Assembly: GCA_026003335.1 (NCBI GenBank)
Contig: BPHB01000001.1
Span: 570,591 to 634,590 of the forward strand
DNA: 64,000 bases
Direction of reading: 5' to 3'
From: Chitinophagales bacterium
GTDB lineage: Bacteria > Bacteroidota > Bacteroidia > Chitinophagales > CAIOSU01
Numbering within the stretch: position 1 is the stretch's first letter; each line of letters opens with the position of its first letter. The position numbers and the translations under genes are program-made. Of the stretch, positions 1 to 64,000 are shown piece after piece. A model generated the notes under the pieces. It searched no databases, had not been told where the DNA came from, and worked only from the letters and a program-made list of their open reading frames with translations.

Positions 1-67
1 TTGCTTGCGGTGTGTAGGGCAATGTACCTCGCCTCATAACATGCCTTTATCCTGAAACTGGAAAAGC

Positions 68-838
68 TTATTGTTCACCTTCCAGCAAACCACCAAACAT
101 GCCTCCTATACCCCGGCTTTCTTCTGTTCCACGCAAAGAGCGTGCTGCTGCAGCCACGCGGTCGGCAAGACGGGAGAATGGCAGGCTCTGCAGATAAACC
201 AAACCCGGTCCGCGCAGCAGAGCCAGGAAAAGGCCTTCCCCACCAAAGAGTGCATTCCGGAAGCCGCCAATGAATTTAATATCGTAATCCACAGTAGGAG
301 CAAAGGCCACAAGACACCCTGTATCTACCCTCAAGGTCTCACCGGATGCAAGTTCTTTTTTAATCACCGTGCCTCCGGCATGTATAAAAGCCAGTCCATC
401 ACCCTCCAGACGTTGAAGAATAAAACCTTCACCGCCAAAGAGACCAGTACCCAGCCTCTTGGTAAAGGCCACATTAATATCTATGCCCTTGGCAGCACAC
501 AAAAAACCATCTTTCTGACAGATGAATGAGCCGTTATGCTCGGTGAGATTAATTGGAATAATCTTTCCCGGGTATGGAGCTGCAAAAGCCACTTTCCTTT
601 TGCCGGTGCCCTTATTGTAGAAGTTGGAAATGAAAAAACTGTCCCCCGTAATGAGCCGTTTGAACCCCTTTAGCAGTCCTCCTCCGGTAGATGTTTCCAT
701 CTCAATGCCATCTTCCATGAACAACATGGAGCCCACTTCAGCACGCACCCCTTCACCCGGATCCAACTCTACCTCCACCACCTGCATATCATCTCCAATG
801 ATGTGATAATCTATGACGTCAGCAGTTTGTCTTTGCAT
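68..838 (-). CDS. AIM24 / TIGR00266 family protein
   Basis: A 256-residue protein with the AIM24-like fold known from the TIGR00266 family. These proteins are made of repeated glycine-rich beta hairpins, and no enzymatic role is established for bacterial members. Visible family signs are the early segment with [11 protein letters not shown] near residue 40, a [11 protein letters not shown] loop, a TGDSFF segment near residue 65, and two FGGEG repeats near residues 135 and 199. There is no signal peptide or membrane segment, so a cytoplasmic location is likely. The length fits the family. The ATG at 838 is the only sensible start. It stands alone, with about 340 bases of non-coding DNA upstream. 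Family assignment is firm; function is unknown. Confidence 0.85.
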
Positions 839-1182
839 GTTTGTATATTTTAAGATTACTAAAGCAGGTGCAAGTTAGTTCAGGCGTCTGAATAAATAGA
901 AATAAATTATACCGGTATTCACGCCGGTATTTTGCTTTCCTGCCGGTAGCCGATTTCAGCAATAACTTTTTTACGAATAGATGTTTTCATGTGGGCTGCT
1001 TTCAGCTTAAATGAAACCATCCTGGGCCCGCCTGTACAAAACATGCCTGTGAATACAATGCCCGCAAAACCCAAACCTGAGCATGCTGCCAGACGATATG
1101 CAAAAAGACCGGATAAATGGTGCACGCAAGAAATGGGATACTGTCAGCTATCTGCACGAAATAACAGAAGCGTGAAGACTTC
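839..1182. other. Intergenic region, no gene seen
   Basis: About 340 bases between the AIM24 gene and the small zinc-ribbon gene. Short open frames cross it on both strands but show no recognisable protein features. A short hairpin (ATACCGG, 8-base loop, CCGGTAT) lies at 910-931 and is followed by four Ts; it is too weak to call a terminator. Nothing else stands out. Confidence 0.5.
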
Positions 1183-1383
1183 TTAACGGTTTTTTTTTTC
1201 TCCTTGCGAAGCCTGTTTGACAGGCGACAGATGTGCCCGACCACTCCAGTCACAATTCTGACAACGCAGGCGCTCAATCAGATCGTTGCTGATCAAAGAA
1301 ATAAATTTATCGTAAGAAGTAAGTGGCAAGCGCTCAAGTTGGCCGCTGCCGCAACGAGGACATTGAAGGCCGTCTAAACTCAT
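1183..1383 (-). CDS. Small zinc-ribbon protein
   Basis: A 66-residue protein carrying two CxxC knuckles, CPRCG near residues 8-12 and CQNC near residues 41-44. They are spaced as in a zinc ribbon and linked by a short hydrophobic segment (YDKFISLIS). The arrangement suggests one bound zinc ion and a role in nucleic-acid or protein binding, but no specific family was recognised. The tail is basic and low in complexity. The open frame extends to a GTG at 1389; the ATG at 1383 is preferred. A run of ten Ts (1190-1199) lies inside the last codons. Function unknown. Confidence 0.6.
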   Translation of the reverse strand: MSLDGLQCPRCGSGQLERLPLTSYDKFISLISNDLIERLRCQNCDWSGRAHLSPVKQASQGEKKNR

Positions 1384-1551
1384 AACCACAGATTTTGGGC
1401 CGCCAATTTACACTTTTCCCTGATTTGCGCAATTGACAGAAATAAAAAGTCTGCTCCTCCCCCTGCCTTAACAGAGTTCTGTTTTGCTTGTAAATGTTTT
1501 TTTTTGAAGAATTTTACAGGCAATATTTGGCAGAAGCAGAAGACGCTAGGC

Positions 1552-3429
1552 ATGCAATCAGGCGATAAAGGGGCTTCGGTTCCGCAGCAAAGAACAGAAT
1601 CTTTTGATGAGCCTCCTATCCGAGAAGTTCCGCGGATTCTATATTTCAAGACACGGGAGGAGTTTAACGAGGCTGTGGGGAAAGACTTTATTCAGGCAGC
1701 CAACACAGTAACCGCAGAGGGGAAAAAATTTATTGCAGGCCTCTCTCACGGGCAATCACCTGCCGGCAGCTATCAGTATATTTTTGATCACTTCTCCGAA
1801 ATACAGCGCCCTGACCTTTTGCGATTTACTTTCGTCAATTCTCCCTTTAAGTCGCAACGTGACCTGCAAAACGTGTTTGAAGCACGGGTGTTTCTGAAAA
1901 AACTTATCAAAGCCGGATTAATCAGGAAAGAGCAGATTATCGGGGCAGATTTTAAAAGGACTAGCTTGGAGGAGTATGTAAAAAAATTCAATGAAGAGCT
2001 GGGTGAATTTCTGCACAAAAACCGCAAAAAGGGGCTGGATTACGTTTTTCTGGTCACCAATCCCAACGGCCGGGTTGCCGGCATATCCCGCAATTCAACA
2101 GCTTTCGCCTCAAAAGACATTGCCGTCATTGTGGAGGAGCGGAAAGAAAAGGAAATCACCCTGACTCCGGACTTCCTGAAGCGCTCTTCCCGCATTGCCT
2201 TTCTGGCTACCAAGTCCGATAAAAGAAGGCCGCTGGCATGGTTTTTCTATCGGTGGGCAAGGCCGGATGAAAGCCCCGGCTTTCTCAGCTATATTGATAA
2301 TATAAAGGAGCGGATGACTGTGTTTATTGATGATCAGGCGCTCACCTGGCCTCAGATAGAAGTTATCCGCAGGACGCCCTATGGTGACAGCATTATTAAA
2401 ATAGACCTAGCAAAACCCTACAATGAAAATGCAAAAAAGAAACTTCCCGTGGTTTTGCTCATTCATGGCTTTCTGGGACTCAATTCCTATGACGGGTTGC
2501 TGACTGCTATCCCCTCTCATAAATACATTGCCGCAGCTATGCACTATGGCTCCATACCCAGTGAGCTTCCCGTTACGGAATATTCCAAACATATTGTACA
2601 GAATATTGATGCGGTGGTAGAATTCTTCGGCTCCAGAGGTCATCCCGTTTACTTGTTTGATCATTCTATGGGCAACATTTACTTTCTGATGATTGACCGC
2701 GATTTCAACAAGCTGCCCGGTATTAAAAAATATCTCCGCGGACGCATCGGGGCCAATCCCTTTTTTGGCGAAGAAGCCAAGCATGCCATGATTGGCTTTA
2801 TGGATAATGTATTGCTCCCCTCCCTGTCCTTACTGCAGAGCACCGTGGAAAAAATGCTGTTTATCACTTCACGAAGAATTATACCCTGGGATACCAAAGC
2901 CGGAGTGCGCAGACGCGGCATCCGCCTCACTGACTGGCTCATCCGAAAAGACTCTGCTTTCCGTGACCGTGTCTGGAAAGCAGTTAAAGAGCGTATCCTT
3001 TTCCTTATGAGCAACATGGATACACTTCCGCACCTGAATCGTATTCCCATTGAAAAAGCTCTCAACAAGTTGCCGGTTAAGCTTTTTGCTATCCAAATAC
3101 ATTCTGCTTTGCGTGAATCCAGGGCATTTGACAAACAGACATCGCTCAAAAACATGGGCAAAAACGGCCGTCCTGTGCTCATCCTGAAAAGCAGCCGCGA
3201 TATTGTAGCCCGCTATGTTGATCGTATCTACAAAGGAGAAAACATTGAGGTAAGGGATATCACCAACTACAATGAGAAAGATCTTTTCCGGGAACATCTC
3301 TTCCACATGGTTTATCCCCTGAAGACTGCCGAAATCATTGATGAATTCATTCAAAAGGCCGAACAACGCTACAAGGAAAACGCAGCCCCTGAAGAGAAAC
3401 CTGCCTCAAAGACTGCTCAGGCCGATTAG
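1552..3429 (+). CDS. NagB/6PGL-like domain fused to alpha/beta-hydrolase
   Basis: A 625-residue two-domain protein. Residues about 25-270 follow the sugar-phosphate isomerase/6-phosphogluconolactonase fold: a GLSHGQSPAGSY phosphate loop (in place of the usual ATGSTP), a DYVFLVTNPNGR segment where active members have LGxGxNGH, and an ITLTPDFLKRSSRIAFLATKS-type segment. The acidic DE(R/Y) catalytic motif appears to be replaced by FVNSPF and the NGH histidine by Arg, so this half is probably not catalytic. Residues about 300-610 look like an alpha/beta-hydrolase: oxyanion HGF at 305-307, nucleophile elbow DHSMG with Ser372, candidate acid Asp550 and candidate His582 or His585. There is no signal peptide. 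The frame opens at a TTG (1504); the in-frame ATG at 1552 is preferred. The end overlaps the convergent thioredoxin gene by four bases. Substrate unknown. Confidence 0.65.
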   Translation: MQSGDKGASVPQQRTESFDEPPIREVPRILYFKTREEFNEAVGKDFIQAANTVTAEGKKFIAGLSHGQSPAGSYQYIFDHFSEIQRPDLLRFTFVNSPFKSQRDLQNVFEARVFLKKLIKAGLIRKEQIIGADFKRTSLEEYVKKFNEELGEFLHKNRKKGLDYVFLVTNPNGRVAGISRNSTAFASKDIAVIVEERKEKEITLTPDFLKRSSRIAFLATKSDKRRPLAWFFYRWARPDESPGFLSYIDNIKERMTVFIDDQALTWPQIEVIRRTPYGDSIIKIDLAKPYNENAKKKLPVVLLIHGFLGLNSYDGLLTAIPSHKYIAAAMHYGSIPSELPVTEYSKHIVQNIDAVVEFFGSRGHPVYLFDHSMGNIYFLMIDRDFNKLPGIKKYLRGRIGANPFFGEEAKHAMIGFMDNVLLPSLSLLQSTVEKMLFITSRRIIPWDTKAGVRRRGIRLTDWLIRKDSAFRDRVWKAVKERILFLMSNMDTLPHLNRIPIEKALNKLPVKLFAIQIHSALRESRAFDKQTSLKNMGKNGRPVLILKSSRDIVARYVDRIYKGENIEVRDITNYNEKDLFREHLFHMVYPLKTAEIIDEFIQKAEQRYKENAAPEEKPASKTAQAD

Positions 3430-3899
3430 TGTTGCGCTGATTGGAGTATGCGATTGGCTTCTTGTATCCACACCTCCGGCCCCCCGGCTATGTAACCGGT
3501 GCTGCCCAGCTTGGCAAAGTTGATCTGCGTATCGGTTTTTGAAGGAATTACAAACCAGATGGTGGGATATCCGCGTACTCCGAATATCTGGGCTATCTCA
3601 AAATTTTGCTGCTGCAATTTCGGATCAAGCTGTGTGCGCCTGGGGAAATCCAGTTCTACCAGAACTACATTTTTGCTTGCCCAGCTTTGAAACTGAGGCT
3701 TCGTAAAAACCTCATTCTGTAATCGCTTGCACCAGCCACACCAGTCGCTGCCTGTAAAAAATAAAAATAAGGGCTTCTTTTCTTTAATAGCGATATCCAC
3801 GGCTTTCAATACATCGGTATGCCATACCAATGAAGAAGATGGCTGAGAATTAAGGCTAACATAAAAAGTAATACATAAAATACTAAGTAGTGTTTTCAT
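3426..3899 (-). CDS. Exported thioredoxin-fold protein
   Basis: A 157-residue protein with an N-terminal signal peptide (MKTLLSILCITFYVSLNS) followed by a thioredoxin-like domain. The active site is CGWC at residues 54-57, within the context FFTGSDWCGWCKRL that is common in Bacteroidota thioredoxin_7/DUF255-type proteins. The cis-proline is in RGYPT. It is expected to act in the periplasm as a disulfide reductase or isomerase. The open frame runs upstream to 3974, but those residues would precede a perfect signal peptide, so the ATG at 3899 is chosen. The stop overlaps the convergent hydrolase gene by four bases. The partner protein is not evident from the neighbours. Confidence 0.8.
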   Translation of the reverse strand: MKTLLSILCITFYVSLNSQPSSSLVWHTDVLKAVDIAIKEKKPLFLFFTGSDWCGWCKRLQNEVFTKPQFQSWASKNVVLVELDFPRRTQLDPKLQQQNFEIAQIFGVRGYPTIWFVIPSKTDTQINFAKLGSTGYIAGGPEVWIQEANRILQSAQH

Positions 3900-4024
3900 A
3901 CATGCAATGCTTAATTGCTTTTTCGGATAGTCCGAAGTTAGCACCAAATGAGAAAAGCCACATGGCCAGCCCATGCTTAACCGTTTTACCGGGAATTTTA
4001 ATACGCATATCTACGTGTTAGGTT

Positions 4025-5719
4025 TTAGAGTTTTACGAGCCTCAGGTGGCTGGCAAATCCATTTGCTCTCACCCGTACAAGATAAACGCCTGCGGTGAGC
4101 CTGGAGAGGTCAAGTGGCTCACTACATTGTCCGGCATGTTGTGTCCGCTCCATGGTGAAAATGTTTCTCCCCTCCGGTGTGAAAAGCTGAATCAAAACAG
4201 GACCCGTCTGCTGCAACTGATAGTTTAGCAGTGTGCGTTCTTCAGCCGGATTAGGGGTGAGCCGGATATTCTGTTCGGGCAAAGAAGCAGAAATGCCTGT
4301 AACTGAACGCTTCAAAATGGTAAACTCATCCATGATCTCTCCATGCGCAGCCAGATAGCGGCCATGCAGGCGGTCACCCTCCACATCCAGGATAAATGAC
4401 CCCAGGCACGTATCGCAAGCCCTTCCATAATAAATAGCTGGGTGATCAAATGGACTATACGCATTCACGTTGCTGCTGCCGCCCTGCACTACATAAACCG
4501 TCCCCCGTCCGGCATCGGGTCCATCTATATATTTCACATAAGCCTCCCCTCGATCTTCCCGCCCACTGCTGCCATCTACAAGCATATCCGGAGTAAAGGA
4601 ATCTTTGTAATAGTAATGACCATGAATGAGATAACTACGCTGATAGTTATGGTCATGACCGGTGAGCACCAGGTCCACTCCGTATTTTTCCAAAATAGGA
4701 TTAAAATGCAAACGCGAAGCAATACAGAATATCTGAAAGCTGCTTGCCTCCGTAAAGTTGTTCTGACCACTATAAGGGCACTGATGCCAGAAAGCTATCT
4801 TCCATTTTTTTGTGGTTGCCGCCAGGTCTGCTTTAAGCCACTCTATCATAGGTGAGATAAAGGAGGTATCATTATCCGTCACCCCAAGCCAGTCGTAATC
4901 CGGATTCCATGAACCCAGTTCCGAATTCAGGCTGATGAAGTGTATATCTCCGTAATCAAAGGAATAGAACAACTTGAGGCCGGAAGGCACTCCTCCCAAT
5001 TCTCCGTGGATGGGGGGCTCAATCAATTGCAGATAAGGACCGTCATGCGTACGGGGATCCTGACTACACAATACAGGTAACTGGCTGATGGGGTCTTGCC
5101 ACGGGCAAATACTGTTGTAATCATGGTTGCCTGAGGTGGAATAAAAAGGAAGATGGGGGAACAATTCAGCATAGCCGTTAGGACCGGAAAAAACTTTGGT
5201 CTGAAATTCCTGATCTGTACCGTCATCATATACATTATCCCCCAGCCAGAGCCAAAAGTCAGCAGCTCCTTCCCTGGCAGCAAAAGCCTGATATGATTCT
5301 TTCACTTTCCGGGCTCCTTCATTACCATGCCCGAAATCTCCCATTGCCCACACGCGCACCCGAGCCGAAGAACCCGGCTCGGGCGCAGTGATAAAATACA
5401 TCAACGTATCACTGGCCTGAACCTGAGCACTGCTACCGATGCGATAAAAGTATTTGGTACGCGGCTTCAGATTGCGCAGCCTGACGCGGTGCTCGGTAGT
5501 TATCATACTGCTATCTGCACTTTGCGTGAGCGAATCGGGGTGTGTTCCGAACTCCACACGGCTGTCGGTTGGAATATCTGTTCGCCAGCACACTACAATG
5601 CTGTGTGCCCCTAAGCTCTGCAGGTAGGGCCCCCGGGTAACTGTTTGCCCAGATAGCCATCCGCAAAACAGCAGTTGCAAAGGCAAAAGCGTCCATAGGT
5701 TTTTTACAGCCCTTTTCAT
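4025..5719 (-). CDS. T9SS-secreted purple acid phosphatase-like metallophosphoesterase
   Basis: A 564-residue secreted enzyme. After a signal peptide (about residues 1-25) comes a fibronectin-III-like purple acid phosphatase N-terminal domain (about 26-115; TRGPYLQSLG). The calcineurin-like metallophosphoesterase domain follows, with the five metal-ligand blocks intact: GDFGHG (Asp128), GDNVYDDG (Asp161, Tyr164), GNHD (198-200), a FWHQ histidine and GHDHNYQRS. The last 80 or so residues form a T9SS type A sorting domain (LTPNPAEE near its start, GVYLVRV near the end), so export across the outer membrane by T9SS is expected. A phosphomonoesterase or phosphodiesterase role in phosphate acquisition is likely; the substrate is not shown. 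It is monocistronic. Confidence 0.88.
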   Translation of the reverse strand: MKRAVKNLWTLLPLQLLFCGWLSGQTVTRGPYLQSLGAHSIVVCWRTDIPTDSRVEFGTHPDSLTQSADSSMITTEHRVRLRNLKPRTKYFYRIGSSAQVQASDTLMYFITAPEPGSSARVRVWAMGDFGHGNEGARKVKESYQAFAAREGAADFWLWLGDNVYDDGTDQEFQTKVFSGPNGYAELFPHLPFYSTSGNHDYNSICPWQDPISQLPVLCSQDPRTHDGPYLQLIEPPIHGELGGVPSGLKLFYSFDYGDIHFISLNSELGSWNPDYDWLGVTDNDTSFISPMIEWLKADLAATTKKWKIAFWHQCPYSGQNNFTEASSFQIFCIASRLHFNPILEKYGVDLVLTGHDHNYQRSYLIHGHYYYKDSFTPDMLVDGSSGREDRGEAYVKYIDGPDAGRGTVYVVQGGSSNVNAYSPFDHPAIYYGRACDTCLGSFILDVEGDRLHGRYLAAHGEIMDEFTILKRSVTGISASLPEQNIRLTPNPAEERTLLNYQLQQTGPVLIQLFTPEGRNIFTMERTQHAGQCSEPLDLSRLTAGVYLVRVRANGFASHLRLVKL

Positions 5720-5868
5720 TCCGTTGTGGTTTTTGTAGATGGCATAAACTTACAGGATTTCTCTTTAGCCCGGAAGATATCTGCTTCCGTTTTTTTCAAT
5801 ATCAGGTAATTTATGTCACCCTGCCCATTGATAAAGAATTGTATATTCGCCCATCAAATGTTTTAAGC

Positions 5869-6861
5869 ATGAAATACCTTATAGGATGTTCTGTTTTGGC
5901 GATACTGATGGCTACAAGCGGATGTTGGGAGGACGTAAAAGACCTGCCTCCAAAGGCATGTCTGATGGTGGATAACAATGCTCCGGTTACAGGCCAACCG
6001 GTTACCTTCACCGATTGTTCAGAGGATGCCTATCGCATAGAGATTCATTTCGGAGACGGCACCTTTTCCCGCTCGTCTGTGGTGCAACATAGCTACACAG
6101 CAGCAGGCACCTATCAGGCCAGTCTTTTTGCATGGAACAAAGATAATAGCCTGAAAACCGAAAGCATACAGATCATCACGGTAAGAGAAGGCAGCATACA
6201 ACCACCAGACACAAACAACACTACAGGCATTTTACCCACGGCTTGTTTTACCCCCACTCCAGCCGTAGTGGAAGCAGGAACGGAAATTTTGTTCATCAAC
6301 TGTTCTATCAATGCCGCTTCTTTCAGCTGGAATTTCGGAGATGGCTCCACGTCCAGCCTGCAAAACCCTACACATACTTTTGATTCTGCAGGTACCTATC
6401 AGGTGAAACTCACCGCATCCAATCAAAATGGCTCGGATGACACTACTATTGCCGTCACAGTAGGGCAACGTATTTTGCAAACCGTCATTTTGAAGAATTT
6501 TAACCCTCTGAACCCGTCCGGCACAGCATGGGATGATATGGGCTTCCCGATTCCGGGCTTTCCGGTAGAGCCGGATGTTTTTGTTGAACTCACTTCTGCC
6601 TCGGGAAGCAATCTAACCACATCGGTCAGAAACAATCTGGCTACTTCTGCTCTGCCGGTAAGCTGGAACGTTGCCTCCAGTAATCTTACCCTAAAAGAAG
6701 AAAACTGGACGGTAATTATATGGGATGATGAAGGGTTTCTGGGAGCAGATGAGGAAATGATGCGCTGGGATAATGTAAATCTGGGCACCATGGGCGGATC
6801 AGGCAAAATAGAACTCACCAGCGGGAGTTATGCGCTTGAACTGGTTTATGTTGTGCAATAG
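5869..6861 (+). CDS. PKD-domain lipoprotein
   Basis: A 330-residue protein starting MKYLIGCSVLAILMATSGC, with a lipobox cysteine at residue 19, so it should be a membrane-anchored lipoprotein. Two PKD domains follow, each with the FGDG motif and a terminal AGTYQ strand (about residues 30-110 and 125-205). The C-terminal 120 residues are a separate beta-rich domain (WDDMGFP, VFVELTSASG, WTVIIWDDEGF) resembling C2-like domains seen at the end of other Bacteroidota surface lipoproteins; that resemblance is an impression only. The frame opens upstream at a TTG (5839), but the ATG at 5869 gives the lipoprotein signal and is preferred. A role in surface binding is inferred from PKD domains generally. 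Confidence 0.75.
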   Translation: MKYLIGCSVLAILMATSGCWEDVKDLPPKACLMVDNNAPVTGQPVTFTDCSEDAYRIEIHFGDGTFSRSSVVQHSYTAAGTYQASLFAWNKDNSLKTESIQIITVREGSIQPPDTNNTTGILPTACFTPTPAVVEAGTEILFINCSINAASFSWNFGDGSTSSLQNPTHTFDSAGTYQVKLTASNQNGSDDTTIAVTVGQRILQTVILKNFNPLNPSGTAWDDMGFPIPGFPVEPDVFVELTSASGSNLTTSVRNNLATSALPVSWNVASSNLTLKEENWTVIIWDDEGFLGADEEMMRWDNVNLGTMGGSGKIELTSGSYALELVYVVQ

Positions 6862-6864
6862 AAA

Positions 6865-8133
6865 CTACTTCTGCACCGAAGCCGCCCGGGCAGCAGATGC
6901 GGCCTGCTCAAAAATATCCGGTACATAGGTTGAAGATAGCTTGGATGCATGCCGGAAATTTTGTTTAACCATGCGCTCATGATCAAAAGTAGTTTCCGGC
7001 TTAAAACCTCCACTGTTGCGGGCATGATGGATTTTCAGTGTAAGCTCATTGATGTGCAGGCAAAAATCATTACTTATCAGAGGTTGCTCATCTCGCAACA
7101 TAGCCTGGGCCATATCCTGAATGCCCAGTAGGTAGTCCATTTTAATCTTTGGAGGCAAGAGGGTAAACTTCTTTTTTTGCTTCTTCACAAACGGGAGTTT
7201 CACCGGATTCAAACCAAACACTTTCCGTAAAAACCAGTTTTTTCTGATCCACTGCTTTCGCTCGGCTTTAAGCTTCAGGGGCGAATAAGAGCCTAAGGTC
7301 ACCGGGGCATGGTTATCCCATAAATCATAAACAGATAGCACAGCCTTATCTCCGACAAGGCGCAAGCCTCGGTTCACGGGCGCCAGAATGCCACTTGTCA
7401 AACGGGTTACTACTCCGGATTGATGTTCCAGACAGGCCACCGAGAAATCTGGCGTATCGTTAGGGGGAATGAAGGGGAGCTTGTGTGGTATCAGACACGT
7501 AGAGTAAGCCGTTACGTGGTTCACCGGGCCAAAAAAAGCCACTACCCAGGTGAGTGCATATCCCAGATGCTCTGGCCCGCAACCCACGGAAAATTCATTT
7601 TCATACGGCCAGGGCACCCCTCGCCTGGAACGCCACTTCTCAGGACCCATCAAATGTACAGGCCCGTCATCCATCTCTGCATAAGCCAGCCTGATGGTAC
7701 CTGCTTTATTCTCATATATGGCCTGCCAGAGGGTTTGAGCAGAAGCACTCAATATGCTGCATGGGGCAGTCATCAGATACAGGCGGTTGCTCTCCGCAAG
7801 GGCCGTAAGCTCTTTTGATTGATTAAAATCCATCGTAGTGGGCTTTTCGCTGTACACGTGTTTACCCTTTTGCAGGCAGGCACGCGTTACAGCATAGTGG
7901 CTGAAGGGATCCGTCAGATTAATGATGATATCAGCGCCCGATTTATCCAGCAACGCATCCAGCGATTCAAACAGCGGAACCCGATAATATGCAGCGAATT
8001 TTTCAGCACGCTCTTTCCTCATATCCGTTACCCCACATGGCAGCAAATTGGGATAAAGGCGCAGGGAATGCATGTAATAGTCAGCAACAAAGCCCGCTCC
8101 CACAAAAGCTACCTTTACCTTGAGACGTACCAT
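6865..8133 (-). CDS. Gfo/Idh/MocA family oxidoreductase (1)
   Basis: A 422-residue member of the Gfo/Idh/MocA family of NAD(P)-dependent dehydrogenases that act on sugars or inositols. The Rossmann fingerprint is VAFVGAGFVADYY near residues 8-20, and the family EKPTT motif is near residue 96. The C-terminal beta-sheet domain follows, with an insertion around residues 280-330 rich in Lys/Phe. It is the third gene of a minus-strand run: glycosyltransferase, oxidoreductase (2), this gene, with only three bases between it and its upstream neighbour. It therefore probably modifies a nucleotide sugar or glycan. The substrate cannot be named from sequence. Confidence 0.85.
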   Translation of the reverse strand: MVRLKVKVAFVGAGFVADYYMHSLRLYPNLLPCGVTDMRKERAEKFAAYYRVPLFESLDALLDKSGADIIINLTDPFSHYAVTRACLQKGKHVYSEKPTTMDFNQSKELTALAESNRLYLMTAPCSILSASAQTLWQAIYENKAGTIRLAYAEMDDGPVHLMGPEKWRSRRGVPWPYENEFSVGCGPEHLGYALTWVVAFFGPVNHVTAYSTCLIPHKLPFIPPNDTPDFSVACLEHQSGVVTRLTSGILAPVNRGLRLVGDKAVLSVYDLWDNHAPVTLGSYSPLKLKAERKQWIRKNWFLRKVFGLNPVKLPFVKKQKKKFTLLPPKIKMDYLLGIQDMAQAMLRDEQPLISNDFCLHINELTLKIHHARNSGGFKPETTFDHERMVKQNFRHASKLSSTYVPDIFEQAASAARAASVQK

Positions 8134-8136
8134 AAC

Positions 8137-9204
8137 CTATTCTTCAGGATATTTTAACCCGCATTTTTTTCTTGCTTCATCCAGAATTTGCATCACCTCC
8201 ACGCTGTGTTTTAAAGGCATGATGTTGCTTTCTATTTTACCGTTTTCAATACAAGCTGTTACTTCCTGGATCTGGTAGTGATAGCCATTGCCCTCAAAGG
8301 GTATCACTCTGTGCTTCACCCTCTTGCCCTGCAAGCTTAAAAGGACTTCTTTAATAAAAGGCGCAAATCGCATAAATAAAGGCAATTTGTAAATATTTCT
8401 TCTTACCGAATGATGCTGATGTGCATGCGCAAATTTTGTGATACGCAGACGAGCTGTACGATACAGGGGGGGGCCGATTTTTAAAGTACCTTTCTCTCCG
8501 TATATCACCATTTCATTGGACAGCACGGTTTGAAAGCTGCACATCAGCGCTGCAAGCGCCCCGTTGTCGTAGTGCAAAGAAAGGACAGATTGCTCGTCTA
8601 CTCCGGTATTGCCGGTCTGCATTTCTGCCTGCACTGTAGCCGGCTTACCCATAAATAAGTGAGCCAGGGATACCGGATACACTCCTAAATCCAGTAAGGC
8701 CCCACCCCCCTGCTTCGGATCATGTCTGCTTTGCTTTGAAACAGGAGTTCCGAAACTTCCGTGAATAAACCGGATTTGTCCGAGTTCACCGCTTTGGATA
8801 AGCTCCCGTGCCTTGCCGATAGCTGGAATAAAACGGGTCCACATGGCTTCCATACAAAAACAGCCCACTGTTGCAGCCAGCTGTCTGATTGCCTCTGCCT
8901 GCGTGGCATTCAGGGTAAAAGGTTTTTCACACAGCACATGCTTGCCTGCCAGCAGGCTTTTTTTCATCAGCTCAAAATGCAGATGATTGGGCACGGCAAT
9001 ATACACGGCATCTATCTCCTTATCCCCTATGAGCGCTTCGGCTGATGTGTAGATTTTTGTTGCTCCGATATTTGCTGCAAACTCCTGAGCTCTGCGTTCA
9101 TTGCGGGAAGCAATTGCGGTTATCTTATTGCCGGCAACAAAGAGTATGGCGTAGGCTACGTCATAGGCGACATCTCCTGTGCCAATGATGCCCCACCTGA
9201 TCAT
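8137..9204 (-). CDS. Gfo/Idh/MocA family oxidoreductase (2)
   Basis: A 355-residue NAD(P)-dependent dehydrogenase of the Gfo/Idh/MocA family. The start MIRWGIIGTGDVAYDVAYAI is the nucleotide-binding Rossmann motif, and CEKPF near residue 93 is the family lysine motif. Its general look is closest to the dihydrodiol-dehydrogenase-like branch. Its first four bases overlap the end of the glycosyltransferase gene (ATGA arrangement), so the two are translationally coupled, and the next oxidoreductase follows after three bases. A G8 tract lies in the coding sequence at 8466-8473. The substrate is probably a glycan or nucleotide sugar, inferred from the operon. Confidence 0.85.
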   Translation of the reverse strand: MIRWGIIGTGDVAYDVAYAILFVAGNKITAIASRNERRAQEFAANIGATKIYTSAEALIGDKEIDAVYIAVPNHLHFELMKKSLLAGKHVLCEKPFTLNATQAEAIRQLAATVGCFCMEAMWTRFIPAIGKARELIQSGELGQIRFIHGSFGTPVSKQSRHDPKQGGGALLDLGVYPVSLAHLFMGKPATVQAEMQTGNTGVDEQSVLSLHYDNGALAALMCSFQTVLSNEMVIYGEKGTLKIGPPLYRTARLRITKFAHAHQHHSVRRNIYKLPLFMRFAPFIKEVLLSLQGKRVKHRVIPFEGNGYHYQIQEVTACIENGKIESNIMPLKHSVEVMQILDEARKKCGLKYPEE

Positions 9205-10082
9205 GCCTGCTTCCTTATCTTGTTCTTGTATTCTCTTCTTTCTGCCTCAAAGTCTGGCGTATCGGTGTGATATTTTACTTCTTTACTTAGTCGCTTTTGT
9301 ATGGATTTGATAATGCCGCCATCTATCATCAGTCTGCGATCGCTAGTCCATACGCGTACTTCAGGAAGGGTAAGGCGTTTTATTTGGCCGTATTCCATGA
9401 GCATCATAGCCATCCAGGCATCAGACCACCGCTGGCGCGTTGTATTGAAGCCGCCTACTTTTCTGCCGTCATTGGTACGAAAGGCAAAATTGAAACCCAG
9501 AACATTAAAGAAATCCATCTTTTTTCTTCTGAGGTTAAAGACCAGCCGTGTGGCTCCCTCATAGGCAGCCAGCACCATGCGAGGAGTGCCCTGGCTGGGG
9601 AAAAAAGAATAGGTGCCGTAAACGCAGGCAACGGATTCATCAGTAAGAGCATGCACATAAGCATCAATCCACCCGCGGGGATAAATGGAATCACCGTCTG
9701 CATTGAGGAAATACTTGCCCTTAGCCGCATTTAATCCGGCCTGGCGGGCAAAACTGATACCCTGTTGCGGCTCATCAATTACCCTTACATCAAGCCTTTC
9801 AGCAATTTCTTTGGTACGGTCTGTGGAATTATTATTTACCAGAATCAATTCAACGGAATGACGGGTTTCCATGTGGGAAAACGAGACCAGCGTGCGCAAC
9901 AGCGTTTTTTCCTCATTGTAAACCGGTATGACGATGGATACCTCGGGAGCGGATGCCTTAAAACGACCAAGCGCCACTTTTACCTTCTCTATTTTATCGC
10001 CCGATACGGCATCAAGGGAAGCGTAGTTATTCAGGATATCTCTTACCCACACCGGAACAGAGAAAAAATTATTTACGATCAT
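9201..10082 (-). CDS. Family 2 glycosyltransferase
   Basis: A 293-residue GT-A fold glycosyltransferase. The N-terminal catalytic domain shows VSIVIPVYNEEKTL near residue 50, a VNNNSTD motif, and the metal-binding acidic cluster NADGDS near residue 128, preceded by ARQAGLNAAKGKY. A WSDAWM segment near residue 220 sits where family 2 enzymes carry the catalytic-base region. There is no obvious membrane segment, so it should be cytoplasmic or peripheral. It leads a three-gene minus-strand operon with two Gfo/Idh/MocA oxidoreductases (4-base and 3-base junctions), suggesting synthesis and modification of a sugar for a surface glycan. Donor and acceptor are unknown. Confidence 0.85.
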   Translation of the reverse strand: MIVNNFFSVPVWVRDILNNYASLDAVSGDKIEKVKVALGRFKASAPEVSIVIPVYNEEKTLLRTLVSFSHMETRHSVELILVNNNSTDRTKEIAERLDVRVIDEPQQGISFARQAGLNAAKGKYFLNADGDSIYPRGWIDAYVHALTDESVACVYGTYSFFPSQGTPRMVLAAYEGATRLVFNLRRKKMDFFNVLGFNFAFRTNDGRKVGGFNTTRQRWSDAWMAMMLMEYGQIKRLTLPEVRVWTSDRRLMIDGGIIKSIQKRLSKEVKYHTDTPDFEAERREYKNKIRKQA

Positions 10083-10218
10083 AACTGCAATCGCACAGCA
10101 ATTTAGGTAGCCAGTGTCAATAGTCCAACTTCCGGCAGCGTACTGATTGTACAGTGGATGCAGCGGTTGAGAAGAACAGCATGGCTCCTCAACGTATCAG
10201 TGGCTGCCACTCCTTTCC

Positions 10219-12609
10219 TTAACTGCCACAGGCATCGCAGGTGTCAGGATTATCCAGCGAACAGGCAATCTGGTTCATGGCTTCCTCTGATCTTATGGGA
10301 GCAGCGGTTGTTTTAGCTGAAGCAGAGACACCACCAGATGCTTTTTCCCTTTCTGCCCGAATGGTGAATTTTATCGGGTCGGCAGCAGCCTTGGTTCTCA
10401 GGTAATACATGCCGGTTTTCAATCCTTTTTCCCAGGCATAAAAATGCATGGAGGTGAGCTTGGCGAAATTAGGGTTTTCAAGAAACAGGTTCATACTCTG
10501 GCTCTGACAAATGAAGGCTCCACGGTCAGCGGCCATGTCAATAATCACCTTTTGTGATATTTCCCAAACGGTTTTGTACAGTGCCTTTATATCATCGGGT
10601 ATGCCCTCAACATATTGTACCGAGCCGTTATGCCGGATCAGTTCTTCCCGGATGGTATCATTCCAAAGGCCCAGCTCTATAAGATCCCGCATGAGATGTT
10701 TATTCACTACCACAAACTCACCGGATAAGGTTCTGCGCGTGTAGATGTTGCTGGTATAGGGTTCAAAGCATTCATTATTGCCAAGAATCTGTGAGGTAGA
10801 GGCTGTAGGCATGGGTGCAACCAGCAAACTGTTGCGCACGCCATACAGCTTTATTTCCTTTCTCAGATGCTCCCAGTCCCAGCGGTCGGTAGGTTGCACT
10901 CCCCACATATCAAACTGGAAAATGCCCTGGCTGATGGGCGAACCTTCGTAAGTCTCATACGGTCCATGCTGCTTGGCGAGGTCTTTTGATGCGGTGAGTG
11001 CGGCATAATAAATGGTTTCAAAGATATTTTTATTCAGTATGCGGGCCTCAGGACTGTCAAAGGGCAGCCGCAGCATGATAAAGGCATCAGCAAGCCCCTG
11101 CACCCCTATTCCGATGGGACGGTGGCGCAAATTAGATTTCCTGGCTTCGGGTATAGGATAGTAGTTGACATCAATGACCTTATTTAAATTGCGGGTTACA
11201 ATGCAGGTGATGTCAAAGAGTTTCTGGAAATCAAACTTGCCGTCAATGACAAATTTATTTAAAGCAATAGATGCCAGATTGCATACAGCTACCTCATCGG
11301 AAGAAGTATATTCTATGATTTCGGTACAGAGGTTACTGGAGCGAATGGTGCCCAGATTTTTCTGATTGGACTTCCGATTGGCAGCGTCTTTATAGAGCAT
11401 GTACGGAGTGCCGGTTTCAATCTGAGATTCCAGAATGGCAAACCAGAGGTCATGCGCCTTCACCTGCCTGCGCTGACGACCTTCCTGCTCATAGCGCGTG
11501 TAAAGAGCTTCAAACTCTTCACCATAGCAGTCATACAGCCCGGGAGCCTCGTTAGGGCAAAAAAGCGACCATACACCGTTTTCCTTCACTCGTTTCATAA
11601 ACAGGTCAGGAATCCAGAGGGCATAAAAGAGGTCTCTGGCACGTAACTCTTCCTTGCCATGATTTTTTTTCAACTCCAGAAATTCAAAAACGTCTGCATG
11701 CCAGGGCTCAAGATAGATGGCAAATGAGCCTTTGCGCCTGCCTCCCCCCTGGTCCACATAGCGGGCTGTGTCATTGAATACCCGCAGCATCGGCACAATG
11801 CCGTTGGATTGGCCATTGGTGCCCCGAATGTAACTTCCGGTGGCGCGGATATTATGAATGCTCAGACCGATACCCCCTGCCGACTGGGATATTTCCGCGC
11901 AACGCTTCAGAGTATTGAATATGCCTCTGATACTGTCTTCTTCCATAGCAAGCAAAAAGCAGGAGGAAAGTTGAGGTTTGGGTGTACCGGCATTAAATAA
12001 AGTGGGAGTAGCGTGAGTAAACCATTTTTCCGACATCAGATGATACGTTTCAATGGCAGCATCTATGTCTTCTTTGTGGATACCCACTGCCACACGCATG
12101 AGCATGTGCTGGGGCCTTTCAGCCACCTGACCATCTATTTTTAATAGATAAGCGCGTTCCAGAGTTTTAAAACCGAAATAGTCATACTGATAGTCGCGGT
12201 CATAGATGATGGTTGAATCCAGGCGGTCAGCATGACGCATGACAATCTGGTAAACGTCTTCAGCAATAAGAGGGGCATGTTCTCCCCTTTTTTTATCTAC
12301 ATAGTGATAAAGCCTGCTGATGGTCTGGGAAAATGACTTGATTGTATTTTTATGCAGGTTGGAAACGGCAATGCGAGCGGCAAGGATAGCATAATCGGGA
12401 TGCTGGGTTGTCATGGATGCGGCAGTTTCAGCAGCCAGGTTGTCCAGCTCGGTGGTAGTGATGCCGTCATACAATCCCTGTATAACCACCTTGGCAATGT
12501 TGACCGGATCGACCATTTTATCCAGTCCGTAGCTTAGCTTGTTGATGCGTGCCGTGATTTTATCAAAGAACACTGGCTCGCGGGCACCGCTTCTTTTAAT
12601 GACATACAT
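10219..12609 (-). CDS. nrdA: Ribonucleoside-diphosphate reductase, alpha subunit
   Basis: A 796-residue large subunit of class Ia ribonucleotide reductase, reducing ribonucleoside diphosphates to deoxyribonucleotides. An ATP-cone begins at the N-terminus ([16 protein letters not shown], residues 3-18), marking dATP/ATP activity control. The barrel holds the first redox cysteine in PQLSSCFLL, the SNLCTE loop with the radical cysteine, and a downstream VCNLASIAL cysteine. The C-terminal tail ends TCDACGS, the CxxC pair that relays electrons from thioredoxin or glutaredoxin. nrdB lies 23 bases upstream on the same strand, so the order is nrdB-nrdA. Length is normal for the family. Confidence 0.96.
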
Positions 12610-12632
12610 AGGCAGAGGTTTTTACGCTGCAA

Positions 12633-13607
12633 TTAAAATTCTTCGTTCAGAGAAAACACCTGTGTATCCCTGCTGGCAGTGACTCCGGCTTTCTGATATT
12701 CTCCCACACGTTTTTCAAAAAAGTTGGTTTTGCCCTGCAGTGAAATCATTTCCATCCAAGGAAATGGGTTGGATGCCCCAAACATTTTTTCGTACCCCAG
12801 AGACACCAGCAAACGATCAGCCACAAATTCAATATATTGACACATCAGCGGAGCATTCATGCCGATAAGCGATACGGGCAGTGCATCCTGCACAAATTCT
12901 TTTTCATAACGTACGGCATCTCCGATAATCTGATAAACTTCCTTATCGGAAATTTTATTCTGAAGCATGGAGTATAGCAGACATGCAAAATCGGTATGCA
13001 ATCCCTCATCGCGGCTGATAAGTTCATTAGAGAAACATAAGCCGGGCATGAGCCCGCGTTTTTTTAGCCAAAAGATGGAGCAGAAACTTCCCGAAAAGAA
13101 TATGCCTTCCACCGCTGCAAAGGCCACCAGCCTGTGGGCAAAAGAAGGAGCGTTTTCAATCCATCGCAGCGCCCATTCTGCTTTTTTCTTTACGCAGGGA
13201 ACGGTTTCAATAGCATTAAACAGCCTTGCTTTTTCAACAGGATCTTTGATATATGTGTCAATAAGCAAGCTATATGTTTCAGCATGTATGTTTTCAATTG
13301 CAATCTGAAATCCATAGAAACAGCGAGCTTCAGGTATTTGCACATCCTTCATAAAGTTGAGCACCAGATTTTCATTCACAATGCCATCGCTGGCGGCAAA
13401 AAACGCCAGAACGTGTGAAATAAAGTGCTTTTCATCTCGGGTAAGCTTTTCCCAGTCGGGCAGGTCATGAGTAAGATCAATTTCCTCGGTAGTCCAGAAG
13501 CTGGCTTCTGCTTTCTTATACATTTTCCAGACTTCGTCATATCGGATGGGAAACAAAACAAACCGGTCTTTACTTTCCTGGAGAATGGGCTCTACGAAAC
13601 TGCTCAT
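12633..13607 (-). CDS. nrdB: Ribonucleoside-diphosphate reductase, beta subunit
   Basis: A 324-residue small subunit of class Ia ribonucleotide reductase. It houses the di-iron centre and the tyrosyl radical that is passed to NrdA. The pattern E105-x-x-H108-x-x-x-Y112 (ENIHAETY) supplies two iron ligands and the radical tyrosine. Further ligands are in the SDGIVNENL helix and the [10 protein letters not shown] helix. The radical tyrosine is present, so this is not the tyrosine-less class Ic type. It is the first gene of nrdB-nrdA. About 540 bases without genes lie upstream and should hold the promoter; no convincing NrdR box pair was seen there. Confidence 0.96.
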
Positions 13608-14146
13608 ACGCTTTGTACTTTTTAGTGTTAAACCATGGGTATTTTTCCAACAGGATTTGCAGGATATCCTTGCATTCTCCTAACCCAAGAAGAATACTGA
13701 GCCCCGAAGCCTTGTCTTCAACACTTCGTTGACTGCTTTACCGTTAAAATATCCTTAGGGGAAAAATCTAATCAGCCCCTCCGATCCTGTTATCACAATA
13801 TTATTTCAAGGAAAAGCCGGAGTGAAATTTTCTTATCAACAAAAATTCCGTTAACCCATGCAAATAACTGAAAATGAGATTAAACACCTGTGGAAATTAC
13901 AAAATACTATAATAGTTAAAAGGGAATGCGCCTCAGCTTATCCGTTGTTGTAAAGGGGAGCGTTCTTGCTGGCTTCAAGGGGAAATTCGTAAGAGACGGT
14001 ATTTGCTGTATTTATTTATGTGCACTTACCCGCAGTGCCAATTTTGCGCCAAAAATCCGGAGTATTTGCACACAGAAAGATAGAACAAACCGGACTACGC
14101 CATTTTTCGGTAAAATTGTATTTTGCCTGCAGTAATTTCCTCAGGC
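13608..14146. other. Long intergenic region between nrdB and a divergent barrel gene
   Basis: About 540 bases that must contain divergent promoters for nrdB (minus) and the PorV-like gene (plus). No repeat, RNA gene or convincing small gene was found. An open frame at 13926-14135 shows no signal peptide, motif or sensible composition. A sequence TATTTTGC close to the -7 consensus (one T short) lies just before the frame of the barrel gene, near 14119-14126. Confidence 0.5.
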
Positions 14147-14971
14147 TTGAAGCAGCTTTTAATAATAGGAGTTTGTCTTCTGGGCTGGAAGGCCGTCAGT
14201 GCTTCCGGATTCAGCAGTGCAGTTGGAGCACGGGCAACAGCGTTGGGTAATCATTTCACCACGTTGTCCGATGATGTATTTTCAACCGGCAACAATCAGG
14301 CTGGCATTGGATTTATTAAAGAGTTCTCAGCCGGTGTGGCCGCAGCAAATAAATTTTCTACTGCGGCTCTGAATACCTTTGCTGCCACAGCCGTTTTACC
14401 CACCAAAACCGGCAGCTTCGGGTTGACCTTTATGTATTATGGTCTGGATGTGTATAATGAAAAAAAGGCGGGTCTTGCTTTCGGAAAGGCTTTTGGCAAT
14501 CGCTTTTCTGCAGGCCTTCAGTTTGATTACATCCATATTGATATGGGCCACTATGGCTCGCGGCACCTGTTTACCTTTGAAGCGGGACTTCAGTTTTATA
14601 TTCTTCCCCAGTTGGTGATAGGAGCTCATGTCAATAATCCACTGCGGCTAAAGATAGACAAGGAAGGTGAAGACCGCTACCCTACGATAATGCGGTTTGG
14701 GCTCAGTTATCTGCCTTCCGCAAAAGTGGCTATAAGGGGAGAGGTAGAAAAAGACCTGGATTTTAATCCAGTGTACAAGCTGGGAATTGAATACTTTGTC
14801 GTGGAGAAGTTTACTCTGCGGGGGGGATTCAATGCCTACCCGTTCAACGGGTTTCTTGGTGTTGGATTGAAATTTAAAACACTGGGTATAGATGCCGTTG
14901 CTGTTTATCATCAGGCATTGGGGTTCTCTTCGTCACTTTCTCTTTCCTATGTTTTCCGCAGAGCTCCATAA
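14147..14971 (+). CDS. PorV/PorQ-like outer-membrane barrel protein
   Basis: A protein of about 274 residues with a signal peptide (MKQLLIIGVCLLGWKAVSAS) and a beta-barrel of alternating strands. It begins with GFSSAVGARATALGNHFTTL, the opening typical of PorV/PorQ-type and related FadL-like barrels (aromatic-rich, GARAxALG motif). Such proteins act at the outer membrane, and PorV and PorQ serve T9SS, but this copy is not clearly either. The frame also allows a TTG at 14123; the in-frame TTG at 14147 yields the better signal peptide, though no ATG is available. It overlaps the next gene by 23 bases, so the two are probably co-translated. Confidence 0.65.
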   Translation: MKQLLIIGVCLLGWKAVSASGFSSAVGARATALGNHFTTLSDDVFSTGNNQAGIGFIKEFSAGVAAANKFSTAALNTFAATAVLPTKTGSFGLTFMYYGLDVYNEKKAGLAFGKAFGNRFSAGLQFDYIHIDMGHYGSRHLFTFEAGLQFYILPQLVIGAHVNNPLRLKIDKEGEDRYPTIMRFGLSYLPSAKVAIRGEVEKDLDFNPVYKLGIEYFVVEKFTLRGGFNAYPFNGFLGVGLKFKTLGIDAVAVYHQALGFSSSLSLSYVFRRAP

Positions 14972-17051
14972 GGTTGCCCTGATCGTATGCCTGGCGCTGG
15001 TATGCAGTACGCTGCACGCCCAGAAGCGTGTCCGGGATATTACTTCGGTTTTGCCTGAAGAAGAAATAGCCAACCTTCTGGAGTCCTTTACCGAAGAAAC
15101 CGAAGAAAGCTTTGATTTTGATGCGTTGGTGGAAGAGCTAAACGACCTGCTATTGCATCCGATAGATATCAACACCGCCAATGCAGAGCAGTTACAGCGT
15201 ATTCGCTTTCTCTCCGATTTACAGATACAGGCTATTCTGCGCCATCGTGAACGCTTCGGCAAATTCATCTCCATCTATGAGCTGCAAGCCATTCCTGAGC
15301 TGGACCTGGAAACACTAAGACGAATTCAGTATTTCGTAAAAACCACCCAACGACTGGATGATTACCATGTTAATTCGGTGAAAGAATTACTCACAAAAGG
15401 AAATGTGCAGCTCATTATACGTTACTCACAGGTATTGGAGAAACAAAAAGGATACCTGCCACTTGATTCCGGCAGCACGGCATCCCGATATTTTGGTAGC
15501 CCTTATAAGTTGTATATGCGCTTCAGATACCAGTTTGCGGATAAGCTGTCTTATGGATTCACTGCTGAAAAAGATGCCGGGGAAGAATTTTTTAACGGCA
15601 GCCAGAAACGGGGATTTGATTTTTACTCCGGACACCTGTTTTTGCGGAAAACAGGCCCTTTTAAAAGCATTGCTTTAGGAGATTACTCCGTAAATATAGG
15701 CCAGGGGCTTATCCTCTGGTCGGGCTTTGGCTTCGGGAAAAGTCCGCTTGTAACCAGCATCATCAAAAAAAGCGAAACCCTTAAGCCTTATACTTCCACC
15801 GATGAAAACAATTTCATGCGTGGAGCTGCTACCACCCTTAAGCTGGGCAATTTTGAAATTACCGCATTCTTCTCGCGTGATCGCAAAGATGCCAACATCT
15901 CGCAAACAGATACCCTGCAGGGCGAAGCCATCATTGCTGCTGTATCTTCACTCCAGGAATCAGGATTGCATCGTACCCCCTCGGAAGTAGAAGACAGAGA
16001 TGCCATATCACAGACCGTTGCAGGCGGATATTTTAAATTTCAGAAACGTGTTTCACACATCGGGGTCACCGCCATGCATACCTGGTTGAATGCTCCGCTC
16101 TACCGCACTCCGGCACCTTATTCCAAATTTGAATTCAGTGGCGACCGTCTCACCAACTTTGGCACCGATTACTCGGTGCTGGTGAAAAACTTCTATCTGT
16201 TTGGCGAATTTGCCATGAGTGACAACTTCCGATTTTCCACCCTGCATGGTTTTATAGCCAGCCTGGATGCCCGTGTAGATATGGCTCTAGCCTATCGTTA
16301 TTATCAGAAAGATTATCACAGCCTGTTTGCAAACCCTTTCGGGGAAAGTCGTAAAGCAGCCAATGAGCAGGGCATATATACCGGCTTATCCGTCAAACCT
16401 ATCCGTCAGGTTCGGCTTGATTTGTATTTGGATTATTACCGCTTCCCCTGGCTGCGCTATCAGGTGGACGCCCCCTCTTCGGGCATAGATTTTTTTTCTC
16501 AGTTAACCTATTCCCCTTCCAAAACCATCACGCTGTATGGCCGCTATAAAATTGAAACGAAGGAAACCAACCTACCCGACAACGAAACAAGATTAAACAC
16601 TCTTACCCCCGAAAAACGTCAAAATATCCGCCTGAACATCAAGTATGCCGTATCCCGTTCCTTCACTTTTGAAAATCGCTTTGAAACGGTCATCTATGAC
16701 CTGCGGCAAAAAGAGCACGGCTACCTGATCTATCAGGACGTGGGATTCAAAAAACTATCATTCCCGTTAGCACTGAATGCGCGCCTTACCTTGTTTTCAA
16801 CCGACTCGTATGCTTCGGCTATTTATGTGTATGAAGATGATGTGCTTTATTATTTTTCCATCCCCGCCTATTTTTACACGGGTGTGAAATTTTATGTAGT
16901 ATTTAAGTATACCCTCGTCCGCGGGCTGGATGTGTGGCTTCGGTTGTCGCATGTGCATTATACCAACAGGCAAACCGTTGGTTCGGGGCTTGATGAAATC
17001 AACGGTAACACCCGAAGCGAAATTAGGGCACAGATGCGATGGACTTTTTAA
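14949..17051 (+). CDS. Helix-hairpin-helix / outer-membrane barrel protein
   Basis: A 700-residue exported protein with a signal peptide ending ALVCSTLHAQ near residue 25. An acidic linker leads to a ComEA-like helix-hairpin-helix domain at about 71-130 (PIDINTANAEQLQRI, then a second hairpin at FGKFISIYELQAIPEL). The remaining 560 residues are a run of aromatic-capped amphipathic strands (YMRFRYQFADKLSYGFTAEK and many more) typical of a large outer-membrane beta-barrel. This HhH-plus-barrel layout recurs in Bacteroidota, and its role is not established. HhH domains of this type bind DNA in ComEA, so a DNA-related surface role is possible but unproven. It starts 23 bases inside the preceding barrel gene. 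Confidence 0.75.
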   Translation: MFSAELHKVALIVCLALVCSTLHAQKRVRDITSVLPEEEIANLLESFTEETEESFDFDALVEELNDLLLHPIDINTANAEQLQRIRFLSDLQIQAILRHRERFGKFISIYELQAIPELDLETLRRIQYFVKTTQRLDDYHVNSVKELLTKGNVQLIIRYSQVLEKQKGYLPLDSGSTASRYFGSPYKLYMRFRYQFADKLSYGFTAEKDAGEEFFNGSQKRGFDFYSGHLFLRKTGPFKSIALGDYSVNIGQGLILWSGFGFGKSPLVTSIIKKSETLKPYTSTDENNFMRGAATTLKLGNFEITAFFSRDRKDANISQTDTLQGEAIIAAVSSLQESGLHRTPSEVEDRDAISQTVAGGYFKFQKRVSHIGVTAMHTWLNAPLYRTPAPYSKFEFSGDRLTNFGTDYSVLVKNFYLFGEFAMSDNFRFSTLHGFIASLDARVDMALAYRYYQKDYHSLFANPFGESRKAANEQGIYTGLSVKPIRQVRLDLYLDYYRFPWLRYQVDAPSSGIDFFSQLTYSPSKTITLYGRYKIETKETNLPDNETRLNTLTPEKRQNIRLNIKYAVSRSFTFENRFETVIYDLRQKEHGYLIYQDVGFKKLSFPLALNARLTLFSTDSYASAIYVYEDDVLYYFSIPAYFYTGVKFYVVFKYTLVRGLDVWLRLSHVHYTNRQTVGSGLDEINGNTRSEIRAQMRWTF

Positions 17052-17105
17052 TTTCACCCGACCATTCTATCACCCAAAAACCGCTAAACTCAAAGCTGAT
17101 ATTTC

Positions 17106-17822
17106 ATGAAGCTAAATATACTTGCCATTGGTGCTCATCCTGATGATGTGGAATTGTGCTGTGCCGGCACCTTGCTAAAGCATAAAAGCATGGGACAGGC
17201 AACCGGCATCATACATCTTACCAAAGGTCAGCTTGGCACACGAGGCAATGAAGAGCAGCGGATGCGTGAGGCCGCTGAAGCCGCTCGTATCCTCGGGGTG
17301 GATGTACATGAAAACCTGGGGTTTGAAGATGGATTCTTTAAAAATGACTCGTTCAATCAACTAAAACTCATCAGTGTGCTGCGCAAATACCGTCCGGATA
17401 TAGTTCTGTCCAACGCACTGGATGACCGCCACCCCGATCATGGCAGGGCCGGTTGGCTGGTTGAGGAAGCTTGCTTTTTGTCGGGCCTGAGAAAAATTGA
17501 AACCCTGGAACAAGGCGTGCCGCAGGAAGCCTGGCGACCACGCGCTGTGTTCCATTATATCCAGGCTTACTATCATGAACCCGATATCATCGTAGATATT
17601 TCCGCCTTCTGGGATAAAAAGATGGAAGCCATCCGTGCGTACAGGTCGCAATTTTATGACCCGCATTCCAAAGAACCGGAAACCTTTATTTCCACACCGG
17701 AATTTATGGAATTCATCAAAGCAAGGGCAATAGAATACGGTCAGTCTGTAGGCGCAAAGTATGGAGAAGGTTTTGTCAGCAGGCGCAGGCTTGGTGTGCA
17801 CAGCCTATCTGATTTGCTTTAA
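17106..17822 (+). CDS. bshB1: Bacillithiol biosynthesis deacetylase BshB1
   Basis: A 238-residue LmbE/PIG-L-type zinc deacetylase. It removes the acetyl group from GlcNAc-malate to give GlcN-malate in bacillithiol synthesis. The zinc motif AHPDDVELCCAGTLL is at residues 10-24, and the third ligand region DRHPDHGRA is near residue 112. The conserved KGQLGTRG loop of the BshB1 group is near residue 40, and the C-terminus FVSRRRLGV is also characteristic. Length is normal. It lies 54 bases after the HhH barrel gene. The other bsh genes are not in this window. Confidence 0.93.
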   Translation: MKLNILAIGAHPDDVELCCAGTLLKHKSMGQATGIIHLTKGQLGTRGNEEQRMREAAEAARILGVDVHENLGFEDGFFKNDSFNQLKLISVLRKYRPDIVLSNALDDRHPDHGRAGWLVEEACFLSGLRKIETLEQGVPQEAWRPRAVFHYIQAYYHEPDIIVDISAFWDKKMEAIRAYRSQFYDPHSKEPETFISTPEFMEFIKARAIEYGQSVGAKYGEGFVSRRRLGVHSLSDLL

Positions 17823-17953
17823 ACATCCGGCTTCTTACAGGGGATCTCTAATTTCAATGTGTGCTCTCCGCTACACTCTGAAAAACCACAAAAACTGAAG
17901 CTGCCCTTTGCAGCCGGCTGAATAAGATTATACTATCTTGCGTTGCACTGCGT

Positions 17954-18694
17954 ATGTTTCGAATCTACCAGCCCTGGAATTCGGACCCGGCCATGGACGC
18001 CAAAGGGTTGCAGGAGTTTGTGAAAGGCAGAATCATTCTTGTGAATAAACCATTGGAATGGACATCGTTTGACGTGGTCAACAAACTGCGCAACGTGCTG
18101 CAAAAAAAGCTAAACCGCAAGCTGAAAGTGGGACATGGCGGTACGCTTGACCCATTGGCTACCGGCCTGCTGATTGTGTGCACGGGTAAGGCTACACGCC
18201 TGCTTTCTGACATTACTCACTATGATAAAGAATATACCGGCACACTTATCCTGGGAGCTACCACCCCTTCTTATGATAGAGAAACCCCGATTGATCAAAC
18301 CTATCCTACAGAAGATCTTACTGAAGAATTGCTCCATCAAGCAGCCCGACAGTTCACAGGATTAATCCTACAGGTGCCTCCTGCTTTTTCAGCCGTAAAG
18401 GTTAACGGTGTGCGTGCCTATAAAAAAGCAAGAAGAGGACACACCGTGGAAATGGAGCCTCGTGAGGTAAGAATTGATTCCTTTGAACTGACCGAAATCC
18501 GTCTACCCGAGGTAAAATTCCGCGTTTGCTGCGCAAAAGGAGTGTATATCCGTTCCCTGGTTCACGACTTTGGTAAGGCCCTGGGCTGTGGTGCGTATCT
18601 GCACCAGTTGTGCCGCACCCGCATAGGTCCCTATCGCCTGGAAGATGCTGCCGACTTAAACAGCATTATCCGCTCTTTGAATCCTGACAATTAA
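17954..18694 (+). CDS. truB: tRNA pseudouridine(55) synthase
   Basis: A 246-residue TruB, which makes pseudouridine 55 in the T-loop of tRNAs. The catalytic motif GHGGTLDPLATGLL places the nucleophile Asp at residue 66. The NKPLEWTS opening near residue 31, the KxYxGTL-type strand and the GVYIRSLVHDFG segment are all family marks. The ATG at 17954 is kept, although one at 17993 would remove 13 poorly conserved residues. ribF follows 76 bases downstream, a common pairing, and it seems to have its own promoter at the end of truB. Confidence 0.95.
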   Translation: MFRIYQPWNSDPAMDAKGLQEFVKGRIILVNKPLEWTSFDVVNKLRNVLQKKLNRKLKVGHGGTLDPLATGLLIVCTGKATRLLSDITHYDKEYTGTLILGATTPSYDRETPIDQTYPTEDLTEELLHQAARQFTGLILQVPPAFSAVKVNGVRAYKKARRGHTVEMEPREVRIDSFELTEIRLPEVKFRVCCAKGVYIRSLVHDFGKALGCGAYLHQLCRTRIGPYRLEDAADLNSIIRSLNPDN

Positions 18695-18704
18695 ATTAAC
18701 TTTG
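18676..18704 (+). promoter_or_regulatory. Candidate promoter for ribF
   Basis: TTTG at 18676-18679, 17 bases, then TAACTTTG at 18697-18704. This matches the Bacteroidota housekeeping promoter (-33 TTG/TTTG, -7 TAnnTTTG). It straddles the truB stop codon and would start transcription about 60 bases before ribF. Confidence 0.5.
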
Positions 18705-18770
18705 AAGTCTTCTGATCATCCTGTACCGAATGAAAAATAGCTAGCGCTAATCTGATAATTTGAGGACTAA

Positions 18771-19712
18771 ATGAGATTATTCAGAAGTCTTGATAACCTT
18801 CCGGAGTTCAGAAATGGAGTACTCACCATAGGCACTTTTGACGGAGTACATTGCGGGCATCAGGAAATTATCAGGCGTCTTAACCAAATTGCTGCCGACA
18901 TAAACGGGGAGAACATTATTATCAGCTTTCACCCTCATCCGCGCATGGTTTTGCACCGGGATGAACAGGAACTTAAACTGCTTACCACTCTGGACGAGAA
19001 AATCAGTCTGCTCTCCCGCCTGGGGATAGATAACCTGATTATTATTCCGTTTTCAGAAAGTTTTTCAAAAATATCCGCTGAATCCTATGTGCGGGATTTT
19101 ATATGGGGAAAAATCAGGCCCCGTGTAGTAGTTATCGGTTATAATCATCGCTTTGGTAACAACCGCAGCGGTGACATCCACCTGCTGCGCAAAATGAGCA
19201 AGGCGTTGGGCTTTCAGGTTGAGGAGATAGCTGCCCAGACCGTTGAAAATATTTCGGTCAGTTCAACCAAAATCAGAAAAGCGCTGATACAGGGCGACAT
19301 TGAAACCGCAAACATCCTGCTGGGTCGTTACTATTCTCTCAGCGGCAAAGTAATTCGGGGTGCTCAGCTGGGAAAAAAGCTGGGATTTCCCACGGCAAAT
19401 ATCATGGTGAAAGACACCACAAAACTGATTCCTGCAAACGGGGTGTATGCCGTGAAAACACTCGTGGATGAGCAAATATATGGGGGCATGCTGAATATCG
19501 GGTTCCGCCCTACCTTTAACGGGCAACATCAAACCATTGAAGTACATATCTTTGAGTTTAAATCCGAAGTGTATGGGGCCGAGATTACGGTTGAGTTTGT
19601 TGCGCCCATTCGTCAGGAAGTGAAGTTCAACTCGGTGGAGGAACTCCGTGAGCAGTTGAAACGGGATAAGCTCACTTCCCTGAAAATATTGGAGTCCACA
19701 AAAACTACGTGA
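18771..19712 (+). CDS. ribF: Bifunctional riboflavin kinase / FAD synthetase
   Basis: A 313-residue RibF that phosphorylates riboflavin to FMN and adenylylates FMN to FAD. The N-terminal nucleotidyltransferase domain has GTFDGVHCGHQEII near residues 21-34, with the HxGH motif, and the later ISSTKIR-type motif appears as VSSTKIRKAL. The C-terminal kinase domain has GAQLGKKLGFPTANI near residue 200 and NGVYAVKT. Length is standard. The LRR gene starts one base after its stop. RibBA (45415-46635) supplies an earlier step of the same pathway from elsewhere in the window. Confidence 0.95.
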   Translation: MRLFRSLDNLPEFRNGVLTIGTFDGVHCGHQEIIRRLNQIAADINGENIIISFHPHPRMVLHRDEQELKLLTTLDEKISLLSRLGIDNLIIIPFSESFSKISAESYVRDFIWGKIRPRVVVIGYNHRFGNNRSGDIHLLRKMSKALGFQVEEIAAQTVENISVSSTKIRKALIQGDIETANILLGRYYSLSGKVIRGAQLGKKLGFPTANIMVKDTTKLIPANGVYAVKTLVDEQIYGGMLNIGFRPTFNGQHQTIEVHIFEFKSEVYGAEITVEFVAPIRQEVKFNSVEELREQLKRDKLTSLKILESTKTT

Positions 19713-19713
19713 T

Positions 19714-20175
19714 ATGCTGAAAAAGTCGCTTTTCCTCATTTTGCTGGCCGCACAGGGACTGACGTGTTTTGCCCAGCAGGAATCGGAAGTAGAACTGGAT
19801 ATCGGGCTGATTACATCAGGTCACTGGTTCAGTTCGCTGGAAGAAGCGCTCGCCAACCCCGAACAGGTGTATTATCTTGATCTCAGCCTGCGCAAGCTGA
19901 AAACATTTCCCAAAGACATATTTGCGTTAAAAAATCTCAAACGGCTTTACGTTGCCAATAATTACTGGCCCGCTATACCTGATGAAATCGCCACGCTAAG
20001 TCAACTGGAAGTGTTGGATATCAGCAGCAACTATTACATGAAGCGTCTGCCTGTTGAAGCACTCAGCAAAATGAACAACCTGAAACACATTATAATTAAA
20101 GACCATGCCCTTGTGCCGGGAGAAGTTGACCGTCTGCGTAAGGCCATGCCTCACTGCAAAATTGAATCTGATTAA
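19714..20175 (+). CDS. Secreted leucine-rich-repeat protein
   Basis: A 153-residue protein with a signal peptide (MLKKSLFLILLAAQGLTCFAQ) and three to four leucine-rich repeats. These are visible as VYYLDLSLRKLKTFP, LKRLYVANNYWPAIP, LEVLDISSNYYMKRLP and LKHIIIKDHAL. LRR proteins usually bind other proteins. This one should be periplasmic or surface-exposed, and no T9SS sorting domain is present. It begins one base after ribF and so is probably co-transcribed with it, though no functional link is obvious. Its stop overlaps the convergent holA stop by four bases. Confidence 0.8.
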   Translation: MLKKSLFLILLAAQGLTCFAQQESEVELDIGLITSGHWFSSLEEALANPEQVYYLDLSLRKLKTFPKDIFALKNLKRLYVANNYWPAIPDEIATLSQLEVLDISSNYYMKRLPVEALSKMNNLKHIIIKDHALVPGEVDRLRKAMPHCKIESD

Positions 20176-21173
20176 TTGAGTATGCGATATGCCAGCTCGG
20201 TCAGCAACACGCTTTTATCGGTGCCGGCATAATCCACCCCTTTTATTTTCAGGTCATATTCATGCAACAGGTGCATGATCTTAGTAATTTCCTGGGGACG
20301 ATAGTGCTTGCGATAGTTTTTAAGGTCTTCTTCCATAAAGCGTGAACGAATTTGAAGCTGTCCCCGCATTTCTTCGGGTGTTTTGTTTTCGGCCTGCAGT
20401 ACTAAGGCTTTGCTGAAAAAGGCGTACAACATAGCCAGAATCATCACCGGATCATTGCCTTTGGGATGTGTTTCAAAATATTTTATAATACGGAACACCT
20501 GGCGTTTGTCCCTGCGGGCAAGTGCCCGCGTAAGCTCAAATACGTTAAACTCCCGGCTTATGCCAATGAGGCGGGCCACATGATCGGGCTGAACAGGTTC
20601 CTGCACGCCTACCCCTACTTTTAGTTTTTCCAGTTCATGCACGATTTGGGAAAGATTGTTTCCGATATATTCACTCATCATAGTCACGGCATCGGGTGTA
20701 AGTGTAAGTTTCATTTCCCGTGCCACTTCTTCAATAAATGCCGGAACCTGATTATCATACAGTTTATTGCTCTGCATTACCACACCTTTTGCAGACAGCA
20801 ACTTAAACAAACGGCTGCGTTTGTCGATCGTCTTGTATTTGTAGCAAATGACAAACACGGTTGATTTCATAGGGTTTTCAAAATAGGCCTGAAGCCGATC
20901 CAGCTCTCTGAAATCCTGAGCCTCTTTTAAAATCACCAGCTGTTGACTTGCCATCACGGGATAGCGCATCAGCGCATCAATCAAAAGCTGATAGGAGGCG
21001 TCTCTTCCATAAATAATTGTTTGGTTAAACGTTTTTTCCGGTTCATCCAGCAGATGTTGCTCCAGATACGATGCAACGCGATCAATAAAAAAAGGCTCCT
21101 CCCCATGCAAAAGGTATATTGGGTGCAAAATTTTATTTTTTACATCATGGATAATTTTCTTGTACTCGGTCAT
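20172..21173 (-). CDS. holA: DNA polymerase III, delta subunit
   Basis: A 333-residue clamp-loader delta subunit. It opens the sliding clamp for loading onto DNA. The N-terminal segment HPIYLLHGEEPFFIDRVASYL is the characteristic opening, followed by the IYGRDASYQLLIDAL and QLVILKEAQDF segments. A central helical region (YIGNNLSQIVHELEKL) and the C-terminal collar domain follow. The frame extends 13 codons upstream, but the ATG at 21173 gives the usual N-terminus and leaves room for the divergent gene. It is convergent with the LRR gene and divergent from the nuclease-domain gene. Confidence 0.9.
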   Translation of the reverse strand: MTEYKKIIHDVKNKILHPIYLLHGEEPFFIDRVASYLEQHLLDEPEKTFNQTIIYGRDASYQLLIDALMRYPVMASQQLVILKEAQDFRELDRLQAYFENPMKSTVFVICYKYKTIDKRSRLFKLLSAKGVVMQSNKLYDNQVPAFIEEVAREMKLTLTPDAVTMMSEYIGNNLSQIVHELEKLKVGVGVQEPVQPDHVARLIGISREFNVFELTRALARRDKRQVFRIIKYFETHPKGNDPVMILAMLYAFFSKALVLQAENKTPEEMRGQLQIRSRFMEEDLKNYRKHYRPQEITKIMHLLHEYDLKIKGVDYAGTDKSVLLTELAYRILN

Positions 21174-21218
21174 TATTTTTGTTTTTGCCGAAAAAAAATA
21201 CACCAACTTCATCTAAAG

Positions 21219-21665
21219 GTGAAAGTTATTCTTTTAAATTCAGTTTCCGGCTGGATAGAAGAGCATCGGCAATTGAAATCTATATATGATCCTGTAAGAA
21301 AGAAGCAGGTACCTGCCTTTCCGGAAGAAATTGTCAGACAAGCGCTCATTCGATATCTCATGGCGGAAAAGGGCTATCCACGAACGCTTATGGGTGTAGA
21401 GGTAGGCATTCGGGTATTGGAGCTTGACAAACGCTGTGACCTGGTTGTTTTTAAAAACGTCAGGCCGATGATGATTGCAGAGTGTAAGGCCCCTACTGTC
21501 CATATCAGCCAGAGTGTATTGGATCAGGCCGCCCGCTACAACCTCGCCCTACAAGTACCTTACCTCATGGTTTCCAACGGCCTGACCACTCTTTGTTCAC
21601 ACATTGATTTCACTTCGGGCAAAACCATCTTTTTAGACCAAATTCCGGAATACCGGGCGCTGTAG
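21219..21665 (+). CDS. Stand-alone HsdR-N-type nuclease domain protein
   Basis: A 148-residue protein that resembles only the N-terminal nuclease domain of type I restriction subunit R (HSDR_N_2 type). The PD-(D/E)xK residues look intact: Glu61 region (VEVGIRV), Asp74 (RCDLVVF) and Glu88-x-Lys90 (AECKAP). Short proteins of this kind beside holA are common in Bacteroidota, so it is a conserved housekeeping-type gene and not part of a restriction system. No helicase, methylase or specificity gene is near. The long upstream frame (from 20943) runs antisense to holA; the GTG at 21219 gives the family length. Its role is unknown. Confidence 0.75.
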   Translation: MKVILLNSVSGWIEEHRQLKSIYDPVRKKQVPAFPEEIVRQALIRYLMAEKGYPRTLMGVEVGIRVLELDKRCDLVVFKNVRPMMIAECKAPTVHISQSVLDQAARYNLALQVPYLMVSNGLTTLCSHIDFTSGKTIFLDQIPEYRAL

Positions 21666-21674
21666 GTTGCCTGA

Positions 21675-23111
21675 TCAGGGGAAAATACCCATAGCCATAT
21701 AGTCATCGGCCACTTTTGTTATAGCATTGAGAAAGGCAGCCGTGCGCAGGTCTTTGATGCCTTTGTTGCGCTTGTAAATTTCACGAATCTGATGGTAGGC
21801 AAAAATCATAGTTTCCTCCAGCCCAGAGTTAACCAGGTCAATCTCTTCGGCTCCGCGGGCAAGCATCATTTTTTCCTTCTGGGGAATGCTTTTGCCTGTG
21901 AGCTGCTCCACCGCCTGAAGAATACCCATATAAGAACTCTCGTCAAAACGCTTTTGCAAACGTCCAAAGCGCACGTGGGAAAGGTTTTTCAACCATTCAA
22001 AATAGGATACTGTCACGCCCCCGGCATTAAGATACACATCGGGAATAATCAAAACACCACGCTTGATAAGTTTCTCTTCCGCCTCCGGATTGACAGGGCC
22101 ATTTGCCCCCTCTGCAATAATTTTAGCTTTAATCTGATCTACATTGCCTTCATGAATTTGATTTTCCAGCGCAGCAGGCACAAGAATATCGCACGGTAGC
22201 TCCAGCGCATCGTAACGATCTTTCAGATTTTTGGCCTTACCGAAATTCAAAATGGAGCCGGTCTCCTGCCGATGCTTGTAGAGTGCAGGAATGTCCAGAC
22301 CTTTGGGGTCGTAAATAGCTCCCTCCAGTTCTGAAACTGCAATGATTTTTGCCCCCTGTTCATGCAAAAACAGGGCGCTGTAATAGCCTACGTTACCAAA
22401 CCCCTGCACTACAACGGTTTTGCCTTCAATGCCTGGTTCCAGACCGATTTTTTTCATGTCTTCCTTAATGCTGACGGCTTCACGTACCCCGAACATGATG
22501 CCTCGCCCGGTAGCTTCTGTGCGCCCCCGTATACCGTTTTGGCTGACAGGCTTTCCGGTAACACAGGCATATCCGTCCAGCTGACCGGGATTGTAAGACA
22601 TATAGGTGTCCAGGATCCAGGCCATTTCCCTTTCGCCTGAGCCGTAATCAGGAGCCGGCACGTCTATACCCGGCCCGATAAAGTTTTTCTTGATTAACTC
22701 AGCAGTATAACGCCTGACAATTCTCTGCAGCTGATTGGGCGTTACGCTGCGCGGACTGATTTTTATACCGCCCTTTGCGCCTCCGAAAGGCACATCTACA
22801 ATCGCACATTTGTAGGTCATCAGAGCGGCAAGTGCCATCACCTCATCCTGATTCACCATGGAACTGATGCGAATACCCCCTTTTGTTGGCACGCGATGAT
22901 GACTGTGCTGAGCACGGTAAGCTTCTATTACTACATATTCATTGCCCAGCTTAACAGGGAACCGCATCCGGTAAACGCTGTTACAGGCTTTTATCTGTTC
23001 CAGCAATCCCTTGGGGATTTTGGTAAAGGAAGCTGCACGATCAAAGTAATCGCCTACGGCCTTGAAGAAACTAAATTCTTTTTTGGCTTTGATTTTTTTT
23101 GTCGTAATCAC
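21675..23111 (-). CDS. gdhA: Glutamate dehydrogenase (Glu/Leu/Phe/Val family)
   Basis: A 478-residue amino-acid dehydrogenase that interconverts glutamate and 2-oxoglutarate plus ammonia. The substrate-binding region shows KGGIRIS near residue 79, the catalytic-lysine loop [12 protein letters not shown] near residue 112, and [15 protein letters not shown]. The NAD(P) domain has [10 protein letters not shown] near residue 235. Its sequence and length fit the Bacteroidota Glu/Leu/Phe/Val dehydrogenases. Cofactor choice cannot be settled by eye. It is followed downstream by the convergent nuclease-domain gene, with nine bases between stops, and preceded by the ccm genes on the same strand. Confidence 0.92.
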
Positions 23112-23143
23112 GATATGGTGTTTTCGTTAAAAAAAATGTTCAT

Positions 23144-23347
23144 TCATGATTTTTTCTGGTTGGCTTCCATCCGGCTAATCTTTCTTTCCAGCACAAACAA
23201 AAAAACAAAAATCAGAATCAGAATAGTAAGCATAACACTGATAACCACATGGATTTTGCCGGTAGTCCATAAATTACCTGTCTCTGCTCCCAGAGCCGGG
23301 AATATCCCCCCTGCTAGCAGAGAAAAACATAGCAGTATATTTTTCAT
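23144..23347 (-). CDS. CcmD-like small membrane protein
   Basis: A 67-residue protein with a signal-like N-terminus, a single strongly hydrophobic segment (VVISVMLTILILIFVFLFVL, residues about 33-52) and a basic end. This is the build of CcmD, the small helper of the heme-handling complex in cytochrome c maturation. It overlaps the end of ccsA by four bases, so the two are translationally coupled, which strongly supports the assignment. Sequence identity to classical CcmD is not apparent. Confidence 0.7.
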   Translation of the reverse strand: MKNILLCFSLLAGGIFPALGAETGNLWTTGKIHVVISVMLTILILIFVFLFVLERKISRMEANQKKS

Positions 23348-24405
23348 AGGTATTGGTTTTCTGATGAAGATGATTTCAATATCCTGTAGCGGGTTATTAA
23401 TGAGACCAGCCAGAATCCCACTATAGTAAAACCGGCTACTGCCGAATAGAATATCGGGCGCATGACATGATCCAGATCATAGGTATTAAAACCGGGATTG
23501 CCTCCACTACCGGGATGTAGTGAATCGGTCATTCGTGGCACAATAAGAATGAAAACGATAAACAGCACAAACGCAAACACATTGTATACGGCTGAGATTC
23601 TGGCGCGGCTTTGCGCGTTGGTCAGTGAACCGCGAAGCACAAAATAAGCCAGATAAACCAAAATGCCCAGAGCCGCCCCGTTCAGCTTTGGATCACTTAC
23701 CCACATAGCTCCCCATGTAACCTTTGCCCATTGCATACCGGTTAAGATGCCCAGCAGGCCGAAAAACAGTCCCACCACAGCAGATGAAGAAGCCATGAGG
23801 TCGTCTGTTGCACGGGCTTTTGACAGATAAAGTATGCTGCTGACAAAGGAAAATAACATCAGTAGAATCATAGTAAACCACATCGGCACATGATAAAACA
23901 AGTTGCGTATGGACTCGTAAAGAATTTCACGGTTTGGGATGGTTATGCCGGAAGGAGAAGCCGGCTTGAGTATGGTAAGGCATTGAAAAGCCGTACCTAC
24001 AACGGAATCCTGCCTGCCAATAGCAAAAGCATCGCGCAAAAAGAAAGTGCCATCCTGTTCATTGTATATTATCAGATTGTAAAAATCTTTCTTCCCAATG
24101 ATTTTCAGATTGGGGTCAATACCAAATTCTACGTTCAAATGTGTGGGACTGATGTAGGTAATGTCATTATTGCAAATAAGATTGTGTTCGTTTTTCAACA
24201 CCACGTTGAGGGAAGGGTCTCCTTCCCTGAAATGCGTATTATAGGTAATAATGTCCAGTGCAATTACGGTTCCACGCTGTGTTGAGTCGGGTTTTACACT
24301 TACTATGCCGGGCCCAAGGGGAATATAGAGTCCAGCCACCACACTATACACAAGAAGGGGAATACCAAGAAACTTCCACCACCTTTGTCTGAGCAGACGC
24401 ATCAT
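23344..24405 (-). CDS. ccsA: Cytochrome c biogenesis protein CcsA/CcmC
   Basis: A 353-residue polytopic membrane protein of the CcmC/CcsA heme-handling family. The tryptophan-rich heme motif is recognisable as VTWGAMWVSDPKL near residue 235. Conserved histidines flank it, HVPMWF near residue 173 and LHPGSGGN near residue 293. An N-terminal domain of about 120 residues (TYNTHFREGDPSLNVVLKNE) sits between the first and second membrane helices and is exported; this insertion is usual in Bacteroidota copies. The protein presents heme for attachment to apocytochromes, such as the diheme cytochrome encoded at 56536-57633. ccmB lies 73 bases upstream. Confidence 0.88.
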   Translation of the reverse strand: MMRLLRQRWWKFLGIPLLVYSVVAGLYIPLGPGIVSVKPDSTQRGTVIALDIITYNTHFREGDPSLNVVLKNEHNLICNNDITYISPTHLNVEFGIDPNLKIIGKKDFYNLIIYNEQDGTFFLRDAFAIGRQDSVVGTAFQCLTILKPASPSGITIPNREILYESIRNLFYHVPMWFTMILLMLFSFVSSILYLSKARATDDLMASSSAVVGLFFGLLGILTGMQWAKVTWGAMWVSDPKLNGAALGILVYLAYFVLRGSLTNAQSRARISAVYNVFAFVLFIVFILIVPRMTDSLHPGSGGNPGFNTYDLDHVMRPIFYSAVAGFTIVGFWLVSLITRYRILKSSSSENQYL

Positions 24406-24478
24406 AGATTAACGCGTGCCTTTTGAGGCCGCAGCCGAGGAGATTGCATGTTTTTGAAATTGCCTCCTCACTGATTTT

Positions 24479-25153
24479 CTAATCCCGCCAAAGATAGGGA
24501 AATAAAATGTATGACAAAGCAACCACCATTGCATCAAATGCCACTAAAACCAGTACGTCCCGCCAGAGAGTGGACCAGTCATTTCCGCTGAAGAAGGCCT
24601 GGCCTGCCAGCTTTTGTATCAACATGACCAACGGCAGCAATACAGGCAGACTCAGGATGGCCATCAGCGTGGCATTATTGTCAGCCCGGGAGGCAATGGC
24701 TGAAACGAGAGTAAGAACGCACGAAAAACCACCTCCGCCTAATAACAAAGCCATCATAAACACGGGATAGTCTTTCACTGGAAGAGTAATCATCAGTCCA
24801 AACAGCACCAGACCAATCAGCGAAAGCACAAGCATCAACAGAGTGTTATACATCATTTTTGCAAGAACAACCGCATACGGACTTACCAGGGTATAATAAT
24901 AAAGCTGCCTTTCCCTGTTCTCCTGCACGAAGCTCTTGGCGATGGCATTCACTGCAGTAAAAATCATGGTTATCCAGAAAAGTATGCTCCACCACTTGTA
25001 GTTGAGCAGATTGAAGGCACGTTCACTGTTCAGGATGGTGTAGATAACAAATACGGTAGTGAGCACGTACAGCACAATGCCCCCTATCGCATAGCGCATA
25101 CGCCATTCCAGCAACACATCCTTTCTTACCAGAAGCATGACTTCATGCATCAT
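24479..25153 (-). CDS. ccmB: Heme exporter subunit CcmB
   Basis: A 224-residue membrane protein with six hydrophobic segments and the CcmB opening VRKDVLLEWRMRYAI. It forms the permease part of the CcmAB ABC transporter used in cytochrome c maturation. The segment SFVQENRERQLYYYTLVSPYAVVLAKM is a clear family mark. No ccmA ATPase gene lies next to it, so the ATPase must be encoded elsewhere. It leads the group ccmB-ccsA-ccmD. Confidence 0.9.
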   Translation of the reverse strand: MMHEVMLLVRKDVLLEWRMRYAIGGIVLYVLTTVFVIYTILNSERAFNLLNYKWWSILFWITMIFTAVNAIAKSFVQENRERQLYYYTLVSPYAVVLAKMMYNTLLMLVLSLIGLVLFGLMITLPVKDYPVFMMALLLGGGGFSCVLTLVSAIASRADNNATLMAILSLPVLLPLVMLIQKLAGQAFFSGNDWSTLWRDVLVLVAFDAMVVALSYILFPYLWRD

Positions 25154-25209
25154 GCCTGCAAGTTACGCAAATGGCAAAAACGAGTTTTGCTGTCAACAAA
25201 CTGTTGACA

Positions 25210-25509
25210 CTATTCTGGAAGAGGAGCTCCCACAGGAATATCACAACGATGCCCTGGCTCCCCGTGAGGCGGGTTTAGTTTTGCAGTAGTACCGGTGTTT
25301 TGCATGCCTCCGGATTCGGACTCTTCGTGCACATGGCCGGGTGCCCCATGTGGCGGATTTTCAGCCGGGGTGGCGCTTGCCGGAGTCTCGGTTTGAGTTG
25401 CTGCCGGGGGTTCCTGGGTAGTTCCTGTTGAAGCATCGGTGTTTTCACTGCTTTGCTGATTGCAGGACATCAGAATCAGGGTAATAGCTATTGCAAAGAG
25501 GTTTCTCAT
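25210..25509 (-). CDS. Small His-rich lipoprotein with duplicated NPPHGxPGH motif
   Basis: A 99-residue lipoprotein. The signal MRNLFAIAITLILMSC ends at a lipobox Cys16. A Thr/Ala/Pro-rich linker leads to the motif NPPHGAPGH near residue 52 and a second copy, NPPHGEPGHRC, near residue 80, then DIPVGAPLP. Six or so histidines and a cysteine in a short mature protein suggest metal binding, perhaps copper or another soft metal; this is inference. Short Bacteroidota lipoproteins with this tail exist, but I know of no assigned function. It lies just upstream of ccmB on the same strand and could share transcription with the heme-export genes. Confidence 0.7.
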   Translation of the reverse strand: MRNLFAIAITLILMSCNQQSSENTDASTGTTQEPPAATQTETPASATPAENPPHGAPGHVHEESESGGMQNTGTTAKLNPPHGEPGHRCDIPVGAPLPE

Positions 25510-25679
25510 GATGTAGATTTTGGATAAAAGTAATTCTTTTTTTCAGTTTGCCCCCGATTGTTCAAGGAAAATATTCTTCTTCAGCCTAAAAATGCATTTT
25601 GAAAAATCCTGGGCCTGCTTGCTGACACAGGTGCCAGCAGTTGCAAATACGTGCATATGACGGGCAGAATAATACCACG

Positions 25680-26291
25680 GTGATTAAGTTTGCGTTTTTA
25701 TTACCCTTGTTGAGAATCATAATTATTTTTTATCTCCACATGGCTCTGCAGGTAGGGCAATCTGTTTATGCGCAGGAACTGCAGGGCTCCCCAGATGATT
25801 CACTTTCCGTAAACAAAGGTGAAACACCGGACCGCAGGCGTCACTCGGTTGGCCGGGCGGTATGGATGTCTGCCGTGTTGCCCGGTCTGGGGCAGGCATA
25901 TAACCGCAAATGGTGGAAAATTCCCATTATCTATGCCGGCTTTGCCGGATTGGGGTATGCCATAAGCTTTAATGCCAAAAGATGGAATACTTACCGCGAA
26001 GCCTATCGCTTGCGGGTTGATGGCGACACAACAACCATAGACGCATTTGTCAACATTTATAGTGAGAGCAATCTCGTTACACTTAAAAATTATTATAAGC
26101 GCAACCTGGATTTATCGGTCATCTTTACAGCTGTGTTATACGCCCTGAATATCATTGATGCAGCCGTTGATGCCCATCTGTTTGAATTTGATATCAGTGA
26201 TGACCTGACTTTGCGAATAGCACCGGCACACCACTTCAGCCAAAACGGCAACGAACACTTCACCGGATTCACCTTAACTCTGCGATTATGA
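25680..26291 (+). CDS. DUF5683 family membrane protein
   Basis: A protein of about 203 residues with a hydrophobic N-terminus ending VYAQ (signal peptide). The DUF5683 core follows: RAVWMSAVLPGLGQAYNRKWWKIPIIYAGFAGLGYAI, with two or three membrane-like segments, and LNIIDAAVDAHLF near the C-terminus. The core LPGLGQAYNRKWWK is typical of this Bacteroidota family, whose function is unknown. No ATG fits the signal peptide; the GTG at 25680 is chosen over the TTG at 25641 and the internal ATG at 25740. It overlaps dapB by four bases. The order DUF5683-dapB-lepB is common in the phylum. Confidence 0.8.
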   Translation: MIKFAFLLPLLRIIIIFYLHMALQVGQSVYAQELQGSPDDSLSVNKGETPDRRRHSVGRAVWMSAVLPGLGQAYNRKWWKIPIIYAGFAGLGYAISFNAKRWNTYREAYRLRVDGDTTTIDAFVNIYSESNLVTLKNYYKRNLDLSVIFTAVLYALNIIDAAVDAHLFEFDISDDLTLRIAPAHHFSQNGNEHFTGFTLTLRL

Positions 26292-27022
26292 AAATAGCTT
26301 TAATCGGATACGGCAAAATGGGCAAAGCCATAGAGCAGGAAACAGAAAACTGGTCAGACCCTTTGCATCCCCGACCAGAAATCATCCTCAGATTCCACTC
26401 TCGTAACCGGCAGGACCTTGTCCCTGAAAACCTACGCAGGGCGGATGTTGCCATTGAATTCACCACACCTGAAACAGCTGTGGAGAATATTCTGAAATGT
26501 TTTGAGGCGGGTATTCCCGTGGTGTGTGGTACAACCGGCTGGCAGCATCGCCTTCCCGAGGTGCAGGAGCGCTGTAAAGCCCTGAACGGCACTTTGTTTT
26601 ATGCTTCCAACTTCAGCATTGGCGTGCATGTGTTTTTTGAGCTCAACCGCCTGATGGCCAGGCTGATGAATACCCAAACCCAATATGATGTAAGACTGTA
26701 TGAAATTCACCATACCGAAAAAAAAGACGCTCCCAGCGGAACGGCCATTACACTGGCCGAAGAGCTGATAAAAATCATAGACCGTAAAACGAAATGGGTG
26801 CCTCCTCCTGCTTCAGCTCCGGAAGAGCTGGAAATACAGTCAATACGAGAAAAGGATGTACCTGGCATTCATGGTGTAACCTATCACTCCGACATAGACA
26901 CAATAGAAATCACACACACAGCGCACTCCCGCAGGGGATTCGCTTTGGGTGCGCTTCAGGCTGCAATGTGGGTTAAGGGGAAAAAGGGAATTTTCGGAAT
27001 GAAAGACTTGCTGAGCCTGTGA
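26288..27022 (+). CDS. dapB: 4-hydroxy-tetrahydrodipicolinate reductase
   Basis: A 244-residue DapB that reduces hydroxy-tetrahydrodipicolinate in lysine and diaminopimelate synthesis. The N-terminal nucleotide-binding motif is IALIGYGKMGKAI. CGTTGW is near residue 80, and the catalytic HHTEKKDAPSGTA motif near residues 138-150 carries the histidine and lysine. It is slightly shorter than enterobacterial DapB, as is normal in Bacteroidota. It overlaps the DUF5683 gene by four bases and precedes lepB by 145 bases. Confidence 0.95.
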   Translation: MKIALIGYGKMGKAIEQETENWSDPLHPRPEIILRFHSRNRQDLVPENLRRADVAIEFTTPETAVENILKCFEAGIPVVCGTTGWQHRLPEVQERCKALNGTLFYASNFSIGVHVFFELNRLMARLMNTQTQYDVRLYEIHHTEKKDAPSGTAITLAEELIKIIDRKTKWVPPPASAPEELEIQSIREKDVPGIHGVTYHSDIDTIEITHTAHSRRGFALGALQAAMWVKGKKGIFGMKDLLSL

Positions 27023-27167
27023 TTAATGCACTCCGTTTTCTGTCTTCTGCTGTAAAAGAGCACCAATGATGTCTTTGAATTTTGAAAATCATAAGATGGT
27101 ACTATCGTTTTGTTTTAAAACCTATTTGCGCATTTTTGCAGCGCTAAAATTCTAATCTCCTGCTCTA

Positions 27168-28607
27168 ATGATATACATCCTCATCTTCCTGCCGATGGTC
27201 AGCTTTTCACTTATTGTGATGTTGCTGGGCAACTTCTTTGAGCGTGCCGGAATGGACAAAAGCAAAGCACGCATCCCCATTGTGAACCTTTGGTATCTTT
27301 TCCCCATAACGGAGCGCAGCCCGCTATGGGGAATATTTTACTTCATACCTTACCTGAATCTGATTCTGATTATCTGGCTTATCACGGAATTTCTAAAGGC
27401 TTTTGACAGACGCGATATCCTTTCGCAGGTGCTGGGAATTTTTCTCGGCTACATCTATTTGCCCATACTAAACTATACCTCAAAAATCACCTATCGCCAG
27501 AGCTCTGCAGCTGAAAAATCCACTGTAAGGGAGTGGGCCGATGCACTCATATTTGCTGTGGTTGCTGCTACTATCATCCGTACTTTCATTATGGAGGCCT
27601 ATACTATCCCCACCGGGTCTATGGAAAAAACACTGCTCGTAGGCGACTTCCTGTTTGTGAGTAAATTTCATTACGGCCCCCGTGTTCCCATGACTCCGCT
27701 TTCCTTTCCCTTAACGCACAATACACTCCCGCTTACCGGCACCAACTCTTATGTGGAATGGATTAAACTACCCTACTACCGACTTCCCCGCCTTGAAGAT
27801 ATTAAGCGCTATGATATTGTCGTATTCAACTGGCCTCAGCAAGACAACCGCCCGGTGGACAAACGAGATAATTATATTAAACGCTGTGTGGGGCTGCCCG
27901 GTGATACAATCCTTGTAGTACAGGGGATATTATACGTCAACGGTAAACGCGCCTATGAGCCGGAATACATGCAATATCAGTATTTCGTGCAAACCGATGG
28001 CACCCCTTTTTCTACACAACTGCTGGAAGAATATGACATCACCGATGCCATGCGCGTGGCGTCTAACAAAGGCCTGTATCTTATGAATCTCACCCGGGCC
28101 AACTATGAGCGCATAAAAAGCCTGCCGTTCGTCAAATCCGTGGAGCCCAAAGTATCTCCCAAAGGGCAAATAGAACCTCAGCGCTATTATTTCCCGCCCG
28201 ATATCAAAAAGTACCCGTATAACGTGGACTATTACGGCCCGGTCACGGTGCCTTTTAAAGGGCAGGTCATTGAGCTAAATACCCATAATCTTCCCCTCTA
28301 CTATCGCCTGATTACGCTATATGAACAAAATTCGCTGGAGGTGAAAGATGATAAAATTTTCATCAACGGAGAGCAGACAGCCACATACACCGTTAAGATG
28401 AATTATTACTGGATGATGGGTGATAACCGGCATAACTCTGAAGACTCGCGCTTCTGGGGATTTGTTCCTGAAGATCACATCGTGGGTAAAGCATGGATTA
28501 TCTGGCTCTCGCTGGATAAGGGCAAAAGCCTGCTGCATAAGGTGCGCTGGAATCGCATCTTTAACATCATTCAGGGAGCTCCACTCTCTCCGGAATCTGC
28601 AAACTAA
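27168..28607 (+). CDS. lepB: Signal peptidase I
   Basis: A 479-residue type I signal peptidase, which cleaves signal peptides of exported proteins at the outer face of the inner membrane. The catalytic serine is Ser151 in IPTGSMEKTL and the lysine is Lys238 in DNYIKRCVGLPGD. The later boxes MMGDNRHNSEDSRFWG and VGKA are present. The N-terminus is longer than in E. coli: three extra hydrophobic segments in residues 1-105 precede the usual membrane anchor (about 122-142), an arrangement seen in other Bacteroidota signal peptidases. About 190 residues between the Lys box and the GDN box form an enlarged non-catalytic domain. Confidence 0.95.
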   Translation: MIYILIFLPMVSFSLIVMLLGNFFERAGMDKSKARIPIVNLWYLFPITERSPLWGIFYFIPYLNLILIIWLITEFLKAFDRRDILSQVLGIFLGYIYLPILNYTSKITYRQSSAAEKSTVREWADALIFAVVAATIIRTFIMEAYTIPTGSMEKTLLVGDFLFVSKFHYGPRVPMTPLSFPLTHNTLPLTGTNSYVEWIKLPYYRLPRLEDIKRYDIVVFNWPQQDNRPVDKRDNYIKRCVGLPGDTILVVQGILYVNGKRAYEPEYMQYQYFVQTDGTPFSTQLLEEYDITDAMRVASNKGLYLMNLTRANYERIKSLPFVKSVEPKVSPKGQIEPQRYYFPPDIKKYPYNVDYYGPVTVPFKGQVIELNTHNLPLYYRLITLYEQNSLEVKDDKIFINGEQTATYTVKMNYYWMMGDNRHNSEDSRFWGFVPEDHIVGKAWIIWLSLDKGKSLLHKVRWNRIFNIIQGAPLSPESAN

Positions 28608-28634
28608 AAATATCCGACCAGTTTGTTTTTCTTT

Positions 28635-28656
28635 TTTATCGTATTTTTACGATAAA
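28635..28656. promoter_or_regulatory. Candidate ArsR operator, site 1
   Basis: A perfect 9-bp inverted repeat, TTTATCGTA-N4-TACGATAAA, ending eight bases before the arsR start codon. It overlaps a -7-like element TATTTTTA (28642-28649), with a TTTG at 28622-28625 in the -33 position, so a bound repressor would block the promoter. The same CGTA-N4-TACG core recurs before arsM. This suggests autoregulation by the adjacent ArsR protein. Confidence 0.65.
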
Positions 28657-28664
28657 TATTTATC

Positions 28665-28994
28665 ATGGGCACCGCCAAACTGGACGAGTTTACACTCAAA
28701 GACAATAAAACAGCCCTTTATGCCAGGGCGCTGGCACATCCCGCACGCATAGCCATAATCCGGTTGCTCCTGAAAAAGAGAACCTGCATCTGCGGAGAAA
28801 TTGTAAATGAACTGCCACTGTCTCAATCCACAGTTTCACAACATCTGCATGAACTGAAAAAGGCCGGTTTGATCAACGGAACAATTGAGGGCAAGAGAAT
28901 CTGCTATTGCCTGAATGAAGAGGAATGGAAACAAGCCAAACTATACCTCGGTGGACTACTGGATACTGCCGTTGCAAAAATTAAATGTTGTTAA
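28665..28994 (+). CDS. arsR: ArsR-family metalloregulatory repressor
   Basis: A 109-residue winged-helix repressor of the ArsR/SmtB family. It reads LAHPARIAIIRLLLKK, then ELPLSQSTVSQHLHELKKAGLI, which is the recognition helix region at residues 49-70, then the wing at GTIEGKRICYCL. Candidate ligand cysteines are Cys41 and Cys43 (TCICGE, at the usual alpha-3 position but as CxC before the helix), Cys80 and Cys82, and a C-terminal Cys108-Cys109 pair. Arsenite binding would release it from DNA. Its location directly before arsM and the inverted repeats at both genes support an arsenic sensor. The exact ligand set cannot be fixed by eye. Confidence 0.88.
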   Translation: MGTAKLDEFTLKDNKTALYARALAHPARIAIIRLLLKKRTCICGEIVNELPLSQSTVSQHLHELKKAGLINGTIEGKRICYCLNEEEWKQAKLYLGGLLDTAVAKIKCC

Positions 28995-29008
28995 CCCCTT
29001 AAAAATAA

Positions 29009-29024
29009 AACGTAACATTACGAT
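29009..29024. promoter_or_regulatory. Candidate ArsR operator, site 2
   Basis: The sequence AACGTAACATTACGAT contains CGTA-N4-TACG with the same spacing as site 1 and shares the half-site TACGAT. It lies in the 55-base gap between arsR and arsM, 26 bases before the arsM start. The left half-site is weaker than in site 1. This would give arsM its own ArsR-controlled element. Confidence 0.5.
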
Positions 29025-29049
29025 TATATAACCCCTCAAAAATCATTTT

Positions 29050-29862
29050 ATGCAAATAGAAAATGAACTTAAGAAAATGGTAAAAGAAAAATACAGCAGC
29101 ATAGCCAGCCAATCCCGTGAACAGAACGCTGCTTCCTGCTGCGGAGCAACCTGCGGCTGCAGCGATGTCACCCATATCATGGCCGACAGTTATAAGAATA
29201 TGGCGGGCTATGTCCCCGATGCTGATCTCGGTTTGGGATGTGGCCTTCCAACCCGTTTCGCCATGATAAAAAAAGGCGATACGGTAGTAGATCTCGGTTC
29301 AGGGGCCGGTAATGATTGCTTTGTTGCCCGAGCTGAAACGGGTGAATCCGGAAGGGTCATCGGCATTGATATGACCGAGGCAATGATTGAACGTGCACGT
29401 CAAAATGCGGAAAAACTAGCATATCAGAATGTGGAATTCATTTTAGGTGAAATTGAGAACATCCCGCTGCCATCCTCTTTGGCTGACGTAGTAATCAGCA
29501 ACTGTGTACTCAATCTGGTGCCTGACAAACGCAGGGCCTTTGCAGAAATCTTCCGCATTCTGAAGCTTGGAGGACACTTCTCCATTTCCGATGTTGTAAG
29601 GATAGGCAACCTACCGGGGAAAATCATGGAGGCATCCGAAATGTATGCAGGCTGTATTGCCGGAGCTCTTCAAAAATCAGACTATCTGGCAATCATTCAA
29701 GAAACCGGATTCATCAATCTGACTATACAACAGGAAAAAGTCATTTCCATTCCCGATTCTATTCTTATGAACTATTTGAACACTGCCGAACTCCACGACT
29801 ATAAAAACAGTGGCGCAGGCATTTTCAGTATCACTGTTTACGCTGAAAAACCTCTTGTTTAA
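29050..29862 (+). CDS. arsM: Arsenite methyltransferase
   Basis: A 270-residue SAM-dependent methyltransferase that methylates arsenite to methylated and possibly volatile arsenicals. The SAM motif is VVDLGSGAGNDCFVA at residues 79-93. The As(III)-binding cysteines expected for ArsM are present: Cys64 (LGLGCG), Cys152 (SNCVLN) and Cys202 (AGCIAGA). An N-terminal cysteine cluster CCGATCGC (30-37) is also typical of bacterial ArsM. It follows arsR after 55 bases containing a candidate operator. With ArsC (31787-32206) it would reduce arsenate and methylate the product. Confidence 0.93.
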   Translation: MQIENELKKMVKEKYSSIASQSREQNAASCCGATCGCSDVTHIMADSYKNMAGYVPDADLGLGCGLPTRFAMIKKGDTVVDLGSGAGNDCFVARAETGESGRVIGIDMTEAMIERARQNAEKLAYQNVEFILGEIENIPLPSSLADVVISNCVLNLVPDKRRAFAEIFRILKLGGHFSISDVVRIGNLPGKIMEASEMYAGCIAGALQKSDYLAIIQETGFINLTIQQEKVISIPDSILMNYLNTAELHDYKNSGAGIFSITVYAEKPLV

Positions 29863-30008
29863 TGGCAGTTCATATAAAGAACCGACACATAGTACCCTCT
29901 TTGCACACCCACAAAAAGAGAATACCTGCCATAGGAACCTTAATATACGTTAATTTGCAATTCACAGAGCTTACTAATATTGCCTGATTAAATGCTAATT
30001 AAAGTCCG

Positions 30009-30380
30009 TTGAGACTGCTGCTTATCATAGGAGCGGGAAGTTTTATGGGCGGAATATTCCGATTCCTGCTTTCGCGCTGCATACAGGAAAAAATTTTTAC
30101 CAGCTTTCCTTTGGGAACCCTCAGCGTAAACATAATCGGATGCTTCCTGATTGGATGTGTTTTCGGGCTGAGTGAAAAATCAGATCTCTCACAGGAATGG
30201 CGCCTGTTTATGGTTACAGGTTTATGCGGTGGATTTACCACCTTTTCTGCCTTTTCACAGGAAACACTCAGTCTGCTTCGCGATGGCCAATATGCCTATG
30301 CCGGCATTTATGTTGGTGCCAGCCTGTTGCTGGGTTTGATAAGCACTCTTGCTGGAATATACACCCTTAAACTGCTTTGA
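30009..30380 (+). CDS. crcB: Fluoride channel/exporter CrcB (Fluc)
   Basis: A 123-residue Fluc-family protein with four membrane helices, forming dimeric fluoride channels that protect against cytoplasmic fluoride. Key marks are GTLSVNIIG with Asn41, and GGFTTFSAFSQE (residues 74-85) with the conserved phenylalanines of the fluoride path. The start is a TTG at 30009, and no ATG is available before the first helix. The DUF190 gene begins two bases after the stop. No fluoride riboswitch motif was seen upstream. Confidence 0.92.
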   Translation: MRLLLIIGAGSFMGGIFRFLLSRCIQEKIFTSFPLGTLSVNIIGCFLIGCVFGLSEKSDLSQEWRLFMVTGLCGGFTTFSAFSQETLSLLRDGQYAYAGIYVGASLLLGLISTLAGIYTLKLL

Positions 30381-30381
30381 T

Positions 30382-30753
30382 ATGCAAGAACACAGCCAGG
30401 CCAGGCTCCTGCGGATATTTATCGGAGAGTCCGACAAACTGGGACACCAAACGTTGTATGAAGCCATCGTATTTGAAGCAAAAAAACAAGGACTTTCCGG
30501 TGCAACTGTCACACGGGGTATTATGGGCTTCGGTGCGAATTCAAAAGTTCACACTGCAAAGCTTTTTGAAATTTCATCCGATCTGCCCGTGGTAATAGAA
30601 ATCGTGGACACTGATGAAAAGATACAATCCTTTACCGAGCAGGTAGAACAGATGTTTGAGCAGGCACAATGCGGGGGGTTAATTACTATTGAAAAAGCAG
30701 AAATCATCCGCTACAAGGCGGGGCAACACAATGAAAAATCCTTATCTGAATAG
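30382..30753 (+). CDS. DUF190 family protein, CrcB partner
   Basis: A 123-residue DUF190 protein. The family marks are RLLRIFIGESDKLG, LYEAIVFEAKKQGLSGATVTRGIMGFG and LPVVIEIVDT. The fold is PII-like (ferredoxin-like), and members are often encoded beside or fused to CrcB or other transporters, suggesting a regulatory or accessory role in fluoride resistance. The ATG at 30382 lies two bases after the crcB stop, so the pair is an operon. The ligand is unknown. The glycine-rich TRGIMGFG loop is where PII-like proteins bind nucleotides. Confidence 0.9.
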   Translation: MQEHSQARLLRIFIGESDKLGHQTLYEAIVFEAKKQGLSGATVTRGIMGFGANSKVHTAKLFEISSDLPVVIEIVDTDEKIQSFTEQVEQMFEQAQCGGLITIEKAEIIRYKAGQHNEKSLSE

Positions 30754-30861
30754 CTGTCACCCTGTACCCGCCTACTCCACCCTTTGAAAATCTAACTTAC
30801 ATTTTTCTTATTTTACTGCTGGCTATGTATTGAAATCCTATATCTGTCCGCAATTAACGCA

Positions 30862-31479
30862 ATGGCAAGAATAGGCTTGATTTGTGCTTTAAGAATGGAA
30901 TTGCCTCAGGGATTGCCCTTCAGACTATCCCGCGGCCTGATATCCTACAGAAAAAACGGGAATGCGCTGGGGGTAATGGTTTCCGGAGCTGGTTACCGGA
31001 ATGCCGAACAAGCCACTGCCTTGCTCTGCAGAAATTTTCGGCCCGATTATCTGCTGATGCTGGGATTCTGCGGTGGCATTGATCCAGCCATACCTATTGG
31101 TACCCTTGTTATCGCTGACCGCATTTTCTACAACGATGAGGAAGAACACACCCATGCGGCTGTAAATGAATACATCAGGGCCCTCCTGAGAAAGGCAGGC
31201 GTTCAGCACCACATAGGTGCCTATCAGACATTTGATTTTCCGGTTTTATCCACCGGACACATACAAAAGAAGATCAAAGCAGTAGATATGGAGTCTTTTG
31301 CCGTGGCAAGAACAGCACGCCAGCATGGCATACAAGCCGCAATCATAAAATCAGTCAGTGATATCGTGCCCGAAAAACCCTTTCCTTTATTTCCGGTTAT
31401 GCGACTACAGCTAAGCATAGCAAAAAATATTTTTAAGGCAAGAAAAGGGCTCAACACGCTTGCAAAGCATTGGTTTTAA
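30862..31479 (+). CDS. Nucleosidase/phosphorylase-family protein (MTAN-like)
   Basis: A 205-residue protein of the PNP/UDP phosphorylase superfamily. It opens with ARIGLICALRMEL, the position of the catalytic Glu in MTA/SAH nucleosidase, here Glu13. MLGFCGGIDPAIPIGTLVIAD fits the ribose-binding GxAGG-type loop, VDMESFAVARTA has the purine-nucleosidase MES motif, and SVSDIVPE supplies the catalytic Asp. It is shorter than E. coli MTAN. The substrate could be SAH, MTA, or a nucleoside-containing lipid precursor as in hopanoid-associated phosphorylases. Since ArsM produces SAH, a nucleosidase beside it could recycle the by-product; that is inference from position only. Confidence 0.7.
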   Translation: MARIGLICALRMELPQGLPFRLSRGLISYRKNGNALGVMVSGAGYRNAEQATALLCRNFRPDYLLMLGFCGGIDPAIPIGTLVIADRIFYNDEEEHTHAAVNEYIRALLRKAGVQHHIGAYQTFDFPVLSTGHIQKKIKAVDMESFAVARTARQHGIQAAIIKSVSDIVPEKPFPLFPVMRLQLSIAKNIFKARKGLNTLAKHWF

Positions 31480-31786
31480 CTTCTTCACAATGGGACGGCC
31501 GCCCCTTGGCGGAACAGACATGACATACCTTACCTCCAGATCATTTTTCCGCTCCTATTTCATTTTCCCTTACAGAGCAGAACCACCTTTTATCTCCGGT
31601 CCGCTATCTATCCAATTACCCTCCAATCGGGAGCTCATCATAGGAATGCAAACCTGAAAATCATGTCGCATTGCGCAAAGTCAGGCAGTCCGTAATTGGC
31701 TGCTACATACACATCAGGAAGAATTTTATAAAATTGGTGATATCATCCGGGTTATTATCAAGAATACATAACTTGCGCATCCCTTT
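31480..31786. other. Intergenic region upstream of arsC
   Basis: About 307 bases with no convincing gene. It holds a perfect 14-bp A/T palindrome, AATTTTATAAAATT, at 31722-31735, 52 bases before arsC. It also has a near -7 element TAACTTGC (one T short) about 20 bases before the start codon. The CGTA-N4-TACG operator core of the arsR/arsM sites is absent, so arsC may not be under the same control. Confidence 0.45.
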
Positions 31787-32206
31787 ATGAAGAAGAAAAT
31801 TCTGGTATTATGTACAGGCAACAGCTGTCGTAGTCAGATGGCGGAGGGTTATCTGCGACACTTTAGCCGGGGCAAGGCCGACATTTACAGTGCTGGCATT
31901 GAAGCACATGGCGTCAACCCGCGCGCAGTGGAAGTGATGCTTGAGGATGGCATAGACATTTCCGGGCATACTTCCAATCACGTAGATGAATACATGCATA
32001 TTCCTTTTGACTACATTGTTACCGTTTGCGATCATGCCAGCGAACAATGTCCCATTTTCCCCGGAAAAGCACAACGTTTCCACCGCAACTTTCCTGACCC
32101 GGCCAAAGCCACCGGGTCCGAAGAGGAGATTAAGGCGGCATTCAGAAAAGTAAGAGATGCTATAAAAGAATACTGCCGGGAATTTTCAGAAAAATATATC
32201 ACCTGA
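31787..32206 (+). CDS. arsC: Arsenate reductase, thioredoxin-coupled (LMW-PTPase fold)
   Basis: A 139-residue protein with the low-molecular-weight phosphatase fold. The P-loop is CTGNSCRS with Cys9 as nucleophile. The two extra redox cysteines of thioredoxin-coupled ArsC are present at Cys81 and Cys88 (VTVCDHASEQCP), the spacing of the staphylococcal pI258 enzyme. The aspartate loop is FPDPAKATG. These cysteines separate it from ordinary tyrosine phosphatases. It reduces arsenate to arsenite, which ArsM can then methylate. It lies about 1.9 kb downstream of arsM on the same strand, with the fluoride genes and the nucleosidase between. Confidence 0.92.
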   Translation: MKKKILVLCTGNSCRSQMAEGYLRHFSRGKADIYSAGIEAHGVNPRAVEVMLEDGIDISGHTSNHVDEYMHIPFDYIVTVCDHASEQCPIFPGKAQRFHRNFPDPAKATGSEEEIKAAFRKVRDAIKEYCREFSEKYIT

Positions 32207-32239
32207 GGCCTTCAGACCCGTTTCTGATGGTGCATAAAA

Positions 32240-32271
32240 AAAGCAGCTACCCCCTTTTTTATAGCTGCTTT
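32240..32271 (-). terminator. Rho-independent terminator after tRNA-Val (also end of arsC)
   Basis: A 10-bp perfect stem (AAAGCAGCTA and TAGCTGCTTT) with a 12-base loop. On the minus strand it is followed by seven Ts, so it is a good terminator for the tRNA. It also lies 34 bases after the arsC stop and may act in both directions. Confidence 0.75.
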
Positions 32272-32276
32272 CCGGG

Positions 32277-32351
32277 TGGGAGCTACAGGATTCGAACCTG
32301 TGACCCCCTGCTTGTAAGGCAGATGCTCTGAACCAACTGAGCTAAGCTCCC
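32277..32351 (-). tRNA. tRNA-Val (anticodon TAC)
   Basis: A 75-base cloverleaf. The acceptor stem is GGGAGCT paired with AGCTCCC. The D-arm holds AGCTCAGTTGGT, the anticodon stem CTGCC/GGCAG-type arm encloses the loop CTTACAA with anticodon TAC, and the T-arm contains GGTTCGAATCC. The discriminator base is A; the CCA end is not encoded (ACCC in the DNA). It is a single gene, with a terminator right after it and a -7 box 9 bases before it. Confidence 0.95.
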
Positions 32352-32360
32352 GTGAGGGTG

Positions 32361-32368
32361 CAAATTTA
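32361..32368 (-). promoter_or_regulatory. Candidate -7 element for tRNA-Val
   Basis: On the minus strand the sequence reads TAAATTTG, a full match to the Bacteroidota -7 consensus TAnnTTTG, nine bases upstream of the mature tRNA 5' end. No TTG was seen at the -33 position. Confidence 0.5.
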
Positions 32369-32558
32369 AAAGATTAAATCATTTCGTCCGGAAATCTTTT
32401 TTCTTTTCAAAAAGAATGGAGTTTTTATTCTCCATTATGGTATTTATCCTTTACACACAGTGTAAAACTTCCCTCCTGTGGTTGTGCATGATTTTCTAAT
32501 TCTGATATCAGAACGAAGGCTTTAAACGTTTAAGCAGCTCAGTGCTGCCCCGTTGATT

Positions 32559-35141
32559 ATGCCGGCATATGTGAAACACATCCTCATTGCTACAGTGGCC
32601 GTTCCCCTGGTTACTGCTATAGCCCTTGCAGCGGTTATTAGCGTGCACGGAGATGATTTGAAATACACCGTTCTGAATGAAGTGAATAAAAATACGGGGG
32701 TGCGCACCCATATTTACGGCAAAACCGAGTTCACCTTCCTGAGGCATTTCCCCCATATAGCCCTTGAAATCCACAATGTGGAAATCAGTAGCCCCGATGA
32801 CTCTGTGGACCTGCCCTTCATTCGTGCCGATAAAGTGTATCTGCTGGCAAATCTGCTGGATGTAATCCGTGGCAGGTATGAGATCAACACTGCCGCCCTG
32901 GAAAACGCTGAAGTGGTAATGCAACGCAACCGTAACGGCAAAACCAACTATCTCTTTGGAAACCGGGATAACCCGGCTTCGGCAAATACGTCTTTTGCGC
33001 TAAACATTACCACAGCCGTGTTAAAAAACATACGGTTTACCCTGCTGGATGAAATCGCACGGGTAAATATCCGCCTGCACATTGACGATGCGCAAATAAC
33101 AGGCTCCTTCCGCAACGAGAGCATCGTGCTGCAAGCCACGGTTAATGCATTTTCGCATGCGCTCGTCATCCAGGATGTAGACTACGCCCATGACAAGCAA
33201 ATCAGCTTACAGGGAGCCTTGTCTGTCCTTACCCATAAAAACGCTTATGAGCTAAACATTGCACAATTTCTTGCCGAAGGCACTCCGTTTGAGATACACG
33301 GCAGTTTCGTACTTGAACAGGGTGACCCGATTTTTGACCTCTCCATCAGAGGTAAAGACATTGCCCTGCAGGATGTACCCGGGCTGCTGCCTCAGGCATG
33401 GTCGCAAAAGTTTTACGGCATAAAGGGTACCGGCAAGCTCACCTTCAATGCCCTGATAAAGGGAAAACTCAGCAGCAACTCTACCCCGCTGATAACCGCT
33501 ACTGCTTCTGTCCGCAATGCCACGGTAACAGTTCCAGGCATGAGCAATAAAGTTTCTGCATTGACCTTCCAGGCAACTTACACCAACGGCAAGCACCATA
33601 GCCTTGCCTCCTCACAACTGGAAATTACCAACCTCTCTGTTCAAACTAAACATGGTACACTCCACGGAATTCTCACGCTTTCCAACTTCCGAAACCCACA
33701 CCTGCATTTTAAGGCCTCCGGTGTAGCCGACCTGTCTGTATTAAACCAGTTTATCTCCGGCAACGGACGCCTGAAAAACATCAGCGGCATACTGGATTTT
33801 CAAAATGTAAGTTATCGTGGAAAGACATCCGATATTGCCGCTATGAAGCTCAATGGTATGCAGGGAATTATAGGACTCAAAGAGGTAGAGATGCACATGG
33901 ATTCCGGCCGATTTTCGATTCATGAAGGCAGAGTTTCTTCATTCAATAAAACTCTTACCCTGGAAAACCTCAAAGTAAGCCTGCCAGGCAGCAGCATGGA
34001 AGTTTCCGGTAAAGTGTATCACATGCCCGGGCTTTATCCGGCTTCCGATGAAGTACCGGAGGTAAATCTTACCGTGAAAGCAGAACAAACAGACGTAAAA
34101 AAAATGTTGAACTTTCTCAAAAAGTCAGAAACCCCTTCGGAGCAGAGCACCCGGCGTGCAAAAAATTCAGCTCCACCCCAGGCTCTTGCCATGAGCGGCC
34201 TTGTTCGTGTCAACAGCCGCTATATCGTCTTTGATAAGTTTAAGGCCTACGATGCCTCCTTCACCTTACAACTGAATAAAAACGTGCTCAAAGTGGATGA
34301 CTTCTCCTGCAATACGATGGATGGCATGCTGGATTTGCAAACCACAATAGAAATCACCGGAAATAAAATCCTCTCCAACACCAGCGCACAGGGCACCGAT
34401 ATCAACATAACCGAGCTATTTGCACAACTGAACAATTTCGGGCAATCTACTCTCACCGCTCAGAACATTGCCGGCAGCCTCACCTTCCGTGCCACCGTAA
34501 AAGCTGAATTTCTGAACGGACAGCTTCAGGAAAACACCCTGGCAGCCCGCTCTGATATTGTGATTAAAAACGGCCAGCTTATCCAATTCAAGCCTATGGA
34601 ACAGCTTGCCCGCTATGTAGATATCCAGGAATTGAAAAATATCCGGTTCTCTACTCTTCGCAACACCATCACCATTGAAAACCGCACAATTCGCATTCCG
34701 GAAATGTATGTCTCCTCATCAGCCCTTAACCTGGCCCTCTCCGGCCAACAAACTTTTGACCATAAAATACACTATAACATCCGGCTCAATGTGTATGACG
34801 TGTTAGGTAAAAGATTCAAAAAATCACAAAGCATCAATGACTATGAGGAAGTGAACGATAATAATTTCAACCTGTACATCGCCATGACGGGCACCATCAG
34901 TGAACCTGTCATCAGCATTGACAAACGGAAACTAATTCGTAAAACCCTTTTCCAGAAAGATAATCCCGAAGCAACAATATACAATGCCCCCCCTGTCACT
35001 GAAGAGCCTGTCCCCTCGCAAAAATCCCCAACCTCAGGAATCAGCATTTTTGATAAACGACAAAAGGAGTCATCCGCTCAGAAAAAAATAAATACCGGCC
35101 AACAGGAACCCGAATATATTGACTGGGGAGACATCCCCTGA
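32559..35141 (+). CDS. AsmA-family envelope protein
   Basis: An 860-residue protein with one N-terminal membrane helix (VKHILIATVAVPLVTAIALAA) followed by a long periplasmic beta-rich region of the AsmA/TamB-like type. It begins with an AsmA opening (NKNTGVRTHIYGKTEFTFLRHFPHIALEIHNVEI) and ends with the C-terminal AsmA core (SALNLALSGQQTFDHKIHYNI). AsmA-like proteins form hydrophobic grooves thought to carry lipids between the inner and outer membranes. The frame opens with TTG at 32553; the ATG at 32559 is used. The last 80 residues are Pro/Ser/Lys-rich and probably disordered. The histidine kinase gene follows 64 bases later. Confidence 0.82.
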   Translation: MPAYVKHILIATVAVPLVTAIALAAVISVHGDDLKYTVLNEVNKNTGVRTHIYGKTEFTFLRHFPHIALEIHNVEISSPDDSVDLPFIRADKVYLLANLLDVIRGRYEINTAALENAEVVMQRNRNGKTNYLFGNRDNPASANTSFALNITTAVLKNIRFTLLDEIARVNIRLHIDDAQITGSFRNESIVLQATVNAFSHALVIQDVDYAHDKQISLQGALSVLTHKNAYELNIAQFLAEGTPFEIHGSFVLEQGDPIFDLSIRGKDIALQDVPGLLPQAWSQKFYGIKGTGKLTFNALIKGKLSSNSTPLITATASVRNATVTVPGMSNKVSALTFQATYTNGKHHSLASSQLEITNLSVQTKHGTLHGILTLSNFRNPHLHFKASGVADLSVLNQFISGNGRLKNISGILDFQNVSYRGKTSDIAAMKLNGMQGIIGLKEVEMHMDSGRFSIHEGRVSSFNKTLTLENLKVSLPGSSMEVSGKVYHMPGLYPASDEVPEVNLTVKAEQTDVKKMLNFLKKSETPSEQSTRRAKNSAPPQALAMSGLVRVNSRYIVFDKFKAYDASFTLQLNKNVLKVDDFSCNTMDGMLDLQTTIEITGNKILSNTSAQGTDINITELFAQLNNFGQSTLTAQNIAGSLTFRATVKAEFLNGQLQENTLAARSDIVIKNGQLIQFKPMEQLARYVDIQELKNIRFSTLRNTITIENRTIRIPEMYVSSSALNLALSGQQTFDHKIHYNIRLNVYDVLGKRFKKSQSINDYEEVNDNNFNLYIAMTGTISEPVISIDKRKLIRKTLFQKDNPEATIYNAPPVTEEPVPSQKSPTSGISIFDKRQKESSAQKKINTGQQEPEYIDWGDIP

Positions 35142-35205
35142 GCCAAAGCGAAACTTTTCGTTTTTAAAATGATAAATTCCCTTCCGAAAAATACCCGCAC
35201 AAACC

Positions 35206-36375
35206 ATGAAGCATTCCCTGCAAGGGATTAGCTGGCAGGCCTTTCTGCTGCTCATTGCGGTGGCCATCATTGGCGTTTCGCTGTGGTACACCAACCGACT
35301 GGCACGTGATATGGCTCAACGCGAGAAACAAGAGGCTGAATTGTGGGCCAGTGCCTACAAAAACATTATTCTCGCTCCGGAATCAGCTGATGTGAGTTTT
35401 GAATTTGAAGTGGTACGCAAAAACGATCGTATTCCCCTCATTCTTACTGATGCAGACGGTAAGGTACTCAACTTCCGCAATATTGATTCCCTGAAGGCCG
35501 CACGTCCGGGATATCTGGAAAAACGCATCCGCAAAATGAAAAGCCAGAACACGCCCATCGTCCTGGAAATCAGCCCGGAAGCAAAAAATTTTATCTACTA
35601 TGAAGACTCCAACCTGCTGAGGCGTCTGCGCATCTTTCCTCTGGTGCAACTGAGCATTATTACCGGCTTTTTGGTTTTTGCATACGTGCTGTTTACCACA
35701 GCCCGGACAGCTGAACAAAATCAGCTCTGGGTGGGAATGGCAAAAGAAACTGCCCATCAGTTGGGAACGCCTATCTCTTCGCTGGCTGCCTGGCTGGATC
35801 TGTTACGGGGAAAAAAATATGATGATGAACTGAAGCCTGTTCTGGATGAAATTCAAAAAGATATTGACCGGCTGGAGCTCGTAGCTGACCGCTTTTCAAA
35901 AATCGGTTCTGCACCGGGGCTGCAGGAGGCGCCTTTGAAGCCCCTGCTGGCTAAAGCAGTAGAATACGTCAGAAAACGCAGCTCCGACCAGGTAAAAGTA
36001 GAGCTACATGCTCCCGAAGATGCAACGGCCTTGCTAAACGCACAGCTCTTTGACTGGGTTGTTGAAAATCTGCTGAAAAATGCTCTGGATTCTATGGGAG
36101 GCAGGGGCGTCATTTCCATCCACCTGATTAAAGACCGCAATAAAATATTCATTGATGTAAAAGACTCCGGTAAGGGCATTCCTAAATCTCTCTTTAAAAC
36201 AATTTTCCGTCCGGGCTTCAGCACCAAAAAAAGAGGCTGGGGGCTTGGATTGGCGCTCAGCAAGCGCATCATTGAACAATACCATAAAGGGAAAATATTT
36301 GTAAAAGAATCAGAACTGAATAAAGGCACAACTTTCCGCATTGTGTTATCCTCTTCGGACACCGGCAACACCTGA
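35206..36375 (+). CDS. Sensor histidine kinase (orphan)
   Basis: A 389-residue membrane histidine kinase. Two membrane helices (about 10-28 and 145-165) enclose a sensor region of about 115 residues. The H-box is KETAHQLGTPISSL with His184, the Bacteroidota form of the motif. The ATP-binding domain shows ENLLKNALDS (N-box, near 288), DSGKGI (G1, 320-325) and GWGLGL (G2, 344-349). No response regulator gene is adjacent, so the partner is elsewhere. The TonB receptor gene begins three bases after its stop, suggesting co-transcription and possibly sensing related to nutrient uptake. Confidence 0.9.
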   Translation: MKHSLQGISWQAFLLLIAVAIIGVSLWYTNRLARDMAQREKQEAELWASAYKNIILAPESADVSFEFEVVRKNDRIPLILTDADGKVLNFRNIDSLKAARPGYLEKRIRKMKSQNTPIVLEISPEAKNFIYYEDSNLLRRLRIFPLVQLSIITGFLVFAYVLFTTARTAEQNQLWVGMAKETAHQLGTPISSLAAWLDLLRGKKYDDELKPVLDEIQKDIDRLELVADRFSKIGSAPGLQEAPLKPLLAKAVEYVRKRSSDQVKVELHAPEDATALLNAQLFDWVVENLLKNALDSMGGRGVISIHLIKDRNKIFIDVKDSGKGIPKSLFKTIFRPGFSTKKRGWGLGLALSKRIIEQYHKGKIFVKESELNKGTTFRIVLSSSDTGNT

Positions 36376-36378
36376 TGT

Positions 36379-38871
36379 ATGCTCTTACAACGAAATAAGA
36401 TATTCCTGCAGGCAGCCTTATTGCTGATACTGATACGCACAGAAGCACAGCAGATAACCGTCTATTCCTCCCTGCTGGAACCGGTAGCGAATGTGGCTGT
36501 ATTTAACCACGAGCGCACCTTTTCGGCACTGACCGACAAGGAGGGCAAATGCGCAGTTACCGCGCTGCAAAAATCAGATACACTCTATTTTCAGCATCCG
36601 GCTTATCACAGTCTTTCCCTTACGATCAGAGAAATAGCTATGAAAGGGTACCGCGTCATACTTACCGATAAAGTGCTTGTACTGGATGAATATGTGGTGG
36701 CCGCGGCCAAAACGCGTGAAAAATTAGAAAACGTAGCTCACCAGGTAGATATCGTTAAGGCATCGGAAATCGTTTTCAGCAATGCGCCCACACCGGCCGA
36801 GGCTCTCGAAAATTCAGGAAAAATATTCATCCAGCGCTCCCATCCGGGCGGGGGAAGCCCTATCATTCGCGGCATGGAGGCCAATAAAGTGCTTATCGTG
36901 GTGGATAATATCCGGATGAACAATGCTATCTATCGGGGAACCCATCAGCCCAACATCACCAGCATTGACGAAATGATAGTAGACCGTATTGAAATAGTGC
37001 AAGGCCCCGGCTCGCTCATTTACGGTAGTGATGCGCTGGGCGGTGTTATGCATTTTTATACCAAAAAACCCGAACTGGCTGATAGCAATACCATGAAGGT
37101 AAGCGGGAATCTGCTGATTCGCGGAGGTTCGGCAAATTTTGAAAAAACCGGCCATTTTGACATCAACCTTGGGTGGAAAAAGTTTGCCTCCCTGAGCAGC
37201 ATTACTTTTTCGGATTTTGATGATTTGCGTATGGGCTCCAGACAGAATGCCTTTTACAAAGACTTCGGCAAAAGATATACCTACGTGCGCCAGATAAACG
37301 GGATAGATTCTATCGTTGCCAACAGTAACCCCCTCATACAGCGGCCATCAGCCTACTGGCAGGTGGACGTTTTACAGAAATTTCTTCTACCCCTCCCACG
37401 TGCTCCCCTAACTTTTAACTTTCAGTTTTCTACCTCCTCTGATATCCCGCGTTATGACCGGCTTGGGGATACGGAAACGGTGCAGGACACACTGTCTTTC
37501 TCGTACATCTATGCCGACACTGTTCTGCAGGTTGACTCACTGCGGACATTAAGCCGGCTGAAATGGGCTGAAAACAACTATGGCCCACAAACCCGTTTTC
37601 TGGCCGGCATGGAAATAAATCTAAACCGAAGCAGCCGCCTTTATGATGAAGGTATGCTGGTGGTTGCCTATCAGAAGGTTTTTGAAGAGCGCAATCAACG
37701 TAGATTCAGGCAGCCGGAGCGTGTCAACCGAACAGAAGAGGTAGATATAGTAACCCTCAACATGGATCTGGTTCGTAAGCTGGACATACGTAATACCCTG
37801 CAATATGGAATTGAAACGGTATTCAATTATGTACGCTCCCGTGCTACGGTACTCAACCTCACCAACGGAGAAAGCTGGCCTACCTTACCCCGCTTTCCGG
37901 ATGCAGGTTCATTTATGCAAACTACAGCAGCCTACGCAAGATACAACTTCCATATCTCTGAGCGCTTCACCATCTCATCCGGCTTCCGATACAGCCTTAT
38001 TATGCTCCAAGCCAACTTCAGTAGCCGCTCCTACTATCCGATGGCATTCCGCGACATTCGGCTCCGTACTTCTGCCTTTTCGGGCAGCTTCGGCTTAGTA
38101 TACAATCCCGGGAGGAGATGGCAGTTGAATCTGTTGTTTGCGTCCGGTTACCGAGCTCCCAACCTGGACAATGCCGGCAAAATATCATCCCTGGAAACCA
38201 GCCCGGATGCACAACGGGTTTTGGTGCCCAATGCTAATCTGAAACCAGAATATGTATACAATGTGGAGCTGGGTATAAGAAAAAATTTCTACGATAAAGT
38301 ACATGTGTCCGCAATGTTTTTCAATACCCTCGGACGCGACATGATTACCGTGCAGCCTTTCATTCTGCATGGTATGGATTCCTTGCTTTATGACGGAGAA
38401 CTCTCCCGCATTTATGCTTACGTCAATATCAGCAAAGCCTCTATCCGCGGCTTTAGCATAGCAGCTCAGGCCGATGTAACACGTTATTTTGCCATCCATT
38501 CCACGCTCACAGGAACATGGGGTAAAAATGAGTCTGACAATACTCCTTTGGATCACATCCCACCCCTGTTCGGACAAACCAGTTTGGTGATAAAATTCAA
38601 CAAGTTTCGCGGTGAATTACTGATACGCTACAACGGATGGAAACATGTGAAAGACTATGCCCCTGAAGGCGCAGATAACCTTGCCGATGCCACAGCACTG
38701 GGCACCCCTGCATGGTACACGGTGAGTCTTCGTGCCGGCTATCAGATTAACCCACGACTGCGTTTGCAGGCCGCACTGGAAAACATGCTTGACCAGCATT
38801 ACCGGCAGTTTTCATCAGGCATTAGTGCTCCAGGCATCCATGCAGTCGTCATGCTGAAACTCAGCTTTTAA
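36379..38871 (+). CDS. TonB-dependent outer-membrane receptor
   Basis: An 830-residue receptor that imports a substrate across the outer membrane using TonB energy. A signal peptide ends at about residue 23 (IRTEAQ). A carboxypeptidase-like domain (about 25-100; FSALTDKEGKCAVTAL) precedes the plug domain, which has GGGSPIIRGMEANKVLIVVDNIRMNN near residue 155 and VQGPGSLIYGSDALGGVM near 210. The 22-strand barrel fills the rest and ends in a terminal aromatic (MLKLSF). The barrel resembles catecholate-siderophore and heme receptors in layout, but the substrate cannot be named. It follows the sensor kinase by three bases. Confidence 0.92.
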   Translation: MLLQRNKIFLQAALLLILIRTEAQQITVYSSLLEPVANVAVFNHERTFSALTDKEGKCAVTALQKSDTLYFQHPAYHSLSLTIREIAMKGYRVILTDKVLVLDEYVVAAAKTREKLENVAHQVDIVKASEIVFSNAPTPAEALENSGKIFIQRSHPGGGSPIIRGMEANKVLIVVDNIRMNNAIYRGTHQPNITSIDEMIVDRIEIVQGPGSLIYGSDALGGVMHFYTKKPELADSNTMKVSGNLLIRGGSANFEKTGHFDINLGWKKFASLSSITFSDFDDLRMGSRQNAFYKDFGKRYTYVRQINGIDSIVANSNPLIQRPSAYWQVDVLQKFLLPLPRAPLTFNFQFSTSSDIPRYDRLGDTETVQDTLSFSYIYADTVLQVDSLRTLSRLKWAENNYGPQTRFLAGMEINLNRSSRLYDEGMLVVAYQKVFEERNQRRFRQPERVNRTEEVDIVTLNMDLVRKLDIRNTLQYGIETVFNYVRSRATVLNLTNGESWPTLPRFPDAGSFMQTTAAYARYNFHISERFTISSGFRYSLIMLQANFSSRSYYPMAFRDIRLRTSAFSGSFGLVYNPGRRWQLNLLFASGYRAPNLDNAGKISSLETSPDAQRVLVPNANLKPEYVYNVELGIRKNFYDKVHVSAMFFNTLGRDMITVQPFILHGMDSLLYDGELSRIYAYVNISKASIRGFSIAAQADVTRYFAIHSTLTGTWGKNESDNTPLDHIPPLFGQTSLVIKFNKFRGELLIRYNGWKHVKDYAPEGADNLADATALGTPAWYTVSLRAGYQINPRLRLQAALENMLDQHYRQFSSGISAPGIHAVVMLKLSF

Positions 38872-39142
38872 AAACCCGTTGCCAGCTCCTCTGCAGGAAA
38901 GCGTCCTGTCCGGAAATACAGGTGTTGAACCATAGTTTAACGCTGCAGATACTCAGTGCCGGTATTCCGGAATTTATTAAAGCTCCCGACAGCGGAGCTT
39001 ATCGCGGATATTTAATAGGCTGAACCTTGAAAATTCAGAACAAGTGCCACAGCCCCCCCCAACATAAAACTGCCAGGCAACAACATAAAGGCATTGCTTC
39101 CCGCCTTGTAAAACGCGTGCTCTGTGCCGTCAGAACATTTGT

Positions 39143-40624
39143 CTATCGGGCATTCACCGCCAATCCTGCTTCCAAATCCGCTACCATTTCCAGTAGCCAG
39201 TTCAGATTGGTGATCTCTGGCGTATCTTTTATCTTCTTCTTTAGTTTTTCCAGCTCCCTGCTTACAGTTTCCTTACGTGTATAAGGCAGCATGGCCTTAA
39301 TACGAGCAAGGCGCCTGGTCATGCGTATGAGGTTCATGTGCACCGTAAACTGATATTTGGATACCAACTTATTCCGCTTTAAATAGATTTTAAACGAATC
39401 AAACAGCGCATACAAAGTCTCCATTTCATCCGACTCATAAAACGTTTTCAGCAAAAGCGAACGCGCACTCAGCTCATAATACACATCCGTAAATTTTACG
39501 GTTTGCAAGAGCCTCAATGCCTTATCAAATTTTTTCTGACTGTAATAAAGCGTGGCTAAATTAAAGGCATAGGCATTGTCACGGTCAGCAGCAGGTAGTT
39601 TTTCCCGATAGGCATGTACAAATTCCTCGCACCAGGTATAGGCTCCGATACGTGTCCCCGCTGTGACAATATTTTTGTAGTCCCACTGAGAGATATTTCC
39701 GTTGGCGTCAAACAGCAGCTTTTTTGCAAGCAGGGTTTTATACAGCTTAAAAATTTCCTGGAGATAAGCCGTATGCCCGCTATTGATTTTTTTAATGCAG
39801 TAATTCTGTGCATAATCATACATTTGCCGCAGATCGTCATGGTCAATCTGTTTGCTATAGTGCTCCAGCAATTCAACAAGGCGGAAGTAGTGTTCTTCTC
39901 TCTCACTCTCCTGCAGGGTGAGTAAAATCTGATAATAAATCCTTATCAGCGGATATTTTTCAAACAGGCTCAGATTGTGACTGATATAAGACTTTATTTC
40001 ATCCAGCATCCTGATATCATAATTTTCACGAATGATATTCTGCCGGTTAATCATTTCGCAGCAGCTTTTAAGTTTGGCAGAGAGATAAAACAAATCCAGG
40101 CTCAACGTTTTACGCTCAATACTCTTATCCGTAGTGCGACTGTCGCGGGAAGAAAAGTAGAGGTCAGATTCTCTTTCGATAAAGTACTCATGAAGGAATA
40201 CTTCTTCGGTCAAATTACTCTGCATGACAATGCCTCTGGCTCGGCCCAATGTTTTCAGAAAAGCGCGTCCCGCATTCCGGCTCCGGTAGGCGCGCAACAG
40301 ATCCAACCTGAATTGCGCCTCATCTTCCTCCCGAATAAGCTGCACCAGAAACTTTTCATAAAGCCGGTAGAGATAGGTCAGTAAATCGCTGAGTTTCTGG
40401 GGATGATATTTTTCCGAGGGGAAGAGCTTTTTAAAAACCTTTTCCTTCGTAAAATCTTTGTCGTCAAAATGCGGATGTGCATGGGCTATTATCCGGGTAA
40501 GTACACGCAGTTTGTCGTGTTTATTGAAATAATCAGAATGGACCCATTCACAAAACCATTTCATTTCCTGCCTGGTAAGGTTGGCAAGGGCTTTTATTGT
40601 TTTGTTTTCTTTCACAAACTCCAA
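39143..40624 (-). CDS. Helical (TPR-like) protein of unknown function
   Basis: A 493-residue, highly charged, almost entirely alpha-helical protein with no signal peptide. The helices come in pairs with aromatic and leucine spacing like TPR repeats (for example YAFNLATLYYSQKKFDKALRL near residue 350). The first 100 residues form a separate helical block (MKWFCEWVHSDYFNKHDKLR, then FKKLFPSEKY). I recognise the style, as similar proteins occur in several copies in some Saprospiria-type genomes, but no function is known. It is monocistronic on the minus strand. The start at 40624 is the only long option. Confidence 0.75.
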   Translation of the reverse strand: MEFVKENKTIKALANLTRQEMKWFCEWVHSDYFNKHDKLRVLTRIIAHAHPHFDDKDFTKEKVFKKLFPSEKYHPQKLSDLLTYLYRLYEKFLVQLIREEDEAQFRLDLLRAYRSRNAGRAFLKTLGRARGIVMQSNLTEEVFLHEYFIERESDLYFSSRDSRTTDKSIERKTLSLDLFYLSAKLKSCCEMINRQNIIRENYDIRMLDEIKSYISHNLSLFEKYPLIRIYYQILLTLQESEREEHYFRLVELLEHYSKQIDHDDLRQMYDYAQNYCIKKINSGHTAYLQEIFKLYKTLLAKKLLFDANGNISQWDYKNIVTAGTRIGAYTWCEEFVHAYREKLPAADRDNAYAFNLATLYYSQKKFDKALRLLQTVKFTDVYYELSARSLLLKTFYESDEMETLYALFDSFKIYLKRNKLVSKYQFTVHMNLIRMTRRLARIKAMLPYTRKETVSRELEKLKKKIKDTPEITNLNWLLEMVADLEAGLAVNAR

Positions 40625-40818
40625 AATTTATCTGAAAATAAAGTTTGTTAATTCAACTAATTATTTGATTTTCAATAACATAATTAATATACTTGACATA
40701 AACGAGCCTCAATATGTTATCCAAAATGCTAAAATTTTGTATTATTTTAAAGTCCTGCCTGGAAATAATATTGTAGCGTGATAAAGTGTACATTTTAACT
40801 TTCAAAACATACCGTCTT

Positions 40819-43800
40819 ATGCATACTTACGGCTTGGTTTTCTTACCGATGTTCGTCCTGCTGCTGTCGCTTACTCCGGGTCAGGCACAGGTGGTTGCCG
40901 GTTTTAGTGCAAATATCACTTCGGGCTGCGCCCCGCTCCGAGTAGAGTTTATCAATACTTCCTCCAACTCCATTGAGTGGGATTGGGACTTTGGAGACGG
41001 CACATCTTCGGTGGATAAAAATCCGGTGCATTACTATCACGCTCCAGGTGTATATACTGTTGTTTTAACCGCTTACGGAGGAGGGGTTTCCGACACTGAA
41101 ACCAAAGTAGGGTATATCACCGTTTACGGCTTCCAGGTTCATGCCTCCATCACGGCTGCATCCTGCGGGCTTACCAATGGCACTATAGACCTCACAATTA
41201 CCGGAGCTACACCTCCCATACACTTTAGCTGGAGTACGGGAGCCTTCTCGGAAGATATTGCAAATCTTTCTCCGGGAGTATACAGAGTGACCATTACCGA
41301 CTCCAGTGGTTGCCAGTTCACCGAAAGCTATCAGGTAGCATCCGTTAATGGCCTCACATTGACGGGAACGATTACAGCTGTTTCTGCTACAGGAGCCAAC
41401 GATGGGGCTATTCAGCTCACAGTCCATGGAGGAACAGGTCCCTACTCCTACGCCTGGAATCCAGGAGGATTCACTACCAAAGATATCTCAGGACTCACGG
41501 CAGGGGTTTATTGCGTCACAGTAACTGATGCGGCCGGTTGCGCTGCTGACAAATGTTTTCATGTGGAAACGGCTGCAAGCGGATGTAGTGGTTTTACTGT
41601 CAGTGGCGCGGTAAGTCATGCCTCCGGCTCCTTTCTCCACAACGGCCGCATTGAATTGCAGGTTAGCGGGGGACCCCCCCCTTACACCTACAGCTGGTCC
41701 AATGGAGCTACAACCCGCATTGTGGATGGACTTACACCGGGGACTTACTGTGTCACTGTTTCAGATGCAGGTGGCTGCCTGAAAGATACATGCTTTCAGG
41801 TGACCACTCAGTCTCACTGCAGCAGCCTCAGCCTAAGCGGAACGGTAACTGCGGTCAGTGTACCCGGTCAAAACGATGGAGCCGTTGTGTTGACTGTTGT
41901 CGGGGGAACTTCGCCTTATTCTTACAGCTGGTCAAACGGTGCCACAACAAAAAATATCTCCCATCTTTCTCCGGGACAGTATTGCGTTATTGTAACAGAT
42001 GCCCTTGGTTGCACGCGGGACCAATGCTTTCTGGTGGAAGTCAGTAACCCCTGCGGTTCCTTTCAGGTTGCCGCTCAGATAACTCCTGCTGTCTGCGGCA
42101 CCGCCAGCGGCAGTGTTAATCTAATCGTTACAGGTGGAACATCTCCTTATTTTTTTGCATGGTCAAACGGAGCAACCACGGAAGATGTTTATAATCTCTC
42201 CGCAGGCAACTACCGCGTAACGGTAGAGGATGGCGGCAACTGCCGTTTCAGCGAAACCTATATCATTCACAATACCAACAACAATCTAAGTCTGACTTCC
42301 TCCCTAACACACGTGAGCGTTGCCGGTGGAACCGATGGAGCCATTGATCTGACAGTGACCGGAGGCATGCCTCCGTATTCTTATCAATGGCTGCATGGGG
42401 CATCTACAGAAGACCTATCCGGCCTGGAAGCAGGAAGGTATTGTGTGCTTGTGACCGATGCCAGCGGTTGTGTTGAGGATGGATGCTTTGACGTGGAGGC
42501 TCCCAACGGTTCAGGATGCGGAGACCTTGCCATTACCGGCAATGTAGGTCATGTCCCCTGCGGGGATTCTCTGGGATATATTAACATAACCGTTCAGTTA
42601 GGCACCCCCCCCTATTTCTATCACTGGTCAAACGGATCTACATCAGAAGATTTAATACCCATCAGGCCAGGCAGCTACACGGTCACAGTGGAAGACAATG
42701 GCTCTTGCAGAAAAGTAGAGACATTTGTAGTAGGTTATGGGGGGGGATTCCAAATAAACGGATTGGTATCTCCTGCCTTGGCGGGCACAGCCACCGGGTC
42801 TGTTGTATTAAGCATCACAGGCGGAACTCCACCTTACCAGTTTCAGTGGTCCAATGGAAACACGAATCAAAATATCCACAACCTTTCCCCCGGTCAGTAT
42901 TGTGTCATTGTTACTGACAGCAATGGTTGCAAGGAAGATAAATGCTTTTCCGTGGGCATCACCGGCGGATGTGGCGACTTTATGGTTACGGCTTATGACG
43001 ATATTATCCTTTGCGAACCCGGCACCTTTACCCTGGAAGCCAACGCTTTTCATGGCAAATTGCCCTACAGCTTCAGCTGGAGTCCTTCTGCACCATTGAA
43101 CACTCCCGGCAGCAGAGTAACACAGGGAAATATTTCTTCTACCACCACTTTTGTGGTTACAGCCACCGATGATAACGGCTGCATCGCCACGGATACGGTA
43201 CATGTTTTTGTGCTATCAGCCGGTAACAGTTCCGGAGTAGCTTTTGATTCGGTAACGATATGCCGCGGTGACAGTTTACAGTTGGCCGCTTTTGGTGGCA
43301 CGCAGTATTTCTGGGATCCGGCTGCCGGTCTGACCGATAGGAACTCCCCTACACCATGGGCATCACCGCTGGAAAGCAAAACCTACACGGTAACTATCCG
43401 CAACGGTGTCTGCGAATCGCGGTTTACCGTGCATGTAGGGGTAGATGATGACTGTGTGTGGCCGGGTGATGCTAATCATGACGGCATTGCCAACAATCTG
43501 GATGTGCTGGCTATTGGCATCGGATTTAACATCAGCGGATTGCCACGTCCCAATGCCAGTATTCAGTGGTACGGACAGTATTGCCCCGATTGGCTTTTAG
43601 CTTTGGCCAGCGGACCTAACCTCAAACATGCCGATTGTGATGGGAACGGTGTGATTAATAATGCGGATACGCTTCCCATTCGCCTGCATTATGGCCTTAC
43701 CCACAACAAATCAGGCGGGCCGGGGAAAAAGTTTACCGACCCGGAATTGTATTTTAGGATGCCCGTTGATACTGCCCTCTCCGGTCAGGAAGTGCAAGTA

Positions 43801-44460
43801 CCTGTTTATCTGGGTACTGATTCTTTGCCGGTAAATAATTTCTATGGCATTGCCTTTTCGGTACACTATGATCCCACGCTTATCCAGGAAAACTCCATGC
43901 GTTTCACACCGGTCAATTCTTTTATCGGTAATCCGTCAGACCTGTTGAGTTTTGATATAGATATATATGGTCAGGCGCGTATGGATGTAGGTCTTACACG
44001 CACCAACCGCATCAGCACCGGAGGCTATGGACAGATCGGAACCGTCAGCTTCACCATGAAGGATGACATTTCTGGAAAAGATTTCCTTGTAAAAGAACTC
44101 ATATTGTCTTTCAGCGGGGTTCGGGCAATTGACAACAATGAAAATGACCTGCTTCTGTATTATGAGCCCGCCAGCCTCTTCGTAAAAATGGAAATTACCG
44201 GAGTAGGCGCATCAGCGGATAATCATCCGCAGGTATCAGTTTATCCTATACCATCTACCGGAAATTTGGTTGTAGAGCTTGGGGATACTGAGCCGTTAAT
44301 GCTGGCACTTCTGGATATGCTTGGTCAAGAAGTTTTTAAAATACATCATCCGGATAAAATACAGATAATGAAACTGGAGGGGTTACAAAACGGCCTTTAC
44401 TTTTTAAAGGTACACACCTCTTCAGGAAGCATAGCAAAGCCGGTTATTCTGGCAAAATAA
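40819..44460 (+). CDS. Giant T9SS-secreted SprB-repeat protein with PKD, dockerin-like and cohesin-like domains
   Basis: A 1213-residue secreted protein. After the signal peptide (ends GQAQ, residue 24) there is a PKD domain (about 27-105; WDWDFGDGT). About eight SprB-type repeats (110-715) follow, each with a GGxxPYxYxWSNGxxT core and a GxYxVxVTDxxGC end. An Ig-like domain lies at about 717-800. A dockerin-like pair of calcium loops follows, with DANHDGIANNLD near 883 and DCDGNGVINNAD near 938. A cohesin-like beta domain (about 965-1120) and a T9SS type A sorting domain (from about 1130, ending GLYFLKVHTSSG) complete it. It is probably a surface adhesin. Three 8-base G/C tracts lie in the repeats. 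The frame opens at a GTG (40786); the ATG at 40819 begins the signal peptide. Confidence 0.85.
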   Translation: MHTYGLVFLPMFVLLLSLTPGQAQVVAGFSANITSGCAPLRVEFINTSSNSIEWDWDFGDGTSSVDKNPVHYYHAPGVYTVVLTAYGGGVSDTETKVGYITVYGFQVHASITAASCGLTNGTIDLTITGATPPIHFSWSTGAFSEDIANLSPGVYRVTITDSSGCQFTESYQVASVNGLTLTGTITAVSATGANDGAIQLTVHGGTGPYSYAWNPGGFTTKDISGLTAGVYCVTVTDAAGCAADKCFHVETAASGCSGFTVSGAVSHASGSFLHNGRIELQVSGGPPPYTYSWSNGATTRIVDGLTPGTYCVTVSDAGGCLKDTCFQVTTQSHCSSLSLSGTVTAVSVPGQNDGAVVLTVVGGTSPYSYSWSNGATTKNISHLSPGQYCVIVTDALGCTRDQCFLVEVSNPCGSFQVAAQITPAVCGTASGSVNLIVTGGTSPYFFAWSNGATTEDVYNLSAGNYRVTVEDGGNCRFSETYIIHNTNNNLSLTSSLTHVSVAGGTDGAIDLTVTGGMPPYSYQWLHGASTEDLSGLEAGRYCVLVTDASGCVEDGCFDVEAPNGSGCGDLAITGNVGHVPCGDSLGYINITVQLGTPPYFYHWSNGSTSEDLIPIRPGSYTVTVEDNGSCRKVETFVVGYGGGFQINGLVSPALAGTATGSVVLSITGGTPPYQFQWSNGNTNQNIHNLSPGQYCVIVTDSNGCKEDKCFSVGITGGCGDFMVTAYDDIILCEPGTFTLEANAFHGKLPYSFSWSPSAPLNTPGSRVTQGNISSTTTFVVTATDDNGCIATDTVHVFVLSAGNSSGVAFDSVTICRGDSLQLAAFGGTQYFWDPAAGLTDRNSPTPWASPLESKTYTVTIRNGVCESRFTVHVGVDDDCVWPGDANHDGIANNLDVLAIGIGFNISGLPRPNASIQWYGQYCPDWLLALASGPNLKHADCDGNGVINNADTLPIRLHYGLTHNKSGGPGKKFTDPELYFRMPVDTALSGQEVQVPVYLGTDSLPVNNFYGIAFSVHYDPTLIQENSMRFTPVNSFIGNPSDLLSFDIDIYGQARMDVGLTRTNRISTGGYGQIGTVSFTMKDDISGKDFLVKELILSFSGVRAIDNNENDLLLYYEPASLFVKMEITGVGASADNHPQVSVYPIPSTGNLVVELGDTEPLMLALLDMLGQEVFKIHHPDKIQIMKLEGLQNGLYFLKVHTSSGSIAKPVILAK
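41125..42960 (+). repeat. SprB-type repeat array within the giant surface protein
   Basis: About eight copies of a module of roughly 70-80 codons in tandem. Each has a GG-x-x-PY-x-x-x-WSNG core followed by a G-x-Y-x-V-x-VTD-x-x-GC end. The copies are diverged at the DNA level, so this is a protein-level repeat and not a recent expansion. Confidence 0.8.
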
Positions 44461-44597
44461 AACAAGCCCGCTCAATTGTGCTGATGGTCAATGGAGGTAA
44501 TAAAGGGGCTTGGGTATGAAAGCTTAATTTTTAGCGCAACGTGCCACAGCCAGGATCTGGATTACAATTGTTAGCTTCGCGCTACATTTTGCTATTT

Positions 44598-45380
44598 ATG
44601 GACTGGCAAGCGCTTTTAACCCCGGAAGCCTTCATCAGCCTTGTTACGCTCACGTTCATGGAGATTGTGTTGGGCATAGACAATATTATCTTTATCTCTA
44701 TCGTAGCCGGCAAACTACCGGAGGAAAAACAAGCCCGCGTGCGGACCATAGGGCTTGGACTGGCCCTATTGTTTCGGGTTGGGTTATTGCTGGGTATCAC
44801 CTGGATCATAGGACTGACACAGCCCCTTTTTTCCATTGTAAAATATCATGTCACTGCCCGCGACCTTATTCTTTTTGCTGGGGGCCTGTTTCTCATCGCA
44901 AAGAGCACCACAGAGATACATGCAAAAATTGAAGGGCATGATGAGCATGCCAGTATGACCGGCAAAGCCGTTTCTGCGTTAAGTATAGTCATACAAATTA
45001 TCCTGCTGGATATGATTTTCTCTATTGATTCTATCCTCACCGCAGTAGGGCTGGCTAAAGAAGTAGCAATCATGATCATAGCCGTAATAATATCCATTCT
45101 TATTATGATACTGGCGGCAGGAGCAATCAGCAATTTCGTCAATAAAAATCCAACCATCAAAATACTGGCGCTGGCTTTTCTGATACTTATCGGCTTTATG
45201 CTGGTGCTGGAAGGCTTACCCGATCAGCTTGCCATACACGTACCCAAGGGCTATATCTATTTTGCTATCTTCTTTTCTCTTGCCGTTGAGATGCTGAACA
45301 TGCGGATGCGGAAAAGGCTTCTACGTTTCACCGCACTCCGAGACACTACTTCTGCTGCCCATGCAGAAAATGAGAAGTAA
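44598..45380 (+). CDS. TerC-family membrane protein
   Basis: A 260-residue TerC/Alx-type integral membrane protein with about seven helices. The family marks are MEIVLGIDNIIFISIVAGKL and, in the second half, LLDMIFSIDSILTAVGLA. Both contain the paired acidic residues that sit in membrane helices and are implicated in metal (manganese) export or tellurite tolerance in relatives. The upstream frame (from 44541) adds a segment unlike the family; the ATG at 44598 is used. It is convergent with ribBA. The transported ion is not shown by the sequence. Confidence 0.88.
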   Translation: MDWQALLTPEAFISLVTLTFMEIVLGIDNIIFISIVAGKLPEEKQARVRTIGLGLALLFRVGLLLGITWIIGLTQPLFSIVKYHVTARDLILFAGGLFLIAKSTTEIHAKIEGHDEHASMTGKAVSALSIVIQIILLDMIFSIDSILTAVGLAKEVAIMIIAVIISILIMILAAGAISNFVNKNPTIKILALAFLILIGFMLVLEGLPDQLAIHVPKGYIYFAIFFSLAVEMLNMRMRKRLLRFTALRDTTSAAHAENEK

Positions 45381-45414
45381 AAACAATTCCTCGCAGCAAG
45401 AAAAATTCAAGCGT

Positions 45415-46635
45415 TTACCGTATATGTTTGAGAATATCGTGCCCGAGGCGGTCCCGCTTGGTAATGAGATAACGCGCATTGTGGGGATTGGGATTTATTT
45501 CAATGGGGATATTTTCTACAATCTCCAATCCATACCCCAAAAGACCAGTGCGTTTGCGCGGATTATTCGTTATCAGTCTGAGTTTAGTAATACCTAGGTC
45601 ACGTAAAATCTGGGCTCCCACCCCATAATCTCTTGAATCCATATCATAGCCCAGGGCAAGATTAGCATCTACGGTGTCCTTACCTTCCTCTTGTAGTTTA
45701 TAGGCTTTCAGCTTGTTGAGCAAACCAATGCCCCGGCCTTCCTGTTTCATATAGAGCACTACGCCACGGCCTTCCCGCTCCACCATCTGCATGGCAGCAT
45801 GCAACTGTTCACCGCAATCGCAGCGCAAAGAGCCCAGAATGTCGCCCGTAACGCAGGAAGAGTGCACGCGGGTCAACACCGGTTCATCTTTTTCCCAGGT
45901 GCCTTTTACCAGAGCTAGATGTACTTCATCGGTAGTTAGTTGAGAATAGGCAATCAGTTTGAAGTCGCCATAACGTGTGGGTAAGCGCACCTCGGTTTCA
46001 CGCCTGATGAGGCGTTCTCGTTTCATCCGATACTGTATAAGACTTTCTATGGAAATGATTTTCAGATCAAACTTTTTAGCTATCTCAAACAACTCCGGGA
46101 GGCGTGCCATGGAGCCATCTTCATTCATAATTTCTACCAGCACTCCTGCCGGTTCAAAACCGGCAAGACGGGCCAGATCAATTGTTGCCTCGGTATGTCC
46201 GGCACGCCTCAGCACGCCACCCCTTTTGGCCTTTAGCGGAAAGATGTGGCCGGGGCGGGCAAAATCAGAGGGCTTAGAATCGGGATGAATGAGAGCCTGA
46301 ACGGTTTTAGCACGGTCACTGGCCGATATTCCGGTGGAAGTGCCCGGACCCCTGTAATCTACCGACACGGTGAACGGGGTATCATGCAACGAGGTATTTT
46401 CCGATACCATCAGCTCTAGCCCCAGCTCTTCACACCGGTCTTCTATAAGCGGTGCACAAATCAGGCCACGCCCATGTTTGGACATAAAATTGATAATCTC
46501 AGGCGTGACATTCCGCGCAGCTGTAACAAAATCACCTTCATTTTCACGGTCTTCATCATCCACCACTATCACCAGCTTGCCCTTTTTTATATCCTCAATA
46601 GCCTCTTCTATGGTATTCAGTTTGTTTTCAGACAT
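45415..46635 (-). CDS. ribBA: Bifunctional RibBA
   Basis: A 406-residue fusion for riboflavin synthesis. Residues 1-200 are 3,4-dihydroxy-2-butanone-4-phosphate synthase, with [11 protein letters not shown] (27-36) and [17 protein letters not shown] near 145-159. Residues 205-406 are GTP cyclohydrolase II, with zinc cysteines Cys261, Cys272 and Cys274 in the [16 protein letters not shown] segment, followed by EGRGIGLL. Both active sites look complete. The product feeds the pathway that ends with RibF (18771-19712). A -7 element lies 39 bases upstream. No FMN riboswitch was recognised. Confidence 0.96.
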
Positions 46636-46673
46636 GATTATGTTAGTTATCCATTACACAGAAAACTGCCCGG

Positions 46674-46681
46674 CAAAGATA
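46674..46681 (-). promoter_or_regulatory. Candidate -7 element for ribBA
   Basis: On the minus strand this reads TATCTTTG, a perfect TAnnTTTG match, 39 bases before the ribBA start codon. No clear -33 TTG is seen. Confidence 0.45.
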
Positions 46682-46808
46682 AGCCATACCCGGCTAATGC
46701 AGGGGACTTCACCTTATTTGGCCCTCTTACCGGCAATTCGCTTTACAAACAAAAATTTTACCGGAGAACAAGCAAGCAACTGACATGCTTCAGTTTGGGG
46801 TATTCTTT

Positions 46809-46816
46809 TATTTTTG
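46809..46816 (+). promoter_or_regulatory. Candidate -7 element for the polyprenyl-phosphate glycosyltransferase
   Basis: The plus strand reads TATTTTTG, matching TAnnTTTG, 17 bases before the start codon at 46833. The short leader fits weakly structured Bacteroidota messages. The -33 element is not evident. Confidence 0.35.
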
Positions 46817-46832
46817 AGCCCTGCCTTTTCCT

Positions 46833-47594
46833 ATGCTGCACAACCGTAAGATAGTGGTCGTATTACCGGCTTATAATGCCGCTCTAACGCTGGAAAAAAC
46901 CTACCGCGAGATACCGTTGGATATTGTGGATGAGGTCGTGCTGGTGGATGATCATAGCACCGATAATACCGTTGAAGTTGCTCGCCGGTTGGGCATCCGT
47001 CATATTATTCGCCATGATGAAAACAAGGGATATGGCGGCAATCAGAAAACCTGCTACCGCAAAGCGCTGGAGCTGAATGCCGAAATTATCATCATGCTGC
47101 ATCCGGATTATCAATACACCCCGCGGCTCATCACCCCTATGGCTGCCATCATAGCCTATGATGTGTATCCGGTTGTTCTGGCATCCAGAATTCTAGGCGG
47201 AGGGGCTCTGAAGGGAGGAATGCCTCTTTATAAATACGTTTCTAACCGCTTGCTGACATTTACCCAGAACATGCTTATCGGGCAAAAGCTTTCTGAATAT
47301 CATACCGGCTATCGGGCTTTTTCCCGCAAGGTGATTGAAAGCATCAATCTGGAAGCTAATTCCGATGATTTTGTTTTTGATAATCAGATGCTCTCTCAGA
47401 TTTTCATGGCCGGATTTGAAATTGCTGAAGTAACCTGCCCGACAAAATATTTCAAAGAGGCATCATCTATCAATTTCAGGAGAAGCGTCAAATACGGACT
47501 GGGGGTGTTGCAGGTAAGCCTGATGCACTTCCTCCAAAAAAACAATCTCGCTTCATTTTCTATTTATCAAAAGCCCGGGCCGGCAAACGCTTAA
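46833..47594 (+). CDS. DPM1-like family 2 glycosyltransferase
   Basis: A 253-residue cytoplasmic GT-A enzyme resembling polyprenyl/dolichyl-phosphate mannose or glucose synthases. The motifs are VVVLPAYNAALTLEKTY near the start, VDDHSTDNT, HDENKGYGGNQKT and the metal-binding MLHPDYQYTP near residue 90. YHTGYRAFSRKV also fits this group. It lacks C-terminal membrane helices. It faces a GT39 transferase gene, and the two coding regions overlap by 35 bases at their 3' ends. GT39 enzymes use polyprenyl-phosphate sugars as donors, so this enzyme could make that donor; this is inference. Confidence 0.82.
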   Translation: MLHNRKIVVVLPAYNAALTLEKTYREIPLDIVDEVVLVDDHSTDNTVEVARRLGIRHIIRHDENKGYGGNQKTCYRKALELNAEIIIMLHPDYQYTPRLITPMAAIIAYDVYPVVLASRILGGGALKGGMPLYKYVSNRLLTFTQNMLIGQKLSEYHTGYRAFSRKVIESINLEANSDDFVFDNQMLSQIFMAGFEIAEVTCPTKYFKEASSINFRRSVKYGLGVLQVSLMHFLQKNNLASFSIYQKPGPANA

Positions 47595-49197
47595 AAAACA
47601 CAAAACCATTTTGCCTCCCAATTTCCTGTAAAGAGGGATATTCTTTTTTATACCGCCCTGCCTTGTTGATTTTGCAAACAAAATATGCTTCTTTATCTAT
47701 ATCTCCTGCAAGCAGCCGGTTTTTATCAGATACCCAGGCATGTACAGGAGGTCGCTTTTGTGTATAAAACAAGTGGGCGTAGCTTTTAAATCCCAGCACC
47801 TGGACATACACATCTTTGCCTGCAAGAGACTTGTAAAAATCAATAGCAGCGCCTTGGCTATACCTTTCAATGCGCGGCACGTGTAAATAAAGCAGGGCTT
47901 CGGTAAACAAGGCGGAGACAACAAACAACACCCCGATGGCTCTTTTATAATTTTTTTGCAGCAACGTGAACACTGTTATCACTGCCATGATGTACAACAG
48001 GCCGGGCAGAATCAGATAAACAGGCCAGTGGACCGCAGCATCCAGGGTGGCCACTGCAAAAGGGTCGTGGAGATGCGGTTTTATCCAATCCGGATGATTA
48101 CCCAGAAGAGGTAAGGCTATTGCAGCAATTCCGAACAAACTCCCCATTAACATACCGGCAACCTGCTGAAACCGCGGCATATTGTAACCGCTGGTTAAGG
48201 TATGATGTATGTGCCAGGCAGCCAAAAAAGTAAGCGGGAGATAACACAGCGAAGAATAATGCACAATCTTGGTTTTTACAATGGAGAACAACACCAGTGT
48301 AACCCCAAAAAGCAGAATCATCCATTTGCGGAAATGACTGCTTTCCCCGCTGCCATCTGTGCGGAAAAAAGCTGGTAATGCCAGTAAAGAAGCAGGAAAG
48401 CAGCCCAAAAGCAGCACTATTATATGATAATAAAAGGGTCCGCTATGCCCTGCATCAGCCGTGCTGAACAATCTTATCTGATACCTAAAAAACTCTTTGG
48501 TAAATGCCATGCCATGATGTATCATATCCATTCCGAACCACAGTGCAGCAAGAAACAAGGCAGTAAGTATCATCAAAAAAATACATTTTATGGCAATCCG
48601 CCAGTTTGACTTGATGACCCCGGCTCCGGGCAATGCTACCAGTAAACCAATAAGTAAGGCAACCGGTCCCTTGGTAAGAATAGCTAACCCCATTAACACT
48701 CCGGACAAAATGCCACTGGTTGTGCAGCGTTGTTCCAACGCCCGCATCAGAGAAACCAATGATGAAAAAATAAACAGGTTAAACCAGGGATCAATGATAC
48801 CCGAACGAAAATAAAAGTGCGGAAGAAACGAGCCGGCATAAGCCAGTGCCCACCACACTCCCAGCATATTATCAAACCACCGACTACCCAGATAAAAAAC
48901 CACAAGCAGAGTGATAATACCGCATACCGCATTGGGGAAACGGGCTGCAAATTCATTTATTCCAAACATCTGCATGGCTGCAGCCTGCATCCAGAAAAAC
49001 AAAGGTGGTTTCTCATAAAACGGTTGAAAATCAATCTGAACCTGAGTATAGTTGCCTGTTACCAACATCTCCCGCGCGCATTCCGCAAAATTTATTTCAT
49101 CCCAGTCAAACAGGTGCACACCTCCAAGGAAAGGCAAAAACAAAAGGGATGCAATCCCTACAATAAGCAGCATTATCACGGTACGGCTACACCTCAT
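47560..49197 (-). CDS. GT39 / ArnT-like membrane glycosyltransferase
   Basis: A 545-residue polytopic membrane enzyme of the PMT/ArnT family, with about a dozen helices. The first periplasmic loop has LFDWDEINFAECAREML, carrying the acidic DE catalytic pair, and YEKPPLFFWMQA, both hallmarks of ArnT-like transferases that move a sugar from a polyprenyl phosphate onto lipid A or a protein. The frame can extend to 49257, but the ATG at 49197 begins just before the first helix and overlaps the upstream PAP2 gene by only 11 bases. It is the third gene of the operon lptF/G-PAP2-GT39. Confidence 0.85.
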   Translation of the reverse strand: MRCSRTVIMLLIVGIASLLFLPFLGGVHLFDWDEINFAECAREMLVTGNYTQVQIDFQPFYEKPPLFFWMQAAAMQMFGINEFAARFPNAVCGIITLLVVFYLGSRWFDNMLGVWWALAYAGSFLPHFYFRSGIIDPWFNLFIFSSLVSLMRALEQRCTTSGILSGVLMGLAILTKGPVALLIGLLVALPGAGVIKSNWRIAIKCIFLMILTALFLAALWFGMDMIHHGMAFTKEFFRYQIRLFSTADAGHSGPFYYHIIVLLLGCFPASLLALPAFFRTDGSGESSHFRKWMILLFGVTLVLFSIVKTKIVHYSSLCYLPLTFLAAWHIHHTLTSGYNMPRFQQVAGMLMGSLFGIAAIALPLLGNHPDWIKPHLHDPFAVATLDAAVHWPVYLILPGLLYIMAVITVFTLLQKNYKRAIGVLFVVSALFTEALLYLHVPRIERYSQGAAIDFYKSLAGKDVYVQVLGFKSYAHLFYTQKRPPVHAWVSDKNRLLAGDIDKEAYFVCKINKAGRYKKEYPSLQEIGRQNGFVFFKRLPARAFDK

Positions 49198-49843
49198 AAG
49201 GCTTAAATAATGCATCCCTGAGCGAGCCCCGCAAAAAACGGGGCGGAGTATCTGCATGCTGCAGACAAACCATCCACACGATGGTGGTTACTGCAACCCC
49301 GATAAGCGAACCAAAATACACATCAATAAAAAAATGTTGTACCAGATAAATCCTTGATATGCCGCCTATCAGCGCCAAACATATAAATATCAGCCCATAC
49401 CAGCGGGGCTTGACTAATTGCGACAGCAAAGAAAACAGGCTAAAAGCCATAGCGCTATGTCCGGATGGAAAGCTATAACGACTCAGAATTTTCACTCCTT
49501 CCACAAAGTGGAGCTCATAGCCTGAAAGAAAAACGGAAGGACGATAGATTTCCGGAAACACGATTCTTTTTAACACCTGTACAACAAGTCCGGTAATCGC
49601 AAAACATATCAATGCCACAAACGCCTTCCGATAGCTAAAAAAAACAAGAACGGCTACCACTATCAAATACATCAGCCCGTCACCCAGAAAAGTGCCATAG
49701 GCAAAGAGTACATCCAGCGCCGGATGATGCATCTGATTTAGAAAAAGCACATCCTGCCCCTTCTCAAAGTTTTTAAGAATAAAAATTCCGGCTGCAAGCG
49801 CAGCCAGATAAGGAATATAAAACCAAGCATTCCAGGTTTTCAC
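49187..49843 (-). CDS. PAP2-superfamily phosphatase
   Basis: A 218-residue membrane phosphatase of the PAP2 family with five to six helices. All three active-site motifs are intact: KRIVFPEIYRP (Lys92 to Pro102), PSGH (126-129) and SRIYLVQHFFID (Ser163, Arg164, His170, Asp174). Such enzymes remove phosphate from lipids, for example undecaprenyl diphosphate or lipid A. It overlaps the LptF/G gene by four bases upstream and the GT39 gene by 11 bases downstream. This points to a joint role in the outer leaflet glycolipid, such as lipid A trimming or recycling of the carrier lipid. Confidence 0.88.
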   Translation of the reverse strand: MKTWNAWFYIPYLAALAAGIFILKNFEKGQDVLFLNQMHHPALDVLFAYGTFLGDGLMYLIVVAVLVFFSYRKAFVALICFAITGLVVQVLKRIVFPEIYRPSVFLSGYELHFVEGVKILSRYSFPSGHSAMAFSLFSLLSQLVKPRWYGLIFICLALIGGISRIYLVQHFFIDVYFGSLIGVAVTTIVWMVCLQHADTPPRFLRGSLRDALFKPYEV

Positions 49844-51267
49844 AGATTATTCTTTAACCGCATCCAACGCTTAATAAGCTGATAATACCAATCCATGCTG
49901 AAAAGAGAGGAATCGCGCATGGCTTTGTATGTCAGAAAAATACCAATGGGCAACAGCACAACAGTGGCAAGCCAGCTACCCTGTACTGCCGTAATCACAC
50001 CGCTTTCCGCAATTTTCTGCCCAGACATGGTAAACACATGAAATAAAACGAAAAATATTACTGCAATGATCAGCGGCATTCCTAACCCCCCAATGCGTAT
50101 AATTGCCCCCATAGGCGCCCCGATGAAAAACAATACCAGGCAGGCAACAGAAAAAGTAAATTTCCGGTTATAGGCAAGCTCGTGTTTTACCAGGCTTTTT
50201 CTCCGGAACTGCATATCGCGCTGAGCTACCCCGGCAAGACTCTTCACCGAGCGCGAAATACTCATAGCCTTATTGATAATATCTATTTGCTCCTGCCGAC
50301 TTTTAGATTGAAAACGCAGTACCCAACAGGAATCTGCTCCACTGCCGGAAAGCCGCAGGGAATCCCAATTGAAATTCCTGAAGGTGTAATATTGATCCAT
50401 ATTTCTGGAATAATCGGTTATTTTCTGATTTATTTCCATGCGGATAGAGTCCATAGCTGCTTTTAGCTGACGCACATTCAGCATCTCATAATGATTGCGC
50501 CAGAATTTATCATCCGTGCGTCTCATGGCAAACTGCGACAGGTCAAAATATTTTTCCCATACCTTAAAATGCGTAATCAGATGATTAAACGTACGTTCTG
50601 GCGTTTCATCTTTTAATTCCGTATATTGTGATCCGTCATAGAGTCTGAAAACAAGAAAGCGTTCATCGGCAGTCATAAACATTTCGCCTTTTCTGGCTAT
50701 CAACACCTGGTCATTACCCTGCCCGCTGGTATGATCATAAACCAGAATATCATAAATGGTTCTGTTGTCGGCTTCCTTCTTGCCCACCCGGATGCTGAAG
50801 CCTTCAATTTCATTATAGAACACCCCTTCTCTGATATTCAATGCAGGTTTCTGATGCCGCACATCATACAATAAAGCAGCAAACTTCAGATTGGCCCTGG
50901 GCAAAATATTGTTGGAGAAAACAAAAGCGCCTACGCTGATCAGCAATGCGGCAACAACCAGTGAAGCCATAAACCGGAGAAGAGATATTCCGGCAGCTTT
51001 AGCTGCGATGAGTTCGTAATTCTCTCCGTAATTACCCAGTGTCATAATGGAAGACAGCAAAACGGCCAGCGGTAGCGCCAGCGGTACAAAACTGGCTGAG
51101 GCATAAAAAATCAACTCGGCAATGATATTCCACTCCAACCCTTTCCCCACCATATCATCCACATACTTCCACAAAAACTGCATGACGATGATAAAAAGGG
51201 TAATGAAAAAAGTGAGTATAAAAGGGCCGATAAAGCTGGTAAGCACCAACCGGTCTATCTTTTTCAC
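49840..51267 (-). CDS. LptF/LptG-family permease
   Basis: A 475-residue YjgP/YjgQ-type permease, a membrane part of the LptB2FG exporter that lifts LPS from the inner membrane. It opens with KKIDRLVLTSFIGPFILTFFITLF. The typical ALPLAVLLSSIMTLGNYGENYELIAAKAAGIS coupling region is near residue 65. A periplasmic beta-domain follows (FYNEIEGFSIRVGKKE), and three C-terminal helices end the protein. The central region is longer than in Proteobacteria, as usual in Bacteroidota. It leads the operon with PAP2 and GT39 and is divergent from a hypothetical gene. Confidence 0.9.
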   Translation of the reverse strand: MKKIDRLVLTSFIGPFILTFFITLFIIVMQFLWKYVDDMVGKGLEWNIIAELIFYASASFVPLALPLAVLLSSIMTLGNYGENYELIAAKAAGISLLRFMASLVVAALLISVGAFVFSNNILPRANLKFAALLYDVRHQKPALNIREGVFYNEIEGFSIRVGKKEADNRTIYDILVYDHTSGQGNDQVLIARKGEMFMTADERFLVFRLYDGSQYTELKDETPERTFNHLITHFKVWEKYFDLSQFAMRRTDDKFWRNHYEMLNVRQLKAAMDSIRMEINQKITDYSRNMDQYYTFRNFNWDSLRLSGSGADSCWVLRFQSKSRQEQIDIINKAMSISRSVKSLAGVAQRDMQFRRKSLVKHELAYNRKFTFSVACLVLFFIGAPMGAIIRIGGLGMPLIIAVIFFVLFHVFTMSGQKIAESGVITAVQGSWLATVVLLPIGIFLTYKAMRDSSLFSMDWYYQLIKRWMRLKNNL

Positions 51268-51302
51268 CTTCCTTTTTTATGCGATTATCTTTAAAGCTGT
51301 CC

Positions 51303-51310
51303 TACCTTTG
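51303..51310 (+). promoter_or_regulatory. Candidate -7 element for the hypothetical gene at 51362
   Basis: TACCTTTG, a perfect TAnnTTTG match, 51 bases before the start codon, in the 94-base divergent gap with lptF/G. No -33 TTG is seen at the right spacing. Confidence 0.4.
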
Positions 51311-51361
51311 TCTTGCCCGAGGGTAAATTGCCGCAGAGGCCGCCTTACCGCGTTTACAAGC

Positions 51362-51967
51362 ATGGACAGCAAAGTAAAAATAGCCTTTTCACAACAAGAG
51401 CTTGCCCGCATATATGATTCTTCTTTTCTGCTGTCACGAAATCTCATCATGGAAAAAATGTATGCTTTGTTTTATCACTTCAGTCAAACCATAACCGCCT
51501 CACCGGCACATCAGTCTTATCGTTTCCCGGAAGCCACCAATATTCTTTCGCCCAAAATCAGCAGAGGTGAAAATTACAATGGTTTGCCTTACATCATGAT
51601 GGACTTTCCTGCATTGTTCAGCAAAGAAAATATTTTTGCCTTTCGGACTTTATTCTGGTGGAGTAATTTCTTTTCGTTTACCCTGCATCTGAAAGGCACA
51701 CCCCTTGCAGAAAAACTGGATACCATCATTCGCAACATGGATCTGACAAGAGATGGTCCGATAGTTTATTACTCTGGCGCGGATGCATGGAACCATAACC
51801 TGATGGATAAAAACTATTTGCCCTTTTCTGACCCCGCAGCAGTGCGCAGGCAAGCAACTGCTTACGGCTTTCTCAAGCTCAGCAGAAAACTGGAGTTAGC
51901 CCGTTATGCCGAGCTTGAACAGGTGGGCTTAATAACCTATGAGTTGTTTTTGACACTTACCCGTTAA
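51362..51967 (+). CDS. Hypothetical protein
   Basis: A 201-residue soluble protein of unknown function. It has an N-terminal helical segment (FSQQELARIYDSSFLLSRN), a central hydrophobic and aromatic stretch (NGLPYIMMDFPALFSK, then FWWSNFFSFTLHLKGT), and a helical end rich in Leu, Ala and Glu. There is no signal peptide and no motif I recognise. The motif IMMDFPALF and the WW pair would be good search anchors. The long upstream frame to 51122 is antisense to lptF/G; the ATG at 51362 follows a good -7 element and is chosen. Its stop lies three bases from that of the convergent START-like gene. Confidence 0.65.
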   Translation: MDSKVKIAFSQQELARIYDSSFLLSRNLIMEKMYALFYHFSQTITASPAHQSYRFPEATNILSPKISRGENYNGLPYIMMDFPALFSKENIFAFRTLFWWSNFFSFTLHLKGTPLAEKLDTIIRNMDLTRDGPIVYYSGADAWNHNLMDKNYLPFSDPAAVRRQATAYGFLKLSRKLELARYAELEQVGLITYELFLTLTR

Positions 51968-51970
51968 GGG

Positions 51971-52669
51971 TCAGCCGCCAATCTGATGGATAAGGGTTTT
52001 AATCTGGCTGTCCCATAACAGCTTCTGACTTTCAATTTCTGATTCAGGAGCAAAATCGGTAATAGTCAGTACCGTATCTCCGGTAATTTCATTACGGGTA
52101 ATTCTGAATTCAAAATATTCATCTTCATCACTATAGTCCCACCTGTAGCGCACATACTCATCTTCAATGGAGTCAATAATTGTGGCGTGTTCTACGCTTC
52201 CATCCCATTCAAAAGTGCAATGCGGTTCATTAAAATCCACTTTATCTGCAAACCACTGCGCCAAGCCGGAAGGTGTAGTTAAAAAGTCATATAAAATAGA
52301 AGGCGAAGACCGTATAGTATATTCCAACTGAAACATAAGATTGCCGCTTTTTGAGCGGGTAATGCGTGGGCGGGCAGGCGCTGGCTTGGATTCTTCCAGA
52401 GTAAGACGCAACACCTTATCCTGTGCAGACAAATTTTCCGGTTGCGCAGCCTTGTCTTTATTAGTCGTGCTATCCTGTGCAGTCTTCTGAGACCGGCTGC
52501 TTTTTTTAGCAGCACTTTTCTTTGCAGCTGCACTCTTTGATTTCTTATTCTCTCTCCTTTTTACGTTCTCTCCAACTGCAGACTTTTTTCTTTTTTGGTC
52601 GCTATTGTCCTTCGCAGCATTCTTAGCTTTCACCGGAGTCTTCTTTTTCGGTTTGTTCTTTTTAGTCAT
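51971..52669 (-). CDS. START-like domain protein with histone-H1-like basic tail
   Basis: A 232-residue protein. Residues about 105-232 form a START-like/AHSA1-type domain: LEYTIRSSPSILYDFLTTPSGLAQWFADKV, then FEWDGSVEHATI, ending with the long C-terminal helix QKLLWDSQIKTLIHQIGG. This domain alone is the usual Bacteroidota family length of about 130 residues. Here it carries an added N-terminal region of about 100 residues made almost only of Lys, Ala, Ser and Arg (for example SAAAKKSAAKKSSRSQK), like the tail of histone H1 or bacterial HctB-like proteins. The tail suggests nucleic-acid binding; the ligand of the pocket is unknown. It is convergent with the hypothetical gene. Confidence 0.8.
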   Translation of the reverse strand: MTKKNKPKKKTPVKAKNAAKDNSDQKRKKSAVGENVKRRENKKSKSAAAKKSAAKKSSRSQKTAQDSTTNKDKAAQPENLSAQDKVLRLTLEESKPAPARPRITRSKSGNLMFQLEYTIRSSPSILYDFLTTPSGLAQWFADKVDFNEPHCTFEWDGSVEHATIIDSIEDEYVRYRWDYSDEDEYFEFRITRNEITGDTVLTITDFAPESEIESQKLLWDSQIKTLIHQIGG

Positions 52670-52835
52670 CCATCAGAATTTAGCAACAAGGCGCAATTAA
52701 AAAGAAAAAAGATTGATTTCAAAATTTATGACTTAAATTTGATTCTAGCCCGAAATAGCAGTTTCTGCTCTTATGCCTGAAATTTCTGACAAACTTTCCC
52801 TTCCCTTCTTGACTTTTCGTGTATGGAAGGTCAAC

Positions 52836-52865
52836 TTGGGCATCAAAAAGAAAATTATATCTTTG
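52836..52865 (+). promoter_or_regulatory. Candidate rpoD promoter
   Basis: TTG at 52836-52838, 19 bases, then TATCTTTG at 52858-52865. This is the clearest full match to the Bacteroidota promoter in the window. Transcription would start near 52872, about 44 bases before the rpoD start codon. Confidence 0.65.
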
Positions 52866-52915
52866 CCAACCCCGAAGCCAACCATATTTATTAACCATAA
52901 AAACCTTTAAACTTT

Positions 52916-53785
52916 ATGCGGCAGCTTAAGATCACCAAATCTATCACTAACCGCGAGAGTCAGTCTCTTGAAAAGTATCTTCAGGAAATTGGCAAGGTTG
53001 ACCTCCTTACCCCTGAAGAAGAGGTAGAGCTGGCAAAAAAGATCAAGCAGGGTGACCAGGAAGCGCTGGAAAAACTCACAAAAGCCAACCTACGTTTCGT
53101 GGTGTCTGTAGCCAAGCAGTATCAAAATCAGGGATTGTCGCTCAGCGACCTCATCAACGAGGGAAATCTGGGCCTTATTAAAGCTGCACAACGGTTTGAT
53201 GAAACCCGCGGATTTAAATTCATCTCGTATGCCGTATGGTGGATACGCCAGTCTATCCTGCAGGCCTTAGCTGAACAATCAAGAATTGTCCGCCTGCCTC
53301 TGAACAAAGTTGGGTCGCTGAATAAAATCAATAAAGCTTTTTCCAGCCTGGAACAGGAATTTGAACGCGAGCCTTCTCCGGAAGAGTTGGCTGAAATTCT
53401 CCAGATAGGCAGCGATGAAGTGCAAACCACACTGGGCGTTGCCGCACGTCATGTTTCCGTGGATGCACCCTTCGTAGATGGGGAAGACAACTCCCTGCTG
53501 GATGTACTTGAAAATCCCAACACCGTTAAAACCGATGCCCGCCTTGAGCATTACGAATCGTTGAAAAGAGAAATAGAACGCTCGCTCTCCACCCTCACCG
53601 AAAGACAAAGGGATGTTGTAAAGCTTTACTTTGGCATAGGCGTGGAACACAGCCTTTCATTGGAAGATATCGGTGAGCGCTTTGCCCTTACCCGTGAACG
53701 CGTCAGACAGATCAAAGACAAGGCCATCAACAAACTGCGCTCTACTTCACGCAGCAAGTTGCTGAGGGCCTATCTGGGCGCCTGA
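52916..53785 (+). CDS. rpoD: RNA polymerase primary sigma factor
   Basis: A 289-residue group 1 sigma factor of the short Bacteroidota form, lacking region 1.1. Region 1.2 begins at residue 17 ([20 protein letters not shown]). The core-binding and -10 recognition region 2 includes [20 protein letters not shown] and [10 protein letters not shown]. Region 4 ends with the helix-turn-helix [21 protein letters not shown]. It should direct most housekeeping transcription from TAnnTTTG promoters such as those annotated here. It is monocistronic, with a clear promoter upstream and a terminator downstream. Confidence 0.96.
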
Positions 53786-53816
53786 TTTTTTTCTGCAACA
53801 GTTTTGCGAACTTTGC

Positions 53817-53845
53817 AGCTCCGGAACATACTCCGGAGCTTTTTA
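53817..53845 (+). terminator. Rho-independent terminator after rpoD
   Basis: A perfect 9-bp stem (AGCTCCGGA and TCCGGAGCT) with a 6-base loop, running into five Ts, located 31 bases after the rpoD stop and 30 bases before ffh. Confidence 0.8.
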
Positions 53846-53874
53846 TTTCTAAACATTTAGAATTTACCAACACT

Positions 53875-55209
53875 ATGTTTGAAAATCTGACCGAGCGTCT
53901 TGAAGGTGCTTTTAAAACACTTAAAGGACAAAGCCGCATTACGGAAATCAACGTTGCCAGCTCTATAAAGGAAATACGCAGGGCACTGGTAGATGCGGAT
54001 GTCAACTATAAGGTAGCCAAAGAGTTTACCGACAAGGTGAAAGAAAAGGCAATGGGTCAGAAGGTGCTCACGGCGGTGGCACCCGGTCAGCTCATGGTAA
54101 AAATCGTGCAGGACGAGCTGACCCAGCTCATGGGAGGCTCAACAGCCGATATCAACCTGTCGGGTAATCCTGTAGTTATCCTTATTTCCGGATTACAGGG
54201 TTCGGGGAAAACTACCTTCTCGGCAAAACTGGCTCATTATCTCAAAACCAAAAGGGGGAAAAATCCTCTTCTTGTTGCCTGTGACATATATCGCCCGGCA
54301 GCTATTGAGCAGCTAAAAGTGCTGGGTAATCAAATTCAGGTGGAAGTGTATGCCGAGGAAGACAATACCGATCCGGTGCAGATTGCCAGTAATGCCATAC
54401 AGCATGCACGTACACGCGGCTATCAGGCAGTTATCATTGATACGGCCGGTCGCCTGGCTATTGATGAACAAATGATGCAGGAGATTGAGCGCATCAAAAA
54501 AAGCCTCAAACCGCAGGAAACCCTTTTTGTAGTAGATGCCATGACCGGACAGGATGCCGTGAACACAGCACGTGTCTTTAACCAGCGCCTGGATTTTGAT
54601 GGTGTAGTGCTTACTAAACTGGATGGCGACACGCGAGGTGGAGCTGCGCTGTCTATAAAGTATGAAGTGCATAAGCCTATCAAATTTGTTGGCACCGGGG
54701 AAAAGATAGATGCCCTGGATGTATTTCATCCCGACCGTATGGCTCAGCGCATTTTGGGCATGGGTGATATCGTCTCCTTTGTTGAAAAAGCGCAAGAGCA
54801 ATATGATGCTAAACAAGCAGCCATCCTCCAGAAAAAAATCAGAAAAAATCAGTTTGATTTTGAAGATTTTCTTTCTCAGCTCAATCAGATCAGAAAAATG
54901 GGGAATATTAAAGACCTCATTGCCATGATCCCCGGTCTGAACAAAATGGCAAAAGATCTGGACATTGATGAGAAAGCCTTCAAAAAAATAGAAGCTATCA
55001 TTCTCTCTATGACCCCTCAGGAGCGCAGCAATCCGGAGCTCCTCAATGGTAACCGGAGAAAACGTATCGCCCTGGGTAGCGGCAACTCTATTCAGGATGT
55101 CAATAAGTTCATCAAACAATTTGACGAAATGCGCAAGATGATGAAAGCCATGAGCCGAATGGCACCTGCCGGACGTGCGGCAAAAAAGTTGCCGTTCACA
55201 GGAAAATAG
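53875..55209 (+). CDS. ffh: Signal recognition particle protein
   Basis: A 444-residue Ffh GTPase that binds signal sequences at the ribosome and delivers them to FtsY. The N-domain covers about 1-90. The G-domain has GLQGSGKTTFSAKLA (P-loop, near residue 105), DTAGRL near 190, and TKLDGDTRGGAALS near 247. The methionine-rich M-domain (about 330-444), with KMGNIKDLIAMIPG and the end MRKMMKAMSRMAPAG, binds SRP RNA and signal peptides. No SRP RNA gene was found in the window. Confidence 0.97.
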   Translation: MFENLTERLEGAFKTLKGQSRITEINVASSIKEIRRALVDADVNYKVAKEFTDKVKEKAMGQKVLTAVAPGQLMVKIVQDELTQLMGGSTADINLSGNPVVILISGLQGSGKTTFSAKLAHYLKTKRGKNPLLVACDIYRPAAIEQLKVLGNQIQVEVYAEEDNTDPVQIASNAIQHARTRGYQAVIIDTAGRLAIDEQMMQEIERIKKSLKPQETLFVVDAMTGQDAVNTARVFNQRLDFDGVVLTKLDGDTRGGAALSIKYEVHKPIKFVGTGEKIDALDVFHPDRMAQRILGMGDIVSFVEKAQEQYDAKQAAILQKKIRKNQFDFEDFLSQLNQIRKMGNIKDLIAMIPGLNKMAKDLDIDEKAFKKIEAIILSMTPQERSNPELLNGNRRKRIALGSGNSIQDVNKFIKQFDEMRKMMKAMSRMAPAGRAAKKLPFTGK

Positions 55210-55258
55210 TTTTAGTCCAATCCCATCTATTTATTATTTTCGATTATAACCTCTGCTT

Positions 55259-56524
55259 ATGAAACACCATATTATTGCCCTGAGCAGTGTAGTATTGTTT
55301 TTTCTGCCTGCCTGTAAAAAAGACAACTCTTCATCGGGTAAACGCTACTTCTTTACCCCTACCACCTATTCGGATGCCGATGTGCAGCAAGCCCTTATTG
55401 AAATGGAAAATGGTGACACAATTTACTTTCAAAGCGGAAACTACACCTTCACTTCCATGCTTTCTGTAGATGGCAAAAAGAATATTGTCATTACAGGAGA
55501 AGGACGAAATAACACCATCCTCTCTTTTGACGGTCAGCTCACGGGAGCACAAAGCATAATAGGCACAGGACTGACTTTTGCGCTGTTTAAAGATTTTACC
55601 ATCAAGGACCCCAATGGTGACGGCATCAAGATAAAAGATTCTGATGGAGTAACTTTTCTGCGTGTAGGAGTTACCCATACAAATCCGGTCGACTCCACCA
55701 ATGCAGGCTATGGTCTATATCCGGTAACATCAAAAAATATCCTGATAGATGATTGCTATGTAACGGGTGCTTCTGATGCCGGTATCTATGTTGGACAGTC
55801 AGAGCAGGTTATTGTCAGAAACTGCCTCGTAGAAGGCAACGTAGCGGGTATTGAAATTGAAAACTGTATTCAGGCAGATGTATACAATAATACTGCGCAG
55901 TTCAATACGGGGGGCATTCTCGTATTTGATCTTCCCAATGCGCCTGTGATACCCAATGGCAGCATCTGCCGCGTGTATAACAACACCATTCACAAAAATG
56001 ACCTCAAAAATTTCGCTCCTTCCGGCAACATCGTAGCCAATGTACCAGTAGGTACGGGCATTATGTTGCTGGCGGCAAAGAAAGTAGAAATCTTTAACAA
56101 CACAATTACCCAAAACAATATCATGGGCATTGGAATTGTTTCCTTCAGAACCTTGGAAACGCTGGATGCCTCGCTCAATGCTGGAAACACTGCCTATGTT
56201 AAATACTGTAAGGAAATTCATATTCATGATAACTCTATCATGCGGTCATCCGATTATCCAGCCGAACTGAATGCGATGGCAACCATAATCAAGGAAGTAA
56301 TTTTTGATTCACTGGAAGTGACCGACATTTTGTATGACGGCTTTGTGCATCCTGACTTTACCAGCGACCCCACAAAAGGCATTTGCATACAAAACAACGG
56401 CAGTGCTACCTTTGCCAACGTAGGGGTAGCCACACTGTTTCAAAACATGAGCACTGACCCCTCGCCCCATAATTGTTCTCAGCCGGCATTACCGGAAACC
56501 ACTGTATTTGCTCCGGCTATATAA
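55259..56524 (+). CDS. Parallel beta-helix lipoprotein (TIGR03805-like)
   Basis: A 421-residue lipoprotein with lipobox Cys19 (FFLPACKKD). The body is a right-handed parallel beta-helix of the pectate-lyase type, seen as repeated rungs such as NILIDDCYVTGASDAGIYVG, VIVRNCLVEGNVAGIEIENC and VEIFNNTITQNNIMGIGIV. It resembles the TIGR03805 family, which is usually encoded next to the diheme cytochrome family TIGR03806, as here. No catalytic residues of polysaccharide lyases were identified. It probably sits in the cell envelope. Its gene precedes the cytochrome gene by 11 bases. Confidence 0.82.
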   Translation: MKHHIIALSSVVLFFLPACKKDNSSSGKRYFFTPTTYSDADVQQALIEMENGDTIYFQSGNYTFTSMLSVDGKKNIVITGEGRNNTILSFDGQLTGAQSIIGTGLTFALFKDFTIKDPNGDGIKIKDSDGVTFLRVGVTHTNPVDSTNAGYGLYPVTSKNILIDDCYVTGASDAGIYVGQSEQVIVRNCLVEGNVAGIEIENCIQADVYNNTAQFNTGGILVFDLPNAPVIPNGSICRVYNNTIHKNDLKNFAPSGNIVANVPVGTGIMLLAAKKVEIFNNTITQNNIMGIGIVSFRTLETLDASLNAGNTAYVKYCKEIHIHDNSIMRSSDYPAELNAMATIIKEVIFDSLEVTDILYDGFVHPDFTSDPTKGICIQNNGSATFANVGVATLFQNMSTDPSPHNCSQPALPETTVFAPAI

Positions 56525-56535
56525 GCTTGTTAAAG

Positions 56536-57633
56536 ATGCTGACTCGGATTTTTACCCCTGCAGCAAAACCTTTGGGCACCGTCTTGGTCATTGCTGTGTT
56601 GCTGCAGGCCTGCACCAAAGATGATCAACTGCATCCGCTTGACAGGGTGGATGCCATGCCCTACGAAAAACTATCAGATTACGGACTTTTTAGCGGCCCA
56701 TTAAATCAGCTCCAGCCCGCCCCGGGAGTAATTCCCTACGATTTGAACACTCCCTTATTTTCCGACTATGCCGGCAAAGCACGCTTCATCTATATCCCCT
56801 CCGGAGGCAAAGCCACCTATCGGGAAAACGAAGTATTTGACTTTCCTCCCGGAACCATTCTGGTTAAAACCTTTTATTTTGATAATGACCAACGTGATCC
56901 TGAGGCAGGCCGAAAAATCTATGAAACACGTCTACTTATTCATAAAAAAACAGGGTGGGAAGCAGAAAACTATCTGTGGAATGAGAGCCAAACTGAAGCT
57001 TTTCATTATGTTGCAGGCAAAACCATCCCGGTGAGCTGGGTTCATACAGACGGTACGTTACGCACCACCATGTATCACATTCCCAATAAAAACGAATGCA
57101 AGGGTTGTCACAATAAAAACGATATGGTTGTACCTATAGGTCCTAAAGCCCGCAATATCAACAAAAATTACAACTATGCGGATGGCCCCAGAAATCAAAT
57201 TGAAGAATGGACCAGGCTGGGCCTGCTTACAGGCACGCCTCCCCTTGCTGATGTGCCCAAAGTGCCTGTTTGGAATGATGCCAGCTCAGGCTCATTAAAC
57301 GACAGGGCCCGCGCATATCTGGACGTGAATTGTGCCCACTGCCATACCGCCAATGGACCCGCAAACAGCTCTGGGTTGTTTCTGGATTACACCGAGCATA
57401 ATCCTACTGCCCTCGGCATCTGTAAACCACCCCTTGCTGCCGGTCAGGGCTCAGGAGGATTAAAATACAGCATTGTGCCTGGCAAGCCGGAAGCATCCAT
57501 CTTCATTTACAGAATGAACTCTACCCAACCGGATGTGGCAATGCCTGAACTTGGCCGCTCTTTGGTGCATGAGGAAGCCGTTCGTCTGATCAGCGACTGG
57601 ATTGCATCCTTGCCTCCTGCCGGGTGCGAATAA
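56536..57633 (+). CDS. Diheme c-type cytochrome (SO2930/TIGR03806-like)
   Basis: A 365-residue lipoprotein (lipobox Cys26, LLQACTKD) with two CxxCH heme sites: CKGCH at 188-192 and CAHCH at 266-270. A candidate distal methionine lies in the VAMPELG segment. The N-terminal half (PYEKLSDYGLF, GVIPYDLNTPLFSDYA, FPPGTILVKTFYF) is the distinctive domain of the SO2930/TIGR03806 family, whose role is unknown. Heme attachment would use the Ccm system encoded at 23144-25153. The gene follows the beta-helix lipoprotein by 11 bases, so the pair is an operon. The upstream frame to 56473 is discarded in favour of the lipoprotein start. Confidence 0.85.
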   Translation: MLTRIFTPAAKPLGTVLVIAVLLQACTKDDQLHPLDRVDAMPYEKLSDYGLFSGPLNQLQPAPGVIPYDLNTPLFSDYAGKARFIYIPSGGKATYRENEVFDFPPGTILVKTFYFDNDQRDPEAGRKIYETRLLIHKKTGWEAENYLWNESQTEAFHYVAGKTIPVSWVHTDGTLRTTMYHIPNKNECKGCHNKNDMVVPIGPKARNINKNYNYADGPRNQIEEWTRLGLLTGTPPLADVPKVPVWNDASSGSLNDRARAYLDVNCAHCHTANGPANSSGLFLDYTEHNPTALGICKPPLAAGQGSGGLKYSIVPGKPEASIFIYRMNSTQPDVAMPELGRSLVHEEAVRLISDWIASLPPAGCE

Positions 57634-57733
57634 AAGTCCACCCTGCGCGCTTATGCCCCTGCCCTCGCTGCTAAGCAGCCTGCAGGAAAATTATTGGGTT
57701 TTTGTATTTTTACCTGCCTTACCTGCCAATCTT

Positions 57734-60700
57734 ATGTTTCGCAGTGCTCTTCCAATTTACCTGATACTGATGGGAGTATATCTATTATTACCTCCACTTC
57801 GGGCACAAAACCTGGTGCTCAACCCCAGCTTTGAAACCATCAGCTCCTGCCCGCAAGGCCCCAGTCAGTTTTCCTTTGCCGTTAACTGGTCTGAACCATT
57901 TATCATCTCAACCACCGACACCTGTTCTACCACCGATCTCTATAATTCGTGTTCCTTCATTGGAATGGGTGTACCCAATAATATTCTGGGAAATGAGCCC
58001 GCCCGCACCGGAAACGGTTATGCGGGCATCATTACCTATGAAGGATTTGGGCTGATAGGTTGCGGCTCTTTGTTCGGAACAGGCTGGCGTGAATACGTCC
58101 AGGCTGAACTATCTTCTCCCATGACGGCAGGCCAGCAATATTGCATCAGTTTTCATGTCAGCCTGGCTGACAATGTTAAGTGGGCTACAGGAGACTTTGG
58201 GTTGTACCTCTCCCCCACCAAACTTGCCATCCCATGTACTTCAGTGGGCTCCTCATCTGCGTTACAGCCTCTTGGCTATAATCCTCAACTGCAATGGACG
58301 GGCGGTCCTATTACCAACCGTAACGGATGGACCAGGCTGCAGTGGTCATACACCGCTTTAGGTGGTGAACGTTATTTGGTTTTCGGAAACTTTAAAGGTG
58401 ATGCCAATACAACTTTTGTTTGTGTGGATTCGGCCGCCTTTAATCCCTATGCTTACTATTACATTGATGATGTAGAGGTAATTGCTACTACGGTATGTTG
58501 TCCTGTTATCACTATTCAAATCAGCAGCCAGAGCCCTGTTTCATGTTTTGGGGGCAGTGACGGCTCTGTAACCGTGAATGCCAGCGGAGGCGCAGCTCCT
58601 TACACCTTTACATGGTCAACCGGCACCACGGGCCCCACTCTCAGCGGGCGACCGGCCGGAAACTATAGCGTTACTGCAACAGATGCCGGTGGCTGCACCG
58701 TAGCACGTACCATCAATATAAGCCAACCAAATGCGCTCACCGTAAACGTCTCTTCCTCCTCCGGGGGCTGCGGCACATCGGCATCCGCTTCGCCTTCCGG
58801 GGGTACCGGCCCCTATTCCTATCTGTGGTCTACCGGAGCCACGCTGCCCGTGATAAGCAACCTGGCCACGGGCACCTATTCTGTAACCGTAACCGACAGC
58901 AAAGGCTGTACAGCTACCGGCTCCATCAGCGTTACACAAACCACCGGACTGGCGCTCAGCATTTCATCCACCCCATCTGCGTGCGGAGTATGCGATGGCA
59001 CAGCAACCATCACTCCTTCAGGAGGCACTCCTCCCTATACGTACCAATGGTCTGACGGGCAAACTACACAAACGGCCACGAACCTGTGCCCCGGAACGTA
59101 TACTGTTACGGTAACTGATAACGGTGGTGGCGGCAGCAGCACCGTGTTTTGGTCTGAAAACTTCAACAGTGGCGGTTCCGGATGGACGCTTAACCTAAAC
59201 GGCCCAGGACCCAACGATGCTAACGCCAATCAATGGGTCATTAACAACAACCGGAATGACTGTACCCAGTGTCCGCCTTCCGGCTCAGGAGGAAATTATC
59301 TGCATGTGACATGTAGCAGCGGAGTAGAGTGCTTTAGCAGTGCAGGCTCGTGCGTATATAGCGTTGGTGTACCGTTTTTCTCAAATGCAGCAACCGATAA
59401 ATTCGTGAGCTCTCCGATTATTTCCACAGTAGGAAAAACCAACATGACCCTGCGATTCTGGTATGTCAGTGATGGTGAAGTGGGCAGGGATTACGGGCTC
59501 GTGCGGCTCAGCAGTGATGGTGGCACCACATGGACAGACTTGCCCACACAATACGCTGGTGTTTCCGCGTGCACTCAGGCCACCATAGCCATTCCGGCAC
59601 AATATGAAAACATTCCCGCTTTCCGCATTGGTTTTCGCTGGATTAATGACAATAACACTAATGGCAACGATCCGCCTTTTCTCATAGATGACATTGAGCT
59701 GGAAGCTGCTTCGGTAAGTACCGCCTGCACAGCCACTGCTACCGTGAACATTAGCCCTGCTAATAGTCCGGCAATCACGCTCACCTCCAAAAGTGATGTG
59801 CGTTGTTTTGCAGGCAATGACGGAGCCGTTCAAATCAGCGTTTCCGGAGGCATTCCTCCCTATACATTTCAATGGGCACATGGAGCCGGCACTCAAAACC
59901 TTAGTGGCATTGGCGCAGGACATTATGCACTTACCGTGACAGACAATGCAGGTTGCACCGATACTTTCAGCATATGGATTCAGGAGCCTGATTCAGCCCT
60001 TACCGCTTCGGCAATCATTGCAGATGCCGGCTGTGAAGCAGCTAATGGCGCCATTAATCTCACTCCCGCTGGCGGCACTCCCCCTTATAGCTACCAGTGG
60101 TCAAATGGCAGCAATACCGAAGATCTGAGTAACCTTCCGGCAGGTAACTATACGGTCACAGTCACAGACAGCAAAGGATGCACTGTCAGTGCAGGCTATA
60201 CTGTGAACGCGCCGGGAGGCTTTTCGGTAACGCTTACGCCAGATTCCGCATCCTGCGTAGGCGCCATTGATGGCGCTGTTTATAGCTCCATCACCAATGG
60301 AAGTCCTCCTTTTAAATACTTGTGGAATACTGGTGACACAACTGCTGATCTCACGCAAGTGCAGGCTGGCTTGTATTCGCTCACCGTAACGGACGGGAAC
60401 CAATGTTCCTCAGTAGCTACGGTGATGGTGGGAGCACCCCAGCCAATGACTTTTACCGCAAGCATCACACAGGTCCTATGCAGCGATGATGCAGATGGTG
60501 GCATCAAACTCAACCCGATAGGAGGCATTCCCCCTTATACCGCCAACTGGAGCAATGCAGATACCGGTCTGAGTATCACCAATCTTACTCCAGGCATTTA
60601 CACAGCAACGGTCACCGATGCCAATGGTTGCACCAAGGATACAGCTATTTCTCTGGAGGCAGTCTCCCTTTATACGGTCAGCGCTACAGTAAGCCCTGCT

Positions 60701-61411
60701 TCCTGTGATAACTCCCCCAGTGGTAGTATTGAGTTACAAATTACAAACGCTACAACCGCTCCATACCACTACGTGTGGAATACGGGCGATACCCTTCCGG
60801 AATTGGTTAATCTTATGCCGGGGGTTTATAGTTTTACCGTTAGCGACTCCTTGCACTGCCTGCGCTCAGATACAGTCACTGTTCCAGTAGAAAACAATCT
60901 TCAGATAACAGCCACAATTACCGATGCCTCCTGCCCCGATGCTGCGGATGGAGCTATTGAGGCGACTGTGAGTGGTGGTAACGAGCCCTACATGTATTAT
61001 TGGAACACCGGAGACTCCACTGCATCCATTACTCAACTGACCCCGGATAGGTATTTACTTACTGTGACGGATGCCGACAACTGCCAGAAAAGAGACACCT
61101 TTGAAGTGCATGTTGACCTGACTCAGGCTGAGAAATGCGACACCCTGTGGATTTATGACGTTTTCTCTCCTAATGGAGATGGCGTAAATGATATCTGGTA
61201 CATAGATGGGTTGGACAAGTTCCCTGATGCCGAAGTGCAGATTTTTAACAGATGGGGTAACAAGGTCTTTGAAGCCCGTCCATACAAAAATGACTGGGAT
61301 GGACGCACGAAAGAAGGCAAAGAGTTACCCTCTGCCAGCTATTATTATATTCTCCGCCTGCATAATGCGGCAGGAAGCATACATTCCGGCAGTATTACCC
61401 TTATCCGATAA
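57734..61411 (+). CDS. Giant T9SS-secreted SprB-repeat protein with type B (CHU_C) end
   Basis: A 1225-residue secreted protein. The signal peptide ends at PPLRAQ (about residue 25). A beta-sandwich domain follows (about 26-255; LVLNPSFETISSCP, WREYVQAELSSPM, YYIDDVEV) of the kind found at the start of many Bacteroidota surface proteins. About three SprB repeats (256-460) come next, then an inserted beta domain (about 470-660; WSENFNSGGSGW to FLIDDIELEA). Six more repeats run to about 1131. The protein ends with the T9SS type B domain: DVFSPNGDGVNDIWYI, IFNRWGNKVFE, LPSASYYYIL. It is probably exported and held on the surface, with an adhesin or gliding-related role. The long upstream frame (from 57602) overlaps the cytochrome gene and is rejected. 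Confidence 0.85.
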   Translation: MFRSALPIYLILMGVYLLLPPLRAQNLVLNPSFETISSCPQGPSQFSFAVNWSEPFIISTTDTCSTTDLYNSCSFIGMGVPNNILGNEPARTGNGYAGIITYEGFGLIGCGSLFGTGWREYVQAELSSPMTAGQQYCISFHVSLADNVKWATGDFGLYLSPTKLAIPCTSVGSSSALQPLGYNPQLQWTGGPITNRNGWTRLQWSYTALGGERYLVFGNFKGDANTTFVCVDSAAFNPYAYYYIDDVEVIATTVCCPVITIQISSQSPVSCFGGSDGSVTVNASGGAAPYTFTWSTGTTGPTLSGRPAGNYSVTATDAGGCTVARTINISQPNALTVNVSSSSGGCGTSASASPSGGTGPYSYLWSTGATLPVISNLATGTYSVTVTDSKGCTATGSISVTQTTGLALSISSTPSACGVCDGTATITPSGGTPPYTYQWSDGQTTQTATNLCPGTYTVTVTDNGGGGSSTVFWSENFNSGGSGWTLNLNGPGPNDANANQWVINNNRNDCTQCPPSGSGGNYLHVTCSSGVECFSSAGSCVYSVGVPFFSNAATDKFVSSPIISTVGKTNMTLRFWYVSDGEVGRDYGLVRLSSDGGTTWTDLPTQYAGVSACTQATIAIPAQYENIPAFRIGFRWINDNNTNGNDPPFLIDDIELEAASVSTACTATATVNISPANSPAITLTSKSDVRCFAGNDGAVQISVSGGIPPYTFQWAHGAGTQNLSGIGAGHYALTVTDNAGCTDTFSIWIQEPDSALTASAIIADAGCEAANGAINLTPAGGTPPYSYQWSNGSNTEDLSNLPAGNYTVTVTDSKGCTVSAGYTVNAPGGFSVTLTPDSASCVGAIDGAVYSSITNGSPPFKYLWNTGDTTADLTQVQAGLYSLTVTDGNQCSSVATVMVGAPQPMTFTASITQVLCSDDADGGIKLNPIGGIPPYTANWSNADTGLSITNLTPGIYTATVTDANGCTKDTAISLEAVSLYTVSATVSPASCDNSPSGSIELQITNATTAPYHYVWNTGDTLPELVNLMPGVYSFTVSDSLHCLRSDTVTVPVENNLQITATITDASCPDAADGAIEATVSGGNEPYMYYWNTGDSTASITQLTPDRYLLTVTDADNCQKRDTFEVHVDLTQAEKCDTLWIYDVFSPNGDGVNDIWYIDGLDKFPDAEVQIFNRWGNKVFEARPYKNDWDGRTKEGKELPSASYYYILRLHNAAGSIHSGSITLIR
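58500..61125 (+). repeat. SprB-type repeats, interrupted by an inserted domain
   Basis: About nine diverged protein-level repeats with a GG-x-x-PY-x-x-x-W core and VTD ending. A non-repeat beta domain lies between about 59140 and 59710. The copies differ strongly at the DNA level. Confidence 0.75.
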
Positions 61412-61460
61412 CACCTGCAGCAAAGATTGTTTGAGATAGCCGGACAAAAGGCAAACAGAA

Positions 61461-62309
61461 TCAATCGGCTGCTGAAGAAGTAAGCGGCAATAAGGGAACA
61501 GCCCGCTCTATCTTCTCTTCGGAGCCACCGTGCTGAGCAGAGCCTGATGTAACGGGTTGCCGTCCGGTAACTTCATCAAACACTTCATCATAGCGCGGAT
61601 GCAGGGTCTTCATAAGCCGGTCCCACCAGTTAAAATAAAGGCTATAGTTACAATGAAAATATTTGTGATGCATATTATGATGGGTAGTAGAATTGTGCCA
61701 GAACATAAAGCTGCGCGTAAAACCCCTGGGGAAAAGCTCAAAACTCAGATGTCCGAAAACATTATAGGTAATTTGATACACTGCAAAAGCCAGCAAGGCA
61801 TACACATGAATGGGCATGAGAAAGACAATCAAAGGACCGATTAAGCCCTGTATGACAGCTTCAAAAGGATGAAATGCATATGCTGCCCACGGAGAAGGAT
61901 TGGTGGACCGGTGATGCACAAGGTGCACAAGCCTGAAAATTGCCGGATGATGCATTAAACGATGAGTCCAGTAGAAATACGTATCATGCAATAAAATAGC
62001 CAGCACAATACTCAGAAAAAAATATGGCCAACCATATGTATCAATATCTCTGTATAGCTGGCCATAGCCATTTTTAACCGCTATAAACACGGCAACCCCG
62101 ATAAGCGAAAAAATAGCTATGCTGCTCATGGAGTAGAGAAACTCTTTGATGATACGGCTGCGGGGCGGGAATTTCTTTTGAATAAAACGATGCAACAAGC
62201 GTCTGCGGAAGATTATCCAAAAAAGGGAAAACGTAGTGCCTGCAAAAATCAGGTAGCGGGCTGCTTCGCCTGCAAAATCCAGAATGAAATGCCGAACAAC
62301 TTCCTGCAT
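61461..62309 (-). CDS. Sterol-desaturase/fatty-acid-hydroxylase family membrane enzyme
   Basis: A 282-residue integral membrane di-iron enzyme. The three histidine clusters are present: HDTYFYWTHRLMHH near residue 108, HLVHHRSTNPSPW near 129, and THHNMHHKYFHCNYSLYFNWWDR near 211-232. Four to five hydrophobic segments frame them. Relatives hydroxylate or desaturate fatty acids, sterols, carotenoids or ether lipids. The substrate here is unknown. The last 30 residues are low in complexity. It is on the minus strand, ending 49 bases from the convergent SprB gene. Confidence 0.88.
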   Translation of the reverse strand: MQEVVRHFILDFAGEAARYLIFAGTTFSLFWIIFRRRLLHRFIQKKFPPRSRIIKEFLYSMSSIAIFSLIGVAVFIAVKNGYGQLYRDIDTYGWPYFFLSIVLAILLHDTYFYWTHRLMHHPAIFRLVHLVHHRSTNPSPWAAYAFHPFEAVIQGLIGPLIVFLMPIHVYALLAFAVYQITYNVFGHLSFELFPRGFTRSFMFWHNSTTHHNMHHKYFHCNYSLYFNWWDRLMKTLHPRYDEVFDEVTGRQPVTSGSAQHGGSEEKIERAVPLLPLTSSAAD

Positions 62310-62367
62310 ATTTTTCAGATGAGCTCTACAAATTTAATCATACGCTACAGGTATTGCATGCAAGAAC

Positions 62368-62571
62368 TTATTCTTTTACTGCATTGTCCGGAGGTGTAGT
62401 TGATGAGCGTGTTGTTTGTTGAATAAATCCATAGGGGCAATGCCGGCAACCACTCCTGCAGCAGAAGCCTCGTTTTCTGTGGTATTGAGCAGTAAACACC
62501 AACTTACCGTCAGGGTCAATATAATAGTCTTCCCCTTCCCGGAGGACATAGTCGGGCTTTGTTTTTTTCAT
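62368..62571 (-). CDS. DUF5522 small cysteine-rich protein
   Basis: A 67-residue protein with the motif YYIDPDGKLVFTAQYHRKRG followed by CCRSGCRHCPYGF. The spacing CC-x3-C-x2-CPY suggests a metal or cluster site and matches the small DUF5522 family as I know it; function is unknown. It follows the NYN gene by eight bases on the same strand, so the two are probably co-transcribed. The C-terminus (about 15 residues) is unstructured. The family name is given with moderate confidence. Confidence 0.75.
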   Translation of the reverse strand: MKKTKPDYVLREGEDYYIDPDGKLVFTAQYHRKRGFCCRSGCRHCPYGFIQQTTRSSTTPPDNAVKE

Positions 62572-62579
62572 GGCAGCAT

Positions 62580-63113
62580 TTATTTCCTGTTTTTCCTCTG
62601 CACGCCATACCGATCTGATCGCTGAGAAGATGCGGTATATTCAAAGCAATCTTCTTTGGTGATGGGATAAAAATGATCGGCTTCTTCAAGCAGGATAGCA
62701 GCTGTATTATTTTCCACAGCAGCTATTTCAACCCGTACCCCTTCAGACTTCAGGTGGCGCACCAACTCTACATAATCAGCGTCACCGGAAAAGATAATAA
62801 TGGTGTCCACCTTTTGAGCTATCTGGGTGGCCTTGATGGTTAGCGGAATATCAGCTGATTTATGACAAGGGATGACCGAACCATGATAATTGGCATGCAG
62901 GCGCTCCGCCAGTTTTGAGGATATGTTTGCCCCTTCTCTGAAGTAAATGAGCCGGTTAAGCCCCCGGTTGACCAGTACGCGGGGGATAATCGTGTCAAAA
63001 TTGAGCATCACATTGGTCTTGTTCAAAAGGCTGTGCAGACTGCGTTCAATATTATTGCCGTCAATCAAAATGGCCACTGATTGACTGATATTCACTTCAC
63101 GGGAAACGCTCAT
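62580..63113 (-). CDS. NYN/LabA-like domain protein
   Basis: A 177-residue protein of the NYN (PIN-like) fold, LabA/DUF88 group. The acidic metal-site residues are visible in VAILIDGNNIERSL (Asp18, near the start), ADIPLTIKATQIA near residue 87 and IIFSGDADYVELVRHL near residue 107. The layout fits a possible RNase. NYN proteins act in RNA processing in some bacteria; the target here is unknown. There is no signal peptide. It precedes the DUF5522 gene by eight bases and follows the serine hydrolase gene by about 50 bases. Confidence 0.85.
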   Translation of the reverse strand: MSVSREVNISQSVAILIDGNNIERSLHSLLNKTNVMLNFDTIIPRVLVNRGLNRLIYFREGANISSKLAERLHANYHGSVIPCHKSADIPLTIKATQIAQKVDTIIIFSGDADYVELVRHLKSEGVRVEIAAVENNTAAILLEEADHFYPITKEDCFEYTASSQRSDRYGVQRKNRK

Positions 63114-63163
63114 AACCTTTTTGAAAGGAAAGATAAGAAGGATATCCTTACAGGAGGAGTAGT

Positions 63164-64000
63164 TTACTCTTCTTCATCCGCGAGCACAGAGGCTTTTACC
63201 AGATCATCAGCAGGTACATCTTCTTCGCTGAGGAGGATTTTTTCAATTTCTTTTACCAGCATATACTTTGCATCAGAGTTGGTGTTGTTCAGCACGATGA
63301 TGGTACAGGAATCCGTAACATACCGTACGAAGCTGGTACGGAAACCATTCCACAGACCATGGTGGTATACTGTTTTACTGTCCCCCCGGTCAATCAATCT
63401 GAAACCAAAGCCGTAGGGCACCCTGCGTTTGTTTTTCAGTGTACACATCGTAAAGGCCTCTTCCAGAATTTCAGGCTTGATGATCCGTCCGGAGTAGAGT
63501 GCCTGGTCCCACAGATAAAGGTCTTCTGCAGTGGAATAAATTCCTTTATCTCCCATGCATCCGTCATGTACCGTTTCGTCAATAACACGATAACCTTTCT
63601 TTGTACGCATATAGCCGGCTACTTTTGCTCTGTTTCTGCGGTTAATGGCGCTGCTGTATGCAAAAGTATTTTTCATGCCCAAAGGTTCAAAAAAGTGATT
63701 GTGCAGAAAGTCAGCAAAAAACTCTCCTGATATTTTTTCCACCAGATATGCCAGCACCACATAACCGGTATTGGAGTAAGCATGATATTTCCCCGGCACA
63801 AAATTTAGTGGCAGATGATGCTTTATCAGCATCGCTACTACTTCGTGATTGTAAGGCGCACGGTCTCCACTCCATTTATGTTCCAGAAGCCACATATAAT
63901 TCGGTAAGCCTGCTGTATGATTCAGCAAATGCCGGATGGTCATACCTGCATAAGGCCAGCGCGGGATGTATTTTCGTATTTCATCGTCAAAATTCAGCTT
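63164..64000 (-). CDS. Serine hydrolase, class C beta-lactamase family (partial)
   Basis: The gene is cut by the window end, which removes its N-terminus. The frame remains open from the ATG at 63943 to base 64000, with family sequence (LNFDDEIRKYIPRWPYAG), so the true start is outside. The visible part holds MTIRHLLNHTAGLP, the YSN triad motif (HAYSNTGYVVLAYLVEK) and the late HHGLWNGF block that corresponds to the KTG/HxG box. The SxxK nucleophile should lie upstream of the window. Such proteins act on peptides, esters or beta-lactams; a penicillin-binding or esterase role cannot be separated here. The C-terminus is acidic. Confidence 0.85.
   Translation of the reverse strand, partial: KLNFDDEIRKYIPRWPYAGMTIRHLLNHTAGLPNYMWLLEHKWSGDRAPYNHEVVAMLIKHHLPLNFVPGKYHAYSNTGYVVLAYLVEKISGEFFADFLHNHFFEPLGMKNTFAYSSAINRRNRAKVAGYMRTKKGYRVIDETVHDGCMGDKGIYSTAEDLYLWDQALYSGRIIKPEILEEAFTMCTLKNKRRVPYGFGFRLIDRGDSKTVYHHGLWNGFRTSFVRYVTDSCTIIVLNNTNSDAKYMLVKEIEKILLSEEDVPADDLVKASVLADEEE

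Follow-up and report, generated by a model that had tools for sequence, protein, structure and literature searches.

The window, by which we mean the whole 64-kb stretch of DNA analysed, contains an arsR gene followed by arsM, and candidate operators of one kind stand before arsR (site 1) and in the gap before arsM (site 2). We think it probable, on comparative grounds, that this ArsR, which is of the ArArsR type, acts at two places to repress the operon it belongs to and that site 2 serves as a roadblock before arsM. A more specific proposal, in which many Bacteroidota ars operons would possess a second lock free of promoter function, with inner operator bases set by the -7 promoter box and an outer base pair read by residue 54 of the repressor, is offered tentatively, as somewhat less likely to hold than to fail. 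Neither the operator nor the sensor type is new, as both were published in 2025. Three features would be new, as far as the open-licence PMC literature showed us, since we found no report there of natural operons that have two sites, the second without a promoter, of an operator overlapping the -7 box, or of a pairing between residue 54 and an operator base pair. If true, the arrangement shows an autorepressed detoxification operon that keeps its repressor supplied while the methyltransferase is held off, it provides a testable one-residue rule for operator choice by ArsR, and it hints at a promoter position other than that in the founding paper.

Genes of the locus

The genes arsR (28665-28994) and arsM (29050-29862), both on the forward strand, are separated by a gap of 55 bases (28995-29049). 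Both gene calls were upheld by profile matches: the arsR product belongs to the ArsR/SmtB family of winged-helix proteins (NF033788, 73.8 bits with a cut-off of 55; PF01022, 48.1 bits with a cut-off of 22), and the arsM product is an arsenite methyltransferase (NF008823, 351.5 bits with a cut-off of 263). The solved structure closest to ArsR by sequence is HlyU (4k2e, E 1.3e-8). The CxC, CxC and C-terminal CC cysteine sets described in the earlier note were found at residues 41, 43, 80, 82, 108 and 109, and residue 54, at the start of the recognition helix, is Gln (codon at 28824-28826, forward strand). The same note had proposed a search upstream of acr3 also, which proved inapplicable, because the organism's own genome has no acr3 above the cut-off (best score 35 against 282.8 bits).

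Several neighbouring genes may be mentioned. A gene for a signal peptidase I with an N-terminal DUF5684 domain (27168-28607) lies immediately ahead of the ars genes, and arsM is followed by a CrcB fluoride exporter gene (30009-30380) and a DUF190 gene (30391-30753), in whose region no RNA family, such as the fluoride riboswitch, reached the Rfam gathering score. A thioredoxin-type arsC (31787-32206) is located 1.9 kb past arsM; no ArsR site was found in the 120 bases preceding it, where the best match covered 7 of 12 positions. A scan for sigma-70 promoters and terminators over 28500-30100 gave chance-level results only.

Sets of related loci

The first set consisted of the best 80 of at least 527 relatives in named records, together with 29 loci from related genomes; five of these 109 were left out, either because no start was found (L095, L106, L110) or because they were partial (L115, L116). 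The consensus ATCGTANNNTTRCRAT was written after viewing the first 80 loci, and a second set was therefore drawn by protein similarity, with 60 loci picked by hand among the matches listed, about one per genus, before their DNA was viewed. One further locus, L158, was retrieved through the operator sequence and is not independent. A third set came from a search with the paralogue L119, by which 30 loci were fetched and 28 were usable (L219 and L241, with no start, were left out). Thinning reduced the loci to less than 80% ArsR protein identity and left 122. Pooled counts of site 1 used a palindromic 12-position consensus with at least 11 positions matched within 120 bases of arsR; site 2 was searched with the same consensus from -10 to +90 of the arsR stop, and 100-base windows farther downstream served as control.

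Site 1 before arsR

Site 1 (28635-28656, forward strand; core 16-mer 28638-28653) reads TTTATCGTA-TTTT-TACGATAAA. Its arms, at 28635-28643 and 28648-28656, form a perfect 9-bp inverted repeat around a 4-base spacer, and eight bases (28657-28664) separate it from the ATG of arsR at 28665, as the earlier note had described. The core pattern CGTA-N4-TACG occurs exactly twice in the window, at site 1 and in the 55-base gap, again as described, against 0.30 occurrences expected; two or more occurrences appeared in 3 of 100 shuffles of the window.

The operator is widespread in relatives. At least 12 of the 13 positions of ATCGTANNNTTRCRAT were matched within 80 bases upstream of arsR in 98 of 104 loci of the first set (0.4% in shuffles), and before arsR in 76 of 89 loci of the second set, or 75 of 88 without L158; pooled with the window, 183 of 194 loci have the operator ahead of arsR, as do 111 of 122 after thinning. 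Conservation before orthologous arsR genes, the lack of which had been named beforehand as refuting a regulatory role, is thus observed in both sets, and the claim that the two sites represent a real regulatory code is further supported by the published footprint, on the same sequence, of an ArsR that shares the cysteine pattern (PMC11868830, main text). Two Scalindua (Planctomycetota) records, L032 and L085, share this ArsR and operator; TTGACT stands upstream in both, and in L032 an SBF-family transporter adjoins arsR.

The symmetrical form suggested by the window is present there but is a minority type among relatives: TA..TA stands before arsR in 45 of 183 loci, including the window, and the CGTA..TG form in 136. 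In thinned loci the most frequent centre is TAATATTG (55 of 111), giving ATCGTAATATTGCRAT. An operator of the TTTTATCGTAATATTGCGAT kind is present before the window's arsR at 28634-28653. These comparisons support site 1 as the operator of the ArArsR type, to which the window's own ArsR would bind.

Bacteroidota promoters have an upstream -33 element, TTG. Their -7 box is TAnnTTTG (PMC9723704), and TA..TTG or TA..TTA stands within the operator in the register of this box. Of the 111 thinned site-1 loci, 53 have a TTG ahead of the embedded TA at a distance of 18-21 bases, with counts peaking at spacings of 19-21 bases, whereas 1000 shuffles of the upstream 45 bases gave a mean of 8.3 (sd 2.7, maximum 18). 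In the group with a TATATTT spacer, TTG was found at promoter spacing in 14 of 17 loci (shuffles 1.3, maximum 6), two of these being the Scalindua loci with TTGACT. As judged from these sequences, site 1 overlaps the Bacteroidota -7 promoter box, and this overlap may explain the lopsided form of the operator before arsR. A strict tie between operator base 11 and the promoter is argued against by the equal frequency of TTG with G (34 of 71) and with A (19 of 40) at that base; no link between the base and promoter quality was found in these loci.

In the earlier note, site 1 was said to lie over the -7 region. The relatives agree with this, but the promoter fit in the window itself is poor: the -7-box-like TATTTTTA inside site 1 (28642-28649) differs from the consensus at its last base, A, and the candidate -33 element, TTTG (28622-28625; both on the forward strand), precedes the TA of site 1 by 16 bases, compared with a peak at 19-21 in relatives. 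In L158, TTG stands 21 bases before TAATATTG, so that the placement of the operator over the -35 element in the main text of PMC11868830 looks doubtful.

Site 2 after arsR

Site 2 (29009-29024, forward strand) is the 16-mer AACGTAACATTACGAT, one base off the half-sites of site 1, with the core CGTAACATTACG at 29011-29022, and starts 14 bases past the arsR stop. The first set has such a site in 52 of 104 loci and the second set in 30 of 89; together with the window this makes 83 of 194, and 35 of 122 after thinning, compared with 6 of 3693 control windows. Close relatives tend to agree in having or lacking site 2 (a locus and its nearest neighbour agree in 92 of 122 cases; 71.5 in shuffles, maximum 91), so the 35 thinned loci are not independent. 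Of the 83 starts, 74 fall 14-22 bases past the arsR stop; the distance to this stop is narrow (17-21 bases in most loci), whereas that to the next ATG ranges widely, from -20 to 127. Among thinned loci, site 2 accompanies 31 of 65 gaps of at least 36 bases and 4 of 52 shorter ones.

We examined whether site 2 was tied to one kind of next gene, and rejected this, since it occurs before several classes: DUF6428 (59 of 99 loci; one example was named by Pfam), arsM (16 of 59), an arsC-like class 24-48% identical to the window ArsC (2 of 7; the single example scanned gave no Pfam match), a glyoxalase class (4 of 6) and rarer classes besides. T-runs after the arsR stop are commoner in thinned loci with site 2 (19 of 35) than in those without it (9 of 87); the window has no T-run after arsR. 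A terminator hairpin before the T-run was also considered. Fold energies of -4 kcal/mol or lower were seen in 10 of 24 site-2 loci (0.42) against 0.19 of their shuffles, but the candidate was dropped because loci without site 2 fold no weaker, the mean energies being -3.83 kcal/mol with site 2 and -3.77 without (24 and 15 thinned loci).

The two sites were expected to match, and they do share one consensus, but site 2 is without the promoter context of site 1. TTG at promoter spacing was found in 0 of 35 thinned second sites. The left inner T, present in 109 of 111 first sites, is kept in 20 of 35 second sites (Fisher 3e-9, uncorrected for kinship), and among 33 loci with both sites 13 have T at site 1 and C at site 2, with 2 the reverse. 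When a relaxed consensus was applied to 222 loci, 208 of 213 primary sites retained TA, compared with 48 of 107 second sites (the relaxed control gave 25 of 3917). In ten near relatives (L230, L231, L235, L236, L242-L247), the first sites are ATCGTATATTTRCGAT and the second sites ATCGTTYATTTRCGAT, the TA of the -7 box being lost from the second site in all ten. By these sequence features, the promoter is not duplicated at site 2.

Proposed mechanism and alternatives

The lack of TTG and the constant distance to the arsR stop lead us to read site 2 as a putative roadblock to RNA polymerase, a repressor site within the transcribed region that has no promoter of its own and would arrest elongation; its position and the lack of TTG at promoter spacing fit such a role, on comparative sequence only. 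Without arsenite, an ArsR dimer on site 1, over the -7 box, would block initiation of arsR-arsM, which are presumably co-transcribed in this organism, and the same repressor on site 2, just past the arsR stop, would act as a second lock. Polymerases leaking past site 1 would then complete arsR, replenishing the repressor, and be halted before arsM; arsenite bound by C41, C80 and C82 would free both sites. Roadblocked polymerases halt about 14 bases short of the bound protein. Together with the observed spacing of site 2, this would bring the end of the RNA close to the stop codon of arsR, and, still speculatively, the T-run at the stalled RNA end. In A. rosenii, arsM was induced 351-fold, arsC 297-fold and arsR 158-fold (PMC11868830, main text); the higher induction of arsM and arsC fits a roadblock, and other causes are possible.

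It is unlikely that arsM or the next gene has an internal promoter of its own with site 2 as operator. The TA of the box does remain in 48 of 107 second sites, the window's included, and a T-run or TTTG often stands ahead of site 2 (TTTG at 13 bases in 11 of 35), but all 35 thinned second sites lack TTG at promoter spacing and their distance is fixed to the arsR stop and not to the next start codon. In A. rosenii, moreover, RT-PCR showed co-transcription of arsR and arsM, and a single promoter was placed before arsR (PMC11868830, main text).

We give little weight to the idea that the window's site 2 arose by chance or has decayed, with site 1 alone functional, which would agree with its one half-site mismatch, the missing T-run and the 87 of 122 thinned loci that have no second site. 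Only about 2.6e-4 occurrences of CGTA-N4-TACG are expected by chance in one given 55-base gap (arithmetic from the 64-kb expectation), relatives carry site 2 at the same place, and in the paralogue L119 both kinds of site have changed in step. Likewise, sites 1 and 2 are about 345-371 bases apart, and two dimers bound to them might form a DNA loop that strengthens repression; the similarity of the sites and the narrow spacing between them would suit it, but this spacing follows from the nearly constant length of arsR alone, and there is only a slight chance that looping is the explanation.

Residue 54 and the sister subfamily

L119 is a paralogue that belongs to the same family of genomes as the window. 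In it, TTCG..CGAA is found once before arsR and twice in the gap after it, a layout seen in 0 of 200 shuffles, and its ArsR is the only one of the 122 thinned proteins in which residue 54 is K. Over 221 of the 222 loci, residue 54 covaries with the outer base pair of the operator: with Q54 the pair is A..T in 203 of 205 loci (9 more Q54 loci are without a site), with K54 it is T..A in 5 of 5, and with R54 it is T..A in 2 of 2. The site 2 of L228 (K54) is half changed, with an outer pair A..A. The pairing is clean by count but goes back to one or two events, as the K54 and R54 proteins require two changes on the tree, or possibly one.

L119 and L220-L248 (minus L241), nearly all fetched with L119 as query, form a sister subfamily in which C41 and C82 are kept and K or R replaces C80. 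Within 1.8 kb after arsR, a Thioredoxin_3 gene is found in 28 of 29 of these loci and an ArsP_1 permease gene in 19 of 29, compared with 2 and 1 of 183 C80 loci. Because the C80S variant of ArArsR senses MAs(III) only (PMC11868830, main text), the members of this subfamily may be natural methylarsenite sensors. The nearest relative of the L119 ArsR (L219, G071:C15; 81% identical) is broken by two TAG codons.

Other sites in the genome

The loose pattern WWCGYA-N4-TRCGWW is not enriched across the organism's own genome, occurring at 5 places while the reversed pattern occurs at 10; the three places other than sites 1 and 2 sit inside long open frames. Allowing at most one mismatch to ATCGTANNNTTRCRAT, we found 9 further places (14 strand matches in total, sites 1 and 2 included, against 6 for the reversed pattern), of which 8 are inside long open frames and one is intergenic (L122, centre at G000:C1:1196763-1196778), where ATCTTAATTTTACGAT stands shortly before an ATG. 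Further regulon members were rejected, because the one-mismatch sites, except L122, lie in long open frames. In four paralogous ArsR-family loci (L002-L005, about 3.2 kb each) the best match was 9-10 of 12 positions.

Comparison with known systems

The closest known system is the arsRMC operon of Arsenicibacter rosenii SM-1, whose ArArsR has Cys 41, 43, 80, 82, 107 and 108, requires Cys 41, 80 and 82 for the arsenite response, and was characterised by EMSA and by its DNase I footprint, TTTTATCGTAATATTGCGATCACAATC (PMC11868830, 2025, main text). The operator of this ArsR type was thus already defined, contrary to the expectation that the window would define it. The window's ArsR has the same six-cysteine pattern (41, 43, 80, 82 and the C-terminal pair 108-109), of which C41 is kept in 121, C82 in 121, C80 in 113 and C43 in 110 of the 122 thinned proteins; the operator sequence and place and an arsM adjoining arsR are also common to both. 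The systems differ in that the A. rosenii paper describes, in its main text, one site over a -35 element, whereas in the window the site lies over the -7 box and a second one follows arsR. The exact published footprint occurs in only one of the 222 genomes, that of L158, whose ArsR has Cys 41, 43, 80, 82, 107 and 108; we regard this genome as A. rosenii itself or as one very closely related to it. Here a second site, ATCGTATTATTACAAT, stands 17 bases past the arsR stop, before arsM; it is unmentioned in the main text of PMC11868830. The window's ArsR is 50% identical to that of L158, its site 1 is symmetrical, and its arsC is 1.9 kb farther on.

The ArsR of E. coli R773 (type 1) resembles that of the window as an arsenite-responsive autorepressor of the ArsR/SmtB family; its operator differs from the kind found at site 1, and its third ligand, C37, has no counterpart in the window's ArsR, where residue 46 is Ile. 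C41 and C43 of the ArArsR type align with C32 and C34 of R773 (PMC11868830, main text). The window's ArsR also differs from CgArsR (type 3; Cys15-Cys16 and Cys55), having no Cys before 41 or at 55, and from AfArsR (type 2; C95-C96-C102), having the C-terminal pair 108-109 only.

As for the two-site layout, a review cites an arsenic biosensor that works by a roadblock, and in the biosensor pPR-arsR-ABS (Stocker 2003) a second ArsR site after arsR lowers the reporter background (PMC3918153). The latter resembles the window in having a second operator between arsR and the next gene, but it is man-made and employs the E. coli ArsR, whereas the predicted site 2 of the window is natural.
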